Source: an uncultured Bacteroidia bacterium (GTDB lineage Bacteria > Bacteroidota > Bacteroidia > Bacteroidales > UBA932). Taken from it: DNA of 64,000 bases. The notes under the pieces are model-generated. The model worked only from the letters and a program-made list of their open reading frames with translations, did no database searches and was not told where the DNA came from. Each line of letters starts with the position of its first letter. Positions within the stretch are counted from its first letter, which is position 1. Where the stretch lies: positions 22,449-86,448 of the forward strand of contig CACZMF010000009.1 of NCBI GenBank assembly GCA_902782225.1, written 5' to 3'. Position numbers and translations under genes: made by a program. Positions 1 to 64,000 of the stretch are shown in pieces.

Positions 1-1
1 C

Positions 2-802
2 AAGCCGTCCAATGCCGGCATAGTCAAGAACTACGTGACCGCAGTCAAATGGCACGTGAACAACACGGGACTGAAGGCGGAGCGCTTCAAGGCCGGTTCC
101 GCCGACCAGATAGTCCTTCTCCACAAGCCCGCCGGCTACCCCGAATTCTCCGTCCGCAACATCATGGTCAACGGCGAGGTCTGGGACGGCACCGCGGAAG
201 GCGGCAGCAAGGCCACCTTCCCTGCCCTCAAGGACATCGTCGTCGCCAACCCCAAGAGCGTCGGCAACGACGACTGCTGTCCGGAGGAGAACCACTGCAC
301 CACGGTGTTCAAGCTCAGCTACGGCAAGTTCGATTTCTACCACGGAGGCGACGCCCAGTACGACGGCTGCTCCACCTTCGTCTGGAAGGATATGGAGACG
401 ACCGCCGCCAAGGCCGCCGGGAAGGTGGACGTGATGAAGGCCGACCACCACGGCGTCACCAACACCAACGGCTATGGCTTCGTGGCCAAGAACGGCCATG
501 TCTGCGACGCCATAAAGCACCTCGACCCGCGCTGCTGGATTATCAACAGCTGGACCGACGGACACCCGAGGCAGCCTGTGTATGAAGGGGTTACGAGCCT
601 GCTGCCGGCTATGGACATATTCATCACGAATTCCTGTGACGCAATGCGGTCCTACGAGCGATTCGGACAGGTCAAAGGCAGCGACGGCCACATAGTGGTG
701 CGAGTTGAAAAAGGCGGCGCCCGCTACTTCGTCTACACCCTGACCGACTCCGACGGCAAGAAGACCGTCAAGAAGATCTCCGGGCCGTATAGCTCGAGGT
801 AG
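2..802 (+). CDS. Metallo-beta-lactamase-fold hydrolase, 5' end cut by window
   Basis: The frame is open from the first bases of the window to the stop at 800-802, so only the C-terminal 266 residues are visible and the real start lies to the left. A DHHG motif (443-454) and an upstream GGD motif resemble the second half of ComEC/Rec2-type metallo-beta-lactamase domains, where such His and Asp residues bind metal. The first metal-binding motif (HxHxDH) would be upstream of the window. The substrate is unknown; a ComEC-like or secreted nuclease/hydrolase role is possible. The fold assignment is reasonable, the function is not determined. Confidence 0.6.
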   Translation, partial: KPSNAGIVKNYVTAVKWHVNNTGLKAERFKAGSADQIVLLHKPAGYPEFSVRNIMVNGEVWDGTAEGGSKATFPALKDIVVANPKSVGNDDCCPEENHCTTVFKLSYGKFDFYHGGDAQYDGCSTFVWKDMETTAAKAAGKVDVMKADHHGVTNTNGYGFVAKNGHVCDAIKHLDPRCWIINSWTDGHPRQPVYEGVTSLLPAMDIFITNSCDAMRSYERFGQVKGSDGHIVVRVEKGGARYFVYTLTDSDGKKTVKKISGPYSSR

Positions 803-814
803 ATTCTTCGGCCG

Positions 815-1714
815 CTACCTCTCCAGGCGGACGACTATCGACAGCGGCAGGACCTTTCCGAACTTATCATTAAGAGCCAGTTCGCCTGATGTGAGCACGT
901 CGGGCGAACTTCCTTTTATCCCGAAAGCTTCGCGCACCAGCGTCTCGCCCAGGGCGGCGCTGTAGCCGTTGGAATAGAGATTCAGGACCATGAACGAGCC
1001 CCTGGGCTTGAGGATGGAGCTCACGGTGCGGAGCATCTCGAAGAGGCACTCGTCGAGCTTCCATTTCTCCCCGTCGGGGCCGTGCCCGTAGGCCGGAGGG
1101 TCGAGTATGATGCCGTCGTAGAGATTGCCCCGGCGTGATTCCCGACGTGCGAATTTCATGGCGTCTTCGACGACCCAGCGGATGCCGTTAAGGTCGGTGC
1201 GCTCCATGTTTCCGCGCGCCCAGGTGACGACCTGGCGCACTGAATCCAGGTGCGTGACCTCCGCGCCGCCGGCCCGTGCTGCAAGCGACGCCGCTCCTGT
1301 GTAGGCAAAGAGGTTCAGCACCTTGGGATTCTCCATCTCCCGGCATTTCCGGTAGATGAACTCCCAGTTCGGGGCCTGCTCCGGGAACACGCCCACGTGC
1401 TTGAACGAAGTCAGCCCGAGACGGAGTTGCAGTTCTGCGTGCTGCAAGGGATAGCGGATCCACCACTGGTCATCCATACGGCGCAGGCGCTCCCACGTGC
1501 CGCTGTCCTCCTTGCCGGCCTTGCCAAAACCGGCGCCGGGCTTGAAGCGCGTGTGCGGGAGCCGGTCCCAGTCGCGTTGCGTTAAACTCTTATCCCACAG
1601 CGCCTTCGGTTCGGGGCGTGCCAGAACGAAAGCGCCGAAGCGCTCCAGCTTCTCGCCATTGCCGCTGTCCAGCAGCTCATAATCCTTCCAAGAATTCTCC
1701 GGAAACTCAATCAT
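815..1714 (-). CDS. Class I SAM-dependent methyltransferase, RlmI/RlmL-like
   Basis: 299 residues. The SAM-binding motif I (VLNLFAYTGAASL, about residue 133) and the catalytic-type DPPAYGHG motif (about residue 204) match the C-terminal domain of the RlmI/RlmK/RlmL group of 23S rRNA methyltransferases (Methyltrans_SAM family). The N-terminal PUA domain of RlmI is absent, so this is the short stand-alone form common in Bacteroidota. It is expected to methylate a base in large-subunit rRNA in the cytoplasm; the target base cannot be read from sequence. The gene is divergent from pgk, and its -7 box lies only 4 nt before the ATG. Confidence 0.8.
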   Translation of the reverse strand: MIEFPENSWKDYELLDSGNGEKLERFGAFVLARPEPKALWDKSLTQRDWDRLPHTRFKPGAGFGKAGKEDSGTWERLRRMDDQWWIRYPLQHAELQLRLGLTSFKHVGVFPEQAPNWEFIYRKCREMENPKVLNLFAYTGAASLAARAGGAEVTHLDSVRQVVTWARGNMERTDLNGIRWVVEDAMKFARRESRRGNLYDGIILDPPAYGHGPDGEKWKLDECLFEMLRTVSSILKPRGSFMVLNLYSNGYSAALGETLVREAFGIKGSSPDVLTSGELALNDKFGKVLPLSIVVRLER

Positions 1715-1718
1715 AGTG

Positions 1719-1726
1719 CAAAGGTA
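1719..1726 (-). promoter_or_regulatory. -7 box of the methyltransferase gene, near-leaderless
   Basis: On the minus strand this reads TACCTTTG, a full match to the Bacteroidota -7 consensus TAnnTTTG. The ATG begins 4 nt downstream, so transcription should start at or inside the start codon. Confidence 0.6.
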
Positions 1727-1739
1727 TTGATATTTTTGC

Positions 1740-1747
1740 TAAATTTG
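1740..1747 (+). promoter_or_regulatory. -7 box of pgk
   Basis: TAAATTTG matches TAnnTTTG and lies 31 nt before the pgk ATG. No convincing TTG is seen at the usual spacing. Confidence 0.5.
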
Positions 1748-1778
1748 CGGCCGGAAAATACAAATTATTCTATATACT

Positions 1779-3032
1779 ATGCAACAGCACATTGATTCCT
1801 ACGATTTCACCGGCAAAAAGGCGATCGTACGCGTTGACTTCAACGTCCCCCTCAACGAGAATTTCGAAATCACAGATGACACCCGCATCCGCGCAGCTAT
1901 GCCCACCCTCAAGAAGGTGCTCGCAGGCGGTGGCGCCCTCATCATCATGTCCCACCTCGGACGTCCGAAGGGAGTAGCTGACAAATTCTCCCTCAAGCAC
2001 ATACTCGCCCACGTGTCCGAGTGCCTCGGAGTCCCCGTGAAGTTCGCTCCCGACTGCCAGAAAGCCCAGGCCGAAGTCGCAGCACTGAAGCCCGGCGAGG
2101 CCCTGCTGCTCGAGAACCTCCGCTTCTACGCCGAGGAAGAAGGCAAGCCCCGCGGACTCGCAGAAGACGCCTCCGACGAGGAGAAGAAGGCTGCAAAGGC
2201 AGCTGTCAAGGCCTCCCAGAAAGAATTCGTGAAGACTCTCGCTTCCTACGCAGACTGCTATATCAACGACGCATTCGGCACCGCCCACCGCGCCCACGCC
2301 TCCACCGCCCTCATCGCCGACTACTTCCCCGAGGACAAGATGTTCGGCTACCTGATGGAAGGCGAGATCAAGGCCATCGACAACGTGCTCAAGAACGCCC
2401 AGCACCCCTTCACCGCTATCATCGGCGGCAGCAAGGTGTCCAGCAAGCTCGCAGTTCTGGAGAACATGCTCGAGAAGGTGGACAACCTCATCATCGGCGG
2501 CGGCATGGGCTACACCTTCATCAAGGCGGAAGGCGGCAAGATCGGCAACTCCCTCCACGAAGACGAGCTCATCCCCCAGGCCCGGGAAATCATGGCCAAG
2601 GCCAAGGAGAAGGGCGTCAACATCTACCTCTCCGTCCAGACCCTCGTGGCCGACGATTTCAGCGCTGAAGCCCACACCCAGATCGTCCCGTCCCACGAAA
2701 TTCCCGAAGGCTGGGAAGGCGTCGATGCCGGTCCCGAGTCCCTCGAGCGCTGGGGCAAGGTGATCCTCGATTCCAAGACCATACTCTGGAACGGCCCCGT
2801 GGGAGTCTTTGAGATCGCTCCGTTTGCCGGCGGCACCCTCAAGATAGCAGAATTCCTGGCCCAGGCCACCGAGAAGGGCGCGTACACCCTCGTGGGCGGC
2901 GGCGACTCTGTCGCAGCAGTCACCCAGATGGGTTACGCAAAGAAGGTCAGCTACGTCAGCACCGGCGGCGGCGCCATGCTCGAGGCCCTCGAAGGCAAGG
3001 AGCTCCCCGGTATCGCAGCAATCAAGAAATAA
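1779..3032 (+). CDS. pgk: Phosphoglycerate kinase
   Basis: 417 residues, full length for bacterial PGK. It transfers the acyl phosphate of 1,3-bisphosphoglycerate to ADP in cytoplasmic glycolysis. Visible family features are the N-terminal RVDFNVP motif, the SHLGRPKG loop (substrate phosphate binding), the ENLRFY motif, the [10 protein letters not shown] nucleotide-domain segment and the C-terminal [10 protein letters not shown] and STGGGAMLE glycine motifs that bind the nucleotide phosphates. The ATG at 1779 gives the standard N-terminus. A 47-codon peptide gene starts only 7 bp after the stop, followed by a surface lipoprotein, so part of the downstream expression may come from pgk read-through. 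Confidence 0.98.
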
Positions 3033-3039
3033 GCATATT

Positions 3040-3183
3040 ATGATCAAGAAAACAGAGCGTTACAGCGCCCCTGAAGCAGAAATTCTCGAAGCCGGATTCG
3101 GGGATATTCTGTGTCAAAGCCCCCAGAGCGGGGAAGATGTCAACAACCCGGGCAACTGGTCCGGTTACAATGGTTGGAATTAA
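3040..3183 (+). CDS. Small peptide (47 aa), Y..P.AE...ILCQS family
   Basis: An ORF of 48 codons from ATG 3040 to TAA 3183. It begins MIKKTERYSAPEAE and contains the motif ILCQS, followed by an Asn/Gly/Trp/Ser-rich tail. Two other small ORFs in the window (15576-15734 and 50634-50771) show the same layout: basic N-terminus, Y-x-x-P-x-A-(E/D), hydrophobic stretch, I(L/I)C(Q/E)S, acidic or polar tail. All three precede a fimbrillin-like lipoprotein gene. There is no signal peptide. It lies 7 bp after pgk and 12 bp before the lipoprotein. Function unknown; a translated leader, a partner peptide or a modified-peptide precursor are all possible. Confidence 0.7.
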   Translation: MIKKTERYSAPEAEILEAGFGDILCQSPQSGEDVNNPGNWSGYNGWN

Positions 3184-3195
3184 AATCGAAGCATC

Positions 3196-5838
3196 ATGAA
3201 GAAGATCTATACCATTGTATTCCTCGCCATAGCAGCTATGGCCGCATTCTCCTGCAACAAGGAAATCAAAGTGGACGGCAACGCCGCCCAAGGACCCAAG
3301 GTAGTCGTGGCCAGCACCGACCAGGACGTCACTCCCGACACAAAGACTTCGCTCAGCGGAGTGACCGTGCTCTGGAAATCAACCGACGCCGTGAAGGCAA
3401 TCTCAGCCGACGGCGCGACCGTCACATCCAGCCGCACCTCCGTCAATGAAACCGGCAAGAAGGCAGAATTCACTTTCGACGGCCTCACCGTCGCCGACGA
3501 TATCCTCCTCCTCGCCTACCCGGCCGAAGCCGTGAGCGCCCTGGAAGCCAAGGCAAACACCGTGACCGCTTCCATCCCCACCGTGCAGACCGCCACTCCC
3601 GACAGCTTTGCCGACGGAGCCAACATCGCGGTCGCTGCCGGCCAGGTGGAAGTCCCCGTGTTCCGTAATATCGGCGGCCTCCTGAGCCTCAAGGTCAATA
3701 ACGAAGGCATCGCTTCCGTGAAGCTGCTCGCCAATGAGCCGCTGACCGGCGGCAGCGCCGTCATCTCAGCAGCCGCTCCCTACGATGTGCAGCTCACCGG
3801 CGGCGCGGGTGAAGTGGAGCTCACCGGCGGCCTCGAGAACGGCCAGACCTACTACGCCGTCGTCTATCCCGGCAGCTACACCGGCCTGCAGATCGTCATC
3901 ACCGACGAAAAAGGACGCACGGCCACCTACAGCAACCCCAACACCCTGACCGTGGAGCGCAACGCCAACCTCTTCATCGCCGACATCACCGTCCCCGATG
4001 CCAAGTGGGAGGCCGTCACAAAGGGTGCCACCTGGGAGTACACATTCACCGGCAAGGCAGTCACCGCATACGGAGATGTGGAGCTTGCAGGCACCACCAC
4101 CCAGACCTGGAACATCACAGGCAACGGAGAGTACTTCGGCTACGACGGCACCAAGGGCCAGCAGCTGGGTTCCGGCTCCAAGCCCAACACGGCCCTCACC
4201 CTGAGCACCAATTTCGGCAGTAACTACGGGGTCACCGACGTGACCATTAACACATCCGGCGCCAACAGCATCGAAGCGACCGTGTCCGTGTCCGTGGGCG
4301 GCACCGCATTCCAGCTTGACAATCCCACCGCGGTCCTGACCGCAGCCGACCTGACAAACACGGCCACCGACTACAAGTTCATTGCTCCCGACGGCCAGCT
4401 CCACACCGGCGAAATCTTGATCTCCTACGCACAGACGAGCTCCAAGGCCATCTATGTGAAGAACATCACCGTCAACGCTGACACCCGCGAGCAGGTTGCA
4501 ACCCCTGAGTTCAGCCCTGCTGCCGGAGTCGTTGCCGCAGGCACCGTGGTGACCATTTCCACCACCACCTCAGGCGCGACTATCTACTACACCACAGACG
4601 GCTCCGACCCGACCACTTCGAGCAACCAGGGCGCCAGCGTGACCATCGACGCGGACAAGACCATCAAGGCCATCGCAGTCAAGGACGGCATGCGTGATTC
4701 CGAAGTTGCGTCCGCAACCTACACGGTCGGCACCGCCACCGGAGACGGCACCCTCGAGCACCCGTTCAACATCGACGGCGCGAAGGGCTACATCGACGGA
4801 GGCGGCACCGGTGAGGTCTATGTGACCGGCATCGTGTCCAGCATCGTGAAGGAGTACAATGCAGAGTACGGCAACGCCCAGTTCTGGATTTCCGACAGCG
4901 GCAAGACCGACGATTTCGAGGCCTACAACTGCTACTTCCTCGAGAACAAATGGTGGACCGCCGCCAATATCCAGATCAAGGTCGGCGACGTCGTGGTGCT
5001 CTGCGGCAAGCTCACCAAGTTCAACTCCACCTACGAGACGAAGAACAAGGAAGCCTACCTCTACTCCCTCAACGGAGCCACCACCGATGCCGTCCCGACC
5101 ATCTCGAAGACCGACATCACCGGGGTTTCCGCAGACGGCGTGACAGGCCAGACCACCACCGTCACCTTCTCGGCGGGCAGCGGCTGGACCGCATCCGTCG
5201 AGGCTGACGGCAGCGTCGTGACCTCCGCATCCATTGCCGGCGGCACCATCACCTACTCCGTTGGAAAGAACACCGGCTCAGCTCGTTCCGGATCCATCAC
5301 CGTGAAGCTCACCAACGATGCCGACAACACCCGCGTGGTGTCAGCTGTCATCAGCGTGGGCCAGCTCGCCGCATCCAGCACCGGCGGTTCCCACGCCTAC
5401 GTGAAGGTCACCTCCACCGCCGACATCACCGACGGCGACTACCTGATCGTCTACGAGGCCGGCAACGTGGCCTTCAACGGCGGGCTCAGCTCCTTCGATG
5501 GTGTGGGCAACACGATTGCCGTCACGATAGCATCCGGATCCATTGAGGCAAACGCAACCACGAATGCCGCCAAGTTCACCATCTCAAGTATGACCGACGG
5601 CTACTCCATCAAGGGCGCCAGCGGGAAGTACATCGGTGTCACCAGCTACAGCAATAGTCTCAAGACCCTTGACAGTGCTCTTGCCAACGGCATAACCATC
5701 AGCAACGGGAATGCCGTCATTACCGTGGAGACATCCGGAGGCACGATGACCTTGAGATACAACAAGGCCACCGACCAGACCCGCTTCCGCTACTTCAAAT
5801 CCGGACAGCAGGACATCCAGCTCTACAAGTATCAGTAG
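3196..5838 (+). CDS. Large modular surface lipoprotein with fimbrillin-like, CHB_HEX_C, OB-like and BACON domains
   Basis: 880 residues with a lipoprotein signal (MKKIYTIVFL...AAFSC, Cys about residue 20). The N-terminal 250 residues resemble fimbrillin-family lipoproteins (DTKT...VLWKSTDAV). About residues 434-511 look like a chitobiase C-terminal / Fn3-associated module (TIYYTTDGSDPT). About 515-625 resemble the OB-like domain of Bacteroidota lipoproteins, 633-725 a BACON domain (SAGSGWTASV), and 733-880 a terminal module ending IQLYKYQ. Such proteins are exported to the outer-membrane surface and often bind glycans or mucins. A strong terminator follows at 5856. The domain calls are by eye. 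Confidence 0.75.
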   Translation: MKKIYTIVFLAIAAMAAFSCNKEIKVDGNAAQGPKVVVASTDQDVTPDTKTSLSGVTVLWKSTDAVKAISADGATVTSSRTSVNETGKKAEFTFDGLTVADDILLLAYPAEAVSALEAKANTVTASIPTVQTATPDSFADGANIAVAAGQVEVPVFRNIGGLLSLKVNNEGIASVKLLANEPLTGGSAVISAAAPYDVQLTGGAGEVELTGGLENGQTYYAVVYPGSYTGLQIVITDEKGRTATYSNPNTLTVERNANLFIADITVPDAKWEAVTKGATWEYTFTGKAVTAYGDVELAGTTTQTWNITGNGEYFGYDGTKGQQLGSGSKPNTALTLSTNFGSNYGVTDVTINTSGANSIEATVSVSVGGTAFQLDNPTAVLTAADLTNTATDYKFIAPDGQLHTGEILISYAQTSSKAIYVKNITVNADTREQVATPEFSPAAGVVAAGTVVTISTTTSGATIYYTTDGSDPTTSSNQGASVTIDADKTIKAIAVKDGMRDSEVASATYTVGTATGDGTLEHPFNIDGAKGYIDGGGTGEVYVTGIVSSIVKEYNAEYGNAQFWISDSGKTDDFEAYNCYFLENKWWTAANIQIKVGDVVVLCGKLTKFNSTYETKNKEAYLYSLNGATTDAVPTISKTDITGVSADGVTGQTTTVTFSAGSGWTASVEADGSVVTSASIAGGTITYSVGKNTGSARSGSITVKLTNDADNTRVVSAVISVGQLAASSTGGSHAYVKVTSTADITDGDYLIVYEAGNVAFNGGLSSFDGVGNTIAVTIASGSIEANATTNAAKFTISSMTDGYSIKGASGKYIGVTSYSNSLKTLDSALANGITISNGNAVITVETSGGTMTLRYNKATDQTRFRYFKSGQQDIQLYKYQ

Positions 5839-5855
5839 AGACTGCCTTATCACGG

Positions 5856-5893
5856 TTAAGGGAGGTCACACAAGGCCTCCCTTAATTATTTTG
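5856..5893 (+). terminator. Intrinsic terminator after the modular lipoprotein gene
   Basis: A perfect 10-bp stem, TTAAGGGAGG (5856-5865) with CCTCCCTTAA (5876-5885), has a 10-nt loop and is followed by a T-rich stretch. Confidence 0.85.
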
Positions 5894-5920
5894 CAGTTTA
5901 CCAAAGAATTACTACCTTTG
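5891..5920 (+). promoter_or_regulatory. Promoter of rpsP-rimM
   Basis: TTG at 5891-5893 and TACCTTTG at 5913-5920 are separated by 19 bp, the canonical Bacteroidota sigma-A arrangement. A leader of about 45-50 nt precedes the rpsP ATG. Confidence 0.8.
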
Positions 5921-5974
5921 CAGTCCGCTCTCGGGTAGGGCGTACTTAGTATTAATTAAACAAACAGATTCACA

Positions 5975-6538
5975 ATGGCTGTTAAGATTCGTTTACAGCG
6001 CCACGGAAAGAAGAATTTCGCATTCTTCCACATTGTTGTGGCAGACGCACGCGCTCCGCGTGACGGTCGTTACATCGAGCAGATCGGCTCCTACAACCCC
6101 AACACCAACCCCGCCACCATCCAGCTCAATTTCGAGCGCGCCCTGGCGTGGATCAAGGTCGGTGCAGAGCCCACTCTGACCGCTCGCCGCATCCTCTCCT
6201 ATGAAGGTGTCCTCCTTCGCCACCACCTCGACGGCGGTGTCGCCAAGGGAGCCCTCACCCAGGAAGTTGCCGACAAGAAGTGGAACGACTGGAAGGCTGG
6301 CAGGGATGCCAAGATCGAAGCAAAGAAGACCGGTCTGAAGAACGCCGCCATCGAGGCCCGCAAGGCCGCCAAGGCTGAAGAGACCAAGGTCAACGAGGCC
6401 CGCGCCGAAGCTCTCGCCAAGAAGGCTGCAGAGCTCGCCGCCAAGGAAGCCGCCGAGAAGGCTGCTGCCGAAGCTCCCGCTGAAGAAGCTGCCGAGGCAC
6501 CCGCCGAGGAAGCCGCTCCCGCTGAGGCCGAAGCATAA
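5975..6538 (+). CDS. rpsP: 30S ribosomal protein bS16 with long Ala/Glu-rich tail
   Basis: 187 residues. The first 85 or so are a normal bS16 ([24 protein letters not shown]...[14 protein letters not shown]). The rest is a tail rich in Ala, Glu and Lys, ending in repeated [12 protein letters not shown] units. Bacterial bS16 is usually 80-90 residues; Bacteroidota versions often carry such tails, whose function is not established. The protein binds 16S rRNA early in 30S assembly. The stop codon overlaps the rimM start (TAATG), so the two are translationally coupled in an assembly operon. Confidence 0.95.
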
Positions 6539-7020
6539 TGCTTCCGATAGCCAAAATCCTGAAATCCAACGGTATCGATGGAGATGTCCTGATTGGGCTC
6601 TTGGGCATCGACGCCGAGGAAATCGAAACAACGGAACCGGTGTTCGTCGAATTCGACGGACTGCCGGTTCCCTTTTTCATAGAGCGCATCACTCCCAAAG
6701 GCAGCACCCGCGCCATAGTCCACCTCACCGACGTGGACAATCTGCTGGATGCGGAAGAAATGGTGGGCCGGGAGATCCTTCTCGACGCCGAGGACGAGGA
6801 GGACGATTTCGAAGACTTCACCGGCTGGACCGTCTATGACGGAGGGCGCCTTGTCGGCACCGCCACCGGCCTTGAAGACATCCCCGGCAACCCTTGCCTA
6901 TGCGTGGCCCCGGCATCGGGCGGGGAAGAAGTCCTTATTCCCCTCCACGAGGATTTCATCATCTCCGCAGACCCTTCATCCAGGGCGCTCACGATGTCCC
7001 TTCCCGAAGGACTCCTCTGA
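6538..7020 (+). CDS. rimM: Ribosome maturation factor RimM
   Basis: 160 residues, close to the usual 160-180. RimM binds ribosomal protein uS19 and helps mature the 3' domain of 16S rRNA. The N-terminal barrel has the family pattern (KILKSNGIDGDVLIGL, then DGLPVPFFIE), and the C-terminal PRC-barrel-like half contains GWTVYDGGRLVGTATGLEDIPGNP and VLIPLHEDFI. The N-terminus is slightly shorter than in many homologues. The start overlaps the rpsP stop by one base, and rpsP-rimM is a widespread pairing, which supports the call. Confidence 0.92.
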   Translation: MLPIAKILKSNGIDGDVLIGLLGIDAEEIETTEPVFVEFDGLPVPFFIERITPKGSTRAIVHLTDVDNLLDAEEMVGREILLDAEDEEDDFEDFTGWTVYDGGRLVGTATGLEDIPGNPCLCVAPASGGEEVLIPLHEDFIISADPSSRALTMSLPEGLL

Positions 7021-7035
7021 TCGGGGACCTCCTTT

Positions 7036-7065
7036 TTGCAAGACAGCAAATTCTTTTTATATTTG
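7036..7065 (+). promoter_or_regulatory. Promoter of small lipoprotein gene
   Basis: TTG (7036-7038) and TATATTTG (7058-7065) with a 19-bp spacer, 17 nt before the ATG at 7083. Confidence 0.75.
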
Positions 7066-7082
7066 TGGAAAACGTAAGCAAT

Positions 7083-7568
7083 ATGAAAAGGAATTTGTTG
7101 AAGATCATCTGCGCTTTTGCGGCAATTATGTCCCTCACATCCTGCTTCGGCCTTCTCGGATCCGGCGGAGAAGAATGCGAAATATCCGGCGACCTCTGGG
7201 TCGTCGATTCATACCGGAAGCGTGTCGACGGCGTGTATGACCAGACAAGCGGCTATGAGCTCTACGGTATGATCGTCGCCGGGGACTGGACCCCCGGGGA
7301 CATGACCGTCCAGTACATCCGTGTCCCGGAAGCAAAGAGTTCCATAGTCCTGGTGAAAGTCGACGACGTAAACATATCCACCAACAACTCCGTGCTGTTC
7401 ATGTCCTCCATCGTGGGAGGCCCCTGGAACGTCGTGTATGATACGAAAAAGCCCAATGAAGTCAGGCTCGAAATGAGTTACACCCACAGCGGGGTAACCC
7501 ACAACGACTTCATAGTCATGAAGAAGACCAAATCCGTCAAGAAAGGGGAACGGATCAGGATTAAATAA
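7083..7568 (+). CDS. Small lipoprotein of unknown function
   Basis: 161 residues. The signal sequence MKRNLLKIICAFAAIMSLTSC carries a clear lipobox (LTSC), so the mature protein should be lipid-anchored. The rest is rich in beta-strand-like segments (DLWVVDSYRKRVDG, SSIVLVKVDDVNIS, EVRLEMSYTHSG) and ends in a basic tail. It resembles small lipocalin-like Bacteroidales lipoproteins only in general shape and I do not recognise the family. It has its own strong promoter and is convergent with the nucleoside hydrolase fusion gene. Confidence 0.75.
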   Translation: MKRNLLKIICAFAAIMSLTSCFGLLGSGGEECEISGDLWVVDSYRKRVDGVYDQTSGYELYGMIVAGDWTPGDMTVQYIRVPEAKSSIVLVKVDDVNISTNNSVLFMSSIVGGPWNVVYDTKKPNEVRLEMSYTHSGVTHNDFIVMKKTKSVKKGERIRIK

Positions 7569-7622
7569 GGCCGGCAAACGGTTTCTCGCCCCGGGCAGTC
7601 TTGTCGTAGAGGGAAAGGGGCT

Positions 7623-9533
7623 CTACCTCTGAATGAATTCTTTCAGGATTTCATCGACACGCTTGTTGATGGCATCGGCCGTGGCACGGCCCCTGGCGCC
7701 GAGGCCGGGGATTGAATACAGGTCGCCCACGGCGGCGCGCAGGGTGGCGATTCCTATATCTCCGTTGTCTACAGCGTCCTGCAGCGCGGAAAGCATCCTG
7801 TCTATATCGCCCGTGCCCACTTTATAGTTCCACTTCAGGGCACTGGAGCAACTGACGGTGCGTGGCGCCTGGTTGTGCGAACAGTCGACGGGCCGGATGT
7901 CCACGTCGGGGAACTCCTTCCGGATTGCAGCGAGCCGCCCCTCGTTGCTGCGGTAGGCCGCGACCAGATGGTCCAGGCCATCGTAGCGCTTGGTTTCCCT
8001 GCCTTTCTGCAGGCTGTTTTTCAGGCAGGTCAGGATGTCGTTGTACACAGGCACGATGGTGATTCTGTCCATCCCCTGCTCCCTCGCGCATCCGATGATT
8101 GCAGCCAGAATCCCTTCGCCCTCAGGCAGGCCGTCGCAGATTAGCCCCGACTTGTCCAGGCCCAGACTGCGGACGGCGGTGCTCTTGCCGGAAGACGGAG
8201 GCCCCATGACTATGGTGAGGTTGCGGGCGCCTTCCCTCAGGGTCTTCTGCACCATACGTGTGAAAATCTGCATGTAGAGCACCCGGGCCGCTTCGCCGTA
8301 GTCGGAGGCGTTCGTGCCCGTGAAGCCCAGGGGCCGGAACAACTGAAGCATCTCTCCGGCATCGAGGGTATTGCCGGCTGCACCCATGTACTTGTCCGAG
8401 AGCTGGTCCGTGCGCTGGCGCACCCATTCGGCTGCGGCCTCGCCCGTGAGCTGCTCCTGGGGCGCCTCGATGGAGCAGGTGGATGGATGGGGGCTCATGC
8501 GCGTATGGCGGCGTATGTCCATCACCTTTTCTTCTGCAAAGAATGTGTCGCCGGGAAGCTGGTAGCGGGCGTTACCTGCAGGATCCGGCGTGAATATCAT
8601 CTGCGACGCCTCGCCGCGGTCGAGGTACTTCACCCAGCCCCTCTGCGAGAGGTTGTATTCCCCGTCGCCCAGGACGGCGTTCACCACGCAGTTGGTGTCC
8701 CACATGCGCTGCCCCACTTCGCAGTCGAACTGGGCATAGACCGTCTTGATGGGGTTCAAAGCGGTGTAGGACAGGTCGGTAAGGATGTCCTCCGACGTGT
8801 AGTCCATCATTTCGCCCACGTTGGTGGGAGACAGCACGAGGTCTACACTTGCAGGCAGTTTGTCATAGAAGACGGCGGCCGCTTCAGAGGCGGTGCGCAT
8901 ATTGTAGCCGCTGAAATTGTCGTTGCCGTCGAAGTGGCCGGCCTGCACATAGACAGCCTTCACCTTGCGGCCGAACAGATCCACCCCCGGAAGCGGGGAA
9001 AACTCATCCGGACCTGATTCGAACAGCTGCGACAGGCAGGTCATCATGCCAATTGCCAGGACGACCACGGAATGGTCTTCGGCCTCGCCGAGGAGCTTGC
9101 GGTAGAACTTATAGCCCTCCGGGAGCGTCGAAGGGTCGATGGAACGGGGGTACAACCAGCTGCCGTCGGCATTCTTGAAATCGACCAGCCGGCTGTAGGG
9201 AATGAAATCGTAGGGGTTCTTGACGCCGTTGCGTTCGAGGGCGATCGGGATGTCAGGATGTCCGTAGAACTGATTGAAAATGTCCACCAGGACGGCGTTG
9301 CGGTCGCCCTCGCGGTCCACGATGACGCCCTTCAGGTCCACCAGACCGTCCTCGATGTAGTGGTAGAGCATCACGATTGAGAAAAGGTCATCCGTGCAGC
9401 TTCCGAAATCGGTGTCCAGGATGACCGGAAGCGGCTGCCTGAGTTGATGATAGCTGCCGTAGCTGATGCTCTGGGCCCGGCCGGAGAGAACGGCGGAAAT
9501 GGCGAGCAGGAGAGTGATTGCGAGTTTTTTCAT
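7623..9533 (-). CDS. Exported nucleoside-hydrolase-like protein fused to a zeta-toxin-like P-loop domain
   Basis: 636 residues. An N-terminal signal peptide (about 1-21, ending GRAQ) precedes an inosine-uridine nucleoside hydrolase domain (about 30-350) with the calcium-binding pattern ILDTDFGSCTDD (Asp40, Asp42, Asp48, Asp49). From about 435 a P-loop domain follows with Walker A GPPSSGKST (444-452), resembling zeta-toxin/AAA kinases. Nucleoside hydrolases release ribose from nucleosides; the P-loop half would need a nucleotide, which is unexpected outside the cytoplasm. The gene starts 4 nt after the stop of a 19-codon relic ORF, which supplies its visible promoter. Domain identity is firm for the first half and moderate for the second. 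Confidence 0.75.
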   Translation of the reverse strand: MKKLAITLLLAISAVLSGRAQSISYGSYHQLRQPLPVILDTDFGSCTDDLFSIVMLYHYIEDGLVDLKGVIVDREGDRNAVLVDIFNQFYGHPDIPIALERNGVKNPYDFIPYSRLVDFKNADGSWLYPRSIDPSTLPEGYKFYRKLLGEAEDHSVVVLAIGMMTCLSQLFESGPDEFSPLPGVDLFGRKVKAVYVQAGHFDGNDNFSGYNMRTASEAAAVFYDKLPASVDLVLSPTNVGEMMDYTSEDILTDLSYTALNPIKTVYAQFDCEVGQRMWDTNCVVNAVLGDGEYNLSQRGWVKYLDRGEASQMIFTPDPAGNARYQLPGDTFFAEEKVMDIRRHTRMSPHPSTCSIEAPQEQLTGEAAAEWVRQRTDQLSDKYMGAAGNTLDAGEMLQLFRPLGFTGTNASDYGEAARVLYMQIFTRMVQKTLREGARNLTIVMGPPSSGKSTAVRSLGLDKSGLICDGLPEGEGILAAIIGCAREQGMDRITIVPVYNDILTCLKNSLQKGRETKRYDGLDHLVAAYRSNEGRLAAIRKEFPDVDIRPVDCSHNQAPRTVSCSSALKWNYKVGTGDIDRMLSALQDAVDNGDIGIATLRAAVGDLYSIPGLGARGRATADAINKRVDEILKEFIQR

Positions 9534-9537
9534 ATCG

Positions 9538-9597
9538 TTATGCGAATTCGTTACGGTATATGGAAAGCATCTTGCCGTGTTGATATTTGTCGTCCAT
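9538..9597 (-). pseudogene. 20-codon relic of the SseB/SUKH-like gene acting as a leader ORF
   Basis: On the minus strand a short ORF reads MDDKYQH followed by GKMLSIYRNEFA and a stop. The first 7 residues equal residues 1-7 of the protein encoded at 12070-13602, and the last 12 match its residues 319-330 with one change (Asp to Asn). It is therefore a collapsed copy with about 310 codons deleted inside and the C-terminus lost. Its upstream region, including TATCTTTG, is nearly identical to that of the intact gene. The ORF ends 4 nt before the nucleoside hydrolase start. Confidence 0.85.
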
Positions 9598-9606
9598 CGG
9601 ATGTTT

Positions 9607-9614
9607 TTTCAAAG
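9607..9614 (-). promoter_or_regulatory. -7 box duplicated from the SseB/SUKH-like gene
   Basis: TATCTTTG on the minus strand lies in a block of roughly 85 bp nearly identical to 13574-13663. It now stands in front of the leader relic and the nucleoside hydrolase fusion. Confidence 0.55.
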
Positions 9615-9626
9615 ATAACAATAATT

Positions 9627-9660
9627 GACGATACCCTGTTGTTTTCGTGGACCGGGATAC
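9627..9660 (+). repeat. Dispersed repeat copy A (left part only)
   Basis: Starts GACGATACCCTGTTG and runs through GTGGACCGGGATA, nearly identical to the first 34 bp of copy B (13633). The right two thirds are missing and the Big_2 lipoprotein promoter region follows. Confidence 0.8.
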
Positions 9661-9706
9661 CCAAAAAATACTTATCTTTACGACACTGTAAATAATCCCG
9701 TTGATC

Positions 9707-12064
9707 ATGAAGTCCAGAATAATTGCCCTTGCCGCGTTCGCCGCTTTTATGTTCAGCTCCTGCGTACAGACCCCCGCCGAAGTCTCCGTGACCGGCGTAA
9801 GCCTCTCCGAGGATGATATAGAACTGATTGAAGGCCAGACGCATACGCTCATTGCCACGGTCCTTCCCGAGAATGCCACCAACAAGGCAGTCGAATGGAA
9901 GTCCGCCGTTCCCGATGTCGCCACCGTGACCGGCGACGGCGTCGTCGAGGCCCTCGCCACGGGCGCAACCACCATAACCGCAACCACTCAGGACGGCGGA
10001 TTCAAGGCAAGCTGCCGGGTCATCGTCAAGAAAAAACTGATTCATGTGCAGTCCGTGAGCCTCAACCTGCCCTCCATAACCCTCACGGAGGGCGATTCGG
10101 TAATCCTGGGCGCCACAATATCGCCCGCCAATGCCGACGACCGTTCGGTCACGTGGAACGCATCGCCCGAGTCCGTTGTTACCGTAGAACAGAACGGACA
10201 CAACGGCATTGTCACGGCCGTGGGGCCCGGTGAAGGGACTGTGACCGTCACCACCAGCGACGGAGGCTTCCAGGCCAGCTGCAAGGTTACGGTAGAGGCC
10301 GCCACCATCAATGTCGAATCCGTGACCCTGGACAAGGAGACGCTGGACCTCAAGGAGGGAGAAACCGCCACGCTCACGGCTACCGTGCTGCCGGAGGACG
10401 CCACCGACAAGACCGTCAGCTGGAAGTCGACAAACCCGGACGTGGCCACGGTGGACGGGGAGGGCAATGTAACCGCCATCCTGGCCGGCCAGGCCAGCAT
10501 CACGGCGTCGAGCGGAGGCAAGGAAGCCACCTGCCAGGTGACCGTGAGCAAGATTGAGGTGGACGGGGTAACGGTAAACCCTGCCACGCTGGAACTGGTG
10601 GAAGGGGACGTCTTCCAGCTCAGCGCCAGCGTGAGCCCGGCCGAGGCCGACCAGACGGTGGAATGGGCCTCGATGGATGCCAGCGTTGCAAAAGTAGACT
10701 ACAACAACGGGACTGTCACCGCCGTGAGCGCCGGTACCACACGGATTTTCGCCCGTTCAAAGGCCTTCCCTGATCAGCAGGGCAGCTGCGAAATAACCGT
10801 CAGTCCGGACCCTGCCCTGAAGGGCATTGAGCTGAGCTCCGCCATCATGACCCTGCAGGTGGGCGAATCCCGCACGCTTACAGTCAGTTACACTCCTTCG
10901 TACGCAGCCAACAAGAACGTGTCGTGGGCATCTTCCAATCCTTCCGTAGCGGCCGTAGATAAGGACGGCACCGTCACCGCCTTTGCGGAGGGCAGCGCCA
11001 CGGTCACCGCAACGGCGGAGGACGGTGGCCATACTGCTTCGTGCGAGGTCTCCGTCTCCGGCAGCGCCGGGCCCATGGTCTTCTATGACTTGTATGATGG
11101 CCATGATTACGTGCCGTACATCAACGGCGCCCCCGACCCCCGCAACGGCATTTACGATGAACAGTCACTCCATTTTGCCGATGGACACATAGCCGGGGCC
11201 GAGTATTATGGCGGCACCCTCTATACGATTGAAGTATGGATGGGCTTGTATCAGCCGATCAGTTACTGGCTCTGCAAGGACAGGAAGCCTGCCGTCAAGC
11301 TTTCTATCCCTAATGGAGATAAAAAAATCCGCGATTTCATCGTCCGGGACGACTGGTTCGCCATCCTGGTCTCCTATCCGGGTTTCGAAAAACTAAGCGT
11401 TTTACGCTTTGACTATTCAGGTGGCTGCCAGGAAACCGTCCTTGACGCTTCCTCCTGTTCGTTCAGAAGAATCTACCACCCCGGAATGGTCTGCCTGCCG
11501 GACGGCACCCTCCGGGTAGCGGGAAGAATTGAAGATGCATACTTATCTCGCTACATTGCCACTTACGACATTCCCGCAGGCAGTTCAGTCCCCGGAAACG
11601 CAACGCTTCTTGACAAGAATGATGTTGGCGAGACGAGAATTGCCGCCGATTCCAACGGTGACGTCTATATCATGGTGCAAGAATACGCCCCAGGGAGCAG
11701 CGGCGGTCACTATCAAATCATCCTCTACAAAAACGGTGTCCGCTTCCGGGTTGTCGACAAAGTGGAGATGAACTATGACGGCGCTATTGCCTGCCGCGAC
11801 GGACATGTCTATTATGCAGTATCCGATTCTTCCGATCCTGATTTGACGAATATTCGGGTTTATAAGGACGATACCCTTCTCTACACCATTCAGGACAAGA
11901 GGTACATCTACTATAACGATGTCCGCCCCATGCGCATAAGCGCTGCCGGAGATGTTTACCTTGTACTCAGGAAGGACAGTTACGCCCTCTACAAGAACGG
12001 TAGCCTGCTCTATTCCTATGACGAAACAACAGGAGCATTCGAAACTTACTGCATAATCGAGTAA
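9707..12064 (+). CDS. Big_2 repeat surface lipoprotein with C-terminal propeller-like region
   Basis: 785 residues from ATG 9707; an upstream TTG in frame would add only two residues. The signal ends in the lipobox FSSC. Five bacterial Ig-like (Big_2) repeats follow at about residues 25-110, 111-205, 205-288, 288-370 and 371-457, each with the pattern VSLS...L.EG....L.A.V.P..A....V.W.S..P.VATV...G.V.A...G...ITA. About 458-785 contain repeated short blades (GDVYIMVQEY, GHVYYAVSDS, GDVYLVLRKD) suggesting a beta-propeller. A surface-exposed binding or adhesion role is likely; the ligand is unknown. The gene is convergent with the SseB/SUKH-like gene, 5 bp apart. Confidence 0.85.
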   Translation: MKSRIIALAAFAAFMFSSCVQTPAEVSVTGVSLSEDDIELIEGQTHTLIATVLPENATNKAVEWKSAVPDVATVTGDGVVEALATGATTITATTQDGGFKASCRVIVKKKLIHVQSVSLNLPSITLTEGDSVILGATISPANADDRSVTWNASPESVVTVEQNGHNGIVTAVGPGEGTVTVTTSDGGFQASCKVTVEAATINVESVTLDKETLDLKEGETATLTATVLPEDATDKTVSWKSTNPDVATVDGEGNVTAILAGQASITASSGGKEATCQVTVSKIEVDGVTVNPATLELVEGDVFQLSASVSPAEADQTVEWASMDASVAKVDYNNGTVTAVSAGTTRIFARSKAFPDQQGSCEITVSPDPALKGIELSSAIMTLQVGESRTLTVSYTPSYAANKNVSWASSNPSVAAVDKDGTVTAFAEGSATVTATAEDGGHTASCEVSVSGSAGPMVFYDLYDGHDYVPYINGAPDPRNGIYDEQSLHFADGHIAGAEYYGGTLYTIEVWMGLYQPISYWLCKDRKPAVKLSIPNGDKKIRDFIVRDDWFAILVSYPGFEKLSVLRFDYSGGCQETVLDASSCSFRRIYHPGMVCLPDGTLRVAGRIEDAYLSRYIATYDIPAGSSVPGNATLLDKNDVGETRIAADSNGDVYIMVQEYAPGSSGGHYQIILYKNGVRFRVVDKVEMNYDGAIACRDGHVYYAVSDSSDPDLTNIRVYKDDTLLYTIQDKRYIYYNDVRPMRISAAGDVYLVLRKDSYALYKNGSLLYSYDETTGAFETYCIIE

Positions 12065-12069
12065 GTGCA

Positions 12070-13602
12070 CTAATCGTCAAGCCCGACAGGCATATGCCCC
12101 TCGAGGGCCTCTTCGAGCAGGTCCTCAAGCGAATCGTACGCGCGGACTTCGTCATTGAAGCCACGGAAGGCATATAGCCTGCCGTTCTCGCCGGCATATA
12201 CGATATAGGGCTCGCCGAAGCCATAGAAACCGACGGGAGTTACCGGGCATCCGGCGGCTCCCGTCGCTCTCCAGTCCCGCCCGTGAGCGGCATTGAGACT
12301 GCAGTCCGCAGGAAGGTCGGGCATCTCGTCGAACGTGTCGAAATAGAACTGCTCAGCATCGTCCGGGTTCTCGAATGAAGGGCCCATCGTGCTGAAAAGA
12401 TATGCGTAACGCTTCAGGAAGTCCTCGCCGGCAGGAAGAAGGGGGACGTTTTCATCGGCATACAGTTTCCGCAGGCCGCTGATGTCCGCCGGGCGGCCGA
12501 ACGTCTCGCCGGCAAGCTTTATCAATTTTCCGATCCTCTCGCGCAGGGAGCTGCCTTCGACGGGAAGGATGTATCCAGGGTAATCTTTCTCGGACAGCGG
12601 TCCCTTGTCCTGGGCGAACTCATCCCGATAGATGGACAGCATCTTCCCGAGGAACGATTTGCCCATTGCGAAGGCGATTGTGGCGGGGTTGAGGACCACC
12701 GTCTCCGCCGGAAGATCAGGTAGCTCTCCAGCCTCCATGACCCAGCCCTGCCATTCGTGGGGGTCGTAAACCATCATGAACTGGTCCCAGTCGGAGAAGA
12801 TGGGGAGGGCTGTCCTTCCTTCGGCGTTGGTGAGGGAGGCGTAAGTGATCTGATTTCCCGGCTCGAACTTCATGGTTTTCCCATCGGACCGGGCGTCGGT
12901 CTTGAAAGGCACCAGGAAACGGGCTGCGCCGAACGTGCGTATCATTTCGTCTTCGTATCCGTGGAGGGTTTTCTCCTTGCCGTCGTAGTTCGCGCGCCAG
13001 TGGAGTTCCTGCTGGAGCATCGTGAGCGCCCGGATGTAGTCCGGATTGGACACGTGGGCATTAGCGCCGGCGGACTGAGGTTTCGCGACGAAGTCTCCCG
13101 GCTGGTTGAGGCTCCAGTCCTGGCCGTCGTTGATGACGGCGTACCGCGCCCCGTTGTCGTAGAATTCATTGCCGAGGAACGGTTGGATGTCCTTATGTTC
13201 TATTGCCCTGACTTGCCAGATGTGCATCTGCTGCAAATGGTAGTCGAGGGCCTCGTCGGCATATTCCCTGCGGGAGAAGAGGAAGATGCCTCCCTTCTTG
13301 TCGAGCGCAGGCAGCAGGGTGGAGTTGTCGATGAGGGTGTATATTTCCGGAAGGGCCATGAACTTACGGCCCACTTCGGCGCCGAGCCTTGCCGCAGCGG
13401 CTTCGAAGACGTCCTTGCGGAAAGTGGTGTCGTTGTAGAGGTCGTCGAACAGGCCTTTGTGGATGACGTCCCTTGCCTGGCGGTATACGAGTATCGTGTC
13501 TTCCAGATCCAGCCTGGCAATGTCTTCCCAGACATCGTCATCGAACAGCCGGGGGACAAGTTCCCCGCAGAGCTCCTTTTCGTGTTGATATTTGTCGTCC
13601 AT
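12070..13602 (-). CDS. SseB-domain protein with SUKH-3-like C-terminus, possible immunity protein
   Basis: 510 residues, no signal peptide. Residues 226-330 look like an SseB N-terminal domain (ARFLVPFKTD, LPIFSDWDQF, VVLNPATIAFAMGKSF). The C-terminus (about 370-505) resembles SUKH-type immunity domains: PVTPVGFYGF..PYIVYAGENGRLYAF and a final Leu-rich helix (SLEDLLEEALEG). The N-terminal 220 residues are unrecognised. SseB and SUKH domains are frequent in immunity proteins that neutralise polymorphic toxins, so a multi-domain immunity role is plausible but inferred. A collapsed copy with its promoter lies at 9538-9660, and repeat copy B stands upstream. Confidence 0.6.
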   Translation of the reverse strand: MDDKYQHEKELCGELVPRLFDDDVWEDIARLDLEDTILVYRQARDVIHKGLFDDLYNDTTFRKDVFEAAAARLGAEVGRKFMALPEIYTLIDNSTLLPALDKKGGIFLFSRREYADEALDYHLQQMHIWQVRAIEHKDIQPFLGNEFYDNGARYAVINDGQDWSLNQPGDFVAKPQSAGANAHVSNPDYIRALTMLQQELHWRANYDGKEKTLHGYEDEMIRTFGAARFLVPFKTDARSDGKTMKFEPGNQITYASLTNAEGRTALPIFSDWDQFMMVYDPHEWQGWVMEAGELPDLPAETVVLNPATIAFAMGKSFLGKMLSIYRDEFAQDKGPLSEKDYPGYILPVEGSSLRERIGKLIKLAGETFGRPADISGLRKLYADENVPLLPAGEDFLKRYAYLFSTMGPSFENPDDAEQFYFDTFDEMPDLPADCSLNAAHGRDWRATGAAGCPVTPVGFYGFGEPYIVYAGENGRLYAFRGFNDEVRAYDSLEDLLEEALEGHMPVGLDD

Positions 13603-13610
13603 CGGATGTT

Positions 13611-13618
13611 TTTTTCAA
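13611..13618 (-). promoter_or_regulatory. -7 box of the SseB/SUKH-like gene
   Basis: TATATTTG on the minus strand, about 12-15 nt before the ATG, between the gene and dispersed repeat copy B. The coordinate is accurate to a few bases. Confidence 0.5.
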
Positions 13619-13632
13619 ATATAACAATAATT

Positions 13633-13724
13633 GACGATACCCTGTTGTTTTCGTGGACCGGGATAAGCAAAAGAGGCCGTTTTCGCACATAGGGGTCCAG
13701 GAGCCTGGACCGGTATCGGCACTC
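13633..13724 (+). repeat. Dispersed repeat copy B
   Basis: Starts GACGATACCCTG and ends near GGACCGGTATCGGCACTC. It contains the perfect palindrome GGTCCAGG-AG-CCTGGACC and terminal GATACC/GGTATC inverted ends. It stops exactly at the stop codon of the DUF819 gene and lies just upstream of the SseB/SUKH-like gene. Confidence 0.9.
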
Positions 13725-14897
13725 TCACCTTCCGAGTATTCCGGCGACGAGGACACCGAGGTAATTTCCTGCAGCGTAGCCGATTATACCGATTGTTATT
13801 CCGGTAAAGATTACCCTGCGGTTCTTCATGCTTTCGGCTATCATCGGAACGAAAAGCGGAGAATTGATCATGGCGACCGACGTTATCGTGGCGGTATCGG
13901 CGTCTATCCGCAGCAGCTTGCTCAGCAGGATCTGGAGAAGCAGCGACCCGAATATCACCAATGCTATGAAAGCGAGAAGCCAGAGTCCTTCTCGCATGTC
14001 CAGGCTGCGAACATCCACCATCGACGCCACCACAAGCGAGAAAATCAGGACCAGATACATGCCGGCGTCATAACTCTTTGTCCATCCGCGGAACTGTGGA
14101 ATGAAGGAGGCGCCGATCGAGAGCGTGGTGAGCGTAAGGATGAGTACTATCATATTGATGCCGCCGGTGGTGAGCATCGACAGGCCGAGGGCAAGGCCCG
14201 TTATCAGCACCGCCAGCCCTATGGCTTTAAGCGTACCGCCGCGGTGCTCACGGGAGAAAACGTCCCTGTACATCCGGTCTTCGCCCATCGCCATGGCATT
14301 GGCATGCAGTTCTCCGGTGTCTTCCCTTGCGGTGCCGGCATAAGGCAGGATCCAGCGGAACAGTCTTATGCCCACACCCATAAGAAAGACGAGGTACAGG
14401 AAGCTTACGAGCATGTCGAACGAATTCATAAGCAGGTACGTCGCCTCATCCACGCCGAGCATCATTTTGATGGCGGCCAGATTGGGCGTGCCGCCCGTAT
14501 ATACGCCCACGGCCATGCCTGCAACGGAAGCAGCCTGCCCGCCAAGATGCGGAGCCATAAGCAGATAGCCTGATACGGATGCCGTAATCACGGACACGAG
14601 GCCGATGACGAGCGACACCAGTGCCTTCCTGACCGGCCAGCCACGGAAATCGCAGGAGAAAAGGATGAGCGGCAGCGCCAGCGGTATGGTTATGCCGGAA
14701 AGTGCCTCCTGGACACCGGAGACCGCCTCTGAGACCTTCGGAAAAGGGTAGATAAGAAGGTTGCCGACGATGAGACCGATGAAATACAGTATGAGAATGG
14801 CGCCTACACGGGCAGCGGCTCTGCTCTTGCGGCACAGCAGCACCACTCCCGCCGGAACAAGCAGGTAGAACAGGGCCAAGAGGACTGTAAGAATCAT
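13725..14897 (-). CDS. DUF819 family integral membrane protein
   Basis: 390 residues with about ten hydrophobic segments spread over the length, for example VLLALFYLLVPAGVVLL at the N-terminus and VIFTGITIGIIGYAAGNYLG near the end. The GMAVGVYTGGTPNLAAIKMML segment and the ATITSVAMINSP segment are typical of DUF819 (YjcL-like) proteins, which look like secondary transporters of unknown substrate in the inner membrane. Its start overlaps the stop of the upstream DUF4234-like gene (ATGA), so the two form an operon. Repeat copy B abuts its stop codon. Confidence 0.8.
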   Translation of the reverse strand: MILTVLLALFYLLVPAGVVLLCRKSRAAARVGAILILYFIGLIVGNLLIYPFPKVSEAVSGVQEALSGITIPLALPLILFSCDFRGWPVRKALVSLVIGLVSVITASVSGYLLMAPHLGGQAASVAGMAVGVYTGGTPNLAAIKMMLGVDEATYLLMNSFDMLVSFLYLVFLMGVGIRLFRWILPYAGTAREDTGELHANAMAMGEDRMYRDVFSREHRGGTLKAIGLAVLITGLALGLSMLTTGGINMIVLILTLTTLSIGASFIPQFRGWTKSYDAGMYLVLIFSLVVASMVDVRSLDMREGLWLLAFIALVIFGSLLLQILLSKLLRIDADTATITSVAMINSPLFVPMIAESMKNRRVIFTGITIGIIGYAAGNYLGVLVAGILGR

Positions 14898-15295
14898 AAT
14901 TCAGTATTCAGCTTTCTTTCTATCTTGTTCAAAGTGTCAAAGAACCGGCCGGTGGCGACGGCAGGGCCAAGCAGCAGGACGCCGAAAGTATTCCAGCCGA
15001 ACATGTGCCACCAGGAGGTATATGGTCCTTCGATTCCGAGTTCAATAGCTTTTGCCTTCAGCTCCTCCGCAATCCGGGCCATCCAGACAAGAGTGTAGAT
15101 GAACGCCGTGGGGATGCCCAGAAGGTAGGCCACTCCGTACCGCTGTGTCCGCCGCCCCAGGATGCAGTCCAGCTCGTCTTGAAGGCCGCCCAGCGGCATA
15201 TAGTACAGGAAGAACAATCCAAATGTGCAGAAATCAAGGAGTCCCAACCAGAAACCGGGCCTGTTCGTGTGCTGGAATGGCTTTATTGAATCCAT
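14894..15295 (-). CDS. Small DUF4234-like membrane protein
   Basis: 133 residues with three hydrophobic stretches (FWLGLLDFCTFGLFFLYYMPLGG, YGVAYLLGIPTAFIYTLVWMA, WNTFGVLLLGPAVATG) and a C-terminal helix containing LNKIERKLN. The layout resembles DUF4234 proteins. It is co-transcribed with the DUF819 transporter-like gene through a 4-nt overlap. Its -7 box (TATATTCG) is 4 nt from the ATG, so the mRNA should be leaderless. A degenerate copy of its promoter and first ten codons sits in front of the UPF0145 gene at 17996-18105. Confidence 0.6.
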   Translation of the reverse strand: MDSIKPFQHTNRPGFWLGLLDFCTFGLFFLYYMPLGGLQDELDCILGRRTQRYGVAYLLGIPTAFIYTLVWMARIAEELKAKAIELGIEGPYTSWWHMFGWNTFGVLLLGPAVATGRFFDTLNKIERKLNTEL

Positions 15296-15299
15296 AGTG

Positions 15300-15307
15300 C
15301 GAATATA
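15300..15307 (-). promoter_or_regulatory. -7 box of the DUF4234-DUF819 operon
   Basis: TATATTCG on the minus strand, one mismatch to TAnnTTTG, 4 nt before the ATG. The same sequence is preserved in the relic at 17996-18105. Confidence 0.5.
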
Positions 15308-15380
15308 GCATTATTTCTGCGATGTGAGGCTCAGCGGCGTTATTCGCGGGAGGAATATGTACGAGCGGGGGGGGCTGGAT

Positions 15381-15527
15381 GACGATACCCTGTTGTTTTC
15401 GTGGACCGGGATAAGCAAAAGAGGCCTGTTTTGCGCATAGGGGTCCAGGAGCCTGGACCAGTATCGGCACTCGGACGGGGACCTGCGCCAGCCAGAAAGG
15501 ATCGCCGACGGGGACCTGCGCCAGTTG
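15381..15527 (+). repeat. Dispersed repeat copy C with two 33-bp tail units
   Basis: GACGATACCCTGTTG starts the core (to GTATCGGCACTC near 15472). A tail follows in which GACGGGGACCTGCGCCAG occurs twice with a 33-bp period. The core carries GGTCCAGGAGCCTGGACC like copy B. Beyond 15527 the sequence runs into the promoter of the second small peptide gene. Confidence 0.9.
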
Positions 15528-15550
15528 GACCAAGAATCCGATGAATTTTG

Positions 15551-15558
15551 TATATTTG
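15551..15558 (+). promoter_or_regulatory. -7 box of the peptide-lipoprotein pair
   Basis: TATATTTG, 17 nt before the small peptide ATG at 15576. The promoter is in front of the peptide, not of the lipoprotein. Confidence 0.65.
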
Positions 15559-15575
15559 CAAAAAACAACCAAACA

Positions 15576-15734
15576 ATGAAAAAGTATCAACGTTTGATAT
15601 ATGATCGCCCGCTTGCCGAGCCAGTATACGCGGAGGTCGCTTCGATTCTTTGCCAAAGCAACGAGGATCTGACATTCGATTCCAACATTAATTACAACAA
15701 TCCTTTCGGTGATTCGGAGGGCACAATTGATTAA
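15576..15734 (+). CDS. Small peptide (52 aa), Y..P.AE...ILCQS family
   Basis: 53 codons from ATG 15576 to TAA 15734. It starts MKKYQRLIYDRPLAE, contains SILCQSN in the middle, and ends in an Asn/Asp-rich tail (NINYNNPFGDSEGTID). The layout matches the small ORFs at 3040-3183 and 50634-50771. A good -7 box stands 17 nt upstream, and the fimbrillin-like lipoprotein gene begins 6 nt after the stop, so the peptide is the first gene of the unit. No signal peptide is visible. Function unknown. Confidence 0.75.
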   Translation: MKKYQRLIYDRPLAEPVYAEVASILCQSNEDLTFDSNINYNNPFGDSEGTID

Positions 15735-15740
15735 GAGATT

Positions 15741-16664
15741 ATGAAAAAGACAATCATATACCTTTTCATGGCATTTTCGCTGCTGGCTTGCAGTAAGGAA
15801 CAGCCCGCCGAGCCTGTCGGCGAAGAGAAACTGACGCTGGATTTTTCCGTCTCCGGAGGTTTGGAGCCCGAGACGAAAGGGGTCAAGACAAACTGGGCCA
15901 ACAACGACAAGATATACATATTTTTTGACCAGACCGTTTCTGAAGATCCGGAGTATCTGGTCATCAAGTATTTAAACTCGACAAAAAAATGGATCGCAGA
16001 TTCCTGGACCCCGGGACTCGAGTCCAAGATATATCATAATGCGTCCGGCAAACTCACCGCCCTGTACATGCCTAACGACAAAGTCGAAGGAACGATATCT
16101 TTTTCAAGGAAGTACAATTCTTCAACATATTCTTACAGCTATTCCGTATCGGCGACTGACAGGGCTGGAAAAACATTCTTCTCTTATGTGCTGAAAGCTG
16201 TCGACAAACCATATGTAGTCAGGAACGGCGTTCTGAGCACCCGTTTTGCCCTGGAGCCGGCACAAGATAGCTACTATCAGTTCTGCATTCCCAACAAAGA
16301 CCGGAACGGCAGTACCATAGCGAACTCGGAGTCCCATTATTACAAACTGAGCACAGATTACGTCGTTTATGCGCCCATGCTGTACAACTTTGACCCCGCC
16401 TCCGGATCCCTTTACTTCGAAAACCGCCCCAAAGGGTATATGTCCGCCTATTTTTACTCCGGGCTCTGCTTCGCCGGAGTAAGACAAAGTATCGGCACCG
16501 GAGAATCGACTTACTATTTCCATCTGCTGGACAGCAAGAATAACATCAAATACCTCCTTCGTGCCAAAGCGGACCTCAGCACCAAGAGGGCCTGGATCCT
16601 TCCTGCACTGAACGATAAAGACAGCAAGGGCAACTACCGCTGGGAGATAGAGCCGGAAGGATAA
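15741..16664 (+). CDS. Fimbrillin-like lipoprotein
   Basis: 307 residues with lipobox LLAC (MKKTIIYLFMAFSLLAC). The mature N-terminus carries the pattern of Bacteroidales fimbrillin-family lipoproteins: a beta-strand (LTLDFSVSG), then ETKG...TNWANNDKIYIFF. The remainder is aromatic-rich (YYQFCIPNKD, STYYFHLLDSKN) and ends WRWEIEPEG-like (YRWEIEPEG). It is probably displayed on the cell surface; whether it is polymerised is unknown. It is preceded by the small peptide gene and converges with the phosphatase gene, 3 bp apart. Base composition is more AT-rich than the core genes. Confidence 0.75.
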   Translation: MKKTIIYLFMAFSLLACSKEQPAEPVGEEKLTLDFSVSGGLEPETKGVKTNWANNDKIYIFFDQTVSEDPEYLVIKYLNSTKKWIADSWTPGLESKIYHNASGKLTALYMPNDKVEGTISFSRKYNSSTYSYSYSVSATDRAGKTFFSYVLKAVDKPYVVRNGVLSTRFALEPAQDSYYQFCIPNKDRNGSTIANSESHYYKLSTDYVVYAPMLYNFDPASGSLYFENRPKGYMSAYFYSGLCFAGVRQSIGTGESTYYFHLLDSKNNIKYLLRAKADLSTKRAWILPALNDKDSKGNYRWEIEPEG

Positions 16665-16667
16665 TAA

Positions 16668-17111
16668 CTACATTGCTTCGCATCCTTCAAGGATATCCTG
16701 GAAAGCTTCCTCAAAGTCGCCGGTATACCATGGGTCGGCGACGTCACGGCTCACTCCGGCATAAGACATCATAAGGTGGATCTTTCCCTGCGGGTCATCG
16801 GGAATGATACGCCTGAGGAGCCGCAGGTTCGACTGATCCATGCAGATGATCCTGTCGAATCTGTCATAATCGGCCCGGACAAGCTGCCTGGCCCGTTTGC
16901 CATTATCGAACTGTATCCCGTGCTGAGTCAGGCAACGCTTTGCCGGAGGATAAATTGGATTGCCAATCTCCTCCGTCGACACGGCCGCCGATTCTATATA
17001 ATACTGGGAATCAAGCCCTTTGGCCTTAACCAACGCCTTGAGTATAAACTCTGCCATCGGACTCCGGCAAATGTTTCCGTGGCAGACAAATAATATTCTA
17101 TTCATCACCAA
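16668..17111 (-). CDS. Low-molecular-weight protein-tyrosine phosphatase
   Basis: 147 residues. The P-loop CHGNICRSP near the N-terminus supplies the catalytic Cys and Arg, and DPWYTGDFEEA near the C-terminus carries the general-acid Asp, both standard for LMW-PTPs. It hydrolyses phosphotyrosine in the cytoplasm; in Bacteroidota such enzymes often act on kinases of exopolysaccharide export, but no such genes are near. The ATG at 17105 would give the typical start MNRILFVCHGN; the one at 17111 adds two residues. A TATATTCG box lies 15 nt upstream of 17111. Confidence 0.93.
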   Translation of the reverse strand: MVMNRILFVCHGNICRSPMAEFILKALVKAKGLDSQYYIESAAVSTEEIGNPIYPPAKRCLTQHGIQFDNGKRARQLVRADYDRFDRIICMDQSNLRLLRRIIPDDPQGKIHLMMSYAGVSRDVADPWYTGDFEEAFQDILEGCEAM

Positions 17112-17191
17112 TTATCATTTTGATTGCGAATATAGCAAAGGCATAAGTAATTATTTTTGCTTATTTTTGAGTGTTAAAAATTTTGCATGCA

Positions 17192-17581
17192 ATGAGTGAT
17201 AAAGTTGTCCGTGGTGTTTTTGATTCTCCCGAAGAGGAATATGCCCGCAAGAACGGGCTGAAATTCGTGCACGATAAAATATTGGTTGCCAGGACTCGTA
17301 GTGAGACTCCCGGAGGGTATGAGGGCAGAATCTACTATCTCTGCTTCAAAGACTCAGGCCAGCCTTATATCCGTAAAGAAATCTTTACTCCGGGCATTTC
17401 TGCAGGAAACTGCATGGGTGGAGAGTTCAACGAGGATCTGCCGATGGACTTCCTTGTGGACTGCGATATGGAAAAATTCACCGACGAGTTTCCGATGCGC
17501 TGCTACGAACAGATTCTTAATAACAGCGACATTTCCGAATTCATCCGCAAGTGGAATCTCAGGTATAAAGGAGAAAAGTAG
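17192..17581 (+). CDS. Hypothetical protein, 129 aa
   Basis: ATG 17192 is preferred over an upstream in-frame GTG (17171), because two TATTTTTG boxes lie just upstream at 17152-17169. The protein is soluble-looking and acidic, with MSDKVVRGVFDSPEEEYARKNG at the start, a central beta-rich part (GRIYYLCFKDSGQPYIRKEIFTPG) and a helical C-terminus ending LRYKGEK. Three Cys are present but no metal-binding pattern. I do not recognise the family and the neighbours give no clear hint. Confidence 0.65.
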   Translation: MSDKVVRGVFDSPEEEYARKNGLKFVHDKILVARTRSETPGGYEGRIYYLCFKDSGQPYIRKEIFTPGISAGNCMGGEFNEDLPMDFLVDCDMEKFTDEFPMRCYEQILNNSDISEFIRKWNLRYKGEK

Positions 17582-17659
17582 CTAAAGGATTTGCCTTGGC
17601 CGGAATACCCTTGTCTGTCGCCTTCGTTATCAAGACCGCCACTTTTGGATGAAAGTCCG

Positions 17660-17980
17660 TCAGGCAAGTCTGACGGCCGTGCCGGATGCCGTGACCATCA
17701 GCATGCCGTTGTTCTCGCCGAGAACTTCGTAATCGATGTCGATGCCCACGACGGCATCGGCGCCGAGCCTGCTTGCCCTGTCCGACATTTCCTGCATGGC
17801 CTGCGTGCGGGCGGCGATGAGTTCTTCCTCGTACGAACCGCTCCTGCCGCCCACCAGGTTACGGATGCTGGCGGCGAAGTCTTTAAGGAAATTAACGCCG
17901 GAGATAACTTCTCCGAAAACGACACCTTTGTACTCGGTGATTGTCCTGCCCTCGATGGCAGGGGTGGTAGTAAGAATCAT
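17660..17980 (-). CDS. UPF0145 / YbjQ family protein
   Basis: 106 residues, the usual length. The hallmark segments are [23 protein letters not shown] at the start, the central [29 protein letters not shown] and the final [11 protein letters not shown]. The family (PF01906, 'putative heavy-metal-binding') forms pentameric rings; the function is unproven. Directly upstream is a degenerate copy of the promoter and first codons of the DUF4234-like gene, which probably drives this gene. An internal fragment of the same gene is duplicated at 19466-19565. Confidence 0.92.
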
Positions 17981-17995
17981 ATGCTTTTGTGCGTT

Positions 17996-18105
17996 TGCGT
18001 GCCGGAATCACATTATTGAATCCATAGTGCGAATATAGCATTATTTCTCCGATGTGAGTCTCCGCGGCATTCTTCGCTGGCGGAAAAAGGCGTGCGAGGA
18101 TGGGT
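17996..18105 (-). pseudogene. Relic of DUF4234-like gene 5' end and promoter, upstream of UPF0145
   Basis: The block aligns with 15267-15380: GAATCCATAGTGCGAATATAGC is unchanged, and the flanks carry scattered changes. On the minus strand it encodes MDSIM-stop, then a segment similar to codons 7-10 of the DUF4234-like gene. The -7 box TATATTCG is intact. The block joins repeat copy D on its right, exactly as the original joins copy C. It leaves a five-codon leader ORF about 25 nt in front of the UPF0145 start. Confidence 0.8.
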
Positions 18106-18405
18106 GACGATACCCTGTTGCCTTCGTGGACCGGGATAAGCAATTGAGGCCGATTTCGCCCATAGGGGTACAGGCCCCTGGACCGGTATCATCACTCGGC
18201 CTGGAACCTGCGCCGAGCAGAAAGGATCATCACCGGGGACCTGCGCCGGCAGCAGCGTCCCGCCGAGGGCATACGAAGACAAGCTGGCGATCTGCCAGCC
18301 TGTCTCGTGCCCCGGACGGGACATTTCTCGAACCTTTTGATGGAGGAAATCGAACGGATTTGGGAAATGCATGAGTATTTGCCGAATCCAAAGCGCTTTG
18401 CCCAG
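18106..18405 (+). repeat. Dispersed repeat copy D with long tail
   Basis: Core 18106-18190 (GACGATACC to GGACCGGTATC). The tail holds two 33-bp-period units (CTGCGCC...) and then about 160 bp shared with copy E (27170-27345). In one plus-strand frame the tail of both copies encodes related residues such as EGIRRQAGDLPACLVP and then FSNLLME.(I/L)ERIWE.H, with mostly conservative differences, ending in a stop near 18408. Confidence 0.85.
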
Positions 18406-18414
18406 TAAGCCCTA

Positions 18415-19281
18415 TTATTGTTCTTCGGGGTTAGCAAACGGAAGCTCTTCGGGTGACTGAATATGGTCGATTGCTTTTTCGGAAGAGACGACACTGCGAC
18501 CGAGGCGCTTCTCAACATCCCGTCGAGCAGATTTTGCGACTTCCGCCCCTTCTTTTGCCACGCCAGCGTTTTCTGAAAGGCCTTCCGGGTTTCGCTGTTT
18601 GCTGATTTCCGTGGCGGTTTCTTCTGCCAGGGCATTAAGAAGCAACTCCATATTTGTCATATTGTCCCGCAGGTTCTCCTTAGTGAGTCCTTTGTACTTC
18701 TTGTATTCACGGGTGGTCATCCCGCTCCAAGTCTTGGACATCAGGTCAGTCAGGAATGCAAAGTCAACCTCTTTGGTTACTCCACCCCGTTTCCATTCAT
18801 CGGTAAGTCCCTTCCGAATCTCTATTGATTTGATGCGGCGGTTAATCCAAGCCTCCGAGTATCCCAAACGGCGATAATCGGCAATTGCCTGGTCGATACT
18901 GCGCTCCGGGTCTATGGCTTGGTTAATACGCTCGGCCGCTACCTGAGCCATCCAGATTTTAAAGGGCTCGGCCTTCTTGGAGGGGATGGATTCGATAATA
19001 CGAAACATAAGGGCCATATCCGCGACATCTGTAGAATAACGCTTTCCGTCTTTTGGCGAGACCATTTTCAGTTGGTTACAATTTGTAACCGACTCATTTC
19101 CCTCTTTAATCAGCCTGAATTTCAACACTTTCCAATAATTCTTGGCGTGATCATAATCAGGTTGTTCAGTAAGCACCCCACAAACATCAACAATGGAAAA
19201 GAACCATTCCTGTATATCCTCATCCCACGCAGTCCGAATCTTCCTCTGCTCAAACAACTGTATCTTCTCAATGTCCGACAT
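18415..19281 (-). CDS. Bro-N domain / phage-antirepressor-like protein
   Basis: 288 residues. The N-terminal 110 residues fit the Bro-N fold of phage antirepressors and DinD-type proteins (IRTAWDEDIQEWFFSIVDVCGVL, then YWKVLKFRL). A middle block (FKIWMAQVAAERINQAIDPERS) and a helical C-terminus (ARRDVEKRLGRSVVSS) follow. The molecular role in this family is unclear; some members are DNA-damage-inducible or phage regulators. The gene is visibly more AT-rich than the core, stands alone, and lies between repeat copy D and a repeat fragment, suggesting acquisition. A decayed paralogue is at 27421-27893. Confidence 0.8.
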   Translation of the reverse strand: MSDIEKIQLFEQRKIRTAWDEDIQEWFFSIVDVCGVLTEQPDYDHAKNYWKVLKFRLIKEGNESVTNCNQLKMVSPKDGKRYSTDVADMALMFRIIESIPSKKAEPFKIWMAQVAAERINQAIDPERSIDQAIADYRRLGYSEAWINRRIKSIEIRKGLTDEWKRGGVTKEVDFAFLTDLMSKTWSGMTTREYKKYKGLTKENLRDNMTNMELLLNALAEETATEISKQRNPEGLSENAGVAKEGAEVAKSARRDVEKRLGRSVVSSEKAIDHIQSPEELPFANPEEQ

Positions 19282-19297
19282 AGCAAATCGTTTTTCA

Positions 19298-19305
19298 CAA
19301 ATATA
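19298..19305 (-). promoter_or_regulatory. -7 box of the Bro-N gene
   Basis: TATATTTG on the minus strand, 16 nt before the ATG. Confidence 0.55.
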
Positions 19306-19452
19306 ATCGTTCTATATTTGGAAAACAAACCGTTGCCAAAAGTGGGAATCGGGTAGTTGCTCAACGCTGCTTTATTGTCTGCGTGAAGAAGACGCAAAAA
19401 GAGGTGTCTTCTGAGTTGCTTACACTTTGTACGTAGTAGAAAGTATTCAAAC

Positions 19453-19470
19453 AGGCCCCTGGACCGGCAT
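19453..19470 (+). repeat. Fragment of the dispersed repeat
   Basis: CAGGCCCCTGGACCGG matches 18171-18186 of copy D exactly. It leads straight into the duplicated UPF0145 fragment. Confidence 0.75.
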
Positions 19471-19565
19471 CGGCGCCGAGCCTGCTTGCCCTGTCCGACA
19501 TTTCCTGCATGGCCTGCGTGCGGGCGGTGATGAGTTCTTCTTCGTAAGAAGCGCTCCTGACGCCC
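19466..19565 (-). pseudogene. Internal fragment of the UPF0145 gene
   Basis: About 100 bp nearly identical to 17752-17851. On the minus strand it still reads in frame ([19 protein letters not shown]), covering roughly residues 43-77 of the intact protein, with no start or stop. It sits between a repeat fragment and the end of the DUF4252 gene. Confidence 0.85.
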
Positions 19566-19568
19566 GGC

Positions 19569-20051
19569 TTACTTCATCTTTTCTGCGATGATGGTCTCGA
19601 GGTCCTCGCGGTTCATCTTGCCGTCAAGGTAGATGAATGTGGATTCGTCCCCTTCATCGGCAATCATCACAAAGCCGTTGACTATCGTCTCGGTGCCAAC
19701 CGTGTACATTCTTACAACTTCGCCCGAGTCCTTGGCCTCGAGAAGGAGCTCGTACCGGCCGGCCTTAATAAACTTCGCGGCCTCGGCTTTGAGTTCGGTG
19801 TTGATGGCCGGGTTCTCGCTGTTGATCAGGTAAAGGCCTGAAAGCGACTGGATTATCGGAGCCAGGTTGACGTCTTCGCCTTCGACGTGGAGGTCTGGAA
19901 TCTTGCCGATGAGCCTAAACATGGCCGGTGAAATGTACACGGCGCTGACACCTTCGGCATCGGAATATTTCTGATAAATGCTTTTTCCCGTCTGGGCAAA
20001 GGAGAATATGCTTGCGAGCAGCAGTGCTGCAATTATGGCTATACGTTTCAT
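19569..20051 (-). CDS. DUF4252 exported protein, last gene of sigma operon
   Basis: 160 residues with a cleavable signal peptide (MKRIAIIAALLLASIFSFAQ). The body fits DUF4252: EGVSAVYISPAMFRL, a central SLSGLYLINSENP and a C-terminal MIADEGDESTFIYLDGKMNREDLETI. DUF4252 proteins occur almost only in Bacteroidota, next to ECF sigma genes, and are exported; their role is unknown. It is the last gene of a four-gene minus-strand operon (lipoprotein DUF4252, ECF sigma, membrane protein, DUF4252), 2 bp after the membrane-protein gene. Confidence 0.85.
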   Translation of the reverse strand: MKRIAIIAALLLASIFSFAQTGKSIYQKYSDAEGVSAVYISPAMFRLIGKIPDLHVEGEDVNLAPIIQSLSGLYLINSENPAINTELKAEAAKFIKAGRYELLLEAKDSGEVVRMYTVGTETIVNGFVMIADEGDESTFIYLDGKMNREDLETIIAEKMK

Positions 20052-20053
20052 GG

Positions 20054-20443
20054 TTAATTGATTTTATTGATTATTTCCATCGGCTTTTCGGCGGCATGCT
20101 CCGCTTTGGCGGCCATGTCCACTCCTATGGCCATTTTGTCCGATATTTTTTGGAATGTCGCCTCAACCTGGGCGTATGCAAGATAGGGATCTTCGAAAGT
20201 ATCCTGAAGCTTGCCGGATCCATCGTGATGGATAAGGACCACTGCGGCGAGGCCCGCAGCAACTGCGAGGGCGGCATAAGGTATCCACCGGACCGGACGG
20301 GCCTCGGGCTTAACGGTCTCTTTTGCAGCAATCGCGGCCTTGATTCGCTCTTCCAGGCCGGCGGGAATCGTTATATCCTCGCCGAGAGCAGCCATTTCCA
20401 GCTCTTCCTCCTGCAGTTTTTCTATGTCTTGTATCATTTTCAT
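20054..20443 (-). CDS. Single-pass membrane protein, probable anti-sigma-like factor
   Basis: 129 residues with an acidic N-terminal helix (about 1-45), one membrane segment (about 53-70, WIPYAALAVAAGLAAVVLI) and a C-terminal outside domain. The start overlaps the sigma factor stop by 4 nt (ATGA). Position and topology are those of an anti-sigma factor, but there is no recognisable zinc-binding or FecR motif, so the role is inferred from context. Confidence 0.7.
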   Translation of the reverse strand: MKMIQDIEKLQEEELEMAALGEDITIPAGLEERIKAAIAAKETVKPEARPVRWIPYAALAVAAGLAAVVLIHHDGSGKLQDTFEDPYLAYAQVEATFQKISDKMAIGVDMAAKAEHAAEKPMEIINKIN

Positions 20444-20919
20444 GCTATGTGTTTTATTTTTGTCCGGGCCTGCGAAAGCAGTACGCGGCAGGTGAGATAA
20501 TTCATTCCGGTCCGCTCGGCTATCTCTTCGTAAGACAAGCCGTCGACGGTCCGCAGGATGAGCACTTTACGCTGCCGCTCGGGCAGGGCCTTGATAGCCT
20601 CCAGGACCTTGCCCAGACGTGCCTTGGCATCGAAGGTGTCATCAGGAGCCGGAGAGAATCCGGTCTGGGGAAGCTCTTCGGGGAAACTCTCGTGCCCGGC
20701 CTTCCTTATCCTGTCTATACAAATGTTCTTCAGCAGCCTGATGGCGTAGGCCTTCGGAAGCCTGATCCCGTTGAGGCTGTCCCTGGATTCCCACAGCTTA
20801 AGATACAACTCCTGTACGGCATCTTCGGCCTCCACCCCGGATTCCAGCATATAGTAGGCAATCCGGTAGAGTGTTCCGGCAAGCGGCAGATAATCCTTAT
20901 GGAACAGGGACTCAGTCAT
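20440..20919 (-). CDS. ECF-type RNA polymerase sigma factor
   Basis: 159 residues. Region 2 is visible as YRIAYYMLESGVEAEDAVQELYLKLWE, with the following RLLKNICIDRIRK. Region 4 is ALPERQRKVLILRTVDGLSYEEIAERTGMNYLTCRVLLSQARTKIK, a helix-turn-helix typical of sigma-70 family ECF proteins. It should direct RNA polymerase to a small regulon including this operon. It overlaps both neighbours (8 nt with the upstream DUF4252 gene, 4 nt with the downstream membrane gene). The sigma/DUF4252 grouping is characteristic of Bacteroidales. Confidence 0.93.
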   Translation of the reverse strand: MTESLFHKDYLPLAGTLYRIAYYMLESGVEAEDAVQELYLKLWESRDSLNGIRLPKAYAIRLLKNICIDRIRKAGHESFPEELPQTGFSPAPDDTFDAKARLGKVLEAIKALPERQRKVLILRTVDGLSYEEIAERTGMNYLTCRVLLSQARTKIKHIA

Positions 20920-21418
20920 CGGATGCGATCCTGGCTATGGTCTCCATCAACACGGAACCCTTTATGCAGATCAACGCAGATTCCGACGGAGCAAATATAA
21001 CGAAGTCACTGACTTTGTCGGAACTCTCGTCATATGAGCCATAGATTTTTACCTTCTCTCCGGAGTCGCTTGTTTCCATCAGCACTTCCGAATCTGACAG
21101 GGCATCCGTAAGCTTGAGGTTTATGCTGGCCTTGTCTTCCTCGGAACAATCATCGTAACTGAAGACGGTAAGACCCCGGATGTCGCTCAGCAGGCCGACG
21201 GCCTCACTCACATCGGGATCGTCTATGCCGGCCACACGTATGACGCCTTTTAAGGCTCCTGTCGCAAAGCGGCCAAGCTTCAGATAATCTGCGCCTTCGT
21301 ATTGACGGCACTCGGAAATGGTTGTAGAAATGCGGGATGTACCCGCCGCCTTACCTTGAGTCCCCATGCAGGACACACAAGGAAGCAAAATGCATAATAG
21401 AAGTAAAAAACGCTTCAT
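20912..21418 (-). CDS. DUF4252 lipoprotein, first gene of sigma operon
   Basis: 168 residues from ATG 21418 (an in-frame TTG at 21424 adds two). The signal MKRFLLLLCILLPCVSC ends in a lipobox. The body is DUF4252-like: ISTTISECRQYEGADYLKLGRF, LLSDIRGLTVFSYDD and FVIFAPSESALICIKGS. It is a lipid-anchored counterpart of the exported DUF4252 protein at the other end of the operon. Together with the sigma factor it may form an envelope-sensing module, but no mechanism is established. Confidence 0.85.
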   Translation of the reverse strand: MKRFLLLLCILLPCVSCMGTQGKAAGTSRISTTISECRQYEGADYLKLGRFATGALKGVIRVAGIDDPDVSEAVGLLSDIRGLTVFSYDDCSEEDKASINLKLTDALSDSEVLMETSDSGEKVKIYGSYDESSDKVSDFVIFAPSESALICIKGSVLMETIARIASDD

Positions 21419-21443
21419 ACTCAATCAGTTAAATAACCCGCCG

Positions 21444-21621
21444 CTATAGCGCGCTCTCAAGCGGCACATCTTTAAGACGGATGACCGGCAGTTTTGTTAA
21501 TGCAAAACTTTCATTTTGATTCTTAGAAAACGATGCATATTGCATATCTTTTCCGAATCGGTCTAACCAGGCTGGAGCTTTTCTATGAACCCTTAACTTC
21601 CGGAAGAAACAACACCCTCAT
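21444..21621 (-). pseudogene. Broken RelE/HigB-like (Gp49-type) toxin gene
   Basis: Starting 1 nt after the antitoxin stop, the minus strand reads MRVLFLPEVKGS and then stops. In a second frame it continues KAPAWLDRFGKDMQYASFSKNQ to a stop at 21444. Both pieces match the start and the middle of Gp49-like toxins (MKV.FLPEV... and ...KPAP.YFDR.GKDM.YASF.K). About 45 codons between them are missing and the frame is shifted, and the C-terminal third is not recognisable. The toxin should be inactive. Confidence 0.75.
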
Positions 21622-21622
21622 T

Positions 21623-21859
21623 CTACTTCACTATCCCGGCCTCTTTCTTTTCAAACATTTCGGCTAAACCTTCTCGCACCTTTGCAATCACTTCATCGAC
21701 GGTAACTGCACGTGCAAGATCATACTCAACTGGATTCTGTTGAGCAGTCAAGACAAAAGTCTCATTATTACCTCTCTGGATAAGGACTTGTTCTTTCCTG
21801 GCGATATCCAGATACTTTTTCATATTGCCTCTCAACTCGGCGGAACTAATAACGACCAT
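21623..21859 (-). CDS. Antitoxin, Phd/YefM-like
   Basis: 78 residues beginning MVVISSAELRGNMKKYLDIARKEQVLIQRG, typical of Phd/YefM-type antitoxins, whose N-terminus binds DNA and whose C-terminus neutralises the toxin. It is intact, but the toxin gene 1 nt downstream is broken, so this antitoxin now stands alone. A perfect 16-bp palindrome overlaps its promoter and is a likely autoregulatory operator. The surrounding DNA is AT-rich compared with the core genes. Confidence 0.88.
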   Translation of the reverse strand: MVVISSAELRGNMKKYLDIARKEQVLIQRGNNETFVLTAQQNPVEYDLARAVTVDEVIAKVREGLAEMFEKKEAGIVK

Positions 21860-21866
21860 GGTAAAA

Positions 21867-21889
21867 GTACATTATAATGTACAAATATA
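21867..21889 (-). promoter_or_regulatory. Antitoxin promoter with palindromic operator
   Basis: TATATTTG (-7, 21882-21889 read on the minus strand) is followed at once by the perfect palindrome GTACATTATAATGTAC (21867-21882). The operator overlaps the expected start of transcription. Confidence 0.75.
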
Positions 21890-21963
21890 CAAAACCGTTT
21901 TTAATAATCAAGAATAATTGTTCGTCTTTTTGTTGCTTACAAATTGCTACCAGCAGCTCACTC

Positions 21964-21994
21964 TTGCACATAAAAGAAGTATTGCGTAGATTTG
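21964..21994 (+). promoter_or_regulatory. Promoter of sigma/FecR/TonB-receptor operon
   Basis: TTG (21964-21966), 20 bp, then TAGATTTG (21987-21994), ending 13 nt before the ATG at 22008. Confidence 0.7.
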
Positions 21995-22007
21995 GGCCCA
22001 AAACATC

Positions 22008-22559
22008 ATGAAAATGTCTTCAAGGGATATAGAGGCTCTCTTCCGCATGCACTACAGGCCGTTGTGCATGTATGCCCTGCATTATCTTGAAGATATAGAT
22101 GCAGCGGAAGACGCCGTACAAGAAGTATTCATAAAGTTTTGGGAAACTGGGCCTTCCACAGACAGCGGAAAGGCTTACCTTTACACAATGACACGCAACC
22201 GCTGCATTGACATTCTGCGCCGCACCAATCGCATCGTTCCTATTCCTCAAGATGCATCGGAGGACCTTTCCGACGAACAACTCACCGAGCGTTCCGAGCT
22301 TGAAGCCCGCCTGTGGATGTCAGTGAACCGGCTCCCCAGAAAGCGCAGGGAGTTGCTGATTATGAGCAAGGGAGAGGGGCTGAAGTATGAAGAGATAGCC
22401 GAACGCACCGGTCTTTCCGTAAATACAGTCCGCAACCAGATATCCCGCGCACTCCGAACCCTTCGCGCCAGCGGCAACGATATTCTTCCGATGGTACTTT
22501 TTACCGGACTATTCGTCTTAATGGTAAAAAGAGCCTTATATGAAAGAAGATATTCTTGA
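22008..22559 (+). CDS. ECF RNA polymerase sigma-70 factor, Bacteroidota FecI-like
   Basis: 183 residues. Region 2 (LFRMHYRPLCMYALHYLEDIDAAEDAVQEVFIKFWE) and region 4 (RLPRKRRELLIMSKGEGLKYEEIAERTGLSVNTVRNQISRALRTLR) are those of Bacteroidota ECF sigma factors linked to FecR anti-sigma factors. A hydrophobic C-terminal stretch (ILPMVLFTGLFVLMV) follows. The gene overlaps the fecR-like gene by 20 nt. With the downstream TonB receptor it should form a trans-envelope signalling unit that responds to the receptor's ligand. Confidence 0.95.
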   Translation: MKMSSRDIEALFRMHYRPLCMYALHYLEDIDAAEDAVQEVFIKFWETGPSTDSGKAYLYTMTRNRCIDILRRTNRIVPIPQDASEDLSDEQLTERSELEARLWMSVNRLPRKRRELLIMSKGEGLKYEEIAERTGLSVNTVRNQISRALRTLRASGNDILPMVLFTGLFVLMVKRALYERRYS

Positions 22560-23325
22560 ATTCGTAGCACGCTACTTCAAGCCGCACGCCCTGGACCGGA
22601 ATCGCGCCTGGAGGCGTATCAGTGCAGGAAGACGCAGCGGATGGCATCCGGCCTACACCCTTGCCACCGCGCTTGCCGCCTTGGCAATCGGCCTTTTCCT
22701 ATTTATCCCGGGCAAAACCGGCATGACAGTGATTCCGGCTTCCGCATCAGCGCAGACCGTTGCTCTTCCTGACGGCACCCTCTGCACCCTCGCCCCCGGC
22801 GCAACCATTTCGTTCCACGGCAAGCATTTCGCCCACAACGACAGAATCGTGCAGATGGGAGGCAAGGTGTACTTCGAAGTAGAAAGGAACGAGCGGCTTC
22901 CATTCCTCATCCAGGCATCAGACGCGGTCGTGACGGTACTAGGAACCCGTTTCCAGGTAATTCAGGACGCCGACAGCACGGCAGTGGACGTAGTAAGCGG
23001 GCGCGTATCCTTCGCCTCCGCAAATAACCCTGATGAAGGAATCGTACTCGAGCGCGGTATGCACGCAGCACTCTTTTCCGGCGCCGCCAGGGCACGTCTT
23101 ACCGCACCGGCATCACTCAACCCCGCAGCCTGGGCGACCCACGTTTTTACATATGAACAGGCTCCGCTTCCTGATGTCCTCCTGGATGTTTCCGAGTGCT
23201 TCGGGTGCACGCTGGAATGCGATGCAACCGACCGCAGGCTCAGCGGCACTCTCCGTGCTGAATCTGCCCGCGAAGCAGTCCAGCTTTTAGAAGAGACGCT
23301 TGACATAAAGATAACGATACTATGA
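22540..23325 (+). CDS. FecR-family anti-sigma factor
   Basis: 261 residues: a short cytoplasmic part (1-40), one membrane segment (about 45-62, TALAALAIGLFLFIPG) and a periplasmic FecR domain (VALPDGTLCTLAPGATISFHGK, GKVYFEVERNERLPFLIQASDAVVTVLGTRFQV, VSGRVSF). The C-terminal DUF4974-like part (FTYEQAPLPDVLLDVSECFG...LSGTLRAESAREAVQLLEETLDI) is typical of the Bacteroidota form. It should hold the sigma factor inactive until the receptor signals. The start lies inside the sigma gene and the stop overlaps the receptor gene by 4 nt. Confidence 0.95.
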   Translation: MKEDILEFVARYFKPHALDRNRAWRRISAGRRSGWHPAYTLATALAALAIGLFLFIPGKTGMTVIPASASAQTVALPDGTLCTLAPGATISFHGKHFAHNDRIVQMGGKVYFEVERNERLPFLIQASDAVVTVLGTRFQVIQDADSTAVDVVSGRVSFASANNPDEGIVLERGMHAALFSGAARARLTAPASLNPAAWATHVFTYEQAPLPDVLLDVSECFGCTLECDATDRRLSGTLRAESAREAVQLLEETLDIKITIL

Positions 23326-25943
23326 AAAAACTGATTTCGGTTCTAGCCGCCTTGTGCCTCTCCTTCGCCATGCTTGCGCAGGAGCAGCCCCTTGGCGCCA
23401 TTGAGAACAGATTCGGCGTGAGTTTCATTTATGACGCATCGCTCCGGCAGAAGCTGGAGACGTTGAGCGCCGTCCCGGCTGCAACACTTGAGGAGTCCCT
23501 CGAAAAGACGTTCGCCGGCAGCGGCATCGGCTGGCAGGTACGGGGGTCAAATGTAATACTCAAGCCGACCCGCCTCCCACTCCGCAAAGCCGGCGCCGTT
23601 ACGCTCAGCGGTTACATAACCGACTCAGCATCAGCAGAACTCTTAATCGGAGCTGGCGTGCTGGCAGAAGGCACGCATGGCACAAGCACAGGCGGAGTGA
23701 CCAACGAATACGGCTTCTACACCATCACCTTGCCTGCCGGATTCTACCGGCTCCGTGCGGCGCAACTCGGTTATGCTGATTTCGAAACGTCGCTTTACCT
23801 CAGACGCGACACCACGCTCAACATCGCCCTTGATTTCAACGCCCGTCTCGATGCTGCCCGTATCGTATCCCGCAAGGACGCAGGACTGCAGTCGGTTCTG
23901 CCGGGAGCAATCGAGGTGCCGGTGTTGCAGCTCAAAAACACCCCGTCGCTACTTGGTGAGGCCGATCTGGTCAAAGCCTTGCAGCTGCTGCCCGGTGTTC
24001 AGGGAGGAGTGGAAGGCTTCTCCGGCATGCATATACGAGGCGGCGGGCCCGAGCAGAACCTCGTGCTGCTCGATGGCGTCCCAATCTACAATATGGATCA
24101 TATGCTCGGTCTTTTCTCCATCTTCCAACCGGAGGCGGTGAAGGATCTCACCCTATACAAGGGTTCCTTCCCTGCCCGTTACGGCGGAAGGGTCTCCGGC
24201 ATTCTGGATATCCGCACCAATGACGGCAACATGAAGCAGACGCACGGTTCCTTCACTGTGGGCGTTCTCAACGATAAATTCCATCTGGAAGGCCCCATCG
24301 TGAAGGACCGCCTGAGTTATTCCATCAGCGCCCGAGGCCTTCACAGTATCGTTGCGGAGCCCTTCCTGAGGATGTTCCTCAAGGATACGTACGTCAATTA
24401 TTACTACTACGACCTCAACGGAAAGCTCTCCTGGAGGATTACGGATACCGACCACATTTTCCTTGGAGTCTACCACGGCCGGGACAATGCCGCTTATAAA
24501 CAGGTAACGGACAGAATACAGCACAAGTCGGACGGTGATTGGCCGCTTCATGAACAGACCGACCTTGGTCTGGGCTGGGGCAGTTCACTGGCCTCGCTGC
24601 GATGGAACCACGTTTTCGGCGGGAACCTGTTTTCCAACGCCACTGTCTTTTACAGCCATTTCGATATGAAAGCCGGATTGGGGAACGCCACGTCCAGTCT
24701 CCGGGAAGGTTTCGGACAGTCGAATTCGTGGACCATAGACTATGTGTCCGGAATATCGGACATCGGGGCCAAAGCGGATTTCGACTGGACTCCATCGCCT
24801 TCGCACATAGTTAAGTTCGGCGCCGAATACATGCACCATCATTTCAGGCCCGAGGCTTATGAGGCTTCCGTGTCTGCGATACTGGATGAGAAACATGAAG
24901 ACTCGGAAAAAGACAAGAAAGATTACTTCGGCAACGAAGCTTCCCTTTATGTAGAAGACAACATGCAGATAGGCTCACGGCTTGTCCTGAACCCGGGATT
25001 GCACCTGACCTTGTTCAATACCCAGGGGCGTAACTACTGGTCGCTGGAGCCGCGTGCCGCCGTGAAGTTTGATGCCGGAGCCGGTTTTTCGTTCAAAGGT
25101 GGATATTCGCGAATGGCTCAGTACGTTCACCTCCTTTCTTCTACGGTAGTCCCGCTTCCCCTGGACATCTGGGTGCCCATCACGGCCAACATCCCCCCAA
25201 TCACCTCCGACCAGTTCTCGCTAGGGGCATACTATGATGGCCTCAAAGGATGGGAATTCTCCATTGAGGGATACTACAAGAAGATGCGTAACTTACTGGA
25301 ATTCAAAGAAGGAGTGATGTTTCTCGCTAATACGGAAGGATGGGAGAACCAGGTTGAAACCGGAGACGGCACCGCACAAGGCATCGAATTTTTTGTCCGC
25401 AAGACATCCGGAGCCACGACAGGCTGGATTTCATATACGCTGGCTAAAAGCGAACGTGTTTTCCCCGACGGTTCCATCAACCTCGGAAGGCCTTTCCCTT
25501 ACAAGTATGACCGCCGTCATAGCGTCAATGTCGTGTTGAACCACAAATTTTCCGATCGCGTAGACCTGGCAGCATCGTGGGTGTTCTATTCCGGAAGTTG
25601 GATGACGGCGCCTATGAGGCACACCAAAATACTTGTCCCTGAACAATCCTGGAGCGGACATGTCAATTACAGTACAGGAAGGAACAATTACGAATTGCCT
25701 CCGACGCACAGGCTCAATGTCGGCGTCAATCTCAGGCGTCACACGAAAAGAGGCGGCGAGTCCGTCTGGAACCTCAGCCTGTACAATGCCTACAATGCTA
25801 TGAACCCCAACCTTATGTTCTACAACTACGATTCTTACATGAACCCGGATGAGAAACTGACAATCGACAAAGACATCGTATTCCTCACCAAGATAACCGT
25901 ACTTCCCATTATCCCCGCTTTCAGCTATACCCTTACATTCTGA
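23322..25943 (+). CDS. TonB-dependent receptor with STN and carboxypeptidase-like N-terminal domains
   Basis: 873 residues. After the signal peptide (about 1-20) comes an STN-like signalling domain (about 20-80, LGAIENRFGVSFIYD), a CarboxypepD_reg-like domain (about 93-175, LSGYITDSASAELLIGAGV...NEYGFYTITLPAG), a plug (KALQLLPGVQGGVEGFSGMHIRGGGPEQNLVLLDGVPIY) and a 22-strand-type barrel ending in an aromatic residue (FSYTLTF). It is an outer-membrane, energy-dependent importer that also signals through the FecR/sigma pair. The ligand is unknown. No SusD partner is present; instead a DUF4249 lipoprotein follows, 6 nt downstream. Confidence 0.95.
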   Translation: MKKLISVLAALCLSFAMLAQEQPLGAIENRFGVSFIYDASLRQKLETLSAVPAATLEESLEKTFAGSGIGWQVRGSNVILKPTRLPLRKAGAVTLSGYITDSASAELLIGAGVLAEGTHGTSTGGVTNEYGFYTITLPAGFYRLRAAQLGYADFETSLYLRRDTTLNIALDFNARLDAARIVSRKDAGLQSVLPGAIEVPVLQLKNTPSLLGEADLVKALQLLPGVQGGVEGFSGMHIRGGGPEQNLVLLDGVPIYNMDHMLGLFSIFQPEAVKDLTLYKGSFPARYGGRVSGILDIRTNDGNMKQTHGSFTVGVLNDKFHLEGPIVKDRLSYSISARGLHSIVAEPFLRMFLKDTYVNYYYYDLNGKLSWRITDTDHIFLGVYHGRDNAAYKQVTDRIQHKSDGDWPLHEQTDLGLGWGSSLASLRWNHVFGGNLFSNATVFYSHFDMKAGLGNATSSLREGFGQSNSWTIDYVSGISDIGAKADFDWTPSPSHIVKFGAEYMHHHFRPEAYEASVSAILDEKHEDSEKDKKDYFGNEASLYVEDNMQIGSRLVLNPGLHLTLFNTQGRNYWSLEPRAAVKFDAGAGFSFKGGYSRMAQYVHLLSSTVVPLPLDIWVPITANIPPITSDQFSLGAYYDGLKGWEFSIEGYYKKMRNLLEFKEGVMFLANTEGWENQVETGDGTAQGIEFFVRKTSGATTGWISYTLAKSERVFPDGSINLGRPFPYKYDRRHSVNVVLNHKFSDRVDLAASWVFYSGSWMTAPMRHTKILVPEQSWSGHVNYSTGRNNYELPPTHRLNVGVNLRRHTKRGGESVWNLSLYNAYNAMNPNLMFYNYDSYMNPDEKLTIDKDIVFLTKITVLPIIPAFSYTLTF

Positions 25944-25949
25944 TTTGCC

Positions 25950-27032
25950 ATGAAAAACTTTTATATTCTTTTCTTTTTTCTGCTGACGGCCGGATGTACT
26001 TCCCGCATCGACCTCCATTCCGGCGAGCCCGAGAATCTTCTCGTACTTAATGCCCGATTGCGGACAGATGAAGAGTGGCACCGCGTCGAGGTTTATATGA
26101 GCACGTTAAGGGAGGGGTCATGTCAATACATTGATGACGCGAAGATTGATGTTTATATCAATGGCAACTATCTCTGCCAGGCGCAATACTACACATACGA
26201 AACATTTCCTGACAGGCCAGCGAATGACTACCACCAAATGTTCAAATACGGCTTTTTTGCCGGTTATTATTTCGAAGCCGTACTTGGGGAAGGGGATGTT
26301 ATCAAGATAGAGGTTTCGAGGGGAGGCCTCAGCGCATGGGCCGAGGCTACTGTACCACGTGCCGTGGAGCTCGTTTCCGTGGATACGTTGACCGTGAAGG
26401 AGAATCCCTATTTTGACGGTTCAGATGCCTTGGAATGCAGGCTCCGCCTGAGAGATGTCCCCTTGGAAGATAACTGGATGCGCCTTCTTCTGGATTATCA
26501 TGTCGATGATTTGGCTCATTATGAAGGCGCTCCCGACACACTCATAACGTATCAGAACATCTATGATTTCCCTGTGTTTTTCGACGATGATCCATACTTG
26601 CGCGGCGATTTCCATTCTTCCCGGGAGCAGTCTGCAATACAACAGACCAGTCTGAACCTTCCGCTTGTAACGAACAAGTACTTCATCTTTACCGATGAAG
26701 GATTCAGGAATTCAGAATACACGGCGCTCGTTTATCTGAGAACGAACAGTTTCTACAATCCTCTTCCGGCACCTTTCAATTTTACATCCAACTCCCGCCT
26801 AACCTTCCGCCTGTTGACGTTCAGCCGGGACGAGTACCTGTTCTATCGGGCATACACCAATGCCTCAATCAACGGTACGCTTTCTTCCGACATAGCGTCA
26901 CAGATATTGTTCGAGCCGGTAACCTTTCCCAGCAATGTTGAAGGCGGCCTCGGATTCGTCTGCGTTGAAGCCGCCTCAAGCGCCGTATTCGACTTCAGCA
27001 GGGAAATCCCCGCAATGGTTCCGACAATGTGA
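25950..27032 (+). CDS. DUF4249 lipoprotein, partner of the TonB receptor
   Basis: 360 residues with lipobox TAGC (Cys about residue 16). The body fits DUF4249: ENLLVLNARLRTDEEWHRVEVYMS near the N-terminus, AKIDVYINGNYL, and a C-terminal GGLGFVCVEAASSAVFDF. DUF4249 proteins are Bacteroidota lipoproteins usually encoded directly after a TonB receptor, as here, and probably help receptor function at the outer membrane. It is the last gene of the sigma-FecR-receptor operon, and repeat copy E begins 2 bp after its stop. Confidence 0.88.
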   Translation: MKNFYILFFFLLTAGCTSRIDLHSGEPENLLVLNARLRTDEEWHRVEVYMSTLREGSCQYIDDAKIDVYINGNYLCQAQYYTYETFPDRPANDYHQMFKYGFFAGYYFEAVLGEGDVIKIEVSRGGLSAWAEATVPRAVELVSVDTLTVKENPYFDGSDALECRLRLRDVPLEDNWMRLLLDYHVDDLAHYEGAPDTLITYQNIYDFPVFFDDDPYLRGDFHSSREQSAIQQTSLNLPLVTNKYFIFTDEGFRNSEYTALVYLRTNSFYNPLPAPFNFTSNSRLTFRLLTFSRDEYLFYRAYTNASINGTLSSDIASQILFEPVTFPSNVEGGLGFVCVEAASSAVFDFSREIPAMVPTM

Positions 27033-27034
27033 GT

Positions 27035-27345
27035 GACGATACCCTGCTGTTTTCGTGGACCTATGTAAGCAAAAACGGCCGTTTTCGCTTACATAGGTGC
27101 CGGTTCTTGGACCGGTATCAGCACTCGGCCGGGGACCTGCGCCGGCAGTAGCGTCACTCGGCCGGAGACCTGCGCCGGCAGCAGCGTCCCGTCGAGGGCA
27201 TACGAAGACAGGCTGGCGATTTGCCAGCCTGCCTTGTGCCCCTAACGGGACAATTCTCGAACCTTTTGATGGAGGGATTGGAAAGAATATGGGAGGTACA
27301 TAAGTTTCTGCCAGATCCTAAATCCATTAGAAGAATAATCGACAT
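27035..27345 (+). repeat. Dispersed repeat copy E with palindromic core and long tail
   Basis: Core 27035-27119. Inside it 27059-27098 is a 40-bp palindrome with one mismatch (arms around CCTATGTAAGC and GCTTACATAGG). The tail has two 33-bp units (ACTCGGCCGGGGACC type) and then about 160 bp shared with copy D, including the plus-strand frame encoding GIRRQAGDLPACLVP and FSNLLMEGLERIWE. Confidence 0.88.
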
Positions 27346-27420
27346 TTCCTAACAATTACAAGCTTGTAATTGCTTGGAATTACTGGTTATGTCAGCTATA
27401 TTTGTAGAAAATGGTTTTGT

Positions 27421-27893
27421 ATGAGTACGAAGGAAGCTCTCCAGCTATTCGGAGAAAGAAAGATTAGAACCGCGTGGAGCGAGGAAGAAGAGAAATGGTA
27501 TTTCTCAATTATAGATGTCGTAGCCGTGCTGACGGACAGTGCCGATCCAAAAAGGTATTGGAGTGTTCTGAAAGTTCGCTTGAAGAATGAAGGTGCTGAA
27601 CCTACTACAATTTGTAGTACTTTGAAAATGAAGGCTACCGACGGAAAGATGCGCCAAACAGATGTGGCCGACCAGCAGCAACTTTTCAGGCTTATTCAAT
27701 CTATTCCATCTCCCAAGCAAAGCAGCCCAAGACCTTCAATCAAAGTAGAAACATCGCCCGTGAAGGTGGCAGCATTGCCGGGGAAGCTCGCGAGAATATT
27801 GAGAAACGAGTCGGCACCAGCGTCGTGACCTCACTCAACGCAAAGGACAAACCAGCCCTGGAAACAGGTACGCCAGAGATTGATAACCAATAA
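27421..27893 (+). pseudogene. Decayed Bro-N / antirepressor-like gene
   Basis: The first 104 or so codons match the intact Bro-N protein at 18415-19281 (IRTAWSEEEEKWYFSIIDVVAVL, YWSVLKVRL, TDVADQQQLFRLIQSIPS). The frame then shifts. In another frame a C-terminal tail resembling the end of the intact protein follows (NIAREGGSIAGEARENIEKR, GTSVVTSL) up to TAA 27891-27893. About 130 internal codons are missing. The ORF that remains (to 27828) ends in out-of-frame residues. It lies about 75 bp after repeat copy E. Confidence 0.85.
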
Positions 27894-27919
27894 GCACAGT
27901 TGTGCCGTATAAAAGCTTT

Positions 27920-28519
27920 TTACTTCCTGTGTCCGCCAAAGAAACTCCATCCGACGCCGATGGAGATTACTGATGGCGAGCCTCCGAAGAATAGCCGGTA
28001 CTCTGCAGTAATGCGAAGATGGTCCCAGAATTCACAGCCTCCGCGGAAAGACAGGAACGCGTTGCTTGCCTTTGTTGTGGTTCCGTCGTGACCTAACGGG
28101 TTATTTGGATTCAAGTACTCACCGTTGTAATACCCGGCTCCGAGCCCTGCAAAAGGTGCTACATTATTCCAATTACGCCAGTTGTAATCCACATGTGCAC
28201 TATACATTGCGCCGGAGCTGAACTTGATGCCATGCTTAGGACTCTCTATGAAAAGAGCCGAGTACTGAAGTCCGAGGTCCCAGGGTGAGCCAACTATATT
28301 GTATCGCGCCTCGGCCTCAAGCTTCATGCCGCTGCCAAGTTTTAGCGGCGTTGCAAATCCGCCCCCAATACCTATCTCAAAGTCCTGGACATCATCTCCG
28401 ATTCTCTGGACTGTTTGCTTTTCCTCCGGCAAATCCCAAGAAGCATCAAGCTGCTGGGCCATCGCAATTGATGAGCTCAGCAGCATGCAGATCGCAGACA
28501 GAAAAGTGAACCGTTTCAT
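27920..28519 (-). CDS. Outer-membrane beta-barrel-like protein
   Basis: 199 residues with a signal peptide (MKRFTFLSAICMLLSSSIAMAQ). The mature part has alternating amphipathic strands (FEIGIGGGFATPL, MKLEAEARYNIVGS, WDLGLQYSALF, LRITAEYRLFFGG) and ends SIGVGWSFFGGHRK, as in small eight-strand outer-membrane barrels of the OmpA/opacity type. Function unknown. It is monocistronic between the Bro-N relic and the tRNA. Confidence 0.75.
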   Translation of the reverse strand: MKRFTFLSAICMLLSSSIAMAQQLDASWDLPEEKQTVQRIGDDVQDFEIGIGGGFATPLKLGSGMKLEAEARYNIVGSPWDLGLQYSALFIESPKHGIKFSSGAMYSAHVDYNWRNWNNVAPFAGLGAGYYNGEYLNPNNPLGHDGTTTKASNAFLSFRGGCEFWDHLRITAEYRLFFGGSPSVISIGVGWSFFGGHRK

Positions 28520-28620
28520 TAAAACCTAGATCATCATTGCCAATGCAAAGTTACAGAAAAATATCGAACCCTCTTCCTTCTTATCACCCCGACGGATATC
28601 CTGTTGTAAATCAATCGATT

Positions 28621-28659
28621 ACGTGGAAAGAAAAACCGGACTTCTTGAAAAAGTCCGGT
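28621..28659 (-). terminator. Terminator of the tRNA-Leu gene
   Basis: Stem ACCGGACTT (28635-28643) with AAGTCCGGT (28651-28659), 7-nt loop; on the minus strand it is followed by GGTTTTTCTTT. Confidence 0.8.
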
Positions 28660-28660
28660 C

Positions 28661-28747
28661 TGGTGCCCGAGGGGGGACTCGAACCCCCACGCCTTTAAGG
28701 GACAATGGATTTTGAGTCCATCGCGTCTACCATTCCGCCACTCGGGC
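28661..28747 (-). tRNA. tRNA-Leu (anticodon CAA)
   Basis: The minus strand begins GCCCGAGTGGCGGAATGG and ends with CCCTCGGGCACCA, giving a 7-bp acceptor stem (GCCCGAG/CTCGGGC) and an encoded CCA. The anticodon loop is CTCAAAA between ATGGA and TCCAT, so the anticodon is CAA. The long variable arm fits a class II tRNA-Leu, 87 nt in all. A hairpin terminator follows directly. Confidence 0.96.
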
Positions 28748-28841
28748 AAAGTGAGGGTGCAAAGTTATTTAAATTATCGCAATTTTCAAATATTCCAGAA
28801 TTTGGTGTAACTTAGGGCTTTCATTAAAAAAGTCAGTTATT

Positions 28842-29207
28842 ATGAAAAAGATTTTAGTCCTTCTTGCAGCCATCGCGCTCATGGTAGCCTGCGACGGCAT
28901 CTCCAGCCTCCCCAAACAGTTCACCCAGCTCGCCGACAAGGTGGAGAAGAAGGGTGAGACCTTCTCCGCAGAGCAGTGGGAGCAGATCAGCGACCAGCTG
29001 GACGCACTCACTGAAAAGTACAACGACAACATCGACAAGTTCAACGCAGAGCAAAAGCAGGAAGTCAACAAGGCCATCGGCAAGATCCAGGCAGGCATCC
29101 TCAAAGCCGGCCTCGGTGAGGCTGCCGACGCAGTAGGCGAACTCGTGGAAGGAGCCAAAGGCTTCCTCGAAGGCCTGACGGGCGGCGACAAAGGCGACAA
29201 GGAATAA
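28842..29207 (+). CDS. Small helical lipoprotein
   Basis: 121 residues. Signal MKKILVLLAAIALMVAC with lipobox. The mature part is strongly charged and helical (KQFTQLADKVEKKGETFSAEQWEQISDQLDALTEKY), with a Gly/Lys-rich end (LTGGDKGDKE). It resembles short coiled Bacteroidales lipoproteins without assigned function. It ends 15 bp before the AroD-AroA fusion gene and may share a transcript with it. Confidence 0.75.
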   Translation: MKKILVLLAAIALMVACDGISSLPKQFTQLADKVEKKGETFSAEQWEQISDQLDALTEKYNDNIDKFNAEQKQEVNKAIGKIQAGILKAGLGEAADAVGELVEGAKGFLEGLTGGDKGDKE

Positions 29208-29222
29208 CAGCCGCCCCCGCCT

Positions 29223-31229
29223 ATGATTTGCACCTGCATACAGAACAAGAAATACGGCGAAATCCTCGACCTGCTGCAGGACCTGGAGATGGCGGAAATC
29301 CGCCTGGACCGCTGCACGCTTTCGGATGAGGAAATCACCGAACTCTTCGCCCAGACCGACATCCCCCTGATAGCCACCTGCCGGGCAGCCCATACGCCAG
29401 GGCAGGACGGGGCCCCGTCCCCCGACTGGTCGGAAACGGAACGCAAACTCACCCTCGCCGTCCAGGCGGGGGCGCGTTTCGCCGACCTTGAGATCGAAGC
29501 CCCGTCGGAAGTCAGCCGCCGTTTCCAGAAACTCTGCCGGGAATGCGGCACCGAGCTTATCCGCTCCTGCCACGATTTCGAAGGCACCCCCGATGAAAAG
29601 GGCCTCCAGATGGCCCTGGCGCGGTGTTTCCGCTACGGCGCCGACATCGCGAAGATCGTGACCATGTGCCACACGCCCGAAGACGCAGCCCGCATCGAAG
29701 GGCTCTACAGCATCATCCTCGAAGACGTGGACTCGCTGCAGGGCCGGCTGATTGCATTCGGAATGGGCGAGGAAGGCCGCAACACCCGCATCAGCTGCCT
29801 TCGCCGCGGAGCCCCGTTCACCTACGCCTGCCTCACGGAAGAAGAGGCCACGGCCCCGGGGCAGTTCACCACGGACGAACTCACGGACCTGATCTACGAA
29901 GACACCGACGGATTCTACCGCAGCGGTCTGCGTATGCCCGCCTCCAAGAGTTTCGCCCAGCGCGCCATCCTGGCAGCGGCACTGGCGGAAGGCACGTCGC
30001 ACCTGTATGACTACACCTCCTGCGAAGACAGCGAAGCCGCGCTCCAGGCGGCAAGGTCGCTGGGCGCCGATGTGCAGCAGGACGGCAGCACGCTGATAAT
30101 CACCGGAATAGGCCCCATCAAGCAGGACCTCGGACTGCCGCTCCTCAACGTCGGTGAGTCCGGCCTGCTGGCGCGCCTCTCCATCCCGGTGCTCTCGGCA
30201 ATCAACGGCATCCCCTTCGCACTCGAAGGCTACGGCACCCTCACCCGCCGTCCTATGGACCAGGCAGCCGCAATCATGGCCGCCTTCGGCGTGCTCATCA
30301 ACAACCTCAACGAGAACGGCCTGCGTGAAATTCACGTCCCGCTGACCGTGCGCGGCCGCCTCATCCCGGGCAACGCCGAAGTCAGCGGCGCCGGCGGCTC
30401 GCAGCTGATTTCCGGCCTGCTGATGGCACTCCCCCTGTGCGACAAAGACAGCACCTTCCACGTCAGCGAGCCCAAGAGCCTCCCGTATATGTACATCACG
30501 CTGGACGTCCTGCGCCACTTCGGCATCAGCACCCGCAGCGAGATGGAAGGCGACGCAGAAATGCTGGAGGCCGAAGACTGGGGCGGCTGCACCGGCATCA
30601 CCTTCAAGGTGCGCGGCGGCCAGAGCTACAAGGCGGCCGACTTCAGCATCGAGAGCGACTGGAGCGCCGCCGCCGGATTCCTGGTGGCAGGCGCAGTGTT
30701 CGGCAGTGCCGAAATCGACGGCATGGACATGAAATCCATACAGGCCGACATAGCCATCATCGACGTGCTGATAGAGGCCGGCGCCATGGTCTCACAGCTC
30801 GACGACGGCACCATCTGCGTGCGCAGGGCCCCTCTGGAAGCATTCAGTTTCGACCTCAACCACGCCCCCGACCTCTTCCCGGTGGTGGCGGTGCTTGCCG
30901 CCTTCTGCGCCGGCGAGTCCCGCATTGCCGGCCTCGGCAGGCTTGCGGGCAAGGAATCCAACCGCGCCACCGCAATCATCGACATGCTCAGGCAGATGGG
31001 TGTGGAGGCATCGGCAGACGGCGACTTCCTGATGGTCCAGGGCGAAACCTGGACAAGCCGCCTGCTCAGCGGCCGTCTCCTGCGACCGGGCGCCTACACG
31101 TCCAGCCACGACCACCGCATGGCAATGGCCCTCAAGGTGGCATCCCTCGGCGCAGGCGGCCCCATAGAAATCGACGACACCGCCTGCGTGGGCAAATCCT
31201 TCCCGGGATTTTTCGAAGCATTCGACTGA
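29223..31229 (+). CDS. aroD-aroA: Bifunctional 3-dehydroquinate dehydratase / EPSP synthase
   Basis: 668 residues. Residues 1-225 are a type I dehydroquinate dehydratase with SCHDFEGTP (His117) and the Schiff-base lysine in DIAKIVTM (Lys144). Residues 230-668 are EPSP synthase, with MPASKSFAQRAILAAALAEG (239-258) for the phosphate/PEP loop and LFPVVAVLAAF and KESNRA near the C-terminus. The fused protein would catalyse steps 3 and 6 of the shikimate pathway in the cytoplasm. Both halves look complete and the frame is continuous, so the fusion is real. An aminotransferase gene follows 2 bp downstream. Confidence 0.93.
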   Translation: MICTCIQNKKYGEILDLLQDLEMAEIRLDRCTLSDEEITELFAQTDIPLIATCRAAHTPGQDGAPSPDWSETERKLTLAVQAGARFADLEIEAPSEVSRRFQKLCRECGTELIRSCHDFEGTPDEKGLQMALARCFRYGADIAKIVTMCHTPEDAARIEGLYSIILEDVDSLQGRLIAFGMGEEGRNTRISCLRRGAPFTYACLTEEEATAPGQFTTDELTDLIYEDTDGFYRSGLRMPASKSFAQRAILAAALAEGTSHLYDYTSCEDSEAALQAARSLGADVQQDGSTLIITGIGPIKQDLGLPLLNVGESGLLARLSIPVLSAINGIPFALEGYGTLTRRPMDQAAAIMAAFGVLINNLNENGLREIHVPLTVRGRLIPGNAEVSGAGGSQLISGLLMALPLCDKDSTFHVSEPKSLPYMYITLDVLRHFGISTRSEMEGDAEMLEAEDWGGCTGITFKVRGGQSYKAADFSIESDWSAAAGFLVAGAVFGSAEIDGMDMKSIQADIAIIDVLIEAGAMVSQLDDGTICVRRAPLEAFSFDLNHAPDLFPVVAVLAAFCAGESRIAGLGRLAGKESNRATAIIDMLRQMGVEASADGDFLMVQGETWTSRLLSGRLLRPGAYTSSHDHRMAMALKVASLGAGGPIEIDDTACVGKSFPGFFEAFD

Positions 31230-31231
31230 TC

Positions 31232-32542
31232 ATGAGAGTATTCACAGAAGAGACTATAGCCCGGGCGTGCCGGCAGCTCAACATCGCCAGCCCCGGCAAG
31301 GCCACGATCATGGACAACTCCAAACTGTCTGCCTACCTCGAGACACAGACAGGCATACCCGTGATCCACATGGAGTTAGGTTCTCCCGGATTCGCCCCCA
31401 ACCGCATAGGCATCGAAGCCGAAAAGGCGGCCCTCGACGCAGGGGTCGGCTCGGGCTATCCTCCAACCGACGGCCTGCCGGTGCTGAAAGAAGCCTCGTC
31501 CCGTTTCGTCAAGGCATTCCTGGGCATAGACCTTCCCCCTCTCTACCACATCCCCACCACCGGCTCCATGCTGGGTGCCTTCGGGGCCCTTGCCGGAGTG
31601 TCGCAGTGCTTCGAAGGCCGCAGCAGAATCCTGGTCCTGGAGCCCAGCTTCTCCGCCAACAAGCAGCAGATGGCCATACTCGGCACACCCTGGAAAGGCC
31701 TGGAAATCGCAGACTTGCGCGCAAAAGGCCTGGAGCAGGCGCTCAGGGCGGAGCTCTCCGGCGGCGACTATGCCGGAATCATGTATTCCAACCCCAACAA
31801 CCCGTCATGGATGTGCCTGACGGAGGAGGAGCTCGCAGTCATAGCAGGCCTTGCCCGCGAGACCGGAGCCGTGGTGATAGAAGACCTTGCATACTTCTGC
31901 ATGGACCTTCGCGGCAGCGGCTACGGCACCCCCTACATCGAGCCCTACCCGCCCACGGTGGCCCGCTACACCGACAACTACATCATACTGCTGTCCGCCT
32001 CAAAGATCTTCTCCTACGCAGGCCAGCGCATAGGCGTGATGTGCGTCGGGCCCGGGCTCTACCACACCCGCTTCCCTGCCCTTGCGGCCCGATACGGAGG
32101 CTCCGGCATCTTCGGCCTTTCGATCACCGGCTGCATACTGGACATGATCACCTCAGGCTGCACGGCGAGCACCCAGTACGGGCTTGCCGCAATGATGGAC
32201 AGCAGTTGCGAGGGGCGTCTGGACTTCGTCTCTGACGTCAGCGAATACGGCGCCAGGGCTGCCAGGATGAAGGAAATCTTCCTGCGTCATGGTTTTACGC
32301 TCAGCTATGCGGATGATGCCCGCGGGCCACTGGGAGACGGATTCTTCTTCACCCTTAGCCGCGCCGGAATGGACAGCGGCCAGCTCGTGGACGCACTGCT
32401 TGCCTACGGGGTGAGCACCGTGAGCCTTGAGAAAATGGGCAGCGCACGCAACGGCGTACGAGTCTGCTCCAGCCGCATCAAAGGCGACCAGTTCGAACTT
32501 CTCGAAGAGCGTATGGCGGCATTCGACGCCGACCTGCGCTAG
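31232..32542 (+). CDS. Pyridoxal-phosphate aminotransferase, class I/II
   Basis: 436 residues from ATG 31232. Fold-type I features are PTTGSMLGAF (cofactor phosphate region), the YSNPNNPSWMCLT motif (Asn contacting PLP), VVIEDLAYFCMD (Asp contacting the pyridine nitrogen) and LLSASKIFSYAGQRIG with the Schiff-base Lys. The gene lies 2 bp after the AroD-AroA fusion, so an aromatic amino-acid transaminase role is plausible, though the exact substrate is not readable. It ends 4 bp inside the convergent SGNH hydrolase gene. Confidence 0.9.
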   Translation: MRVFTEETIARACRQLNIASPGKATIMDNSKLSAYLETQTGIPVIHMELGSPGFAPNRIGIEAEKAALDAGVGSGYPPTDGLPVLKEASSRFVKAFLGIDLPPLYHIPTTGSMLGAFGALAGVSQCFEGRSRILVLEPSFSANKQQMAILGTPWKGLEIADLRAKGLEQALRAELSGGDYAGIMYSNPNNPSWMCLTEEELAVIAGLARETGAVVIEDLAYFCMDLRGSGYGTPYIEPYPPTVARYTDNYIILLSASKIFSYAGQRIGVMCVGPGLYHTRFPALAARYGGSGIFGLSITGCILDMITSGCTASTQYGLAAMMDSSCEGRLDFVSDVSEYGARAARMKEIFLRHGFTLSYADDARGPLGDGFFFTLSRAGMDSGQLVDALLAYGVSTVSLEKMGSARNGVRVCSSRIKGDQFELLEERMAAFDADLR

Positions 32543-33645
32543 CGGATTCCGTACTTGCGGAGTATCCTCAGGACGGGCTTTTCGATCGATTTCGCCCAGA
32601 GGGTGTAGCCGTAATTGTCGGGGTGGACGCCGTCCACGCTGGCCTCGTGGCTGGCCGGGCAGGCATCGGGGCAGATAAAATAGACGTCTTTGTATTTCCT
32701 GCGTCCTTCGGGGCTTGATTTGAGCTCCTTGAATATGGAAGCGGCCATGTCCATCTTGGCCTGCTCCTTCTCGTCCTCGGCCGTGTTGAAATTGCGCCTT
32801 TCGCGGTAGATGGTCTGCTGGAAGATCATGGGCTTGCCGGGATGTGCAGCTATCATCCTGTCGATGAAGGGCACCAGGCGTTCGCGTATCATGTCGGCTT
32901 TGGGGTTGGAGAAGGCATCGAACACGAAGGCGTCGGCATCCACATCCACCAGCACGCTGCAGAAGTAATCCTGCAGCATGCACCTGCCGCTGCAGCCCAG
33001 GGAAAGCATCTGGATGCCGGTGGCGCGGGAGAACTGGGCCGGGTAGGCCATTCCGGCACGGGAGGTGCTGGAGCCGTGGGTGTAGCTGGAGCCCCATATC
33101 GCCACGCGGTGGCGGAAAGGATTCCCGGCCGCCTGGATGGATGCGCCCTTCTCCACGCCCACCTTTATGGAGTACTCTTCGCTGTAGAGGGGAAAGTAGA
33201 GCAGGAATTCATGCTCCGAGCCGTCCATGCTGCTGATGAGCGTGACGGGGTCGGACAGTTTGGTCCTTCCGGTCACGCCGGACGAGGCCCATATCCACCT
33301 GCCGCCCTCGCGGACATAGAGGTCGTAGCCGCGGGCAGAGATGATGTTGGTGTTGACGGGATCGTCGACGTGGCCGTAGCTGGTGAGTATGCTTATGCTC
33401 CTGGAGTCGGTCCTGAACGCGCAGGCCATTCCGGAGGTCATGCGCACCATCTCGTTCTCGCGCTTGGTGAAGCCCTTGTAGAGGGTCGTGTCCACCCTGT
33501 GGTAGGGATTGGCCGTCTTGCCGGGCATCAGTTTTCCCACGAGGGTGAGCTCCGACGCTTCGGTGTAGACATATTCGACACTGGCGGCGGAAGCAAGCTG
33601 CAGCGTGGCCGCAAGAAGCAAAAAAATGAAGAAGGTCTTTTTCAT
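32539..33645 (-). CDS. Exported SGNH/GDSL-type hydrolase
   Basis: 368 residues from ATG 33645 (MKKTFFIFLLLAATLQLASA, a signal peptide); an upstream ATG at 33663 overlaps the promoter and is less likely. The N-terminal 180 residues form a beta-rich accessory domain seen in Bacteroidota sugar esterases. The catalytic domain has WGSSYTHGSS (block I Ser), CSGRCMLQ (block II Gly), DAFSNPKAD (block III) and DGVHPDNYG (block V Asp and His). It probably removes acyl groups from glycans in the periplasm or outside. Target unknown. Confidence 0.85.
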   Translation of the reverse strand: MKKTFFIFLLLAATLQLASAASVEYVYTEASELTLVGKLMPGKTANPYHRVDTTLYKGFTKRENEMVRMTSGMACAFRTDSRSISILTSYGHVDDPVNTNIISARGYDLYVREGGRWIWASSGVTGRTKLSDPVTLISSMDGSEHEFLLYFPLYSEEYSIKVGVEKGASIQAAGNPFRHRVAIWGSSYTHGSSTSRAGMAYPAQFSRATGIQMLSLGCSGRCMLQDYFCSVLVDVDADAFVFDAFSNPKADMIRERLVPFIDRMIAAHPGKPMIFQQTIYRERRNFNTAEDEKEQAKMDMAASIFKELKSSPEGRRKYKDVYFICPDACPASHEASVDGVHPDNYGYTLWAKSIEKPVLRILRKYGIR

Positions 33646-33662
33646 CGTAAGATAAGTTTCCA

Positions 33663-33680
33663 CAAATATATTTATATTTG
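33663..33680. promoter_or_regulatory. Back-to-back divergent -7 boxes
   Basis: CAAATATA (33663-33670, minus strand TATATTTG) and TATATTTG (33673-33680, plus strand) are separated by only 2 bp. They serve the SGNH hydrolase and the 156-aa barrel gene and cannot both be bound at once. Confidence 0.65.
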
Positions 33681-33706
33681 CGATAATTAACTAAAGAATA
33701 ATCGAG

Positions 33707-34177
33707 ATGAAAAAAGTACTTGTCTCCTTGATTGCCGCTATCGCACTCTGCATCAGCGCATCTGCCCAGAGAACTTCCGTGCCCTACGCCGGAATCAGCG
33801 TCATATTCAACTCCAAGAGCGAGACCGGCGCCGGTCTTGTCGGCGGTTTCCGCAACTACAACAGAGACAAATTCGTGTCCGTGGGCATCGGAGCTGAAGG
33901 CTACACCTTCTTCGTGCCCAACACCAAGCAGTTCGGCATTTTCGGGGTTCCTGAAATCGGCATTGCCATCGGTCCCCGCAGTTTCAAGGTCTATCCCCAT
34001 ACCGGCCTGATGTTCGGCTACGACACCGTGACCGCCGGCTTCGCCTGGGGCGGCAAGAACGGCCTCGCCTTCGACTTCGGAAGGAATTTCACCCTTGACT
34101 TCTCGACCTACTCGCCGAGCTACAACTTCCTGGCTTCCACCTACGCGATCGGACTGATCTGGCGCTTCGGCAGGTAG
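33707..34177 (+). CDS. Small outer-membrane-barrel-like exported protein
   Basis: 156 residues with a signal peptide (MKKVLVSLIAAIALCISASAQ). The rest is short beta strands separated by turns (YAGISVIFNSKSETGAGLVGGF, VSVGIGAEGYTFFV, FGIFGVPEIGIAIG) ending in YAIGLIWRFGR, the aromatic end expected for outer-membrane insertion. Function unknown. It is followed 16 bp downstream by the patatin-like protein and may be co-transcribed with it. Confidence 0.7.
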   Translation: MKKVLVSLIAAIALCISASAQRTSVPYAGISVIFNSKSETGAGLVGGFRNYNRDKFVSVGIGAEGYTFFVPNTKQFGIFGVPEIGIAIGPRSFKVYPHTGLMFGYDTVTAGFAWGGKNGLAFDFGRNFTLDFSTYSPSYNFLASTYAIGLIWRFGR

Positions 34178-34193
34178 CCTGCGCCCGACGGCC

Positions 34194-36572
34194 ATGAAAC
34201 GTATTCTGCTGGCTGCTTGCTGCGTCCTGGCGTCCATCGGCGTCGGGGCGCAGTCCACAAGTATCACCGGCTTCGGGCTCGACAAGTCCGACAAAGAGGC
34301 GGTCCGGCAGATTCAGGAGCGGATGGACAAGATCCACCGCCTCCAGCACCGCCCCACTGTGGCCCTCGTGCTCGGCGGAGGCGGCGCGAAGGGCGCCTCC
34401 CATATTGGAGCCATCAAGCGCATCGAAGAGCTCGGCATCCCTGTGGACATGGTGCTGGGCACCAGCATAGGAGGCCTCGTCGGAGGCATGTACGCCCTCG
34501 GTTATGACGGCAACTACCTCGACTCCCTCATACGTTCGATAGACTGGGAGCTTGCCCTCAGCGACAACATTCCCCGCAGCCGGGTGGCCCGGTCGCAGCT
34601 CAAATACAAGGAATCGTTCATCGCATCCATCCCGTTCTACCATAGGGACGAGGTGGAAAAGGACCTGAAACTCAAGGATATACTACTCTCCCGTTCGCTG
34701 GCCCCCTACCAGAGCGTGCTGAAGAACAACCTCCTCCGCGGCCTGCCGTCCGGAGTGGTGGAGGGGCAGAATATCTACAACATCTTCACCAGCGTCTCCG
34801 CCGGCTATGCCGATTCCCTGGATTTCTTCTCCCTGCCAATCCCCTTTGCCTGCGTCGCCACGGATATGGCTTCCGGCAACGCCAAGATATGGCACAGCGG
34901 AGACCTTGCCACGGCGATGCGCTCCACGATGGCCATCCCGGGACTCTTCACTCCCGTGCGCAACGGCGGGATGGTGCTACTGGACGGAGGCATGCTCAAC
35001 AATTTCCCGGTAGACCTGGCCGTGAAAATGGGCGCCGACATTGTCATCGGCGTGGACATCTCGGACGAGAACCACGAGTTCTACTCGCTCAACAACATGA
35101 TGGACATACTCTGGCGGGGCCTCGACATCTTCTCCAACGACGACTACCAGCTCCATCCGGAGATCACCGACGTGCGCATCAAGCCCGACCTGCACGAATT
35201 CAACATCCTGAGTTTCAACACGGAAGCGATTGCCACCATCCTTGGCCGAGGCTCTGAAGCCGCACTTGCGGCAGACAAGGAGCTGCAGGTGGTAAGGCAC
35301 CTGACCAGGGCTGCCGGCAGGCACCTGCAGGCCCCTCCGGCCCGCGACGTCAACGAGGAGGCGCTGCAGATCGGCGGCATCGACCTCGAGGGCGTGGCCC
35401 CCGCCGACACCGCCTTCGTGCGCGCCTTGCTTTCAATTTACCCCGGCGACCGGCTCACAAGGGCGGACATCGAAAGGGAGACCTCCAAGGTCTTCGGCAC
35501 CGGCGCCTTCGAACACGTGTCGTACCGTCTCACAGGGGCGCAGGAGCCCTACCGGCTGAAGATAGTCTGCCGCCAGGGCCCCGTCCACCACTTCGGCCTG
35601 GGCCTGCGCATCGACACGGAAGAAGTCACCTCCCTGCTGCTCAATTTCGGATTCAACGTCCACGACCTGAGCGGCCACGTGTTTGAGACCACCATGAAGA
35701 TTGCCAACAACCCCTACATCGAAGGCCGCTACAGCTACCGCCCCCGCAAAGGCCCCACGTTCAACCTGACCTCGTCGCTCAAGGTGGTGAACCGCAATCA
35801 GTTCAACTTCATGGGCAACCTCTTCTCGTTCGAATGCACGGACGTGCGCCAGGAGGCCTACCTTTCCTGGGAGCGGCGCCGCGCCTGGGCCTATCGCATA
35901 GGGGTGCGCAACGACTACTACGCCTTCGGCTCATTGCTCACTGACAAGCCGCTCGTGGACTTCGACTCACGGAACCAGACCAACGACTACCTGTCGCTCT
36001 GGACCGACTTTTCCGTGGACACCTTCGACGACGCCTTCTTCCCTCGCTCAGGCTGGCAGACGCTGGCCAGCTACAGCTTCAATCCCGGGGGCCTGGCCAC
36101 CCGCTCGGCGCCCTTCCACACCATGCAGCTCAACGCCAAAGCGGCATTCAGCCCGCTTTCGTGGCTCACGATACTGCCTTCCGCCGAGGTCCGCAACCTG
36201 TTCGGCAAAGAAATCCCGCTGCCCTACGGCAACATAATAGGCGGACAGCTCAGGGGCCGCTACCTGGACCAGCAGATCCCCTTCATAGGGATACCCAATG
36301 CTTCCGCCGCGCTCCCGGCCCTTGCAGTAACGGGGCTCGAAGTGCGCGCGAATCCATGGAAAAACCAGTATTTCTCCCTGAGCGCCGCGGCAGGAGCCAC
36401 CGCCGACAACATTCCGGATTACTTCAACCCCGAAGGCAGCACCCTGGGCTTCTACGGCTTCGGGCTGGAATATGCCATCGGCACACCTGCCGGACCGGTC
36501 AAGGCAAACCTCAACTGGTCAAGCGTTTCCAAAGCCCTGGGACTCTATGTCTCGCTGGGATTCGACTTCTGA
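34194..36572 (+). CDS. Patatin-like phospholipase with C-terminal outer-membrane barrel (PlpD / type Vd-like)
   Basis: 792 residues. After a signal peptide (1-19) comes a patatin domain with the oxyanion GGGGAKGASHIGAIK, the nucleophile motif GTSIGG and the Asp of LLDGGMLNNFP, which together form the Ser-Asp dyad. A POTRA-like section (about 390-470) and a 16-strand-type barrel (about 480-792, ending YVSLGFDF) follow. This is the layout of PlpD-type secreted lipases anchored in the outer membrane. It should hydrolyse phospholipid acyl chains. Its last 28 bp overlap the convergent HAD gene. Confidence 0.92.
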   Translation: MKRILLAACCVLASIGVGAQSTSITGFGLDKSDKEAVRQIQERMDKIHRLQHRPTVALVLGGGGAKGASHIGAIKRIEELGIPVDMVLGTSIGGLVGGMYALGYDGNYLDSLIRSIDWELALSDNIPRSRVARSQLKYKESFIASIPFYHRDEVEKDLKLKDILLSRSLAPYQSVLKNNLLRGLPSGVVEGQNIYNIFTSVSAGYADSLDFFSLPIPFACVATDMASGNAKIWHSGDLATAMRSTMAIPGLFTPVRNGGMVLLDGGMLNNFPVDLAVKMGADIVIGVDISDENHEFYSLNNMMDILWRGLDIFSNDDYQLHPEITDVRIKPDLHEFNILSFNTEAIATILGRGSEAALAADKELQVVRHLTRAAGRHLQAPPARDVNEEALQIGGIDLEGVAPADTAFVRALLSIYPGDRLTRADIERETSKVFGTGAFEHVSYRLTGAQEPYRLKIVCRQGPVHHFGLGLRIDTEEVTSLLLNFGFNVHDLSGHVFETTMKIANNPYIEGRYSYRPRKGPTFNLTSSLKVVNRNQFNFMGNLFSFECTDVRQEAYLSWERRRAWAYRIGVRNDYYAFGSLLTDKPLVDFDSRNQTNDYLSLWTDFSVDTFDDAFFPRSGWQTLASYSFNPGGLATRSAPFHTMQLNAKAAFSPLSWLTILPSAEVRNLFGKEIPLPYGNIIGGQLRGRYLDQQIPFIGIPNASAALPALAVTGLEVRANPWKNQYFSLSAAAGATADNIPDYFNPEGSTLGFYGFGLEYAIGTPAGPVKANLNWSSVSKALGLYVSLGFDF

Positions 36573-37198
36573 TTTATTTCATCGAGTGCGCCGGTCACGA
36601 GCGTCCTGAGATTGTCGGTCCCGGGACGGTAGTGTATTGCGTGCATCCCCACGGCAATAGCCCCGTCCACGTTTTTGCGTGAATCGTCTATAAAGAGGCA
36701 CTCCTCCGGCCTGCAGCCGCTTTCGGAAATGGCCGTGAGATAGATTTCCGGATCGGGCTTGAGCATACGCATCTCGTGCGAGAAGAAGAGCTTCTTGAAA
36801 CTCCCCTCCAGCGGAAGCCCGGCGCCTTCGAAGTTGGGGATATGGAGGCGCATCGACACGGGGTTGTTGTTGCTCAGCATATAGACATCATAGACCTGCG
36901 ACAGCTCCTTGACCAGCGCCACGTCATCGGGCTGCGGCGTGCCGAAAAACTGTGACTGGCAATACATTATGGTGTCTCTGCCGGTGCCGGGGCGGCAATG
37001 CCTCCGGCATTCCTCCATGAAGCCCTCATAGTCCAGGGCACCCTTCTCTATATCAAGGAAGAACCCGTGCTGGTGGCAGGGATCGAGATATTTGTCTATG
37101 TCCTCAAATCCGGCGATTTCGCGGTAGGCCTTGATGCACCGGTTCATATCCAGGGGCAGCAGCACGCCGCCCATATCAAAAAAGACAGCTTTGATCAT
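36545..37198 (-). CDS. HAD-superfamily phosphatase, subfamily IA
   Basis: 217 residues from ATG 37198, which gives the normal start MIKAVFFDMGGVLLPL with the catalytic Asp. Other HAD motifs are MLSNNNP (motif II), KKLFFSHEMRMLKPDPEIY (motif III Lys) and CLFIDDSRKN (motif IV Asp pair). It resembles YihX-like sugar-phosphate phosphatases. It follows the PEP-utilising enzyme by 2 bp, so it belongs to that three-gene minus-strand operon. Its C-terminal end overlaps the convergent patatin gene by 28 bp. Confidence 0.9.
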   Translation of the reverse strand: MIKAVFFDMGGVLLPLDMNRCIKAYREIAGFEDIDKYLDPCHQHGFFLDIEKGALDYEGFMEECRRHCRPGTGRDTIMYCQSQFFGTPQPDDVALVKELSQVYDVYMLSNNNPVSMRLHIPNFEGAGLPLEGSFKKLFFSHEMRMLKPDPEIYLTAISESGCRPEECLFIDDSRKNVDGAIAVGMHAIHYRPGTDNLRTLVTGALDEINQKSNPSET

Positions 37199-37200
37199 AG

Positions 37201-39540
37201 TCAGATGATTGTTATAGTTCCTTTGCCCGCATCCATCTTGATGCGGTCTCCGTTCTTCAGGAATTTCGTGGCGCCTTTCACGTTCACGACGGTGGGAAGG
37301 CCGTATTCCCGGGCCACGACGGCACCGTGCGACAGGGAGGAGCCGATCTCCGTCACGAGGCCGCTGACGATGGAGTAGTAGGGACTCCATCCTATGTCGG
37401 TGAATTTGGCCACCATTATCTCCCCGCGCTGCAGCTGGTTCGCATCCTCAGCGGAATTGACTATGTGGACTATGCCTTCGCATTCCCCGTTGGAGACGGG
37501 CACCCCGCGCAGCACGCCGTCGGAAGGGTCCACGTCGAAGACGTCCGCGACGGGTTTGCCGATGTAGATATCGTCAAACGACAGCCCTTCCTGGATAGCG
37601 TGAGCCTTGCGCCTCCTTTCTGCGGCCTTCTGCAGGGAGGAATCGCCTTCAATCAGCCGTCCGATTTCCTCGTGGGTGAGGAAATAGATCAGGTCCGCAT
37701 CCGGAAGCAGCCCCGCTGCCACCAGCTGCTCCGCAAGGCGGGCATACTGCGTCTTGAACATATCTATGAGCAGGATCAGCTCCGACTTGGTGGATTCGCG
37801 GTCCACGACTCCCTGCCTGGATTTCTTTGCATAAGATATCGCAGCCGCCTTGAGCAGCGGATTCTTGATGAACGAGAATTCCCTGCCATAGTCGATTTTC
37901 TCCTCCTTCTGCTCCAGGTTCATCGGCGAGCGGATGATGCTCAGGAGGTAATTCATAAGCGAAATCTCATCCTCCCGCCATGGCTTGTTGCGCATCTCGG
38001 CCTCCTTGATGCAGCGGTGGCCGTGGCGCGACAGGAAGGCCCGGTATTCAGCGTCCAGTTCTGCATTGCCCTTTATGAATGCCAGGAGTTCTTCCGCGCT
38101 GAAGCCCTCCGCTTCCGGGCGGCGCGCCTTTATGGAACCCGCCAGCGTCTGGAGGCGCTGCAGGATGTCGGCGCTCTCTATGCCGGGGATGTTCGAAAGC
38201 AGGTGCGACACGAACGACTGATACTTCCGCTTGTCCGGGAAATACTTGTCCACCATCATATAGAGGGTGCTGGAGGCGCTGCCTGAATATGCCGAAGCAG
38301 CATAATGGTAGATGAGGCTTTCGTCCAGATAGGCTATGTTGGCGTCGATGCTCCGGTATAATTCCCGGCACGAAGACGTGTCGGCAAAGTGCACTTTATC
38401 CAGCATCCTGCCGAACTTCTTCATTGCGCGCCTTCCGGAAAACACGAATTTGAGGAACTTTGCCGAATTGATGATCCGGACCAGGGGGCTGGAAAATTTC
38501 GCCTGCACCGGGGGATAATCGTGATACTCCCCCATTATGGACAGGTTCATCGACTGAGGATTGGCGATCCCGACCTTCGCATACATATTGTAGAGCAGGT
38601 TCATGTCGAAGAACAGATGCCCGGAAAATGAGGAAATCAGCCTCAGGGGCGGCTCCTCGGAGGGGGATTTATACACGCCGGCAAGCCACAGCATATACCG
38701 CATGCCGTAGTCAATTGCCTTTGCCGAAGTTGTCAAAGTCAGCGGAGTCACGGCACCGGGCATCATCTCCCCTACGTTACGTTTGGTGAAAAGGTGGGCG
38801 CTGATGTCGTCGTCGCGGTCGAATTCTTCGATGTCTATTATTTCCGTGGTGATGGGGCGCATCTGCAGAAGATACAGCACTCCGTCCTTTAGGGCCCATT
38901 CCACATCCATCTCCCCGCCGAAGTCCGACCTTATCTTCAACCCCGTGTCATACAGCAACCTGACCTCATCCTCGCTTAGCAGGGAGTCGCCGCATGGGCG
39001 GTAGCACTTTCTGGAAATCTGGTAGCGGCGGGCGCTCACCTGCCCGGACACCAGATTCTCGCCCTGGCCCCGGACCGCTTCGATCAGGATGGTGGCGCCG
39101 TTGTCCGGGGCGGCCGTGAAAAACACTCCGGCCTTGTCGCTGTCTATCATTTTCTGCACGACCACGTTCATCGCGGCCCCGCCCAGATTGAAATGTCCGG
39201 CATAATCGCTCACGCGGCCGGAATCAAGAGACGCGACACACTTCCTGATGCCGTCCATAAGGCCCTCGCGGCCGACCGACAGGCAAGTATCGTACTGGCC
39301 GGCATTCGACGCCCCGGCCTGATCCTCATTGGATGCGGAGGAGCGCACGGCCACAGTCTTGCAGCCAAGGGAGTCAAACGCCTGAAGCACAGCCGCTTCG
39401 TCTATCTGGTCGAGCTCCGTCAACACAAAGCCCGCAGGGACGTTGAAGCCCCGCCTGACCAGCAGATCCAGGCCCTTCGCCTTCCCTCCAGCAGAATTGT
39501 ATTTTTCTTCCGGTAACGATCCTAACTTATAAACTCTCAT
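37201..39540 (-). CDS. PEP-utilising phosphotransferase, PEP-synthase/Rph/PigC-like
   Basis: 779 residues from ATG 39540. The N-terminal ATP-grasp domain (about 10-290) has TVAVRSSASNEDQAGASNAGQYDTCLSV and ends DVEWALKDGVLYLLQMRPIT. A central 400-residue helical region follows, and then a swivelling phosphohistidine domain with GSSLSHGAVVAREYGLP (His about 738) near the C-terminus. This order (ATP-grasp, middle domain, His domain) is that of rifampin phosphotransferase and the prodigiosin enzyme PigC, not of full PEP synthase, which has a PEP-binding barrel last. The substrate is unknown. The gene overlaps the upstream lipocalin-like gene by 4 nt. Confidence 0.85.
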   Translation of the reverse strand: MRVYKLGSLPEEKYNSAGGKAKGLDLLVRRGFNVPAGFVLTELDQIDEAAVLQAFDSLGCKTVAVRSSASNEDQAGASNAGQYDTCLSVGREGLMDGIRKCVASLDSGRVSDYAGHFNLGGAAMNVVVQKMIDSDKAGVFFTAAPDNGATILIEAVRGQGENLVSGQVSARRYQISRKCYRPCGDSLLSEDEVRLLYDTGLKIRSDFGGEMDVEWALKDGVLYLLQMRPITTEIIDIEEFDRDDDISAHLFTKRNVGEMMPGAVTPLTLTTSAKAIDYGMRYMLWLAGVYKSPSEEPPLRLISSFSGHLFFDMNLLYNMYAKVGIANPQSMNLSIMGEYHDYPPVQAKFSSPLVRIINSAKFLKFVFSGRRAMKKFGRMLDKVHFADTSSCRELYRSIDANIAYLDESLIYHYAASAYSGSASSTLYMMVDKYFPDKRKYQSFVSHLLSNIPGIESADILQRLQTLAGSIKARRPEAEGFSAEELLAFIKGNAELDAEYRAFLSRHGHRCIKEAEMRNKPWREDEISLMNYLLSIIRSPMNLEQKEEKIDYGREFSFIKNPLLKAAAISYAKKSRQGVVDRESTKSELILLIDMFKTQYARLAEQLVAAGLLPDADLIYFLTHEEIGRLIEGDSSLQKAAERRRKAHAIQEGLSFDDIYIGKPVADVFDVDPSDGVLRGVPVSNGECEGIVHIVNSAEDANQLQRGEIMVAKFTDIGWSPYYSIVSGLVTEIGSSLSHGAVVAREYGLPTVVNVKGATKFLKNGDRIKMDAGKGTITII

Positions 39541-40553
39541 CTCTTTATCCCGCTCAGCGCCCTCTGGTTGAACCAGCGGTCCCTGTTGCCATTGAAGCCG
39601 ATTTCGAAGATGCCGCGGCACACTTTTCCGTCGATTGTGAATTCAGCTATGTTTTCGTGCAGGACATACTGCCCGTCCTGGAATCGGTAGATCACGCCCG
39701 CCAGCACCCTGGCGGCGACATTTATGGTGCGTCCGTCATCCAGGGCCACGGCAAAGGACAGCCCACCGGGCACGATGCCCTTGCCGATCTGCTCCAGGTC
39801 CAGGTCAGCACGCAGCCAGTAGTGCTGCCCGGCGCCGTCCCGGTAATTGCCCAGCTCCATGACGCTCATCGCAGGATAAGAGACCATGGAATAGTTGAAC
39901 TGGCACCCGGCCGACACTGCCATCAGCCACAGGTGGTTGTTCATATAGTTCCAGTCCCGCCTGCCGAACGAGTGGTCACGCACGCAGGGAAGCCGGAAGC
40001 CGGAAGTCTCGCCGTTGAGGGTCAAGGTACCTTCCAGGACGCCTTCCTGCTCATAATGGCACTGGCCGTCTATGGATTGCAGCTGCCCGAAAAACGCCTT
40101 GTTCCATTTTTCGTTGGCAATTCCGGTGGCCTTTCGCACAGCAGGCATATCGTTCGTGAAATCAATGGGTTCCTGCCCGGGAATGAAGGATGCGCTGAAC
40201 TCCGCTTCATCTCCTTCATCCAGCGTTCCCTTAAAAGAAAGAGTCCAGCGGTCGCCGTCCCTTTCGACCCGCACGGGCGCTTCGCCGGCAGGAAAAAGCT
40301 CCCGCTTCAAGGAGTGCAGTTTACCACCAAGATAAACTGCAAACCAGCTTTCCTCCGAATCCACCCTGAGGCCCAGGCGGGCATAGACCGACATCGATTC
40401 TCCGTGCGCCGAGAAATAATAGGAGTTGTTCACCATCGGATCGGCTTCTCCTTCCAGGGAAAAGCCCTCTGCATACTGGAAATCGAAAGGCTTCTGCGCC
40501 TTCCTCCTTTCCAGCACCTTGCACATTATCTTCTTTTTGAGAGCGAAAAACAT
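39537..40553 (-). CDS. Lipocalin-like protein (AttH/CrtC-like), partner of the PEP enzyme
   Basis: 338 residues from ATG 40553; an alternative start at 40526 would fit a GA-rich ribosome site. The sequence is beta-rich throughout. RDHSFGRRDWNYMNNHLWLMA in the middle resembles the Asp-His core of AttH/CrtC-like lipocalin domains, which include carotenoid hydratases. No signal peptide is seen. It is the first gene of an operon with the PEP-dependent enzyme and a HAD phosphatase, and its promoter faces that of a CrtI-like oxidoreductase. A role in modifying a hydrophobic metabolite is inferred from this context. Confidence 0.6.
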   Translation of the reverse strand: MFFALKKKIMCKVLERRKAQKPFDFQYAEGFSLEGEADPMVNNSYYFSAHGESMSVYARLGLRVDSEESWFAVYLGGKLHSLKRELFPAGEAPVRVERDGDRWTLSFKGTLDEGDEAEFSASFIPGQEPIDFTNDMPAVRKATGIANEKWNKAFFGQLQSIDGQCHYEQEGVLEGTLTLNGETSGFRLPCVRDHSFGRRDWNYMNNHLWLMAVSAGCQFNYSMVSYPAMSVMELGNYRDGAGQHYWLRADLDLEQIGKGIVPGGLSFAVALDDGRTINVAARVLAGVIYRFQDGQYVLHENIAEFTIDGKVCRGIFEIGFNGNRDRWFNQRALSGIKR

Positions 40554-40571
40554 ATAAAATTGTCCAGGGCG

Positions 40572-40609
40572 CAAAGTTACTGATAAATGGCTTATTATCC
40601 TTATATTTG
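40572..40609. promoter_or_regulatory. Divergent promoter region between lipocalin-like and CrtI-like genes
   Basis: Minus strand TAACTTTG at 40572-40579 for the operon on the left; plus strand TATATTTG at 40602-40609 for the oxidoreductase on the right. Confidence 0.6.
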
Positions 40610-40631
40610 TATCTGTTTTTAAGCGACAGTC

Positions 40632-41822
40632 GTGAAAACTCTTACTGTAATCGGAGCTGGTATTTCCGGCCTGACCTGCGCCATATACGCCCAAAGGGCG
40701 GGTTTCAAGACCACTATCCTGGAGAAGGCCGGCGGGCCCGGAGGCGTCTCCACAAGCTGGAAACGCAAGGGCTACACCTTCGAGGGAGGCATACACTGGC
40801 TCATCGGTTCCCGGCCCGGACTGCCCCTGCACGACGTCTGGACTGATACGGGAGCCCTTGGGACGAACAATCCCGTGTTCTACAAAGATCCCGTGTACAC
40901 GCTCATCGACGGGGACACAGTCCTCGAGCTGCCCCGCAGCGCCAAAAAGATGCAGAAAGTCCTCGGGACCTTTTCCCCCCGGGACAAGGCGGCGCTCGCC
41001 GTGCTGCGCTTCCACATCTGGTGCTTCACTTTCTTCCACACCCCTATCCTCGACCTCGGCGGCCTCAAGGTCAGGCATCCCCGCCGTTTCTCGCTCCCGG
41101 AGTTTCTCAAGATGGGCCCTGCCGTGCTCCTGACCCCGTACCTGATGAGCATCTCCGCCGGACGCTATATCAAACGTTTCCGAAACCCGCACGTGCGACG
41201 CCTGCTGGAGACCGTCGTGGACCCGAAAATCAACGCCCTCTCGCTCATCTACACCCTGAGCACCTTCGACGACGGCGACGGCGGCTACCCGGAAGGGGGC
41301 TCGCTGCGCATGTCCCGGAACATGGCGGACACATTCACCGCTCTCGGCGGGCAGATCCGGTACCACACGCCCGCGATTGGGGTGCGCGAGACTCCGGAGG
41401 GCATCTGCGTGCTCACGGAAAACGGCTCCATCGCAAGCGACGCCGTGGTGATTTCTTCCGACGCCCGCACCGCCATCGACAAGCTCTTCCCAGAGCCCCT
41501 CGAGACCCGCTGGGCAAGGCGCCTGCGAAGCAAGCTGCGCACCGCCCAATGCATGTTCGTGGCAATTGGCGTTCGCGCCGACCTGTCCGGATTCCCGCGC
41601 TGCATGCAGATCGTGCTGGAGCGCTACTGCGACACCTTCGAGGGCAGCTACATGAGCGAATGGATGCCCTGGCATTTCAATGCCAACGCCCCCATACGCT
41701 TCCGGCCGGGAATATTCTTCACGGGCCAGCGGACCGCTTTTTCCGGCGGGCTTCCCGTCGCAGCCGAGACGGGCAGGCGCACCGCCCAGATCCTTTGCAA
41801 GAGCTTCGGGATGGTGTTCTAG
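40632..41822 (+). CDS. FAD-dependent oxidoreductase, phytoene-desaturase (CrtI)-like
   Basis: 396 residues from GTG 40632; it begins with the dinucleotide-binding motif TVIGAGISGLTCAIYAQRAGF and continues LEKAGGPGGVSTSWKRKGYTFEGGIHWL, typical of CrtI/retinol-saturase-like amine-oxidase-fold proteins. YPEGGSLRMSRNMADTFTALGGQIRYHTPA is the usual middle motif, and GIFFTGQRTAFSGGLPVAAETGRRTAQIL the C-terminal FAD contact. At about 400 residues it is shorter than CrtI (about 490). Substrate unknown. It is divergent from the PEP-enzyme operon and may act with it. Confidence 0.85.
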   Translation: MKTLTVIGAGISGLTCAIYAQRAGFKTTILEKAGGPGGVSTSWKRKGYTFEGGIHWLIGSRPGLPLHDVWTDTGALGTNNPVFYKDPVYTLIDGDTVLELPRSAKKMQKVLGTFSPRDKAALAVLRFHIWCFTFFHTPILDLGGLKVRHPRRFSLPEFLKMGPAVLLTPYLMSISAGRYIKRFRNPHVRRLLETVVDPKINALSLIYTLSTFDDGDGGYPEGGSLRMSRNMADTFTALGGQIRYHTPAIGVRETPEGICVLTENGSIASDAVVISSDARTAIDKLFPEPLETRWARRLRSKLRTAQCMFVAIGVRADLSGFPRCMQIVLERYCDTFEGSYMSEWMPWHFNANAPIRFRPGIFFTGQRTAFSGGLPVAAETGRRTAQILCKSFGMVF

Positions 41823-41840
41823 CGTGGGCTCCGGCTCCAG

Positions 41841-43115
41841 TCAGGCCTGAAGTTCCCGGGCGTGCGCGAGCAGGTATTCTTCCGCTTCCACGCTCCAAAG
41901 CGAATTGTGCGCCTTGCAGATGGCGTCCAGGGCGTCATACACCGGCTTCCCGACTTTTCCGAAGTCGGCGATGGCCGTGAGCGGCATATCCACGTGGGTG
42001 TAGATCAGTTTCTTGCCCCCGGGGATCGAGGGCAGGTTCAAGGTGGTGTCGATCACGGAGTTGAGGCCGCCCACGTGGGTGACCATACCGGCCGGGTCGA
42101 GGCCCCGTCCCATGATGTCCAGCGCCTCCTTCATGTCTTCGGTGTTGCCTCCGCTGGTGCCCACCACGTGGGTGGAGGCATAGTGGACATTATAGAAATT
42201 GAACGGCGCCTTGAACGGCGATTCGGCTGGCCCCGAGAAGAAATTGAGGCAGCCGTCCCGGGCCAGTATGTCATCCGCCTGCTCCACCACCGAAGGCACA
42301 GGCGCCATCACCACCACCTCGTCGTAGCCGGATCCTCCCGACAGCCTGCGGAGCTCAGCAGCGGGATTCGCCATACCCGAAGTGTCCACATAATGCAGCT
42401 CTATGCCCCGGGACGCAGCAAATTCCGTGGTGTAGAGCTGCGCCGCACGCTCCAGACGCTCCCGGTTGATGTCCGTGACCACGAAAAGCGCCGGCCTGCG
42501 GTCTTCGCGATGCAGCACATAGTTGATGCATGCGAGCCCCATCGGGCCCACGCCAGCAAGCAGCGCCAGACAGCCGCCGTCCCTGATTTCCATTTCGTGC
42601 CTGTAGGTGCCGGGGGCCACGTGGTAGCAGGCGTGCATGGCTCCGATTACGCACGAGAGCGGCTCTGCAAGCGAAGCCGGGAAGAATCCGGGGCCCCTGT
42701 AGGTGAGCAGGCAGTCCATCTCCATCACTTCATTGGGGATGATCACATATGTGGCATCCCCTCCTGCGAATGGGTAGGAATAGCCCGGGGCGCTCATTAG
42801 GCCGGCGGGGCCATCCGAGTAGCACATCGCTGGCTGGATGGAGAACTTGTCGCCCTTACGGAACTTATGCTGCCACTTGCCGCCGACTTCGAGTATTTCG
42901 CCGGAAAACTCATGGCCGATAATCACGGGGTTGGAGGCAATGCCGCTGGGCACACGCTTGTGGTCTTCTCCCAGGTGGACGGCCTTATATGACGACATGC
43001 ACAGGCTGTCCGTCACCACGCGGGCGAAGATTTCATCGTCGCGCATCTGCGGAAGCTCGAACTCTTCGAGCCGAAGGTCCGCCTTGCCGTAGAGTCTTAC
43101 TGCCTTCGTTTTCAT
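41841..43115 (-). CDS. Zinc-dependent alcohol/sorbitol dehydrogenase-like protein
   Basis: 424 residues from ATG 43115. The medium-chain dehydrogenase layout is visible: a GroES-like N-terminus with IIGHEFSGEILEVGGKW, a Rossmann segment LLAGVGPMGLACINYVL followed by VVTDINRERLERA, and a C-terminal extension. The usual catalytic-zinc Cys near residue 40 appears as SLCMSSYK. It probably oxidises a sugar alcohol or similar polyol using NAD(P). Its start overlaps the stop of the upstream PHP gene (ATGA), so the pair is an operon. Confidence 0.87.
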   Translation of the reverse strand: MKTKAVRLYGKADLRLEEFELPQMRDDEIFARVVTDSLCMSSYKAVHLGEDHKRVPSGIASNPVIIGHEFSGEILEVGGKWQHKFRKGDKFSIQPAMCYSDGPAGLMSAPGYSYPFAGGDATYVIIPNEVMEMDCLLTYRGPGFFPASLAEPLSCVIGAMHACYHVAPGTYRHEMEIRDGGCLALLAGVGPMGLACINYVLHREDRRPALFVVTDINRERLERAAQLYTTEFAASRGIELHYVDTSGMANPAAELRRLSGGSGYDEVVVMAPVPSVVEQADDILARDGCLNFFSGPAESPFKAPFNFYNVHYASTHVVGTSGGNTEDMKEALDIMGRGLDPAGMVTHVGGLNSVIDTTLNLPSIPGGKKLIYTHVDMPLTAIADFGKVGKPVYDALDAICKAHNSLWSVEAEEYLLAHARELQA

Positions 43116-44158
43116 GCTGAGAGAACTTTCTGTATGAGTTTGTCTCCTTCTTCGATCATCGCTTCCCTGGGGAGACGGAGGCCGGCCTGGTGCGCCGCAA
43201 TGGCGCAGGCGCCCCTGTAGCCGGTGGCGAGGAGCTTGTCGCTGAGGGCCGCGGAATCGCGGGTGCGCAGGCGCAGCGGCTCCATTGCGGGAGTGTTGTG
43301 TTCGGAGCCGAAACTGACTATGAACCCTTCGTCTTCGAGATAGCCGGCATACTGTTCCAGAACGGCCGTGGAGTTGCGCGTGGTAATGAATTCGGCGCTG
43401 CGGATTCCGAGGGCGCGCAGCTGGTCGGCGGCTTTCTGGAGGTCGCACTCGAAGTCGGTGAATCCGCCTTTGGCGTTGTCGCCAAGGAAGGGATAGGTGG
43501 TTATGCCTCCCGCCGCTTCGATGATGCCCTGCACGCTCACAACCGGCAGGAAGGCATCCGGCTCCTCGGGCACGAAAGCGGGGCCTCCGGCCTTGAGAAG
43601 GCGGCTGCGCAGCTCATTTTCAAGCGCCGCCGGGTCTTCGGAATCCGGATAAAGCGCAAGGCGCAGAGCCTTTGCAAGGTGGCGCTCCCGCACCAGCCCG
43701 CGGGTCAGGCGGCTTTTGATCTCGTCGAAGTCGAGCTGTGCCGCCTGCCCCTCGGAGCGGAGATATGCGTTGAGCTTTTCGCACATCCTCGCGGTCTGGG
43801 CATTGGCCTCGCCGCGCACCCGGGCAAGCTCCCGGGCGGGGGCGCCGCTCAACACTGGCGGGTAGGCCAGCCCCTTGCCGCTCAGGTAGATACGGCCGGG
43901 ATTGCCGGGATCGTTGACCCTGAGGCCTGCTGCCTGCATGCCCGTGTCCAGGGCCATGAATTCTATTCCGTAGAGGGGATAGAGCCTCCTTTCGGCGCAG
44001 CCGTCGTGCCACTCCCGGAAGCCATCCGTGGAGTAGAAATCGTTGATGCCCACTATCCTGACCCCTTCGGCGGCGGCCTTGTCAAGAGCCTCAGCGATGC
44101 TCCCGAAGGCGCTGAAGGAATAAGGCGTGTGGATATGTGCGTTTACGTCCGGAACCAT
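43112..44158 (-). CDS. PHP-domain phosphoesterase
   Basis: 348 residues from ATG 44158. MVPDVNAHIHTPYSFSAF carries the first metal-binding motif (HxH), GINDFYSTDGF resembles motif II, and FGSEHNTPAMEPL near the C-terminus a later metal ligand set. PHP proteins hydrolyse phosphate esters with two or three metals. A -7 box TACATTTG lies 14 nt upstream. It is the first gene of the operon with the zinc dehydrogenase, suggesting a sugar-phosphate or sugar-acid pathway, but the substrate is not readable. Confidence 0.82.
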   Translation of the reverse strand: MVPDVNAHIHTPYSFSAFGSIAEALDKAAAEGVRIVGINDFYSTDGFREWHDGCAERRLYPLYGIEFMALDTGMQAAGLRVNDPGNPGRIYLSGKGLAYPPVLSGAPARELARVRGEANAQTARMCEKLNAYLRSEGQAAQLDFDEIKSRLTRGLVRERHLAKALRLALYPDSEDPAALENELRSRLLKAGGPAFVPEEPDAFLPVVSVQGIIEAAGGITTYPFLGDNAKGGFTDFECDLQKAADQLRALGIRSAEFITTRNSTAVLEQYAGYLEDEGFIVSFGSEHNTPAMEPLRLRTRDSAALSDKLLATGYRGACAIAAHQAGLRLPREAMIEEGDKLIQKVLSA

Positions 44159-44172
44159 AAGGAAACTTTTTT

Positions 44173-44180
44173 CAAATGTA
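44173..44180 (-). promoter_or_regulatory. -7 box of PHP/dehydrogenase operon
   Basis: TACATTTG on the minus strand, 14 nt before the ATG at 44158. Confidence 0.6.
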
Positions 44181-44207
44181 GCACTTTTTTTTGTTTCCAA
44201 ATTCTTT

Positions 44208-44215
44208 TATATTTG
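44208..44215 (+). promoter_or_regulatory. -7 box of AbrB/acyltransferase operon
   Basis: TATATTTG, 26 nt before the ATG at 44242, divergent from the PHP operon promoter. Confidence 0.6.
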
Positions 44216-44241
44216 TGGGAAAAATTAGAAATTTCTCACAA

Positions 44242-44451
44242 ATGCAAGAAAATGACGGCAAATACATCTTCGGCGTGGTGAAGGTGGGCGACAAAGGCCA
44301 GATAGTAATACCCCGCGATGCACGTAAAATCTACGATATCAAGCCCGGCGACGCGCTGCTCCTTCTGGGTGACCAGAAGGGCATGGCGCTGATGAAGACC
44401 GAGATATTCCAGAGCGCAATCGACAGGGTGATGGAGGACCTTCCCAAATGA
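44242..44451 (+). CDS. AbrB/SpoVT-family DNA-binding protein
   Basis: 69 residues from ATG 44242. The segment VVKVGDKGQIVIPRDARKIYDIKPGDALLLLGD is a complete swapped-hairpin AbrB domain. Such proteins bind DNA as dimers, either as transition-state regulators or as antitoxins. Here no toxin follows; the stop overlaps the start of an acyltransferase gene by 4 nt. It may regulate this operon or the divergent PHP operon. Confidence 0.9.
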   Translation: MQENDGKYIFGVVKVGDKGQIVIPRDARKIYDIKPGDALLLLGDQKGMALMKTEIFQSAIDRVMEDLPK

Positions 44452-45563
44452 GAAAGCATTGGATAGACAACCTGCGCTGGGTCACCGTGCTCCTGGTGCT
44501 GCTGTACCACGTCATTTACTTCTACAACAACAAGGGTGTCTTCGGCGGCATAGGAGGATTCGGAGAGTATCCGGACTGCCCGCAGTATCAGGACGTGCTG
44601 ATGTACATCCTCTACCCCTGGTTCATGCCGCTGCTGTTCATCCTGGCCGGCATCAGCGCCCGCTACGCGCTGGACAAGCAGACCGCAGGGGAATGGTTCA
44701 GGGCGCGCACACGCAAGCTGCTGGTACCCGGCACCATAGGCCTTTTCGTGTTCCACTGGATGGTGGGTTATTTCAACACTGCCGTGGCAGCCAGGACCGG
44801 CGCGTTCGACGGCATGCCGGCAGTGGCGAAATACATTATGATGGCAATCAGCGGCACGGGTCCGTTGTGGTTCATCCAGGTGCTGTGGCTGCTGTGCCTC
44901 GTCCTGCTGCTGGTGCGGGCAATTGACCGCAGGAGCAGGTTCTGGGCCTGGTGCGGGAAGGCTGGTATCGTGGTGATCATCCTGCTGGGTGTCCTGTTCT
45001 GGCTTGGGGAGCAAACCCTGATAAAGAATCCGCGCCCCGAGTCGCCGGACGGCCTTCTGAACCTCTACAAGCCGCTGTTCTACCTGGTGCCGTTCCTTCT
45101 TGGCTACTTCGTGTTCTCGCACGACGAGGTGCAGGAGAAGGTGGGCAAGGCCTGGATTCCGCTGATGGCCTGCGCCGTCGTCGCAGGAGGCGTGCTGATC
45201 GGCACCACCTTCGGGCAGGACAACACCTCGCCGCAGTATCTCGGGAGCCCGCTCAACTGCCTCTACGGCTGGCTGATGTGCCTCGCGATGATGGGCTGGT
45301 TCAAGGCCCGCTTCGACCGCACTGGGGCTTTTGCGGGCTACATGACCCGCAGCAGCTACGGCATCTACATCGTACACTACCTGCCGGTAGCGGCCCTTGG
45401 CTACATGATGAAGACCTACACCCAGCTGCCGCCGGTGGCAATGTACCTTATCCTTGCCGTGGCTGTGTTCACCCTGTCGCCGCTGCTGTACGAGATCATC
45501 CGGCGCATCCCGCTGGTGCGCTGGTGCGTGCTTGGAGAGAAGAAAACCGTACGAGGCCGATGA
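44448..45563 (+). CDS. Membrane acyltransferase, acyltransferase 3 / OpgC-like
   Basis: 371 residues with about ten membrane segments. It opens MRKHWIDNLRWVTVLLVLLYHVIYFYNNKG, with the conserved His of family-3 acyltransferases, and has WFMPLLFILAGISARYAL, GTGPLWFIQVLWLL and SSYGIYIVHYLPV as further hallmarks. These enzymes transfer acetyl or succinyl groups from the cytoplasm to periplasmic glycans or lipids. The acceptor is unknown. It is translationally coupled to the AbrB-like regulator. Its last codons run directly into the M56 relic. Confidence 0.88.
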   Translation: MRKHWIDNLRWVTVLLVLLYHVIYFYNNKGVFGGIGGFGEYPDCPQYQDVLMYILYPWFMPLLFILAGISARYALDKQTAGEWFRARTRKLLVPGTIGLFVFHWMVGYFNTAVAARTGAFDGMPAVAKYIMMAISGTGPLWFIQVLWLLCLVLLLVRAIDRRSRFWAWCGKAGIVVIILLGVLFWLGEQTLIKNPRPESPDGLLNLYKPLFYLVPFLLGYFVFSHDEVQEKVGKAWIPLMACAVVAGGVLIGTTFGQDNTSPQYLGSPLNCLYGWLMCLAMMGWFKARFDRTGAFAGYMTRSSYGIYIVHYLPVAALGYMMKTYTQLPPVAMYLILAVAVFTLSPLLYEIIRRIPLVRWCVLGEKKTVRGR

Positions 45564-45572
45564 AGGGGTCAT

Positions 45573-45788
45573 TCAAAATGGCATCGATGCTACTCAATAT
45601 CAATTACTTCTTGTGCGGAAAGCCGTGGGGGAACAGCGTTTCTCCCTGGCCAGCGGATTTCAGCACGCCAAACTCAAAAACAGAATTGCCATGATGCTCA
45701 AACCTTCTTCTTCCGTCTGGATGCGCTGGTCGTATCTTGCCCTTATCCCCGTACAGTTCGTATTTCCAATCCTTTTCAAGCTTAAATG
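45573..45788 (+). pseudogene. C-terminal relic of an M56 (BlaR1-like) metallopeptidase
   Basis: In the frame ending at TGA 45786-45788 the DNA reads IQNGIDATQYQLLLVRKAVGEQ, then FSLASGFQHAKLKNRIAMML, then WMRWSYLALIPV and a hydrophobic end. This fits the segment of Bacteroidota M56 peptidases just after the catalytic domain (..YQLLL..AVG..RF..A..F.H..LKKRI.MM.K...). No start codon or catalytic HExxH part remains. The stop overlaps the start of the TPR gene (ATGA), as expected for a former M56-TPR operon. Confidence 0.65.
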
Positions 45789-46967
45789 AAAAGAACTGCT
45801 CTGATCCTGATGTGGATAATGGTCTGCGCCTCTCTTTGGGCGCAGACCACACATCGCGACTCCGTGCTCGTGCAAGCCAGGTATCTTAAAAGTATATACC
45901 GCACTGACGATGCCCTGACGGCACTGTCTGCCTTAGTGCAGCCCGGCACCCCGGACGAGGAGGTTCTGGCCGAAATGGCGGACTGCCATTTCCAAAACGG
46001 AGATTATGAACAAGCGGCCGACTCTTACTTCCTGCTGTCTTCGCTCTCGCCCGGCAACGTCATCTACAGGATTCGCCGGATGCAGACCTTCTTCAGGATC
46101 AAAGCCTGGCCGCAGTGCATCCAGGCAGGGCGCGAAGTGCTTCAGATTGATTCGATTCCGGCGGTGCTAAGCATCATCGGCGACTGTTTCCGGCAGACGG
46201 AGCAGGCCGATTCCGCCCTGCATTACTACCGTCGTTCGCTTGCGCAAAAGCCTCTGGACAAAACGGTTCTGTCCAAGGCAATGGGGGTTTTGATAGACCG
46301 CCAAGACTATGACGGGGCCATCAGACAGTCTGAAGCATTCCTCACTGAAGACCCCGACAACGCCACCATCGCCCCGCTTGCCGGGCTCGCCCACTACAGG
46401 AAAGGCGATTACGAATCGGCCCAAAAAGTATTCCAGCGCCAGGAAGATATAGGCAACGATACGTATCCGGTCCATTATTATCTGGGTCAGAGTTATTGGC
46501 ACACGAAGGTGATCTACCGGGCGGAGGAGGAACTTCTGGCCGCCTGGCAGATAGATTCCAGCGACGTAAACCTTGCCTATTCGATTGCCGCGGTGAAATC
46601 CGAGGCATATCGCTGGCCATTTGAGAAAGAAGTCAAGCCCTGGCTGGACAAAGCGATGGAGATGATCCAGCCCGACCCCGCAATGATGTCCCGCCTGCAT
46701 CAGCAATATGGCTTGGGTTATTACAAGACGCAAGCTTCCTGGGATAAGGCAATAGAGCACTACAAAAAAGCCTACAAGTATAACCCGAAGTTCATTTCGG
46801 CCCTCTCCACAATTGCCTATTGCTACGAAGTCAACAAAGACTACAAAAACGCCCTGGAGTGGTACGAGAAGTACCTGAAGGTGGCGAAGCCCGGCTCCAA
46901 GGGCTATGAATTCGCCACCAAGAGCATAGAGTATCTCAAGGGCGAGCTGTTCATGGTAGAGAAATAA
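45786..46967 (+). CDS. TPR-repeat exported protein
   Basis: 393 residues with a signal peptide (MKRTALILMWIMVCASLWAQ). About nine tetratricopeptide-like repeats follow; clear ones are ADCHFQNGDYEQAADSYFLLSSLSPGN, AGLAHYRKGDYESAQKVFQR and IAYCYEVNKDYKNALEWYEKYLKVAKPG. TPR proteins act as scaffolds. In Bacteroidota such genes often follow an M56 peptidase gene, and here a relic of one lies immediately upstream. The partner is therefore probably lost. Function unknown. Confidence 0.85.
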   Translation: MKRTALILMWIMVCASLWAQTTHRDSVLVQARYLKSIYRTDDALTALSALVQPGTPDEEVLAEMADCHFQNGDYEQAADSYFLLSSLSPGNVIYRIRRMQTFFRIKAWPQCIQAGREVLQIDSIPAVLSIIGDCFRQTEQADSALHYYRRSLAQKPLDKTVLSKAMGVLIDRQDYDGAIRQSEAFLTEDPDNATIAPLAGLAHYRKGDYESAQKVFQRQEDIGNDTYPVHYYLGQSYWHTKVIYRAEEELLAAWQIDSSDVNLAYSIAAVKSEAYRWPFEKEVKPWLDKAMEMIQPDPAMMSRLHQQYGLGYYKTQASWDKAIEHYKKAYKYNPKFISALSTIAYCYEVNKDYKNALEWYEKYLKVAKPGSKGYEFATKSIEYLKGELFMVEK

Positions 46968-47024
46968 CACATTGGGTTGCAGGAGGCCCTGCTGGGAAGC
47001 CATTCCAATCTCGGGACCATAGGT

Positions 47025-48158
47025 TTATATCCCGCCGCCATCTATGCGGCCGCGGATGGAGGCAAAATTGGGCTGCAGCATATAGCGGCCCTTGTTGCCC
47101 TGCTCCCTGGCCTGCGCGGCCAGCCGGCCGATCTGGGATTCAGGACGGCGGCCCACATCAATGATGAGACTGTGCACCGTGCCGCTGAATGAAGTCAGCA
47201 TCGGCACGTCCCCGTTTGAATCTCCCGCCACCAGCACAGGGTCTGCGTTGCCGTGCAGGGGAGCCATCAGGGCGCTGATGCACTCCACTTTTCCAGACGC
47301 GATGGTCTGCACATAAGAAGGGTCATACTCCGCCTCCAGTTTGTCCCCGGGGACGAAGCGAAGGCCGAACACCTGCTCCGGAGGCAGGCCCACGCCCAGT
47401 TCGGGATCGCACGCCAGCACCTCGACTATCAGCTCCAGCGACGCCGAACACACGTAGGGGGTAATCCCCCCGGCCTGAAGGCAGCGATACAGGTCTTTCA
47501 TCTCCGGAGAGAACCATATGCCGCGCTCCACTGTCCCGCCCCACTTCCCGTCGGGAGACGTCCACTCTTCTACCGCCAGCTTGTCCGTGCCCATCTGGTC
47601 CAAGATGGCGTCGCGCACCACTTCCCTGGCCTCGGCCTCCGTGTAGCCCGCCAGCAGGCCAGGCATCCAGAGCAAGGAAACTTCGCTGCCAAAAACATCG
47701 TCCATCCCCAGCAGCAGCGTGGCCATACGGGCGCGAAAATCCTTATATACGTCAGTTAAGTGAATCTGTTCCAAGGTCTTCCCCGCATCCCGGAGCGCCG
47801 AAAGTTGAGTGAACTCATCCCGCAGCACGGCCCCCATATCGGCAAAGGACACGCCGCCAATCTTCTGGGCGTCATCCGGAACACCGTCCAGGAAGCCGTG
47901 CCCGGGAGCGTCGGCGAACCTCAGATGCTCAACCTGATACACCCAGAGGGCCTGCGAGACATCGTGCACGATGGAGGTTTTGTCGAAGTCGAACACGGCG
48001 TAGGCGCCTCTATCCATCTGAGCAGCAATGAGGCTGTTCAGATTGGAGCGCACCACCGGATCCCAGTTGCCGGCAGACAGCTGCAGTTCACTGTTCTGTA
48101 CTCCGGACCGGCACGAAAGCACGACGGCCAGGACGCAAAGGAAGGACAAACGTTTCAT
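47025..48158 (-). CDS. HAD-type phosphatase lipoprotein, phosphorylcholine-phosphatase-like
   Basis: 377 residues from ATG 48158, which gives the lipoprotein signal MKRLSFLCVLAVVLSC. HAD motif I is AVFDFDKTSIVHDV (two catalytic Asp), motif II TPYVCSASLELI, and motif IV VLVAGDSNGDVPML. The large cap insertion and extracytoplasmic location resemble phosphorylcholine phosphatases and related exported acid phosphatases. It probably releases phosphate or choline from phospholipid-derived substrates in the periplasm. It is monocistronic and convergent with the TPR gene. Confidence 0.82.
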   Translation of the reverse strand: MKRLSFLCVLAVVLSCRSGVQNSELQLSAGNWDPVVRSNLNSLIAAQMDRGAYAVFDFDKTSIVHDVSQALWVYQVEHLRFADAPGHGFLDGVPDDAQKIGGVSFADMGAVLRDEFTQLSALRDAGKTLEQIHLTDVYKDFRARMATLLLGMDDVFGSEVSLLWMPGLLAGYTEAEAREVVRDAILDQMGTDKLAVEEWTSPDGKWGGTVERGIWFSPEMKDLYRCLQAGGITPYVCSASLELIVEVLACDPELGVGLPPEQVFGLRFVPGDKLEAEYDPSYVQTIASGKVECISALMAPLHGNADPVLVAGDSNGDVPMLTSFSGTVHSLIIDVGRRPESQIGRLAAQAREQGNKGRYMLQPNFASIRGRIDGGGI

Positions 48159-48336
48159 GGTTGCCGATTTACTCATTCCGGGCAAAGATATTAATTATTG
48201 GGAAATATAGCACATCGCCAAGACAGTTCTATTGCCCTTTTGGAATAGTTTTTTTATTTTTGAAGTATTTAACATTCGCATACTTACCAGACTGCCCTGT
48301 TGCTGATTGGTGAGACCGCATAACTGTATTATTCAA

Positions 48337-48633
48337 ATGAAAATCAGAATCACAGCCGTCAGGAAGACTTCTTATCCCGATTTGATGGCAAAATATGAGA
48401 ACCCTATCGAGCACACTTGCGATGTGCTGGAGGGGCAGGAATGGATATCGGTCGACGGCAGGCGTCCTGAAGGAATGTGTCCTTCGGCCTGGGGCTCCAT
48501 GAGGGAATTCGTCGAGGCACTCGCCCGTGGCGAGGGAAACTTCTATGACGGATGGATGAAGAATCCGAAGAGCGCCATGATCAGCTGCAACGACGGCTTC
48601 AGGCCGGTGAGTTTCTACATCGAAGTGATTTGA
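48337..48633 (+). CDS. TIGR04076-family protein
   Basis: 98 residues from ATG 48337. The pattern MKIRITAVRKTSYPDLMAKYENP...TCDVLEGQEW, then PEGMCPSAWGSMREFVEALARGEGNFYDGW, and ISCNDGFRPVSFYIEVI matches the TIGR04076 family with its conserved Cys, CP.AW motif and DG.RPV..... end. The function of the family is unknown; the conserved cysteines suggest metal or redox chemistry. It stands alone before pfkA. Confidence 0.82.
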   Translation: MKIRITAVRKTSYPDLMAKYENPIEHTCDVLEGQEWISVDGRRPEGMCPSAWGSMREFVEALARGEGNFYDGWMKNPKSAMISCNDGFRPVSFYIEVI

Positions 48634-48811
48634 ACACCAAGGGCCGCATACTGGCGAGCAGCCCCGGGAGCACCCTTTATTATGATGAAAATGGGCTGCT
48701 TCGAATACTTGAAACAGACAAGCAAAACGCACAGGACCAGGCAGGCAATAGCTGAATTTCGTTTTTTTACCGATAATCCATCAAGTTCTAGAAGAGTCGG
48801 AGAATAATGAT

Positions 48812-48819
48812 TATCTTTG
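48812..48819 (+). promoter_or_regulatory. -7 box of pfkA, leaderless
   Basis: TATCTTTG ends 3 nt before the ATG at 48823, so transcription should begin at or inside the start codon. Confidence 0.65.
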
Positions 48820-48822
48820 GGC

Positions 48823-49812
48823 ATGGAAAGGATTATCAAAACCATAGGTGTGCTCACCTCCGGAGGCGACGCTCCCGGAATGAATGCCGCCATCCGTGCC
48901 GTCACGCGTACGGCACGCTATCATGACATCAACGTCATCGGCATCATGAGGGGCTATCTGGGCCTCATCGAAAATGAATTCGTAAAGTTCACGTCATCGT
49001 CAGTGTCCAACACCATCCAGCGCGGAGGCACCATACTCAAGACCGCCCGCTGCGGCGCTTTCATGACCCCCGAGGGCCGCAAGAAGGCCTATGAGAACAT
49101 GCTGGCCGCGGGCATAGACGCCCTGGTGGTGATAGGCGGCAATGGTTCGCTCACCGGCGCCCAGCTGTTTGCACGGGAGTACGACATTCCCATCATCGGC
49201 CTGCCCGGCACCATCGACAACGACCTATACGGCACAGACTTCACCATCGGCTACGACTCCGCGCTCAACACCATCGTCGAATGTGTGGACAAGATACGCG
49301 ACACCGCCAACAGCCACGACCGCATCTTCTTCATAGAGGTAATGGGCCGCGACGCCGGTTTCCTCGCGCAGAACAGCGCCATAGCCTCAGGCGCGGAGGC
49401 CGCCATCATCCCGGAGGGCGATACCGACGTCGACCAGCTCGCCGCCTTTATCGAGAGGGGCAAGCGCAAGAGCAAGAACAGCGCCATCGTCCTTGTGTCC
49501 GAGGCCCAGAAGAACGGCGTCGGTGGCGCCTTATACTACGCAGAACGCATAAAGAACGAATACCCACAGTTTGACGCCCGCGTCACCATACTTGGTCATC
49601 TTCAGCGCGGCGGCGTACCCTCCGCATACGACCGCATCCTTGCCTCCCGCATGGGCTACGCGGCCATCGAGGCACTCATGGAGGGCCAGCGCAACGTCAT
49701 GATAGGCATCAAGAACGACGAAATCGTCTACGTGCCCATCTCCCGCGCCGTCAAGAACAACAAACCCATCAACGAGGAGCTTATTTCCGTGCTCAACATC
49801 CTTTCGATGTAG
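48823..49812 (+). CDS. pfkA: 6-phosphofructokinase
   Basis: 329 residues from ATG 48823. It phosphorylates fructose 6-phosphate in glycolysis. Family motifs are [42 protein letters not shown], the catalytic [21 protein letters not shown] (Asp of TIDND) and [16 protein letters not shown]. In the nucleotide loop the usual GGDGS is GGNGS; the Gly that marks ATP rather than pyrophosphate use is kept. An in-frame TTG at 48817 falls inside the -7 box and is rejected as start. Confidence 0.97.
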
Positions 49813-49877
49813 GCCGCGCCTCCGGCAGGGGTGAAGATTCGAGCGCATGAAAATGAAAGACGATTTGACTGGAACTG

Positions 49878-50510
49878 ATGATAAGAGAAAGCCTGCGGAA
49901 CTACATTTACAATGAAGTCATTCCGAAATATGCGGCCTTCGACAAGGCGCATCGGGAAGATCATGCACTAACGGTCATTGAGCGTGCTCTGTCGATGGGC
50001 CAGCAGTATGATATCAATGAAGAGATGCTCCTGACGGCTGCGGCTTGTCATGACCTTGGCCTCTCGGTTGACCGGAAAACACACCATTTGGAAAGCGGAC
50101 GGATTATCCGGGAAGACAAGCGGCTTTCCGAATGGTTCTCACCTGAGCAGATAGAGGCAATCGCCCAGGCTGCGGAAGACCACCGGGCCTCGGCAAAAAC
50201 GCCACCAAGAAGCATCTATGGCCGTCTTGTTGCCGAGGCAGACCGCTTAATTGTTCCTGAAACCATCATACGCCGGACCGTTCTCTTCGGCCTTTCCAAC
50301 CACCCGGAGCTGGACAAGGAAGGCCATTGGAGGCGCACTCTGGAACACCTCCACGAGAAATATGCCGAGGGAGGTTATCTTCACCTTCTGATTCCCGGTT
50401 CGCCCAATGAGGCCCCACTGAAGCAGCTGCGTGAAATTATTAAAGATGAGCCGCGGCTCCGAACCATCTTTGAATCCATTTACGCAGAAGAAGCAATTCA
50501 GGCAGAATAA
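49878..50510 (+). CDS. HD-domain phosphohydrolase
   Basis: 210 residues. The HD metal motif is present as H-R-E-D-H-A near residue 25 and ACHDLGLSVDRKTHHLESGRII near residue 57, followed by AAEDHRAS and LVAEADRL. This is the layout of small HD hydrolases acting on nucleotides or phosphoesters. Substrate unknown. The gene follows pfkA by 65 bp with no clear promoter between, so they may be co-transcribed. Confidence 0.87.
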   Translation: MIRESLRNYIYNEVIPKYAAFDKAHREDHALTVIERALSMGQQYDINEEMLLTAAACHDLGLSVDRKTHHLESGRIIREDKRLSEWFSPEQIEAIAQAAEDHRASAKTPPRSIYGRLVAEADRLIVPETIIRRTVLFGLSNHPELDKEGHWRRTLEHLHEKYAEGGYLHLLIPGSPNEAPLKQLREIIKDEPRLRTIFESIYAEEAIQAE

Positions 50511-50575
50511 GTAGACGGAAGTTTTTCGTGCAGTAGAGAACCTTACCCGCGAAGGAGAAAATGCGCAGGAAATTA

Positions 50576-50605
50576 TTGTTTATAAAATAAACTTTATTAC
50601 CTTTG
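50576..50605 (+). promoter_or_regulatory. Promoter of the third peptide-lipoprotein pair
   Basis: TTG (50576-50578), 19 bp, then TACCTTTG (50598-50605): a textbook Bacteroidota promoter. It is in front of the small peptide gene, not the lipoprotein gene. Confidence 0.8.
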
Positions 50606-50633
50606 GAACCAAGACCATAAAATACTGATTATT

Positions 50634-50771
50634 ATGATTCTGAAGAGAATTCCCTACAGCCGGCCGGAGGCAGACGACCTCGAAGCGCTCCCCGGAAGCA
50701 TCATTTGCGAAAGCGGCGTCATTGGCGAGGCCGGAGATTTTGTTGACGGCGGAGATCCGCTTGTTATTTAA
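50634..50771 (+). CDS. Small peptide (45 aa), Y..P.AD...IICES family
   Basis: 46 codons from ATG 50634 to TAA 50771, beginning MILKRIPYSRPEADDLEALP, with SIICES in the middle and an acidic Gly/Asp-rich tail (GDFVDGGDPLVI). It has the same layout as 3040-3183 and 15576-15734. It is the first gene after a strong promoter, and the lipoprotein starts 14 nt after its stop. There is no signal peptide. Function unknown. Confidence 0.75.
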   Translation: MILKRIPYSRPEADDLEALPGSIICESGVIGEAGDFVDGGDPLVI

Positions 50772-50785
50772 ATGTAAACGGTGTT

Positions 50786-53038
50786 ATGAAAGCAATCAGA
50801 TCATACATATTGGCCGCCCTCGTGCTGACCGCGGCCGCAGCAGTGGCCTGTACCGTCGAAGACCAGCCCTCGCAGATAAAGAATAAGGTGACCTTTGTCG
50901 CCTCACTGTCACCGCGCGGTGCCGGTTCCCGCGCCCTGTCCGACCCGGGCGACGGCACCCTTGCATCCTCCTGGACCGTAGGCGAAGAGTTGAGCCTCCA
51001 GTACGACAACACATCTTCGCAGCGAGTCGAAGCCGTGGCTACCGTCACTTCGGTGGAATCCGACGGCAGTGCTACCATTACTGCAACCCTTGCCGACCCG
51101 GTGTCCTGTACCGCCAGTTTCTGTTATCCCTATTCCAGTTGCACCCTCAATAAGCCCAAGAGCATATTCACCGACCAGACCGGCACACTGGAAGACGTCA
51201 GCGCCAACTACGAACTGGTGTCCGGCACCGGTGCCATCGTTGTCAACGGCACCGAGGCTACGCTCCCGCAGAGCGTGGAAATGACCCACGAAACCTGCGT
51301 CTGGAAAATGTCCTTCACCGACGGCTCCTCCGACATCACCCCTACGATTACCAGCCTGACTGTCAGCGACGGCAACAACGACTATACCGTTAGCCCTTCC
51401 GGCCTTAGCACGATTTTCGTGTCGATGTATCCGACGGCCTCAAGCGCTAATGTCTCGATTGCGGCCACCACTGCCTCCGGAACCTATTCGTTGTCCCGGA
51501 GCGGCGTCACACTCGAGGCCGGCAAGCTTTACACCTCCACCGGAGTAGCCCTGTCCGCCTCCTCGGGAGACCCCCTAGAGAAGGCCCTGGCGTTGAAGGA
51601 GAATACCTACTCGGTTCAGAAGACCGGTGAGACGGCCCAGGTATTCCCGCTCGATCCGGCATATTCCCAGTGGTATGTCGGTCCAAGCTATATGGACGGG
51701 ACGCAGGAGGCTATCCATGTAGAAATGATGGACGAAGACCCGGAACTGATGACCATGGGCTGGTTCTCCGGAGAATTCCCTCCGGAGGTGGCCAACCAGC
51801 CCACCACCGTCGATGAAGATTTCTGCATGAAGTATAAATGGTCCTCGGCCAAGATGGGCACGATGAGGCTGTCCGGCAGCAATATGCTGGATGCGCATAT
51901 GGGCCAGGGGGGAAACGTAAAACTGGACGGCAGAAGCAAGTTTTGGATCAAAGTGAAGACCGGTACCAAGAGCTATTCTGGCGACTACCAGTTCCTGTTC
52001 GTCTTTGTATTTGTAAACCAGACCTGGGATCCGGATACGGAATCCTATATCTATGGCGACGAATACACAATCTGCGGGAACGCCACCCTGAAGGAACTGA
52101 TAGCGGACCTCGATAATTTCAGTCTGGATTATCCCAGCAGCTGGGTAGCCCCCGGCAAGTCCATTACCCTGACGGCCAGCTGGACCGCCGGAGCAAAATT
52201 CGACTGGAGCAAGGTCACCCTGAACAGCCAGACCCGCAATGGCGCTTCCGGCGAATGGTTCAGCTGGGATGCTTCCACCCAGAAGCTCACCGCCACCCAA
52301 TCGGCCGAGAATGAGCAGGTGAAACTGACCTTCGGTTACGCAGGAACGGATATGACTGATTACATTACCCTCTACAACGGTCCCGGGTACTCTTCATTCT
52401 CTCTTTCGATGCAAAACAGTTCCGCCGATTTTATCCTGGTCGAGAATGATCCTGCTTACGGATGGGGCAGCGACAGCATCTGGCTTACGGTAGATTCCTG
52501 GACGCCCGAGGGCTCTTCTTTCACCGGTTACGGCATAGAGATTGACCCCGCTACGGAGAACTACAACAAGTTGTATTACAATCCTTACGGCAAATATGTC
52601 GACTTCAAGAAGGGCATCCCGGAAGGAGAGTTTAACCTGATCTTCCGCAGCGTGACCGACCATAACGTCAAGTTCACCATCCCCGTAAAGGTGGTTCATC
52701 ATAAGCCCACCTCCTTCCAGATTACCTATAAGCACAGTAACGGCGCTTTTGAACCCTGGACCAGTGGCGGAGAAAACGGCGTGTGCAATTATCCTATGGG
52801 TATGGAAGTGGGTGTGATTACCACTCCGGAAGACGCCTACTGGAACTGGGCCTATGTAGAACTGGCCTACGATTACGACGGCTTCTCCTTCTCCGGTATG
52901 GGTGGCAAGGAGGATCACCCGAAGATTCAACGTACCACGAGCAATCCCGGCGGCGGGACTTCCTACGGTACCCAGATTATCTTCCGCCTGAAGTATGACA
53001 ACAGAAAGAAAAGTGAAATATATGTAAATCACAATTAA
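50786..53038 (+). CDS. Large fimbrillin-like surface lipoprotein
   Basis: 750 residues with lipobox AVAC (Cys about 22). The N-terminal 265 residues fit the fimbrillin-family layout: VTFVASLSPRGAGSRAL, then SSWTVGEELSLQY, and strand-rich Thr/Ser sequence to LEAGKLYTSTGVAL. The remaining 480 residues include an aromatic-rich middle (WKWSSAKMGT-like, KYKWSSAKMGTMRL) and Ig-like segments (ITLTASWTAGAKFDWSKVTLNSQT). It should be exposed at the cell surface; its ligand is unknown. It follows the small peptide gene. Confidence 0.75.
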   Translation: MKAIRSYILAALVLTAAAAVACTVEDQPSQIKNKVTFVASLSPRGAGSRALSDPGDGTLASSWTVGEELSLQYDNTSSQRVEAVATVTSVESDGSATITATLADPVSCTASFCYPYSSCTLNKPKSIFTDQTGTLEDVSANYELVSGTGAIVVNGTEATLPQSVEMTHETCVWKMSFTDGSSDITPTITSLTVSDGNNDYTVSPSGLSTIFVSMYPTASSANVSIAATTASGTYSLSRSGVTLEAGKLYTSTGVALSASSGDPLEKALALKENTYSVQKTGETAQVFPLDPAYSQWYVGPSYMDGTQEAIHVEMMDEDPELMTMGWFSGEFPPEVANQPTTVDEDFCMKYKWSSAKMGTMRLSGSNMLDAHMGQGGNVKLDGRSKFWIKVKTGTKSYSGDYQFLFVFVFVNQTWDPDTESYIYGDEYTICGNATLKELIADLDNFSLDYPSSWVAPGKSITLTASWTAGAKFDWSKVTLNSQTRNGASGEWFSWDASTQKLTATQSAENEQVKLTFGYAGTDMTDYITLYNGPGYSSFSLSMQNSSADFILVENDPAYGWGSDSIWLTVDSWTPEGSSFTGYGIEIDPATENYNKLYYNPYGKYVDFKKGIPEGEFNLIFRSVTDHNVKFTIPVKVVHHKPTSFQITYKHSNGAFEPWTSGGENGVCNYPMGMEVGVITTPEDAYWNWAYVELAYDYDGFSFSGMGGKEDHPKIQRTTSNPGGGTSYGTQIIFRLKYDNRKKSEIYVNHN

Positions 53039-53065
53039 TTCAAATTCATTACCTTTGCCCCTGAT

Positions 53066-53656
53066 ATGGAAGAGAACTTTGACGCCCTCGAAGTGATTGC
53101 CCGCACCAGGGGCAAAGTAGAATTGGACAGCGTCCCCACCGGCGGTAAACTGTTTCCGCTGTGGGGCTGGCTGGCCGCTGTCGTCTATTCGCTGGAATTC
53201 CTGCTTTGGCAGTTGCTGCATCAGGAATGGTGCCTGTGGCTCTGGGTGCTGATTCCGGCCGTGGGCGTTCCCCTTATGATCCTTTTCATCCGCAAGGACC
53301 GCGACCGTACCCATATGCGCACCCGCGAGTCAAGGCTCGTGCTTGATTACTGGATATTCGCCGCGTGCGTATTTGGCCTGGGCGGTTTACTGTTCGGGTT
53401 TACCGGAATCTATGAGGTCGTTGAGAATCCTCTCATGGCCCTGCTCATGGGCGTCGGTGCTTTCATAACCGGGGGAGCGTTGCGTTTTCGCCCCATGGTG
53501 GTGGGCGGCCTGGCCGGTGCCGCTATGGGCGTCTGCTCTTTTACCCTTCAGGGGGAACTTTGGGCCTGGCAGATGCTTGCCATCGTCGCGAGCGCCGCTG
53601 TCGCCCTCATCATCCCGGGTCATTTATACCAGAAATCGGTGAAGGATGGAATTTAA
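53066..53656 (+). CDS. Multi-pass membrane protein paired with a winged-helix regulator
   Basis: 196 residues with about six hydrophobic segments (for example LWGWLAAVVYSLEFLLWQLL, WVLIPAVGVPLMILFI, MALLMGVGAFITGGAL, MVVGGLAGAAMGVC). It overlaps the following winged-helix gene by 11 bp. The gene pair at 63236-64000 has the same content and order, and its membrane protein shows the same alternation of segments, so the two are probably paralogous pairs. Function unknown. Confidence 0.75.
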   Translation: MEENFDALEVIARTRGKVELDSVPTGGKLFPLWGWLAAVVYSLEFLLWQLLHQEWCLWLWVLIPAVGVPLMILFIRKDRDRTHMRTRESRLVLDYWIFAACVFGLGGLLFGFTGIYEVVENPLMALLMGVGAFITGGALRFRPMVVGGLAGAAMGVCSFTLQGELWAWQMLAIVASAAVALIIPGHLYQKSVKDGI

Positions 53657-53951
53657 GGACCTTGACCCATTGCTTCACAACGAACTGCGGCTCAAGATAA
53701 TGGCCGCCCTGGATTCGCTGGATGACGCCGACTTCGTTTACCTCAAGTCGGTCACGAAAGCCACGTCAGGCAATATCAGCGTCCAGCTCACCAAACTCGA
53801 AGAAGCAGGCTACATCAAGGTCTCCAAGACCGGCGAGGGCCGCGGTTCGCACACAATCTGCCGCATAACCTCCCGCGGAATACAGGCGCTGAGAGACTAC
53901 CAGCACACGCTGATGCAGTATTTCTCCAAGTCCATCACCGAAAATCAATAG
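53646..53951 (+). CDS. Winged-helix transcriptional regulator (HTH_34-like)
   Basis: 101 residues: DPLLHNELRLKIMAALDSLDDADFVYLKSVTKATSGNISVQLTKLEEAGYIKV is a winged-helix DNA-binding domain of the MarR/ArsR-like HTH_34 type, followed by the wing and a final helix (RDYQHTLMQYFSKS). It starts 11 bp inside the membrane-protein gene. It is clearly related to the regulator at 63236-63526 (DPLLH.ELRL..M..L...D.ADF.YLK..T.ATSGN.SVQ). It probably regulates its own pair. Confidence 0.9.
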   Translation: MEFKDLDPLLHNELRLKIMAALDSLDDADFVYLKSVTKATSGNISVQLTKLEEAGYIKVSKTGEGRGSHTICRITSRGIQALRDYQHTLMQYFSKSITENQ

Positions 53952-54049
53952 CTTTGCGAGCGCCCGGAACGGCACCTGGCCGGGAAGAAGATGATGGGAG
54001 CCTACTGCAGATAAAAAGAAATGTAGATCCAAGGCCTGGAATTGCAGTT

Positions 54050-55300
54050 TTACAAATTATCCCATTTACTACAATAAGGAGAGAGTATTTTTTGCGGAAT
54101 CTGTAGTTCTGATGCCACCTTGCGCCAGTCTTTGACAGTTGTGCGAACTTCCTCTATGATCTCGGCTGCTTCTTTATGTTCGATCATATAGTTGACTGAA
54201 GCCGATAGCAAGGCGTTGATGTCCGACTGCTCCGTGTACTGATCGATGAGCAGGCATTGGTGCGACTTGACTCCAGGGTTAATGTCGTATGCCGGAGAAA
54301 GAGTCCATCCCTTAGGGGTAAGAAGGAAGCCGTGGTTGCGGAAATGGTCATCGGTGTTACCGAAGAGCACGTTGAAAGCAACCCTGCGGTAAAGCTCCCT
54401 GAGGTTGCGCCCAACATCCACGCATCCCTGCAAGATAAAATCCACGATATCCAGATAGCCATTGCCCGTGCTGCTGCCTGCACCGTCATCCAGGCCAAGC
54501 AACGACATTGCAGAGGCGAAGTGTATACGCCTGCCATCTGGTGTTCTGTCGAAACGCTCGGATAGCAAAAGGTCGCGGCTTCTTGAAATCATGATGGTAC
54601 GGGTTTTTGCGACACTGATACCGGCGGCAGCGGCTATGCGATGAGAGAAGTGCTCTATGAGTTCTGTATTCTCCAGGTCTTTTCTGGACGGGAATTTTGC
54701 TACATAGAGTTTGCCATCGGCATCAATGATATTGGCTTTAGGCCTGGCACCGCCAAGTGATGATCCAGGGTCTATAAGTTGATCCAGCCAACGTCTCTCA
54801 GGCAATTCGTTACGTTCTTCAGCCAACTCAACCTCCTGACAGGCTTCACACAGGGCGTGAAGGCTCTCAATGGGAGGAACAAGATATCTGGCTCCTGCAT
54901 TTATGAAGTTGCCGCTGTCTTCGCTCTTGTAGCGAATACCGCCCATTCTAGTGTAGTCCTCAATGCCAGTGAGGTAGTCATAGGCAGTGAGCATTCGCAC
55001 AGGCCTTCGCTCCGACTGTGCCGCCAGGCGTTCCCTGCGGTCCATAAGCAGGCGCCCCCAACGGTCAGGGAAGGAATCTTTGACGAAGCCAAAAACGCTG
55101 TTCTCCCCCCGCGGATGCTGTAATGCAGGGGCGTTGATAAGATCGCCGCTCATCACAAGTCCACCGTGCTGCATCAGCCACTCTCGCGAATACTCAAAGA
55201 TAAAGTGATCTTTGCCACGGACGTGTTCGTAGCCCAGAGTTCCAATCTCTTGCGGGGAAGCAAGGAAGTTAAAATCTGCGTATACAATAATTCTTTTCAT
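54050..55300 (-). CDS. hipA: HipA-like serine/threonine kinase toxin
   Basis: 416 residues. Typical HipA motifs are FVKDSFPDRWGRLLMDRRE in the N-terminal domain, the Gly-rich SSLGGARPKANII, VAKFPSR, the catalytic loop VLFGNTDDHFRNHGFL and the metal motif LSPAYDINP. HipA-type kinases phosphorylate a cytoplasmic target (glutamyl-tRNA synthetase in E. coli) and cause growth arrest. The hipB-like antitoxin gene lies upstream with a 4-nt overlap, the normal order of the operon. All key residues look present, so the system seems intact. Confidence 0.9.
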   Translation of the reverse strand: MKRIIVYADFNFLASPQEIGTLGYEHVRGKDHFIFEYSREWLMQHGGLVMSGDLINAPALQHPRGENSVFGFVKDSFPDRWGRLLMDRRERLAAQSERRPVRMLTAYDYLTGIEDYTRMGGIRYKSEDSGNFINAGARYLVPPIESLHALCEACQEVELAEERNELPERRWLDQLIDPGSSLGGARPKANIIDADGKLYVAKFPSRKDLENTELIEHFSHRIAAAAGISVAKTRTIMISRSRDLLLSERFDRTPDGRRIHFASAMSLLGLDDGAGSSTGNGYLDIVDFILQGCVDVGRNLRELYRRVAFNVLFGNTDDHFRNHGFLLTPKGWTLSPAYDINPGVKSHQCLLIDQYTEQSDINALLSASVNYMIEHKEAAEIIEEVRTTVKDWRKVASELQIPQKILSPYCSKWDNL

Positions 55301-55596
55301 TTCCTCAGCAATTCAGCATCTTGAAGTTGGTGGCCAAGCGCATCATCGGCAGCCAGCAGCGAGATGTCTTTCTCCAGATTCAAAGCAAATAGGACACGTG
55401 CATAGATACCCATTGCCACTCTGGGATCACCGTGTTCCACCTTGGAGACAGTCAGTCGCGTCACCGTTGCCCTGTCTGCTATATCCTGCATAGAGAGATG
55501 CCTGCGCTTACGTGCCAGCATAATCTGCTCACCCATAAGCTGCAACTGCTGCGTCAAAGCCCTCGGCATCATTTTTCCAAATGAATTCTTACTCAT
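55297..55596 (-). CDS. hipB: HipB-like XRE-family antitoxin
   Basis: 99 residues with a helix-turn-helix (IMLARKRRHLSMQDIADRATVTRLTVSKVEHGDPRVAMGIYARVLFAL) of the Cro/C1 type and a short C-terminal tail that in HipB proteins contacts HipA. It is the first gene of the hipBA operon and overlaps hipA by 4 nt. A -7 box (TACTTTTG, about 55617-55624) and an inverted repeat TTTGTT-N6-AACAAA (55630-55647) lie upstream, fitting autorepression. Confidence 0.88.
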   Translation of the reverse strand: MSKNSFGKMMPRALTQQLQLMGEQIMLARKRRHLSMQDIADRATVTRLTVSKVEHGDPRVAMGIYARVLFALNLEKDISLLAADDALGHQLQDAELLRK

Positions 55597-55616
55597 ATTT
55601 GTTATTTATCGTATGC

Positions 55617-55647
55617 AAAAGTATAAATATTTGTTTAGTATAACAAA
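55617..55647 (-). promoter_or_regulatory. hipBA promoter and possible operator
   Basis: TACTTTTG on the minus strand about 20 nt before the ATG, with the inverted repeat TTTGTT/AACAAA (55630-55647) just upstream of it. The surrounding 55597-55888 region holds no gene that I can see. Confidence 0.55.
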
Positions 55648-55888
55648 CATTTCTTCAACAATACTACGTTCCAATCTTTGAGTCTCCAAACCTTGCCCGC
55701 CTGAAACGGGATGAGCCTTCAGCTTATAAAAAAGCAAGAACGCTGCTGTAGTTTTGCAATTTTGTAAAATATATTACAGCTCTTTGAGCGCGGCTTTTGA
55801 AACGGACCCGATTTCTTTACTGGCGAGACGAGCATAAAAAGGAGTGCGATTACGTCCTTAAAAAGGGACAGGCAGCGAAGATGCGCGG

Positions 55889-56728
55889 TTATTCGAGACA
55901 CATGGCAATTTCCGCCTGCTCCTGACGCTGGCGGCCGGGGTACAAAGACTTAAGGGACTCGAGGTCTTCCTTGACCACCCGGCCAAGCAGAGTAGGGTAA
56001 CAATACCGGTTCTTTGTGTCCCGGAGGCTGATGCACAAGCGGCCCCCATCCAGGTATAGGTTTCCGGCTTTCCAGTCGCTTCCGGAGGTATCCTGATTCA
56101 CTGGGACAGTTTGAGCTATCGGCTCAGGAAACTCCCAAAAGTCTATGAATGAATCGATTGTGACTGGAATGGCAACCCTGCCCAGGCCCGACATCAGGCG
56201 CTTGAAAGCAATCCCGGAGCCGGATTCTTCAATATCGAAACGTATGGTTTTGCCGTTGGTTTCCAGCAGAAGGCGGGACCCGCCGAGGCCGGAGAATTCT
56301 GGCGATTCCGCGTCCGTCAGCCCCACCTGCGTGCCGCGGTACAGCTCGTGCCAGGTATCCCAGGATTTGGGGTAATCGGAGTAATCCATCGCCTTGGCGC
56401 CCTCGACGACGACGGACACGGGAACGTGCGTGTCATTGGCCATAATGGGGATGGACACTTTCGGGGGCTCAGAATTAACGGCGCCGGTGCTATATTCCCA
56501 GCCGTCGATGAGGACGCGGTAGCGGTATACCCGGTAATCCCTTCCGGGCTGGAAACGGGTGTAAAAATCAAACTTGTATGTAACGTCCAACGACAGGAGC
56601 GTTCCCTGCTGGGGGATAATGTGTTCTATTCCTTCCGGAGGCGTGACCTCCTCAGTGTCCACGTCGTAATACTCAGTTCCGCATGAACAGCAGAGCAATA
56701 ATATGAATATGAAGAGATACCGTCTCAT
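55889..56728 (-). CDS. Lipoprotein of unknown function
   Basis: 279 residues with signal MRRYLFIFILLLCCSC (lipobox CCSC). After an acidic stretch (YYDVDTEEVTPPEGIEHII) come beta-rich segments (LLSLDVTYKFDFYTRF, YRVYRYRVLIDGWEYSTG, VSIPIMANDTHVPVSVVVEG) and SDWKAGNLYLDGGRLCISLRD near the end. I do not recognise the family. Repeat copy F lies in its upstream region. Its last codons and its 5' flank are found fused together at 62892-62978, a collapsed duplicate. Confidence 0.7.
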   Translation of the reverse strand: MRRYLFIFILLLCCSCGTEYYDVDTEEVTPPEGIEHIIPQQGTLLSLDVTYKFDFYTRFQPGRDYRVYRYRVLIDGWEYSTGAVNSEPPKVSIPIMANDTHVPVSVVVEGAKAMDYSDYPKSWDTWHELYRGTQVGLTDAESPEFSGLGGSRLLLETNGKTIRFDIEESGSGIAFKRLMSGLGRVAIPVTIDSFIDFWEFPEPIAQTVPVNQDTSGSDWKAGNLYLDGGRLCISLRDTKNRYCYPTLLGRVVKEDLESLKSLYPGRQRQEQAEIAMCLE

Positions 56729-56816
56729 TATCGGGTTGTCGATGCCGGTTCAAAGTCCTTTATATCTTCTCCACCAAAGGGTTTGACTAAAATCAGTACC
56801 GGAGATTCGGTGTGGT

Positions 56817-56902
56817 GACGATACCCTGCATCTTACGTGGACCGGTATGGCTGAAAACGGCCTGAAATGCTCACACCCTGCCAGCTCGATGGACCGGTAT
56901 GG
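56817..56902 (+). repeat. Dispersed repeat copy F
   Basis: GACGATACCCTGCATCTTACG through GATGGACCGGTATGG. Copies F and G form a subgroup that shares TGAAAACGGCC and CACCCTGCCAGCTCGATGGACC, and lacks the tail seen in C-E. Confidence 0.88.
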
Positions 56903-56927
56903 TAAGGAAAGATTTCGGAAAAAACCT

Positions 56928-56935
56928 TACCTTTG
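56928..56935 (+). promoter_or_regulatory. -7 box of the broken methyltransferase gene
   Basis: TACCTTTG, 25 bp to the right of repeat copy F and 27 nt before the ATG at 56963. Confidence 0.5.
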
Positions 56936-56962
56936 AGAGTTAGATAAATCGAAATTGGTATT

Positions 56963-57491
56963 ATGAAACTGTATGAACCGGTCAAAATGAATAATCTGTT
57001 CGTTCAGGCTATCGGCAAGTTTCTGCTGGGCGTCATTATTATCGGCCTGCTGCTTTTCCTGCCTGCAGGCTCGCTTCAGTATTGGCAAGGCTGGCTGCTG
57101 ATGGGAATCCTCTTTGTGCCGATGTTCTGCGCCGGGCTGGGCAGTATGGGTATCGGCCGGTCTATTCTTGTTCTGCTACCTGCTTTATGCAGAAGTGTTG
57201 CGGGAGAATACCTACTTGTCACGGACCATCGAGGTGCAGGAGAATCAGAAGGTTATCGACACAGGCCTCTACGGCATTGTCCGGCATCCGATGTATATGG
57301 CCACTACAGGCCTCTTCCTGATGATGCCGCTGGTACTTGCTTCGCCCTTTTCTTTCCTTATAATGCTGCTTTACATCCCGCTGATTGCCAGGCGGATAAA
57401 GAATGAAGAAAAGGTTCTGGAAGAAGGGTTGGTGGGCTACAAGGAGTACAAGAAGAAAGTTAAGTACAGAGTGATTCCGTTCATCTGGTAA
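56963..57491 (+). pseudogene. Isoprenylcysteine-carboxylmethyltransferase-like gene with internal deletion and frameshift
   Basis: The first frame gives a normal start (FLLGVIIIGLLLFLPAGSLQYWQGWLLMGILFVPMFCAGL) and is lost after about residue 50. A second frame, open from 57114, carries the conserved C-terminal half: LYAEVLRENTYLSRTIEVQENQKVIDTGLYGIVRHPMYM and YKEYKKKVKYRVIPFIW. Family members have about 55 more residues between these parts. The membrane methyltransferase is thus probably inactive unless a start in the second frame is used. Confidence 0.85.
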
Positions 57492-57574
57492 ATTCCAATT
57501 TACTCGTTGAATAGTTTTATCCTTGCACTGGCAAAATAAAGCACGGTTCAGGAAGCAAGCCCTGAAAGTTGACG

Positions 57575-58399
57575 TTACTGATACTCCAGCCCTTTAACCG
57601 CAACACCGATGTTGACGGGCAGTTGTTCCATCTCACCCAGGGCCACCTCCCGGACATAGCTGCTCTTGAGGTAGATATTGAAGTCCATACTCATCTCCTG
57701 CAGGGCTTCGTTATTGCATCCGACAATCTGGAAGGCAATGAAGTATTTGCCCGGTTCCAGCAGGAGGGTTTCTTCCGGATGGATGTCGAAATCCTGCGGA
57801 TCATCCGAAACGGCAACATCGAAGTAGATGGGCTTGTGGAGCACGTTGACAAAGGATTCCTTCTTTCCCTCGATGCGGTAAATGTTGATGGATGCGACGC
57901 AGCCGGGGATCTGGTTGCTGCGGACGGTTAGCAGGATATCTTTCACAAGAAATGGCTTTCTAGCCTGGGCGACGGAACCGATTTCCCGTCCCGAAGGGTG
58001 TCCGCTCCGCATGGACGTGGTAATGATTCCCATGCCCTTCAGCAAACCCGTTCCCGGCTTAAGCAAGTACTTTTCCTTTGTGTTTCCGCCAATGAATATT
58101 GCCGGAGGCAGTTCCTGTTCGTGCAGGACGATGACCACGTCATCGGCAGGACCGGTAACAGGATAGGATGTCGGCTGATAGGAAACGTGGAAAAATTCCA
58201 GCGTATCACAAGGCATATCTATTTCAAAGCGGCCGTCGGCAGATGAAATGGTCCCTATTTGGAGTTTGGGAACACCGAGCTGGACATATTCGACAGCATC
58301 ACCTTGTTCATTGATAATCCTACCTTTGACGGTGACGTGCTCCTGCGCCGAAAGCAGGGCCGGGAGCAACGAGAAGGCAAGGGCCAACTTAATCCGCAT
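57575..58399 (-). CDS. Exported protein with carboxypeptidase-like regulatory domain
   Basis: 274 residues with a signal peptide (MRIKLALAFSLLPALLSAQ). About residues 22-95 form a CarboxypepD_reg-like beta-sandwich (VKGRIINEQGDAVEYVQLGVPKLQIGTISSADGRFEI), the module found at the N-terminus of many Bacteroidota receptors. The C-terminal 170 residues are beta-rich (INIYRIEGKKESFVNVLHKPIYFDV, LLLEPGKYFIAFQIVG). Function unknown. It starts 11 bp inside the upstream HTH gene, forming an operon with it and the DUF2975 gene. Confidence 0.75.
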   Translation of the reverse strand: MRIKLALAFSLLPALLSAQEHVTVKGRIINEQGDAVEYVQLGVPKLQIGTISSADGRFEIDMPCDTLEFFHVSYQPTSYPVTGPADDVVIVLHEQELPPAIFIGGNTKEKYLLKPGTGLLKGMGIITTSMRSGHPSGREIGSVAQARKPFLVKDILLTVRSNQIPGCVASINIYRIEGKKESFVNVLHKPIYFDVAVSDDPQDFDIHPEETLLLEPGKYFIAFQIVGCNNEALQEMSMDFNIYLKSSYVREVALGEMEQLPVNIGVAVKGLEYQ

Positions 58400-58631
58400 A
58401 AATGTCCTCCTCCATTTCCGTCCCTTCCGGATCTGGCTGATAGTCCAGAATGTCGCCCGGCAGGCAGTCGAGCACTTTGCAGAGTTTGTTGAGCGTAGTG
58501 AAGCGGATGGCCCGGCCTTTCCCCGTTTTGAGCAGGGAAAGGTTGGTGAGGGAAATGCCGATTTGTTCGGAGAGCTCCGAGAGCTTCATATGCCGATCCC
58601 AGAGCATTTTGTCAAGGTTTACCGTAATCAT
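58389..58631 (-). CDS. HTH_26 / XRE-type regulator of a DUF2975 pair
   Basis: 80 residues: MITVNLDKMLWDRHMKLSELSEQIGISLTNLSLLKTGKGRAIRFTTLNKLCKVLDCLPGDILDY is a compact Cro-like helix-turn-helix of the HTH_26 type. It overlaps the DUF2975 gene by 4 nt, a pairing common in Bacteria. It is presumably an autoregulator, perhaps controlled by the membrane partner. Confidence 0.92.
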   Translation of the reverse strand: MITVNLDKMLWDRHMKLSELSEQIGISLTNLSLLKTGKGRAIRFTTLNKLCKVLDCLPGDILDYQPDPEGTEMEEDIYAD

Positions 58632-59104
58632 ATCGCCAGATTGCTGTCTTTTGCTGCAAGGTATGCCATCTTATAGAGTCCTGCGAAAAGAAGGACGATG
58701 AGAGGGACCAGAATGGTATTGGAGTCCAGCATCAGCTCCGATTCCCCCTTCACCACTGCCGCGTAATTGCTGTGCACGAAGGCAAGAAGGGCTGCCACCA
58801 GAGCCCCCCACCTGATGAGGGGGATGTTGGATTTCGGGAAGATTTGACCGCCCTCCAGGCCTTTGTTGGTGCGGTATAGGAAAATGCAGCAAAGAATGAA
58901 AAGTGCTGTGATTCCGACGAAACGGGCCACCAGAATAAAAATCTGCCAGCCCTTTATGTCCGGGTTCCAGTTGAGTGGATAGATATAACTGCTCACCCAT
59001 AACTGGGCAATCATCTCCCAGTAGAGATAGGCAAGCGTCAAACCACCGATAATGATAGTGGCGACGGAAAGCCTCTTGATGCTCTTTTGCGTAGAATTGT
59101 TCAT
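58628..59104 (-). CDS. DUF2975 membrane protein
   Basis: 158 residues with four membrane segments (LSVATIIIGGLTLAYLYWEM, GWQIFILVARFVGITALFILCCIFL, WGALVAALLAFVHSNYAAV, TILVPLIVLLFAGLYKMAYLA). The NKGLEGGQIFPKSNIPLIRWGAL segment between the second and third helices is typical of DUF2975. The family is almost always encoded next to a small HTH_26 regulator, as here. Function unknown; a membrane-linked control of the regulator is suspected. Confidence 0.88.
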   Translation of the reverse strand: MNNSTQKSIKRLSVATIIIGGLTLAYLYWEMIAQLWVSSYIYPLNWNPDIKGWQIFILVARFVGITALFILCCIFLYRTNKGLEGGQIFPKSNIPLIRWGALVAALLAFVHSNYAAVVKGESELMLDSNTILVPLIVLLFAGLYKMAYLAAKDSNLAI

Positions 59105-59222
59105 ATCCTTGTCTTTTTTATTTTGCTGTATCAGTAGACAAAGATAGTGCCATTTTTACGAAAAACATAAATAATATTTACGATTTACATAAATACTTTA
59201 TTTGGGATTATCGAAGGTGGAT

Positions 59223-59591
59223 GTGAGAGTATGTATGCTGGTTTGGTTTTTGCTTAGTATGCCATTCGGCATTATGACCCTCCGGGACCGCATATCACTC
59301 ACTTGGCGCTATGGGAAAGGCATTTTCCTGATTGGAGCAGTGTATAACATAGTATGCGCAGGATTCCAAAGCTTAGGATTCTCCTACACGTTTTTTGTGG
59401 ATTCTTTCATCATCAAGGCCGTACTTACCGCCATCACCGTGTATCTGACGACTCAGTTCAGCGACCGGGACGCCATCTTCTTCTACATCAACCTGGGCCT
59501 TTCACGCAGGAAACTGCTTATCAGTGTCGTTCTGATAGATTTTCTTTCACTTGCCGTTCTTATGGCTATCATGCATCTCATCTATGGATAA
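59223..59591 (+). CDS. Small membrane protein, putative partner of an ABC ATPase
   Basis: About 122 residues if GTG 59223 is the start (AAGG lies 5 nt before it); TTG 59202 and ATG 59232 are alternatives. Four hydrophobic segments are seen (MLVWFLLSMPFGIM, IFLIGAVYNIVCAGFQSLGF, FIIKAVLTAITVYLTTQF, LISVVLIDFLSLAVLMAI). It overlaps the ABC ATPase gene by 8 bp, so it is probably the membrane half of a minimal transporter. Substrate unknown. Confidence 0.65.
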   Translation: MRVCMLVWFLLSMPFGIMTLRDRISLTWRYGKGIFLIGAVYNIVCAGFQSLGFSYTFFVDSFIIKAVLTAITVYLTTQFSDRDAIFFYINLGLSRRKLLISVVLIDFLSLAVLMAIMHLIYG

Positions 59592-60240
59592 GCACAAACT
59601 CATAGTGGACAGCGTGGTGGTCCGCTTTGGGCAGAAGACGGTCCTTAGCGGTGGCTATATTACCTCCGAAACAGGAATGGTTACCGGTCTTCTGGGCCGC
59701 AACGGTGCCGGTAAGTCCTGTATGTTCCGTGCGCTGATGGGCGGCCTCCGGGTAGAGAACGTGATGGTGAGCGTGGATGAAAAACCTATCGACAGGCATA
59801 CTATCGGCCGATACATCAAGTACTTGCCTCAAGGTCGACTTATTCCGGAAGGGATGCAGCTTCACCGGGCCTTTGACTTATACGGTGTGAACTACTGGAC
59901 CTTTGTCAATAGGGTGCCAAAGTATTCCCGCCATTACGATTCACCCATCTATGAACTCTCCGGCGGCGAAGCACGGCTGGCAGAATTATACCTGGTGCTG
60001 CTGAGCGACGCACCTTTCTACATCCTGGACGAGCCGTTTACGCAGGTAGATCCGATAAGCATTGACGAAGTCAAGGCACTGATTCGGGAACGGAGCAGGA
60101 ATCACGGCATAATCCTCACTGACCATAACTACGGCGCCATTTCCTCTATTGCGGATAACCTTTTCGTGATATCCGATGGCTACACCAGCCCCGTACGATG
60201 CCGGGAAGATTTGGTCAGGCACGGGTATCTGCGGGCGTGA
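59584..60240 (+). CDS. ABC transporter ATP-binding protein
   Basis: 218 residues from ATG 59584. Walker A is GLLGRNGAGKSC, the Q-loop region YLPQGRLIPEG, the signature LSGGEARLAELYLVL, Walker B PFYILDEPF and the switch His in ILTDHNYG. The Ser/Cys after the Walker A Lys (GKSC) is a mild variation. It overlaps the preceding four-helix membrane protein gene and should energise it. No periplasmic or outer-membrane component is nearby. Confidence 0.92.
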   Translation: MDKHKLIVDSVVVRFGQKTVLSGGYITSETGMVTGLLGRNGAGKSCMFRALMGGLRVENVMVSVDEKPIDRHTIGRYIKYLPQGRLIPEGMQLHRAFDLYGVNYWTFVNRVPKYSRHYDSPIYELSGGEARLAELYLVLLSDAPFYILDEPFTQVDPISIDEVKALIRERSRNHGIILTDHNYGAISSIADNLFVISDGYTSPVRCREDLVRHGYLRA

Positions 60241-60306
60241 GGGGGGCTTATTTTTCAACTAAATTCTAATTCGGTCTCCAGTTTAGTTTTGGCTAAAAAT
60301 TTTCAT

Positions 60307-60314
60307 TACATTTG
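60307..60314 (+). promoter_or_regulatory. -7 box upstream of the 13-codon leader ORF
   Basis: TACATTTG, 15 nt before the ATG of a 13-codon ORF at 60330-60368, itself 19 nt before the gene at 60388. Confidence 0.5.
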
Positions 60315-60329
60315 TAAAAACATGACACT

Positions 60330-60368
60330 ATGCTGATAGGAAGAATAGCAGAACAGAAGTGTCACTAG
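60330..60368 (+). other. 13-codon leader ORF, possible relic of an AAA-ATPase gene start
   Basis: ATG to TAG encodes MLIGRIAEQKCH. The first nine residues resemble the start of Bacteroidales AAA-type ATPases (M.IGR..EQ..L). It may be the leftover 5' end of such a gene, with its promoter now in front of the 60388 gene. The match is short. Confidence 0.3.
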
Positions 60369-60387
60369 ACCAACTGTTTATTGATTA

Positions 60388-61035
60388 ATGGAAAAATCCT
60401 TTGTCATTGCAGTCGCACTGGCGATGATGTCGATGGCTCCCGAGAAGAATGACCTGGGCCGCGCCTTGTTCTACATAGATGCGATGAGGCAAGCCAACAC
60501 GGCGGGCATGGCTTCAGAGGAAAACCCCACATTCGCGTTCGACGTGATGGGCGTGATGTACAGCATCATGAACGGCGAGGCGGAAAGGTCGCTGTATTAC
60601 ATGACGGAGCTTCGCGAGAGGCTGACCAAGGACAAGAAGCCGGGAATAGAGTACACGGACGTTATGACGGCTATGCTGTACGACGGGCTGATGTCGAAAT
60701 ACAAGGATATGTTCAGCGACAAACTCCTGGAACTGACCTTCGACGGCAAGAAGTACATCGCGCTTTCCATGAACGAGTGGAACATCGAGAAGCCTTTCGC
60801 CGGGTGGACGCAGGAAACGGAAGGAGGCCAGGGGGCGCTATACTATTGCAGTGACGACAAAACGGTCACCGACGACCTGCACGGCCAGATGGTATTCTCT
60901 TTTTATGGCGACAAAGACGGCGTCAAGCCACAGGACACCGCAAACGCGCGGCTGATTACCGTCACGCCCGAGTGCCGTCAGCAGTTGGTCGAGGCATACC
61001 GCAAATACATGAAGAAGTCAAAGAGGAACAAGTAG
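60388..61035 (+). CDS. Hypothetical protein, 215 aa
   Basis: Begins MEKSFVIAVALAMMSMAPEKNDLGRALFYIDAMRQ; the hydrophobic start is too short for a clear signal peptide. A helical N-terminal half (FDVMGVMYSIMNGEAERSLYYMTELRERLTK, VMTAMLYDGLMSKYKDMF) is followed by a beta-rich half (LLELTFDGKKYIALSMNEWN, GQMVFSFYGDKDGV) and a basic C-terminal helix. I do not recognise the family. The 150 bp after it contain a coding-like tail without a start (NVPNYGNVYSSSMAEFLFSK, stop at about 61159), perhaps another relic. Confidence 0.6.
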   Translation: MEKSFVIAVALAMMSMAPEKNDLGRALFYIDAMRQANTAGMASEENPTFAFDVMGVMYSIMNGEAERSLYYMTELRERLTKDKKPGIEYTDVMTAMLYDGLMSKYKDMFSDKLLELTFDGKKYIALSMNEWNIEKPFAGWTQETEGGQGALYYCSDDKTVTDDLHGQMVFSFYGDKDGVKPQDTANARLITVTPECRQQLVEAYRKYMKKSKRNK

Positions 61036-61171
61036 ATGAACAGTGATGGCCGCTGAGGCCTGCGAAGGGCTTCCCGGCTCCCACGTCAAAGTGTATAACG
61101 TCCCCAACTACGGCAACGTGTACAGCAGTTCCATGGCGGAGTTTTTATTCAGCAAGTGACCGAAAAAAGAG

Positions 61172-61179
61172 TATCTTTG
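61172..61179 (+). promoter_or_regulatory. -7 box of the 399-aa membrane-anchored protein gene
   Basis: TATCTTTG, 8 nt before the ATG at 61188, giving a very short leader. Confidence 0.55.
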
Positions 61180-61187
61180 TATCCGTT

Positions 61188-62387
61188 ATGGAAAAGAAAA
61201 CCAAAAGAAGATTTGACTGGGGCAGTTTTTTTGTGACCGCTCTGGGTACTGCCATCGGCGTAGCGCTCACCTTCGTCGTGAGTGGAATACTGGAGCGCAG
61301 GAACAAGGCGCAAGTCCAGCGGCTCACGGCCATCATGGTGATTCATGATATAGACAATTCCATTGATATCGTCAAAAACATGAAGGCGGAAGAAGAACGG
61401 AATGGCGAATTGCTGCGCTCAGCCCTGAAACAAAGGGACCATCTGGAAGGGATGCCGTTCGACTCGCTTTACAGCGTCCTGAGCATTCTGGCTGCTTCCC
61501 GTTCGGATTTCAACTTCGATACATCCAAGGAGAAGATCTTCAACAGCGACCTGGACACCTGGCAGAATCTTGGCAACATGGCGTTCCTGGACAATGCCCA
61601 GAATTTCTATCATTACAGGCAGGGGTTTCAGGATGGCGTGAACCAATCGACGATGTGGGAGAGACCTATTCCCAACGAAGAGTACATGCAGTTGATCATG
61701 GGTGACGACTGGGCGACGGAGGAAGAATATGCTGCCGCCATGCAGCCGTTCCTGAGAGAGAAACTCCACGAAAACAGGGTTGCCTACTACATCAACACTT
61801 CTTCAAGTCGGCTGAACTATATGACCCAGATGCTCGACTATTGGACCGGGCTGAACAACGAGAACAAGTTCCTGATGGGCATCTCGGACCGGGAGTTGGA
61901 AGACTATGTCAACAATATCAACAAGAAGGGTGTTTCCTTGAACCGGTCGAAACTGCTGGGCCATTGGGTTTTGAATGTAGGGGATCAAACCAACGAATAT
62001 GACTTCCACTCAGACCGCGGTTATGACTTTTCCAGTGACTACGCGCCTGCTTTCGTAAAGTCGATGTTCTTTTCCGGCAAGCTGAAGATTAGGTTCTCCT
62101 ATCGTGGAAAATGGGCTTTCCAGGGTGATTCGCTGGTTTTGACCCCCGACTACAGTACGGCGGATATGACCGTGGATCCGAGCGCCCTGGTGCCGGAAGA
62201 AAACATGCAGGACAGCCTGGACGCCTGGGTAATCCGATATCGGGAGCAGTCGATAAACAACTTCAAGGAAATGGCGGACAAAGGGGGAAAATATACCGTC
62301 AAACCTCTCCTGGACTCTTCCCACGACAAAATGGAATGGACCGAACCCGACGGGAAGGTGCGTTACCTGAAGCGAAAGGAAGAATAA
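61188..62387 (+). CDS. Membrane-anchored protein of unknown function
   Basis: 399 residues with one N-terminal membrane segment (about 12-34, FFVTALGTAIGVALTFVVSGIL) after a basic start, then a long soluble part with helices (AIMVIHDIDNSIDIVKNMKAEEE, YIMQLIM-like) and a later beta section (LKIRFSYRGKWAFQGDSLVLTPDYS). The topology suggests an anchored periplasmic domain. After its TAA the same frame stays open for 39 codons (62388-62504) and encodes a second hydrophobic segment, so the stop may be a recent mutation. I do not recognise the family. Confidence 0.65.
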   Translation: MEKKTKRRFDWGSFFVTALGTAIGVALTFVVSGILERRNKAQVQRLTAIMVIHDIDNSIDIVKNMKAEEERNGELLRSALKQRDHLEGMPFDSLYSVLSILAASRSDFNFDTSKEKIFNSDLDTWQNLGNMAFLDNAQNFYHYRQGFQDGVNQSTMWERPIPNEEYMQLIMGDDWATEEEYAAAMQPFLREKLHENRVAYYINTSSSRLNYMTQMLDYWTGLNNENKFLMGISDRELEDYVNNINKKGVSLNRSKLLGHWVLNVGDQTNEYDFHSDRGYDFSSDYAPAFVKSMFFSGKLKIRFSYRGKWAFQGDSLVLTPDYSTADMTVDPSALVPEENMQDSLDAWVIRYREQSINNFKEMADKGGKYTVKPLLDSSHDKMEWTEPDGKVRYLKRKEE

Positions 62388-62507
62388 TGGCCGGTTATCA
62401 TTGCCCTCCTGTGCGTGGGGACGCTGGCGCTGGAATATTTCTCGGCCAAGCGATTGTTGAGCGCCTGCGGCGCTATCATCAAGTGCCTCAAAATGAAAGA
62501 CGAATAA
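62388..62507 (+). other. In-frame continuation after the stop of the preceding gene, with a membrane segment
   Basis: WPVIIALLCVGTLALEYFSA and then KRLLSACGAIIKCLKMKDE, ending at TAA 62505-62507, one base before the ATG of the next gene. It is in the same frame as 61188-62387. It has no ATG; a GTG at 62415 is the only conventional start. Confidence 0.5.
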
Positions 62508-62508
62508 G

Positions 62509-62868
62509 ATGGAAGATTTTATACTTAGAGAAATTGACCGCCTGGGCGAGATGCTGCTGATGATCGCCCGGAGACTAGGCCTGCTGGACAGCGAAGCGCC
62601 GGATTATTCCCTGGCTGATGTCAAGGACGAATTTGAAAAAGCCGGAAGCCCGATTGACTTGGACACGCTCCTGCAGCGGGAGAACCCCGTCTGGTATCTT
62701 ATGGAAGACTGCAAACTCTCAGGCCACGGCCTGGAGACGATGATCGACATCCTTTTCCATTCTGATCTGGATGAAACTCGCAAGCATGCATTATTGCAGG
62801 ATGCCCTCGCTTATTTGGACGGCAAAGGATATTACTCCTTCCGGCTGCATTCATTAAGCGGCGGCTAA
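62509..62868 (+). CDS. Hypothetical helical protein, 119 aa
   Basis: It starts MEDFILREIDRLGEMLLMIARRLGLLD, a pattern of short Bacteroidales proteins I have no function for, and continues with acidic helices (SLADVKDEFEKAGSPIDLDTLL, LETMIDILFHSDLDETRKHALLQDALAYLDGKG). No signal or membrane segment. It begins one base after the stop of the in-frame continuation of the previous gene, which suggests an operon with it. Confidence 0.65.
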   Translation: MEDFILREIDRLGEMLLMIARRLGLLDSEAPDYSLADVKDEFEKAGSPIDLDTLLQRENPVWYLMEDCKLSGHGLETMIDILFHSDLDETRKHALLQDALAYLDGKGYYSFRLHSLSGG

Positions 62869-62891
62869 ACTCCAATTCGCTTGCCCAGACC

Positions 62892-62978
62892 GCGAAGATG
62901 CGCGGTTATTCGAGATACATGGCTACTTCCGCCAAAGGCTTTGTGTAAAAACAATAGCGCAGATTCGGTGCGGTGACG
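62892..62978 (-). pseudogene. Collapsed copy of the 55889-56728 lipoprotein gene
   Basis: 62892-62933 matches the 3' end of the lipoprotein gene (55875-55916); on the minus strand it still reads AEVAMYLE-stop where the gene has AEIAMCLE-stop. It is joined at a CC dinucleotide to a block matching the gene's 5' flank (56773-56820). The whole coding body in between is missing. Repeat copy G follows, as copy F follows the intact gene. Confidence 0.85.
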
Positions 62979-63060
62979 ATACCCTGCATCTTGCGTGGAC
63001 CGGTATGGCTGAAAACGGCCGTAAATGCTGACACCCTGCCAGCTCGATGGACCTGTATGG
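62975..63060 (+). repeat. Dispersed repeat copy G
   Basis: GACGATACCCTGCATCTTGCG through GATGGACCTGTATGG, about 95% identical to copy F by eye. Confidence 0.88.
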
Positions 63061-63073
63061 TCACCCGACAGCA

Positions 63074-63165
63074 GATAGATTCTTCGCTTACGCTCAGAAT
63101 GACAATCGCTGGTGCCGCCCAGAGCAGCTCCCTTCCCGGTTACGCTCGTGCCTCGGGCGGGAGCT
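63074..63165 (+). repeat. Two small palindromic elements
   Basis: 63074-63104 contains ATTCTTCGCTTACGCTCAGAAT, whose ends pair (ATTCT/AGAAT) and which resembles a short repeat seen across many bacterial genomes. 63126-63165 is a hairpin with arms AGCTCCC and GGGAGCT. With relic G they fill the 366 bp between genes; no gene is seen here. Confidence 0.6.
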
Positions 63166-63235
63166 AGAAGACTGGTGGTAGGTGGGGATTATTGCGAGTT
63201 CATTTGTGGCTATTAAGGAATTGAACACCAATCGA

Positions 63236-63526
63236 TTATTTACCCGCCGAAAGGTATTCTTTCAGCGCTTCTACGTAATTGCTGAAGGCTTCCTGGCCTG
63301 CCGGAGTCATCTTGCAGGTGGTGCGGGGCATCTTTCCTTTGAAACCCTTTTCCACCGTAATGTAGCCGGCAGCGGTGAGTTTGTCTATCTGCACGCTGAG
63401 GTTCCCGGAGGTGGCGCCTGTCTGCTTTTTGAGATAGGTGAAGTCGGCTTCATCTACCCCCGCCAGAATGGACATCACGGCCAGCCGGAGTTCCGAGTGC
63501 AGAAGCGGATCTAACTTGGGAAACAT
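63236..63526 (-). CDS. Winged-helix transcriptional regulator, paralogue of 53646-53951
   Basis: 96 residues: FPKLDPLLHSELRLAVMSILAGVDEADFTYLKKQTGATSGNLSVQIDKLTAAGYITVEKGFKGK is an HTH_34-type winged helix, followed by TTCKMTPAGQEAFSNYVEALKEYL. It is clearly homologous to the regulator at 53646. It lies 3 bp after the membrane-protein gene, in the same order as the other pair. Confidence 0.9.
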   Translation of the reverse strand: MFPKLDPLLHSELRLAVMSILAGVDEADFTYLKKQTGATSGNLSVQIDKLTAAGYITVEKGFKGKMPRTTCKMTPAGQEAFSNYVEALKEYLSAGK

Positions 63527-63529
63527 AGG

Positions 63530-64000
63530 CTATTTGTACTGAAGTTTCATAATCAGCCCGGTCACGAGCAACAGGACGCCTCCCAAGGTGAAAATCAACA
63601 GTTGTGCTTCTCCCTTTACCAGCATGGCGAATACGGCGCCGCCTACTCCCAGGAGGAAGCCGCCGATGATGATCGGCCAGTTTTTCAGCAGGACGCCGGA
63701 CATGCATTCGGCCAGGCCCATGATGATGACGATGATGAGGGATACGCGCATGGGGACCAGGAAAAAGGCAATGATGCTGAGCGTGATGGCAAATACACCG
63801 AAAACACCCCACACGTTGCCGAGCATCTTGCTCACTTCGTTCTGAGGCATGGCCTTGCTATATTTCCCCATTAGTGCAGCGATAGGATAGCCGATGACCG
63901 GCATGGCGAACCAGAGGAAGTTCCATTCAGGCTTTCCGGTAAGATGCCATAATAGATAGATGACAAGGGAGACGACAGTGAGCAGCGTTCCCCAAAGCAT
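63530..64000 (-). CDS. Multi-pass membrane protein, 5' end cut by window
   Basis: 156 residues visible, with five hydrophobic segments (LLTVVSLVIYLLWHL, FLWFAMPVIGYPIAALMG, VWGVFGVFAITLSIIAFFLV, SLIIVIIMGLAECMSGVLL, IIIGGFLLGVGGAVFAML). The first visible ATG coincides with the window edge; the paralogue at 53066 has about 35-40 residues before the corresponding point, so the true start is probably outside. It is paired with the winged-helix gene downstream. Confidence 0.75.
   Translation of the reverse strand: MLWGTLLTVVSLVIYLLWHLTGKPEWNFLWFAMPVIGYPIAALMGKYSKAMPQNEVSKMLGNVWGVFGVFAITLSIIAFFLVPMRVSLIIVIIMGLAECMSGVLLKNWPIIIGGFLLGVGGAVFAMLVKGEAQLLIFTLGGVLLLVTGLIMKLQYK

What the first reader, a model, noticed from the sequence alone, without database searches (positions are those of the whole stretch)
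15551..16664. Family of tiny peptides encoded directly before fimbrillin-like lipoproteins
Three ORFs of 45-52 codons (3040-3183, 15576-15734, 50634-50771) share a layout: basic start, Y-x-x-P-x-A-(E/D), then I-(L/I)-C-(Q/E)-S, then an Asn/Asp/Gly-rich tail. Each is followed within 6-14 bp by a lipoprotein whose N-terminal part looks fimbrillin-like. The sequences differ a lot outside the motif, so this is conservation of pattern, not recent duplication. The single Cys in a fixed context and the lack of a signal peptide raise the options of a partner peptide, a modified peptide or a translated regulatory leader.
Basis: partly seen in the sequence, partly recalled or inferred. Interest (0 to 1): 0.8.

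Follow-up and report, generated by a model that had tools for sequence, protein, structure and literature searches.

The report
Scattered RiPP-like precursors paired with lipoproteins
This bacterium appears to make dozens of small modified peptides, each gene sitting directly before a surface lipoprotein gene, and a single peptide-processing system elsewhere in the genome seems to handle them.

Summary
Profiles started from the three peptides find 31 candidates in the window's genome (Cryptobacteroides, by matched relatives). Of 30 examined, 29 lie directly before a gene of one exported protein family, nearly all lipoproteins. The usual core is Y-x-x-P, 13 residues, C-x-S, then a short acidic tail.

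YxxP is what RiPP recognition elements (RREs) bind. The genome holds one such element (PqqD family), beside a P-loop kinase-like protein, an archaeal-type signal peptidase and an MsbA-like exporter. In another Bacteroidales lineage, YxxP peptides followed by lipoproteins lie inside the operon of the same kinase, peptidase and RRE. The set closely resembles the Linear Polyphosphorylated Peptides described in 2026 from Bacillota and called restricted to them.

My best reading: LPP-like precursors scattered through the genome. The YxxP half is a shared leader. The tail is cargo matched to its lipoprotein: tail similarity tracks lipoprotein similarity (r = 0.23, p = 0.001), leader similarity does not.

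Nothing biochemical is shown. Binding, cleavage, phosphorylation, export and function are inferred. Nine of 200 genus genomes have peptides without a detected kinase; 20 have the kinase without detected peptides.

The parts
15551..15558 (+). TATATTTG, promoter-like -7 element of Bacteroidota type, 17 nt before the peptide start codon
   Evidence: Read. TAnnTTTG lies within 90 nt upstream of 14 of 30 own-genome peptides, 1.8 expected from base shuffles. The consensus itself is recalled from general knowledge.
15576..15734 (+). Precursor peptide 2 (52 aa) of the finding
15600..15659 (+). Leader core of peptide 2: Y-D-R-P ... I-L-C-Q-S, 20 residues
15660..15731 (+). Variable acidic tail of peptide 2, proposed cargo
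   Evidence: Tail net charge negative in 59 of 59 peptides of the fixed pattern; tail similarity tracks lipoprotein similarity
15741..16664 (+). Partner lipoprotein, 307 aa, family of profile A9
   Evidence: E 1.2e-22; the profile was built partly from it
3040..3183 (+). Precursor peptide 1 (47 aa), 7 nt after the stop of the phosphoglycerate kinase gene
3196..5838 (+). Partner lipoprotein of peptide 1, 880 aa, with CHB_HEX_C_1 / Fn3_assoc domain
50598..50605 (+). TACCTTTG, promoter-like element before peptide 3
50634..50771 (+). Precursor peptide 3 (45 aa); orthologues in two related genomes (G011, G027)
50786..53038 (+). Partner lipoprotein of peptide 3, 750 aa

Best explanation
The peptides are precursors of a RiPP system like the Linear Polyphosphorylated Peptides (LPP), scattered over the genome. 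Proposed steps: (1) peptide and lipoprotein are transcribed together, often from a promoter before the peptide (inferred). (2) The single PqqD-type RRE found, encoded outside the window in the same genome, binds the Y-x-x-P of the leaders (inferred from motif and RRE residues). (3) The HprK/PEPCK-like kinase may phosphorylate the conserved Ser of C-x-S, which stands like S3 of the LPP core (weak inference). (4) The archaeal-type signal peptidase cuts near the hydrophobic pair and C-x-S, either before the Cys as in LPP or after the Ser by a -3/-1 rule (undecided). (5) The MsbA-like exporter releases a tail of roughly 12-25 residues, acidic and often ending in or near an aromatic residue. (6) The tail acts with the lipoprotein it is encoded with, as ligand, cofactor or matched partner (inferred from co-variation).
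For: Anatomy: 31 hits in the genome; 29 of 30 before one exported protein family; shared core Y0 P3 E6 E9 C17 S19.

Machinery: one PqqD protein found in the genome, 92% complete, next to kinase-like, peptidase and exporter genes. The peptidase's best NCBIfam match is archaeal signal peptidase I, E 2.6e-5; the exporter's best are CydC and MsbA; the RRE's best is a lasso PqqD chaperone; all below NCBIfam's own cut-offs. The RRE's best solved relative is the lasso RRE TfuB1 (6jx3), E 0.0024. Two invariant RRE residues, N35 and D73 (5 RREs), correspond in my reading to LppB N33 and D70, which hold Pro and Tyr of the leader. Ser, His and Asp are invariant in 6 peptidases, as in LppS.

Linkage: of 14 YxxP ORFs in 80 named kinase loci, 8 lie 1.9-2.1 kb after the kinase on the same strand. 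In 8 of these 8 the order is kinase, peptidase, RRE, NTP transferase, peptide, then a lipoprotein; 5 of the 8 lipoproteins match the profile of the own genome's paired lipoproteins, E 7e-15 to 9e-9. In the same 200 genus genomes: 152 have peptide and kinase, 9 peptide only, 20 kinase only, 19 neither; Fisher p 9.6e-10.

Leader and cargo behave differently: tail-lipoprotein Mantel r 0.23, p 0.001; leader-lipoprotein r -0.035, p 0.71; n = 65. Two paralogous tails differ by 8 synonymous and 1 amino-acid codon change, their leaders by 5 and 8.
Against: No peptide was seen next to the cluster in the window's own genome. Nine of 200 genomes have peptides but no detected kinase; one, G032, has 24, although it keeps a stand-alone RRE of the same kind. 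Twenty have the kinase and no peptide found. The test is not corrected for phylogeny. The eight operon peptides come from one related lineage (kinases 53-81% alike), lack C-x-S, and have no such exporter within 4.5 kb (0 of 8). The orthologue comparison of peptide 3 is not clearly purifying (dN/dS 0.48-0.89, few changes). Tail conservation is not uniform: of ten pairs that I compared by codon, two go the other way (L020-L051, L024-L025); of the 25 most alike lipoprotein pairs the tail is more alike than the leader in 16, less in 8, many of the 16 from one subfamily. The Mantel correlation is modest, and the tail is also the part nearest the lipoprotein gene. No NTP transferase lies in the own cluster.
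Confidence: 0.7

Rival explanations
1. Translated regulatory leader: the ORF is read to set translation of the lipoprotein (coupling or arrest), and its product has no function of its own.
For: Constant position: with the starts chosen the lipoprotein begins -4 to +19 nt from the peptide's stop in 28 of 29 (the 29th, L044, at 46 by the script's choice of Met). Promoter-like site before the peptide in 14 of 30.
Against: The conserved core lies well before the stop codon and is followed by a tail that is itself kept at protein level in some lipoprotein subfamilies. The motif equals an RRE-binding leader, and a related lineage carries it inside an RRE operon.
Confidence: 0.12
2. Unmodified cytoplasmic partner or chaperone of the lipoprotein, unrelated to the RRE cluster.
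For: Tail similarity tracks lipoprotein similarity; no signal peptide on the three window peptides by eye.
Against: The lipoproteins are exported, so a cytoplasmic partner meets them only briefly. It does not explain the YxxP motif, the operon linkage or the co-occurrence.
Confidence: 0.1
3. Lasso peptide precursors.
For: YxxP leader and PqqD-type RRE as in lasso systems.
Against: No lasso B2 leader peptidase over the cut-off in the genome (PF13471 best E 0.013) and, by eye, no macrolactam synthetase among the neighbours.
Confidence: 0.03
4. Matched toxin and immunity: the processed tail is an antibacterial peptide and the lipoprotein protects the producer.
For: RiPP-type machinery; matched tail and lipoprotein types; many diversified copies.
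Against: The lipoproteins are long (307-880 aa in the window). In scans of the first 170 residues or so of 28 members, nothing came near a curated cut-off for an immunity family; weak N-terminal matches include fimbrial, generic lipoprotein and one pore-forming-toxin family (BSAP5b, E 0.0095). Many related lipoproteins have no detected peptide.
Confidence: 0.12

Closest known systems
Linear Polyphosphorylated Peptides (LPP; PMC13381572, Nat Commun 2026; abstract and sections 6, 7, 8, 10, 11, 12 read, passages of section 9)
   Same: Discrete RRE, HprK-like kinase (weak match here), archaeal-type signal peptidase as leader peptidase, MsbA-like exporter, NTP transferase (in some relatives here), YxxP leader, variable C-terminal part, no macrolactam synthetase seen.
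   Different: The paper calls LPP restricted to Bacillota; this is Bacteroidales. Here more than 30 precursors are scattered and each is paired with a lipoprotein, against one to three precursors per cluster. Leader motif after YxxP differs (C-x-S against FETxxS), Tyr to Ser is usually 19 residues against 18, the tail is 12-25 residues after the Ser against a 45-residue core in LppA.
Paeninodin-type phosphorylated lasso peptides
   Same: RRE, HprK-like kinase, NTP transferase, exporter, [Y/W]xxP leader (as described in PMC13381572).
   Different: No B2 peptidase in the genome over the cut-off, no macrolactam synthetase seen by eye in the cluster.
Type V pilins (FimA/Mfa1 fimbrillins) of Bacteroidales
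   Same: Lipoprotein signal; weak Mfa1/Mfa-like profile matches of some members.
   Different: No strong family match. A preceding YxxP peptide is not part of the known pilus systems as I recall them.

Membership tests
LPP (Linear Polyphosphorylated Peptides) | YxxP motif in the precursor leader | tested here: met
   Invariant Y and P in the 65-row alignment A3; true of rows found by such a profile
LPP (Linear Polyphosphorylated Peptides) | Discrete PqqD-type RRE with Asn and Asp that hold Pro and Tyr | tested here: met
   PF05402 E 1.1e-15; N35 and D73 invariant in 5 RREs; equivalence to N33/D70 is my reading of the alignment with TfuB1 and the paper, LppB itself was not aligned
LPP (Linear Polyphosphorylated Peptides) | Archaeal-type signal peptidase with Ser-His-Asp beside the RRE | tested here: met
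   TIGR02228 best match E 2.6e-5, below its curated cut-off; S35, H73, D88 invariant in 6; peptidase and RRE together in 60 of 69 kinase loci with 4.5 kb held
LPP (Linear Polyphosphorylated Peptides) | HprK-like kinase | tested here: inconclusive
   P-loop protein with weak ScmC, PEPCK and HprK-related matches only, E 0.0037 to 0.09
LPP (Linear Polyphosphorylated Peptides) | NTP transferase in the cluster | tested here: not met
   Absent from the own cluster; present in 11 of 80 kinase loci and in G016. In LPP its deletion did not change the detected products
LPP (Linear Polyphosphorylated Peptides) | MsbA-like exporter | tested here: met
   ABC exporter in the own cluster, MsbA second best in NCBIfam; found near 54 of 80 kinases but near 0 of the 8 with an operon peptide
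LPP (Linear Polyphosphorylated Peptides) | Precursor gene inside the cluster | tested here: not met
   Not seen in the window's genome; met in 8 of 80 related kinase loci
LPP (Linear Polyphosphorylated Peptides) | Phosphorylation of core Ser and cleavage by the signal peptidase | not testable with these tools
   Needs biochemistry
LPP (Linear Polyphosphorylated Peptides) | RRE falls in the LPP clade of the RRE tree | not tested
   No LppB sequence was fetched; a PDB profile search did not list it
Lasso peptides | B2 leader peptidase | tested here: not met
   PF13471 best E 0.013, under the cut-off
Lasso peptides | Macrolactam synthetase with the RRE | tested here: not met
   By eye only, among the ORFs of 16 kb around the cluster; the four cluster proteins were scanned
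Type V pilin lipoproteins | Fimbrillin sequence family | tested here: inconclusive
   Mfa_like_1 in 3 of 28; Mfa1 family in 2 of 28; no pilin in the PDB for A9; fold prediction unavailable

The most novel reading that the evidence does not exclude
A RiPP 'hub': one set of processing enzymes serves more than 30 scattered precursors, each carrying its own cargo peptide matched to a co-encoded surface lipoprotein. The cell would thereby display or equip a large, diversifying repertoire of lipoproteins with cognate modified peptides. My nine paper searches returned no paper that, from its listing, describes this; of the papers listed I looked into four only.
Probability: 0.45. Interest if true: 0.9.

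Novelty: new variant of a known kind. Interest (0 to 1): 0.8.

Why it matters
If right, it extends an LPP-like kind of RiPP from Bacillota to Bacteroidales, with far more precursors per genome than the one to three per cluster described, and ties such peptides to a defined partner, a surface lipoprotein family. The role of LPPs is stated as unknown in the paper that names them; the pairing here makes it directly testable. RiPP mining that starts from clusters would miss precursors that lie far from the enzymes.

Tried and rejected
Pfam, NCBIfam and PHROGs give no family for the three peptides. Lasso peptide: rejected for want of B2. Non-coding conservation: rejected, because all four Pro codons, both Tyr codons and five Ser codons occur at the conserved places and one tail pair shows 8 synonymous to 1 amino-acid change; codon variety alone is weak evidence, since the search selects for the amino acids. 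dN/dS of peptide 3 in three orthologues was too poor in changes to decide. A fixed Cys as the key residue: rejected, A or L occur. Wide spread of this exact profile over the order: not found, 8 of 295 genomes at E <= 0.001, two of them of the genus; six peptides of one other family end the core in GIA-x-S and precede lipoprotein-like ORFs. Fold of the lipoprotein: tool off.

Selections: I chose 40 of the relatives' rows by hand, so 39 of 40 is not a random sample. From A3 I left out L073, L080, L081 and duplicates. From the Mantel test I left out L036, L041, L060, L064 and L081. The ten codon comparisons were picked after seeing the list of alike lipoproteins; four show the tail better kept than the leader, three have leaders of unequal length, one is nearly identical in both, two go the other way. 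For the 14 YxxP hits, by my reading 11 next ORFs are lipoproteins, two are secreted without a lipobox (L175, L178) and one is nothing clear (L202); my notebook's '12 of 14' is superseded.

Full report
OBSERVATION. The three ORFs exist as described, with lipoprotein genes 12, 6 and 14 bp downstream. A profile from these three alone found 16 places in the window's genome. The 13 new ones all lie directly before a lipoprotein gene. A 16-row profile gave 31 places; of the 30 given as loci, 29 precede an exported protein of one kind, one of which (L034) shows no clear lipobox and one (L041) is cut by a contig end. The exception, L036, precedes another secreted protein. Looking the other way, a profile of the first 170 residues of 28 of these proteins gives 102 matches at E <= 0.1, 76 of them below 1e-5 by my count of the list. 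I looked upstream of 13 of them; of the eight without an earlier listed peptide, three had a YxxP peptide that the profiles had missed (L237, L241, L243), and one (L242) was read from a wrong start near a contig end and counts as unread. So roughly four in ten of the family carry a detected peptide, and not all do.

CORE AND TAIL. The 16 peptides of A2 align without a gap from Tyr to Ser. In a wider set of 69, 59 fit a fixed pattern that I imposed: Tyr at 0, Pro at 3, mostly Glu at 6 (35) and 9 (37), hydrophobic at 15 and 16, Cys at 17 (54), Ser at 19 (58); six of the others have the C-x-S or A-x-S one residue off. In the 59, the tail after the Ser is 12-25 residues long, negative in 59, and has an aromatic residue among its last five in 45.

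TAXON. The own record was not named. The tool's same-genus genome G012 has a contig of the same length and kinase position as a record titled Candidatus Cryptobacteroides onthequi, so I take the genus to be Cryptobacteroides.

MACHINERY. YxxP is the leader motif bound by RiPP recognition elements. In this genome, 92% complete, one protein of the PqqD family was found. It lies in a row of four genes: a PEPCK/HprK-like P-loop protein, a signal-peptidase-like protein, the PqqD protein and an ABC exporter. The peptidase is closest to archaeal signal peptidase I, the exporter to CydC and MsbA, the RRE to lasso PqqD chaperones, none over NCBIfam's curated cut-offs. In the PDB the RRE is closest to the lasso RRE TfuB1. 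There is no lasso B2 peptidase over the cut-off.

LINK BETWEEN PEPTIDE AND MACHINERY. I fetched 80 named loci around relatives of the kinase, the best of at least 580. Peptidase and RRE accompany it in 60 of the 69 loci with 4.5 kb held downstream. Among 6268 short ORFs there, 14 match the YxxP profile after iteration; 8 lie 1.9-2.1 kb past the kinase on the same strand. In these eight the order is kinase, peptidase, RRE, NTP transferase, peptide. A lipoprotein follows 45-69 nt later in seven; in the eighth (L191) the reading frame overlaps and a later Met fits. Five of the eight lipoproteins match the profile of the own genome's paired lipoproteins, E 7e-15 to 9e-9; no exporter of this kind lies within 4.5 kb of these eight. 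They are one lineage, though divergent. L160 is a further, less related case, with RRE, exporter, another enzyme-like ORF, peptide and lipoprotein in order. In 200 genus genomes, 152 have both kinase and peptide, 9 peptide only, 20 kinase only, 19 neither (p 9.6e-10, uncorrected for kinship). The strongest exception, G032, with 24 peptides, keeps an RRE of the same kind standing alone. PqqD was sought in 18 of the genus's genomes and found in 16; the two without it, G015 and G029, had no peptide hit.

LEADER AND CARGO. Over 65 pairs, tail similarity correlates with lipoprotein similarity (Mantel r 0.23, p 0.001); leader similarity does not (r -0.035, p 0.71). This holds in own genome only, in relatives only, and without close lipoprotein pairs; in own genome without close pairs it is weak (r 0.15, p 0.036). 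Within one subfamily, two tails stay nearly the same at protein level while codons change (8 synonymous, 1 amino-acid change) and the leaders drift (5 and 8). Two of ten pairs compared go the other way, and among the 25 most alike lipoprotein pairs the tail is more alike than the leader in 16, less in 8, equal in 1. The pattern is what a shared leader and a specific cargo would give. A rival cause is that the tail lies nearest the lipoprotein gene and travels with it.

COMPARISON WITH WHAT IS KNOWN. Popov et al. 2026 (PMC13381572; outline and abstract, sections 6, 7, 8, 10, 11 and 12; passages of section 9) describe LPPs: signal-peptidase-like LppS, RRE LppB, HprK-like LppK, NTP transferase and MsbA-like exporter, with YxxP precursors of variable C-terminus. 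There the leader is cut after Thr-1 and Ser3 is phosphorylated. The set here resembles it, save that the kinase match is weak and the NTP transferase is missing from the own cluster. The paper says LPPs are restricted to Bacillota. I therefore call this LPP-like and a new variant; I do not file it as a member, since no precursor was seen in the own cluster, the NTP transferase is missing and the RRE tree was not built. Of three other papers I saw passages only (PMC10352776; PMC13289728; PMC7533575). Searches for papers joining PqqD with fimbrillin, or Cryptobacteroides with fimbrillin, returned none. The library holds open-licence papers only.

WHAT IS SHOWN AND WHAT IS INFERRED. Shown by computation: the family, its pairing, its core, the processing cluster, operon linkage in a related lineage, co-occurrence, and the different behaviour of tail and leader. 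Inferred: binding, cleavage, phosphorylation, export, and any action of the tail on its lipoprotein. Recalled, not tested: the -3/-1 rule of signal peptidases, the TAnnTTTG promoter consensus, and the general biology of type V pili.

Noticed in passing
3032-3040: Peptide 1 starts 7 nt after the stop codon of the phosphoglycerate kinase gene and shows no TAnnTTTG site within 90 nt, so this peptide-lipoprotein pair may be read with a glycolysis gene.
   Followed up: partly
16668-17111: An ORF that looks by eye like a low-molecular-weight tyrosine phosphatase lies convergent to the lipoprotein at 15741-16664; possibly a coincidence beside a proposed phosphopeptide.
   Followed up: no
L033, L034, L041, L043: Several peptide-lipoprotein pairs lie within 1 kb of contig ends, as if these repeated lipoprotein genes break the assembly; the true count may be higher.
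   Followed up: no
L127:3613-11026: In relative G013, which has no YxxP peptide at E <= 0.001, one of its two PqqD genes sits among ORFs that look by eye like asparagine synthetases, a kinase and a sulfotransferase, as in a lasso cluster.
   Followed up: no
9701-12064: A 787-aa lipoprotein-like ORF in the window does not match the paired lipoprotein profile and has no YxxP peptide listed, an internal contrast to the three paired ones.
   Followed up: partly
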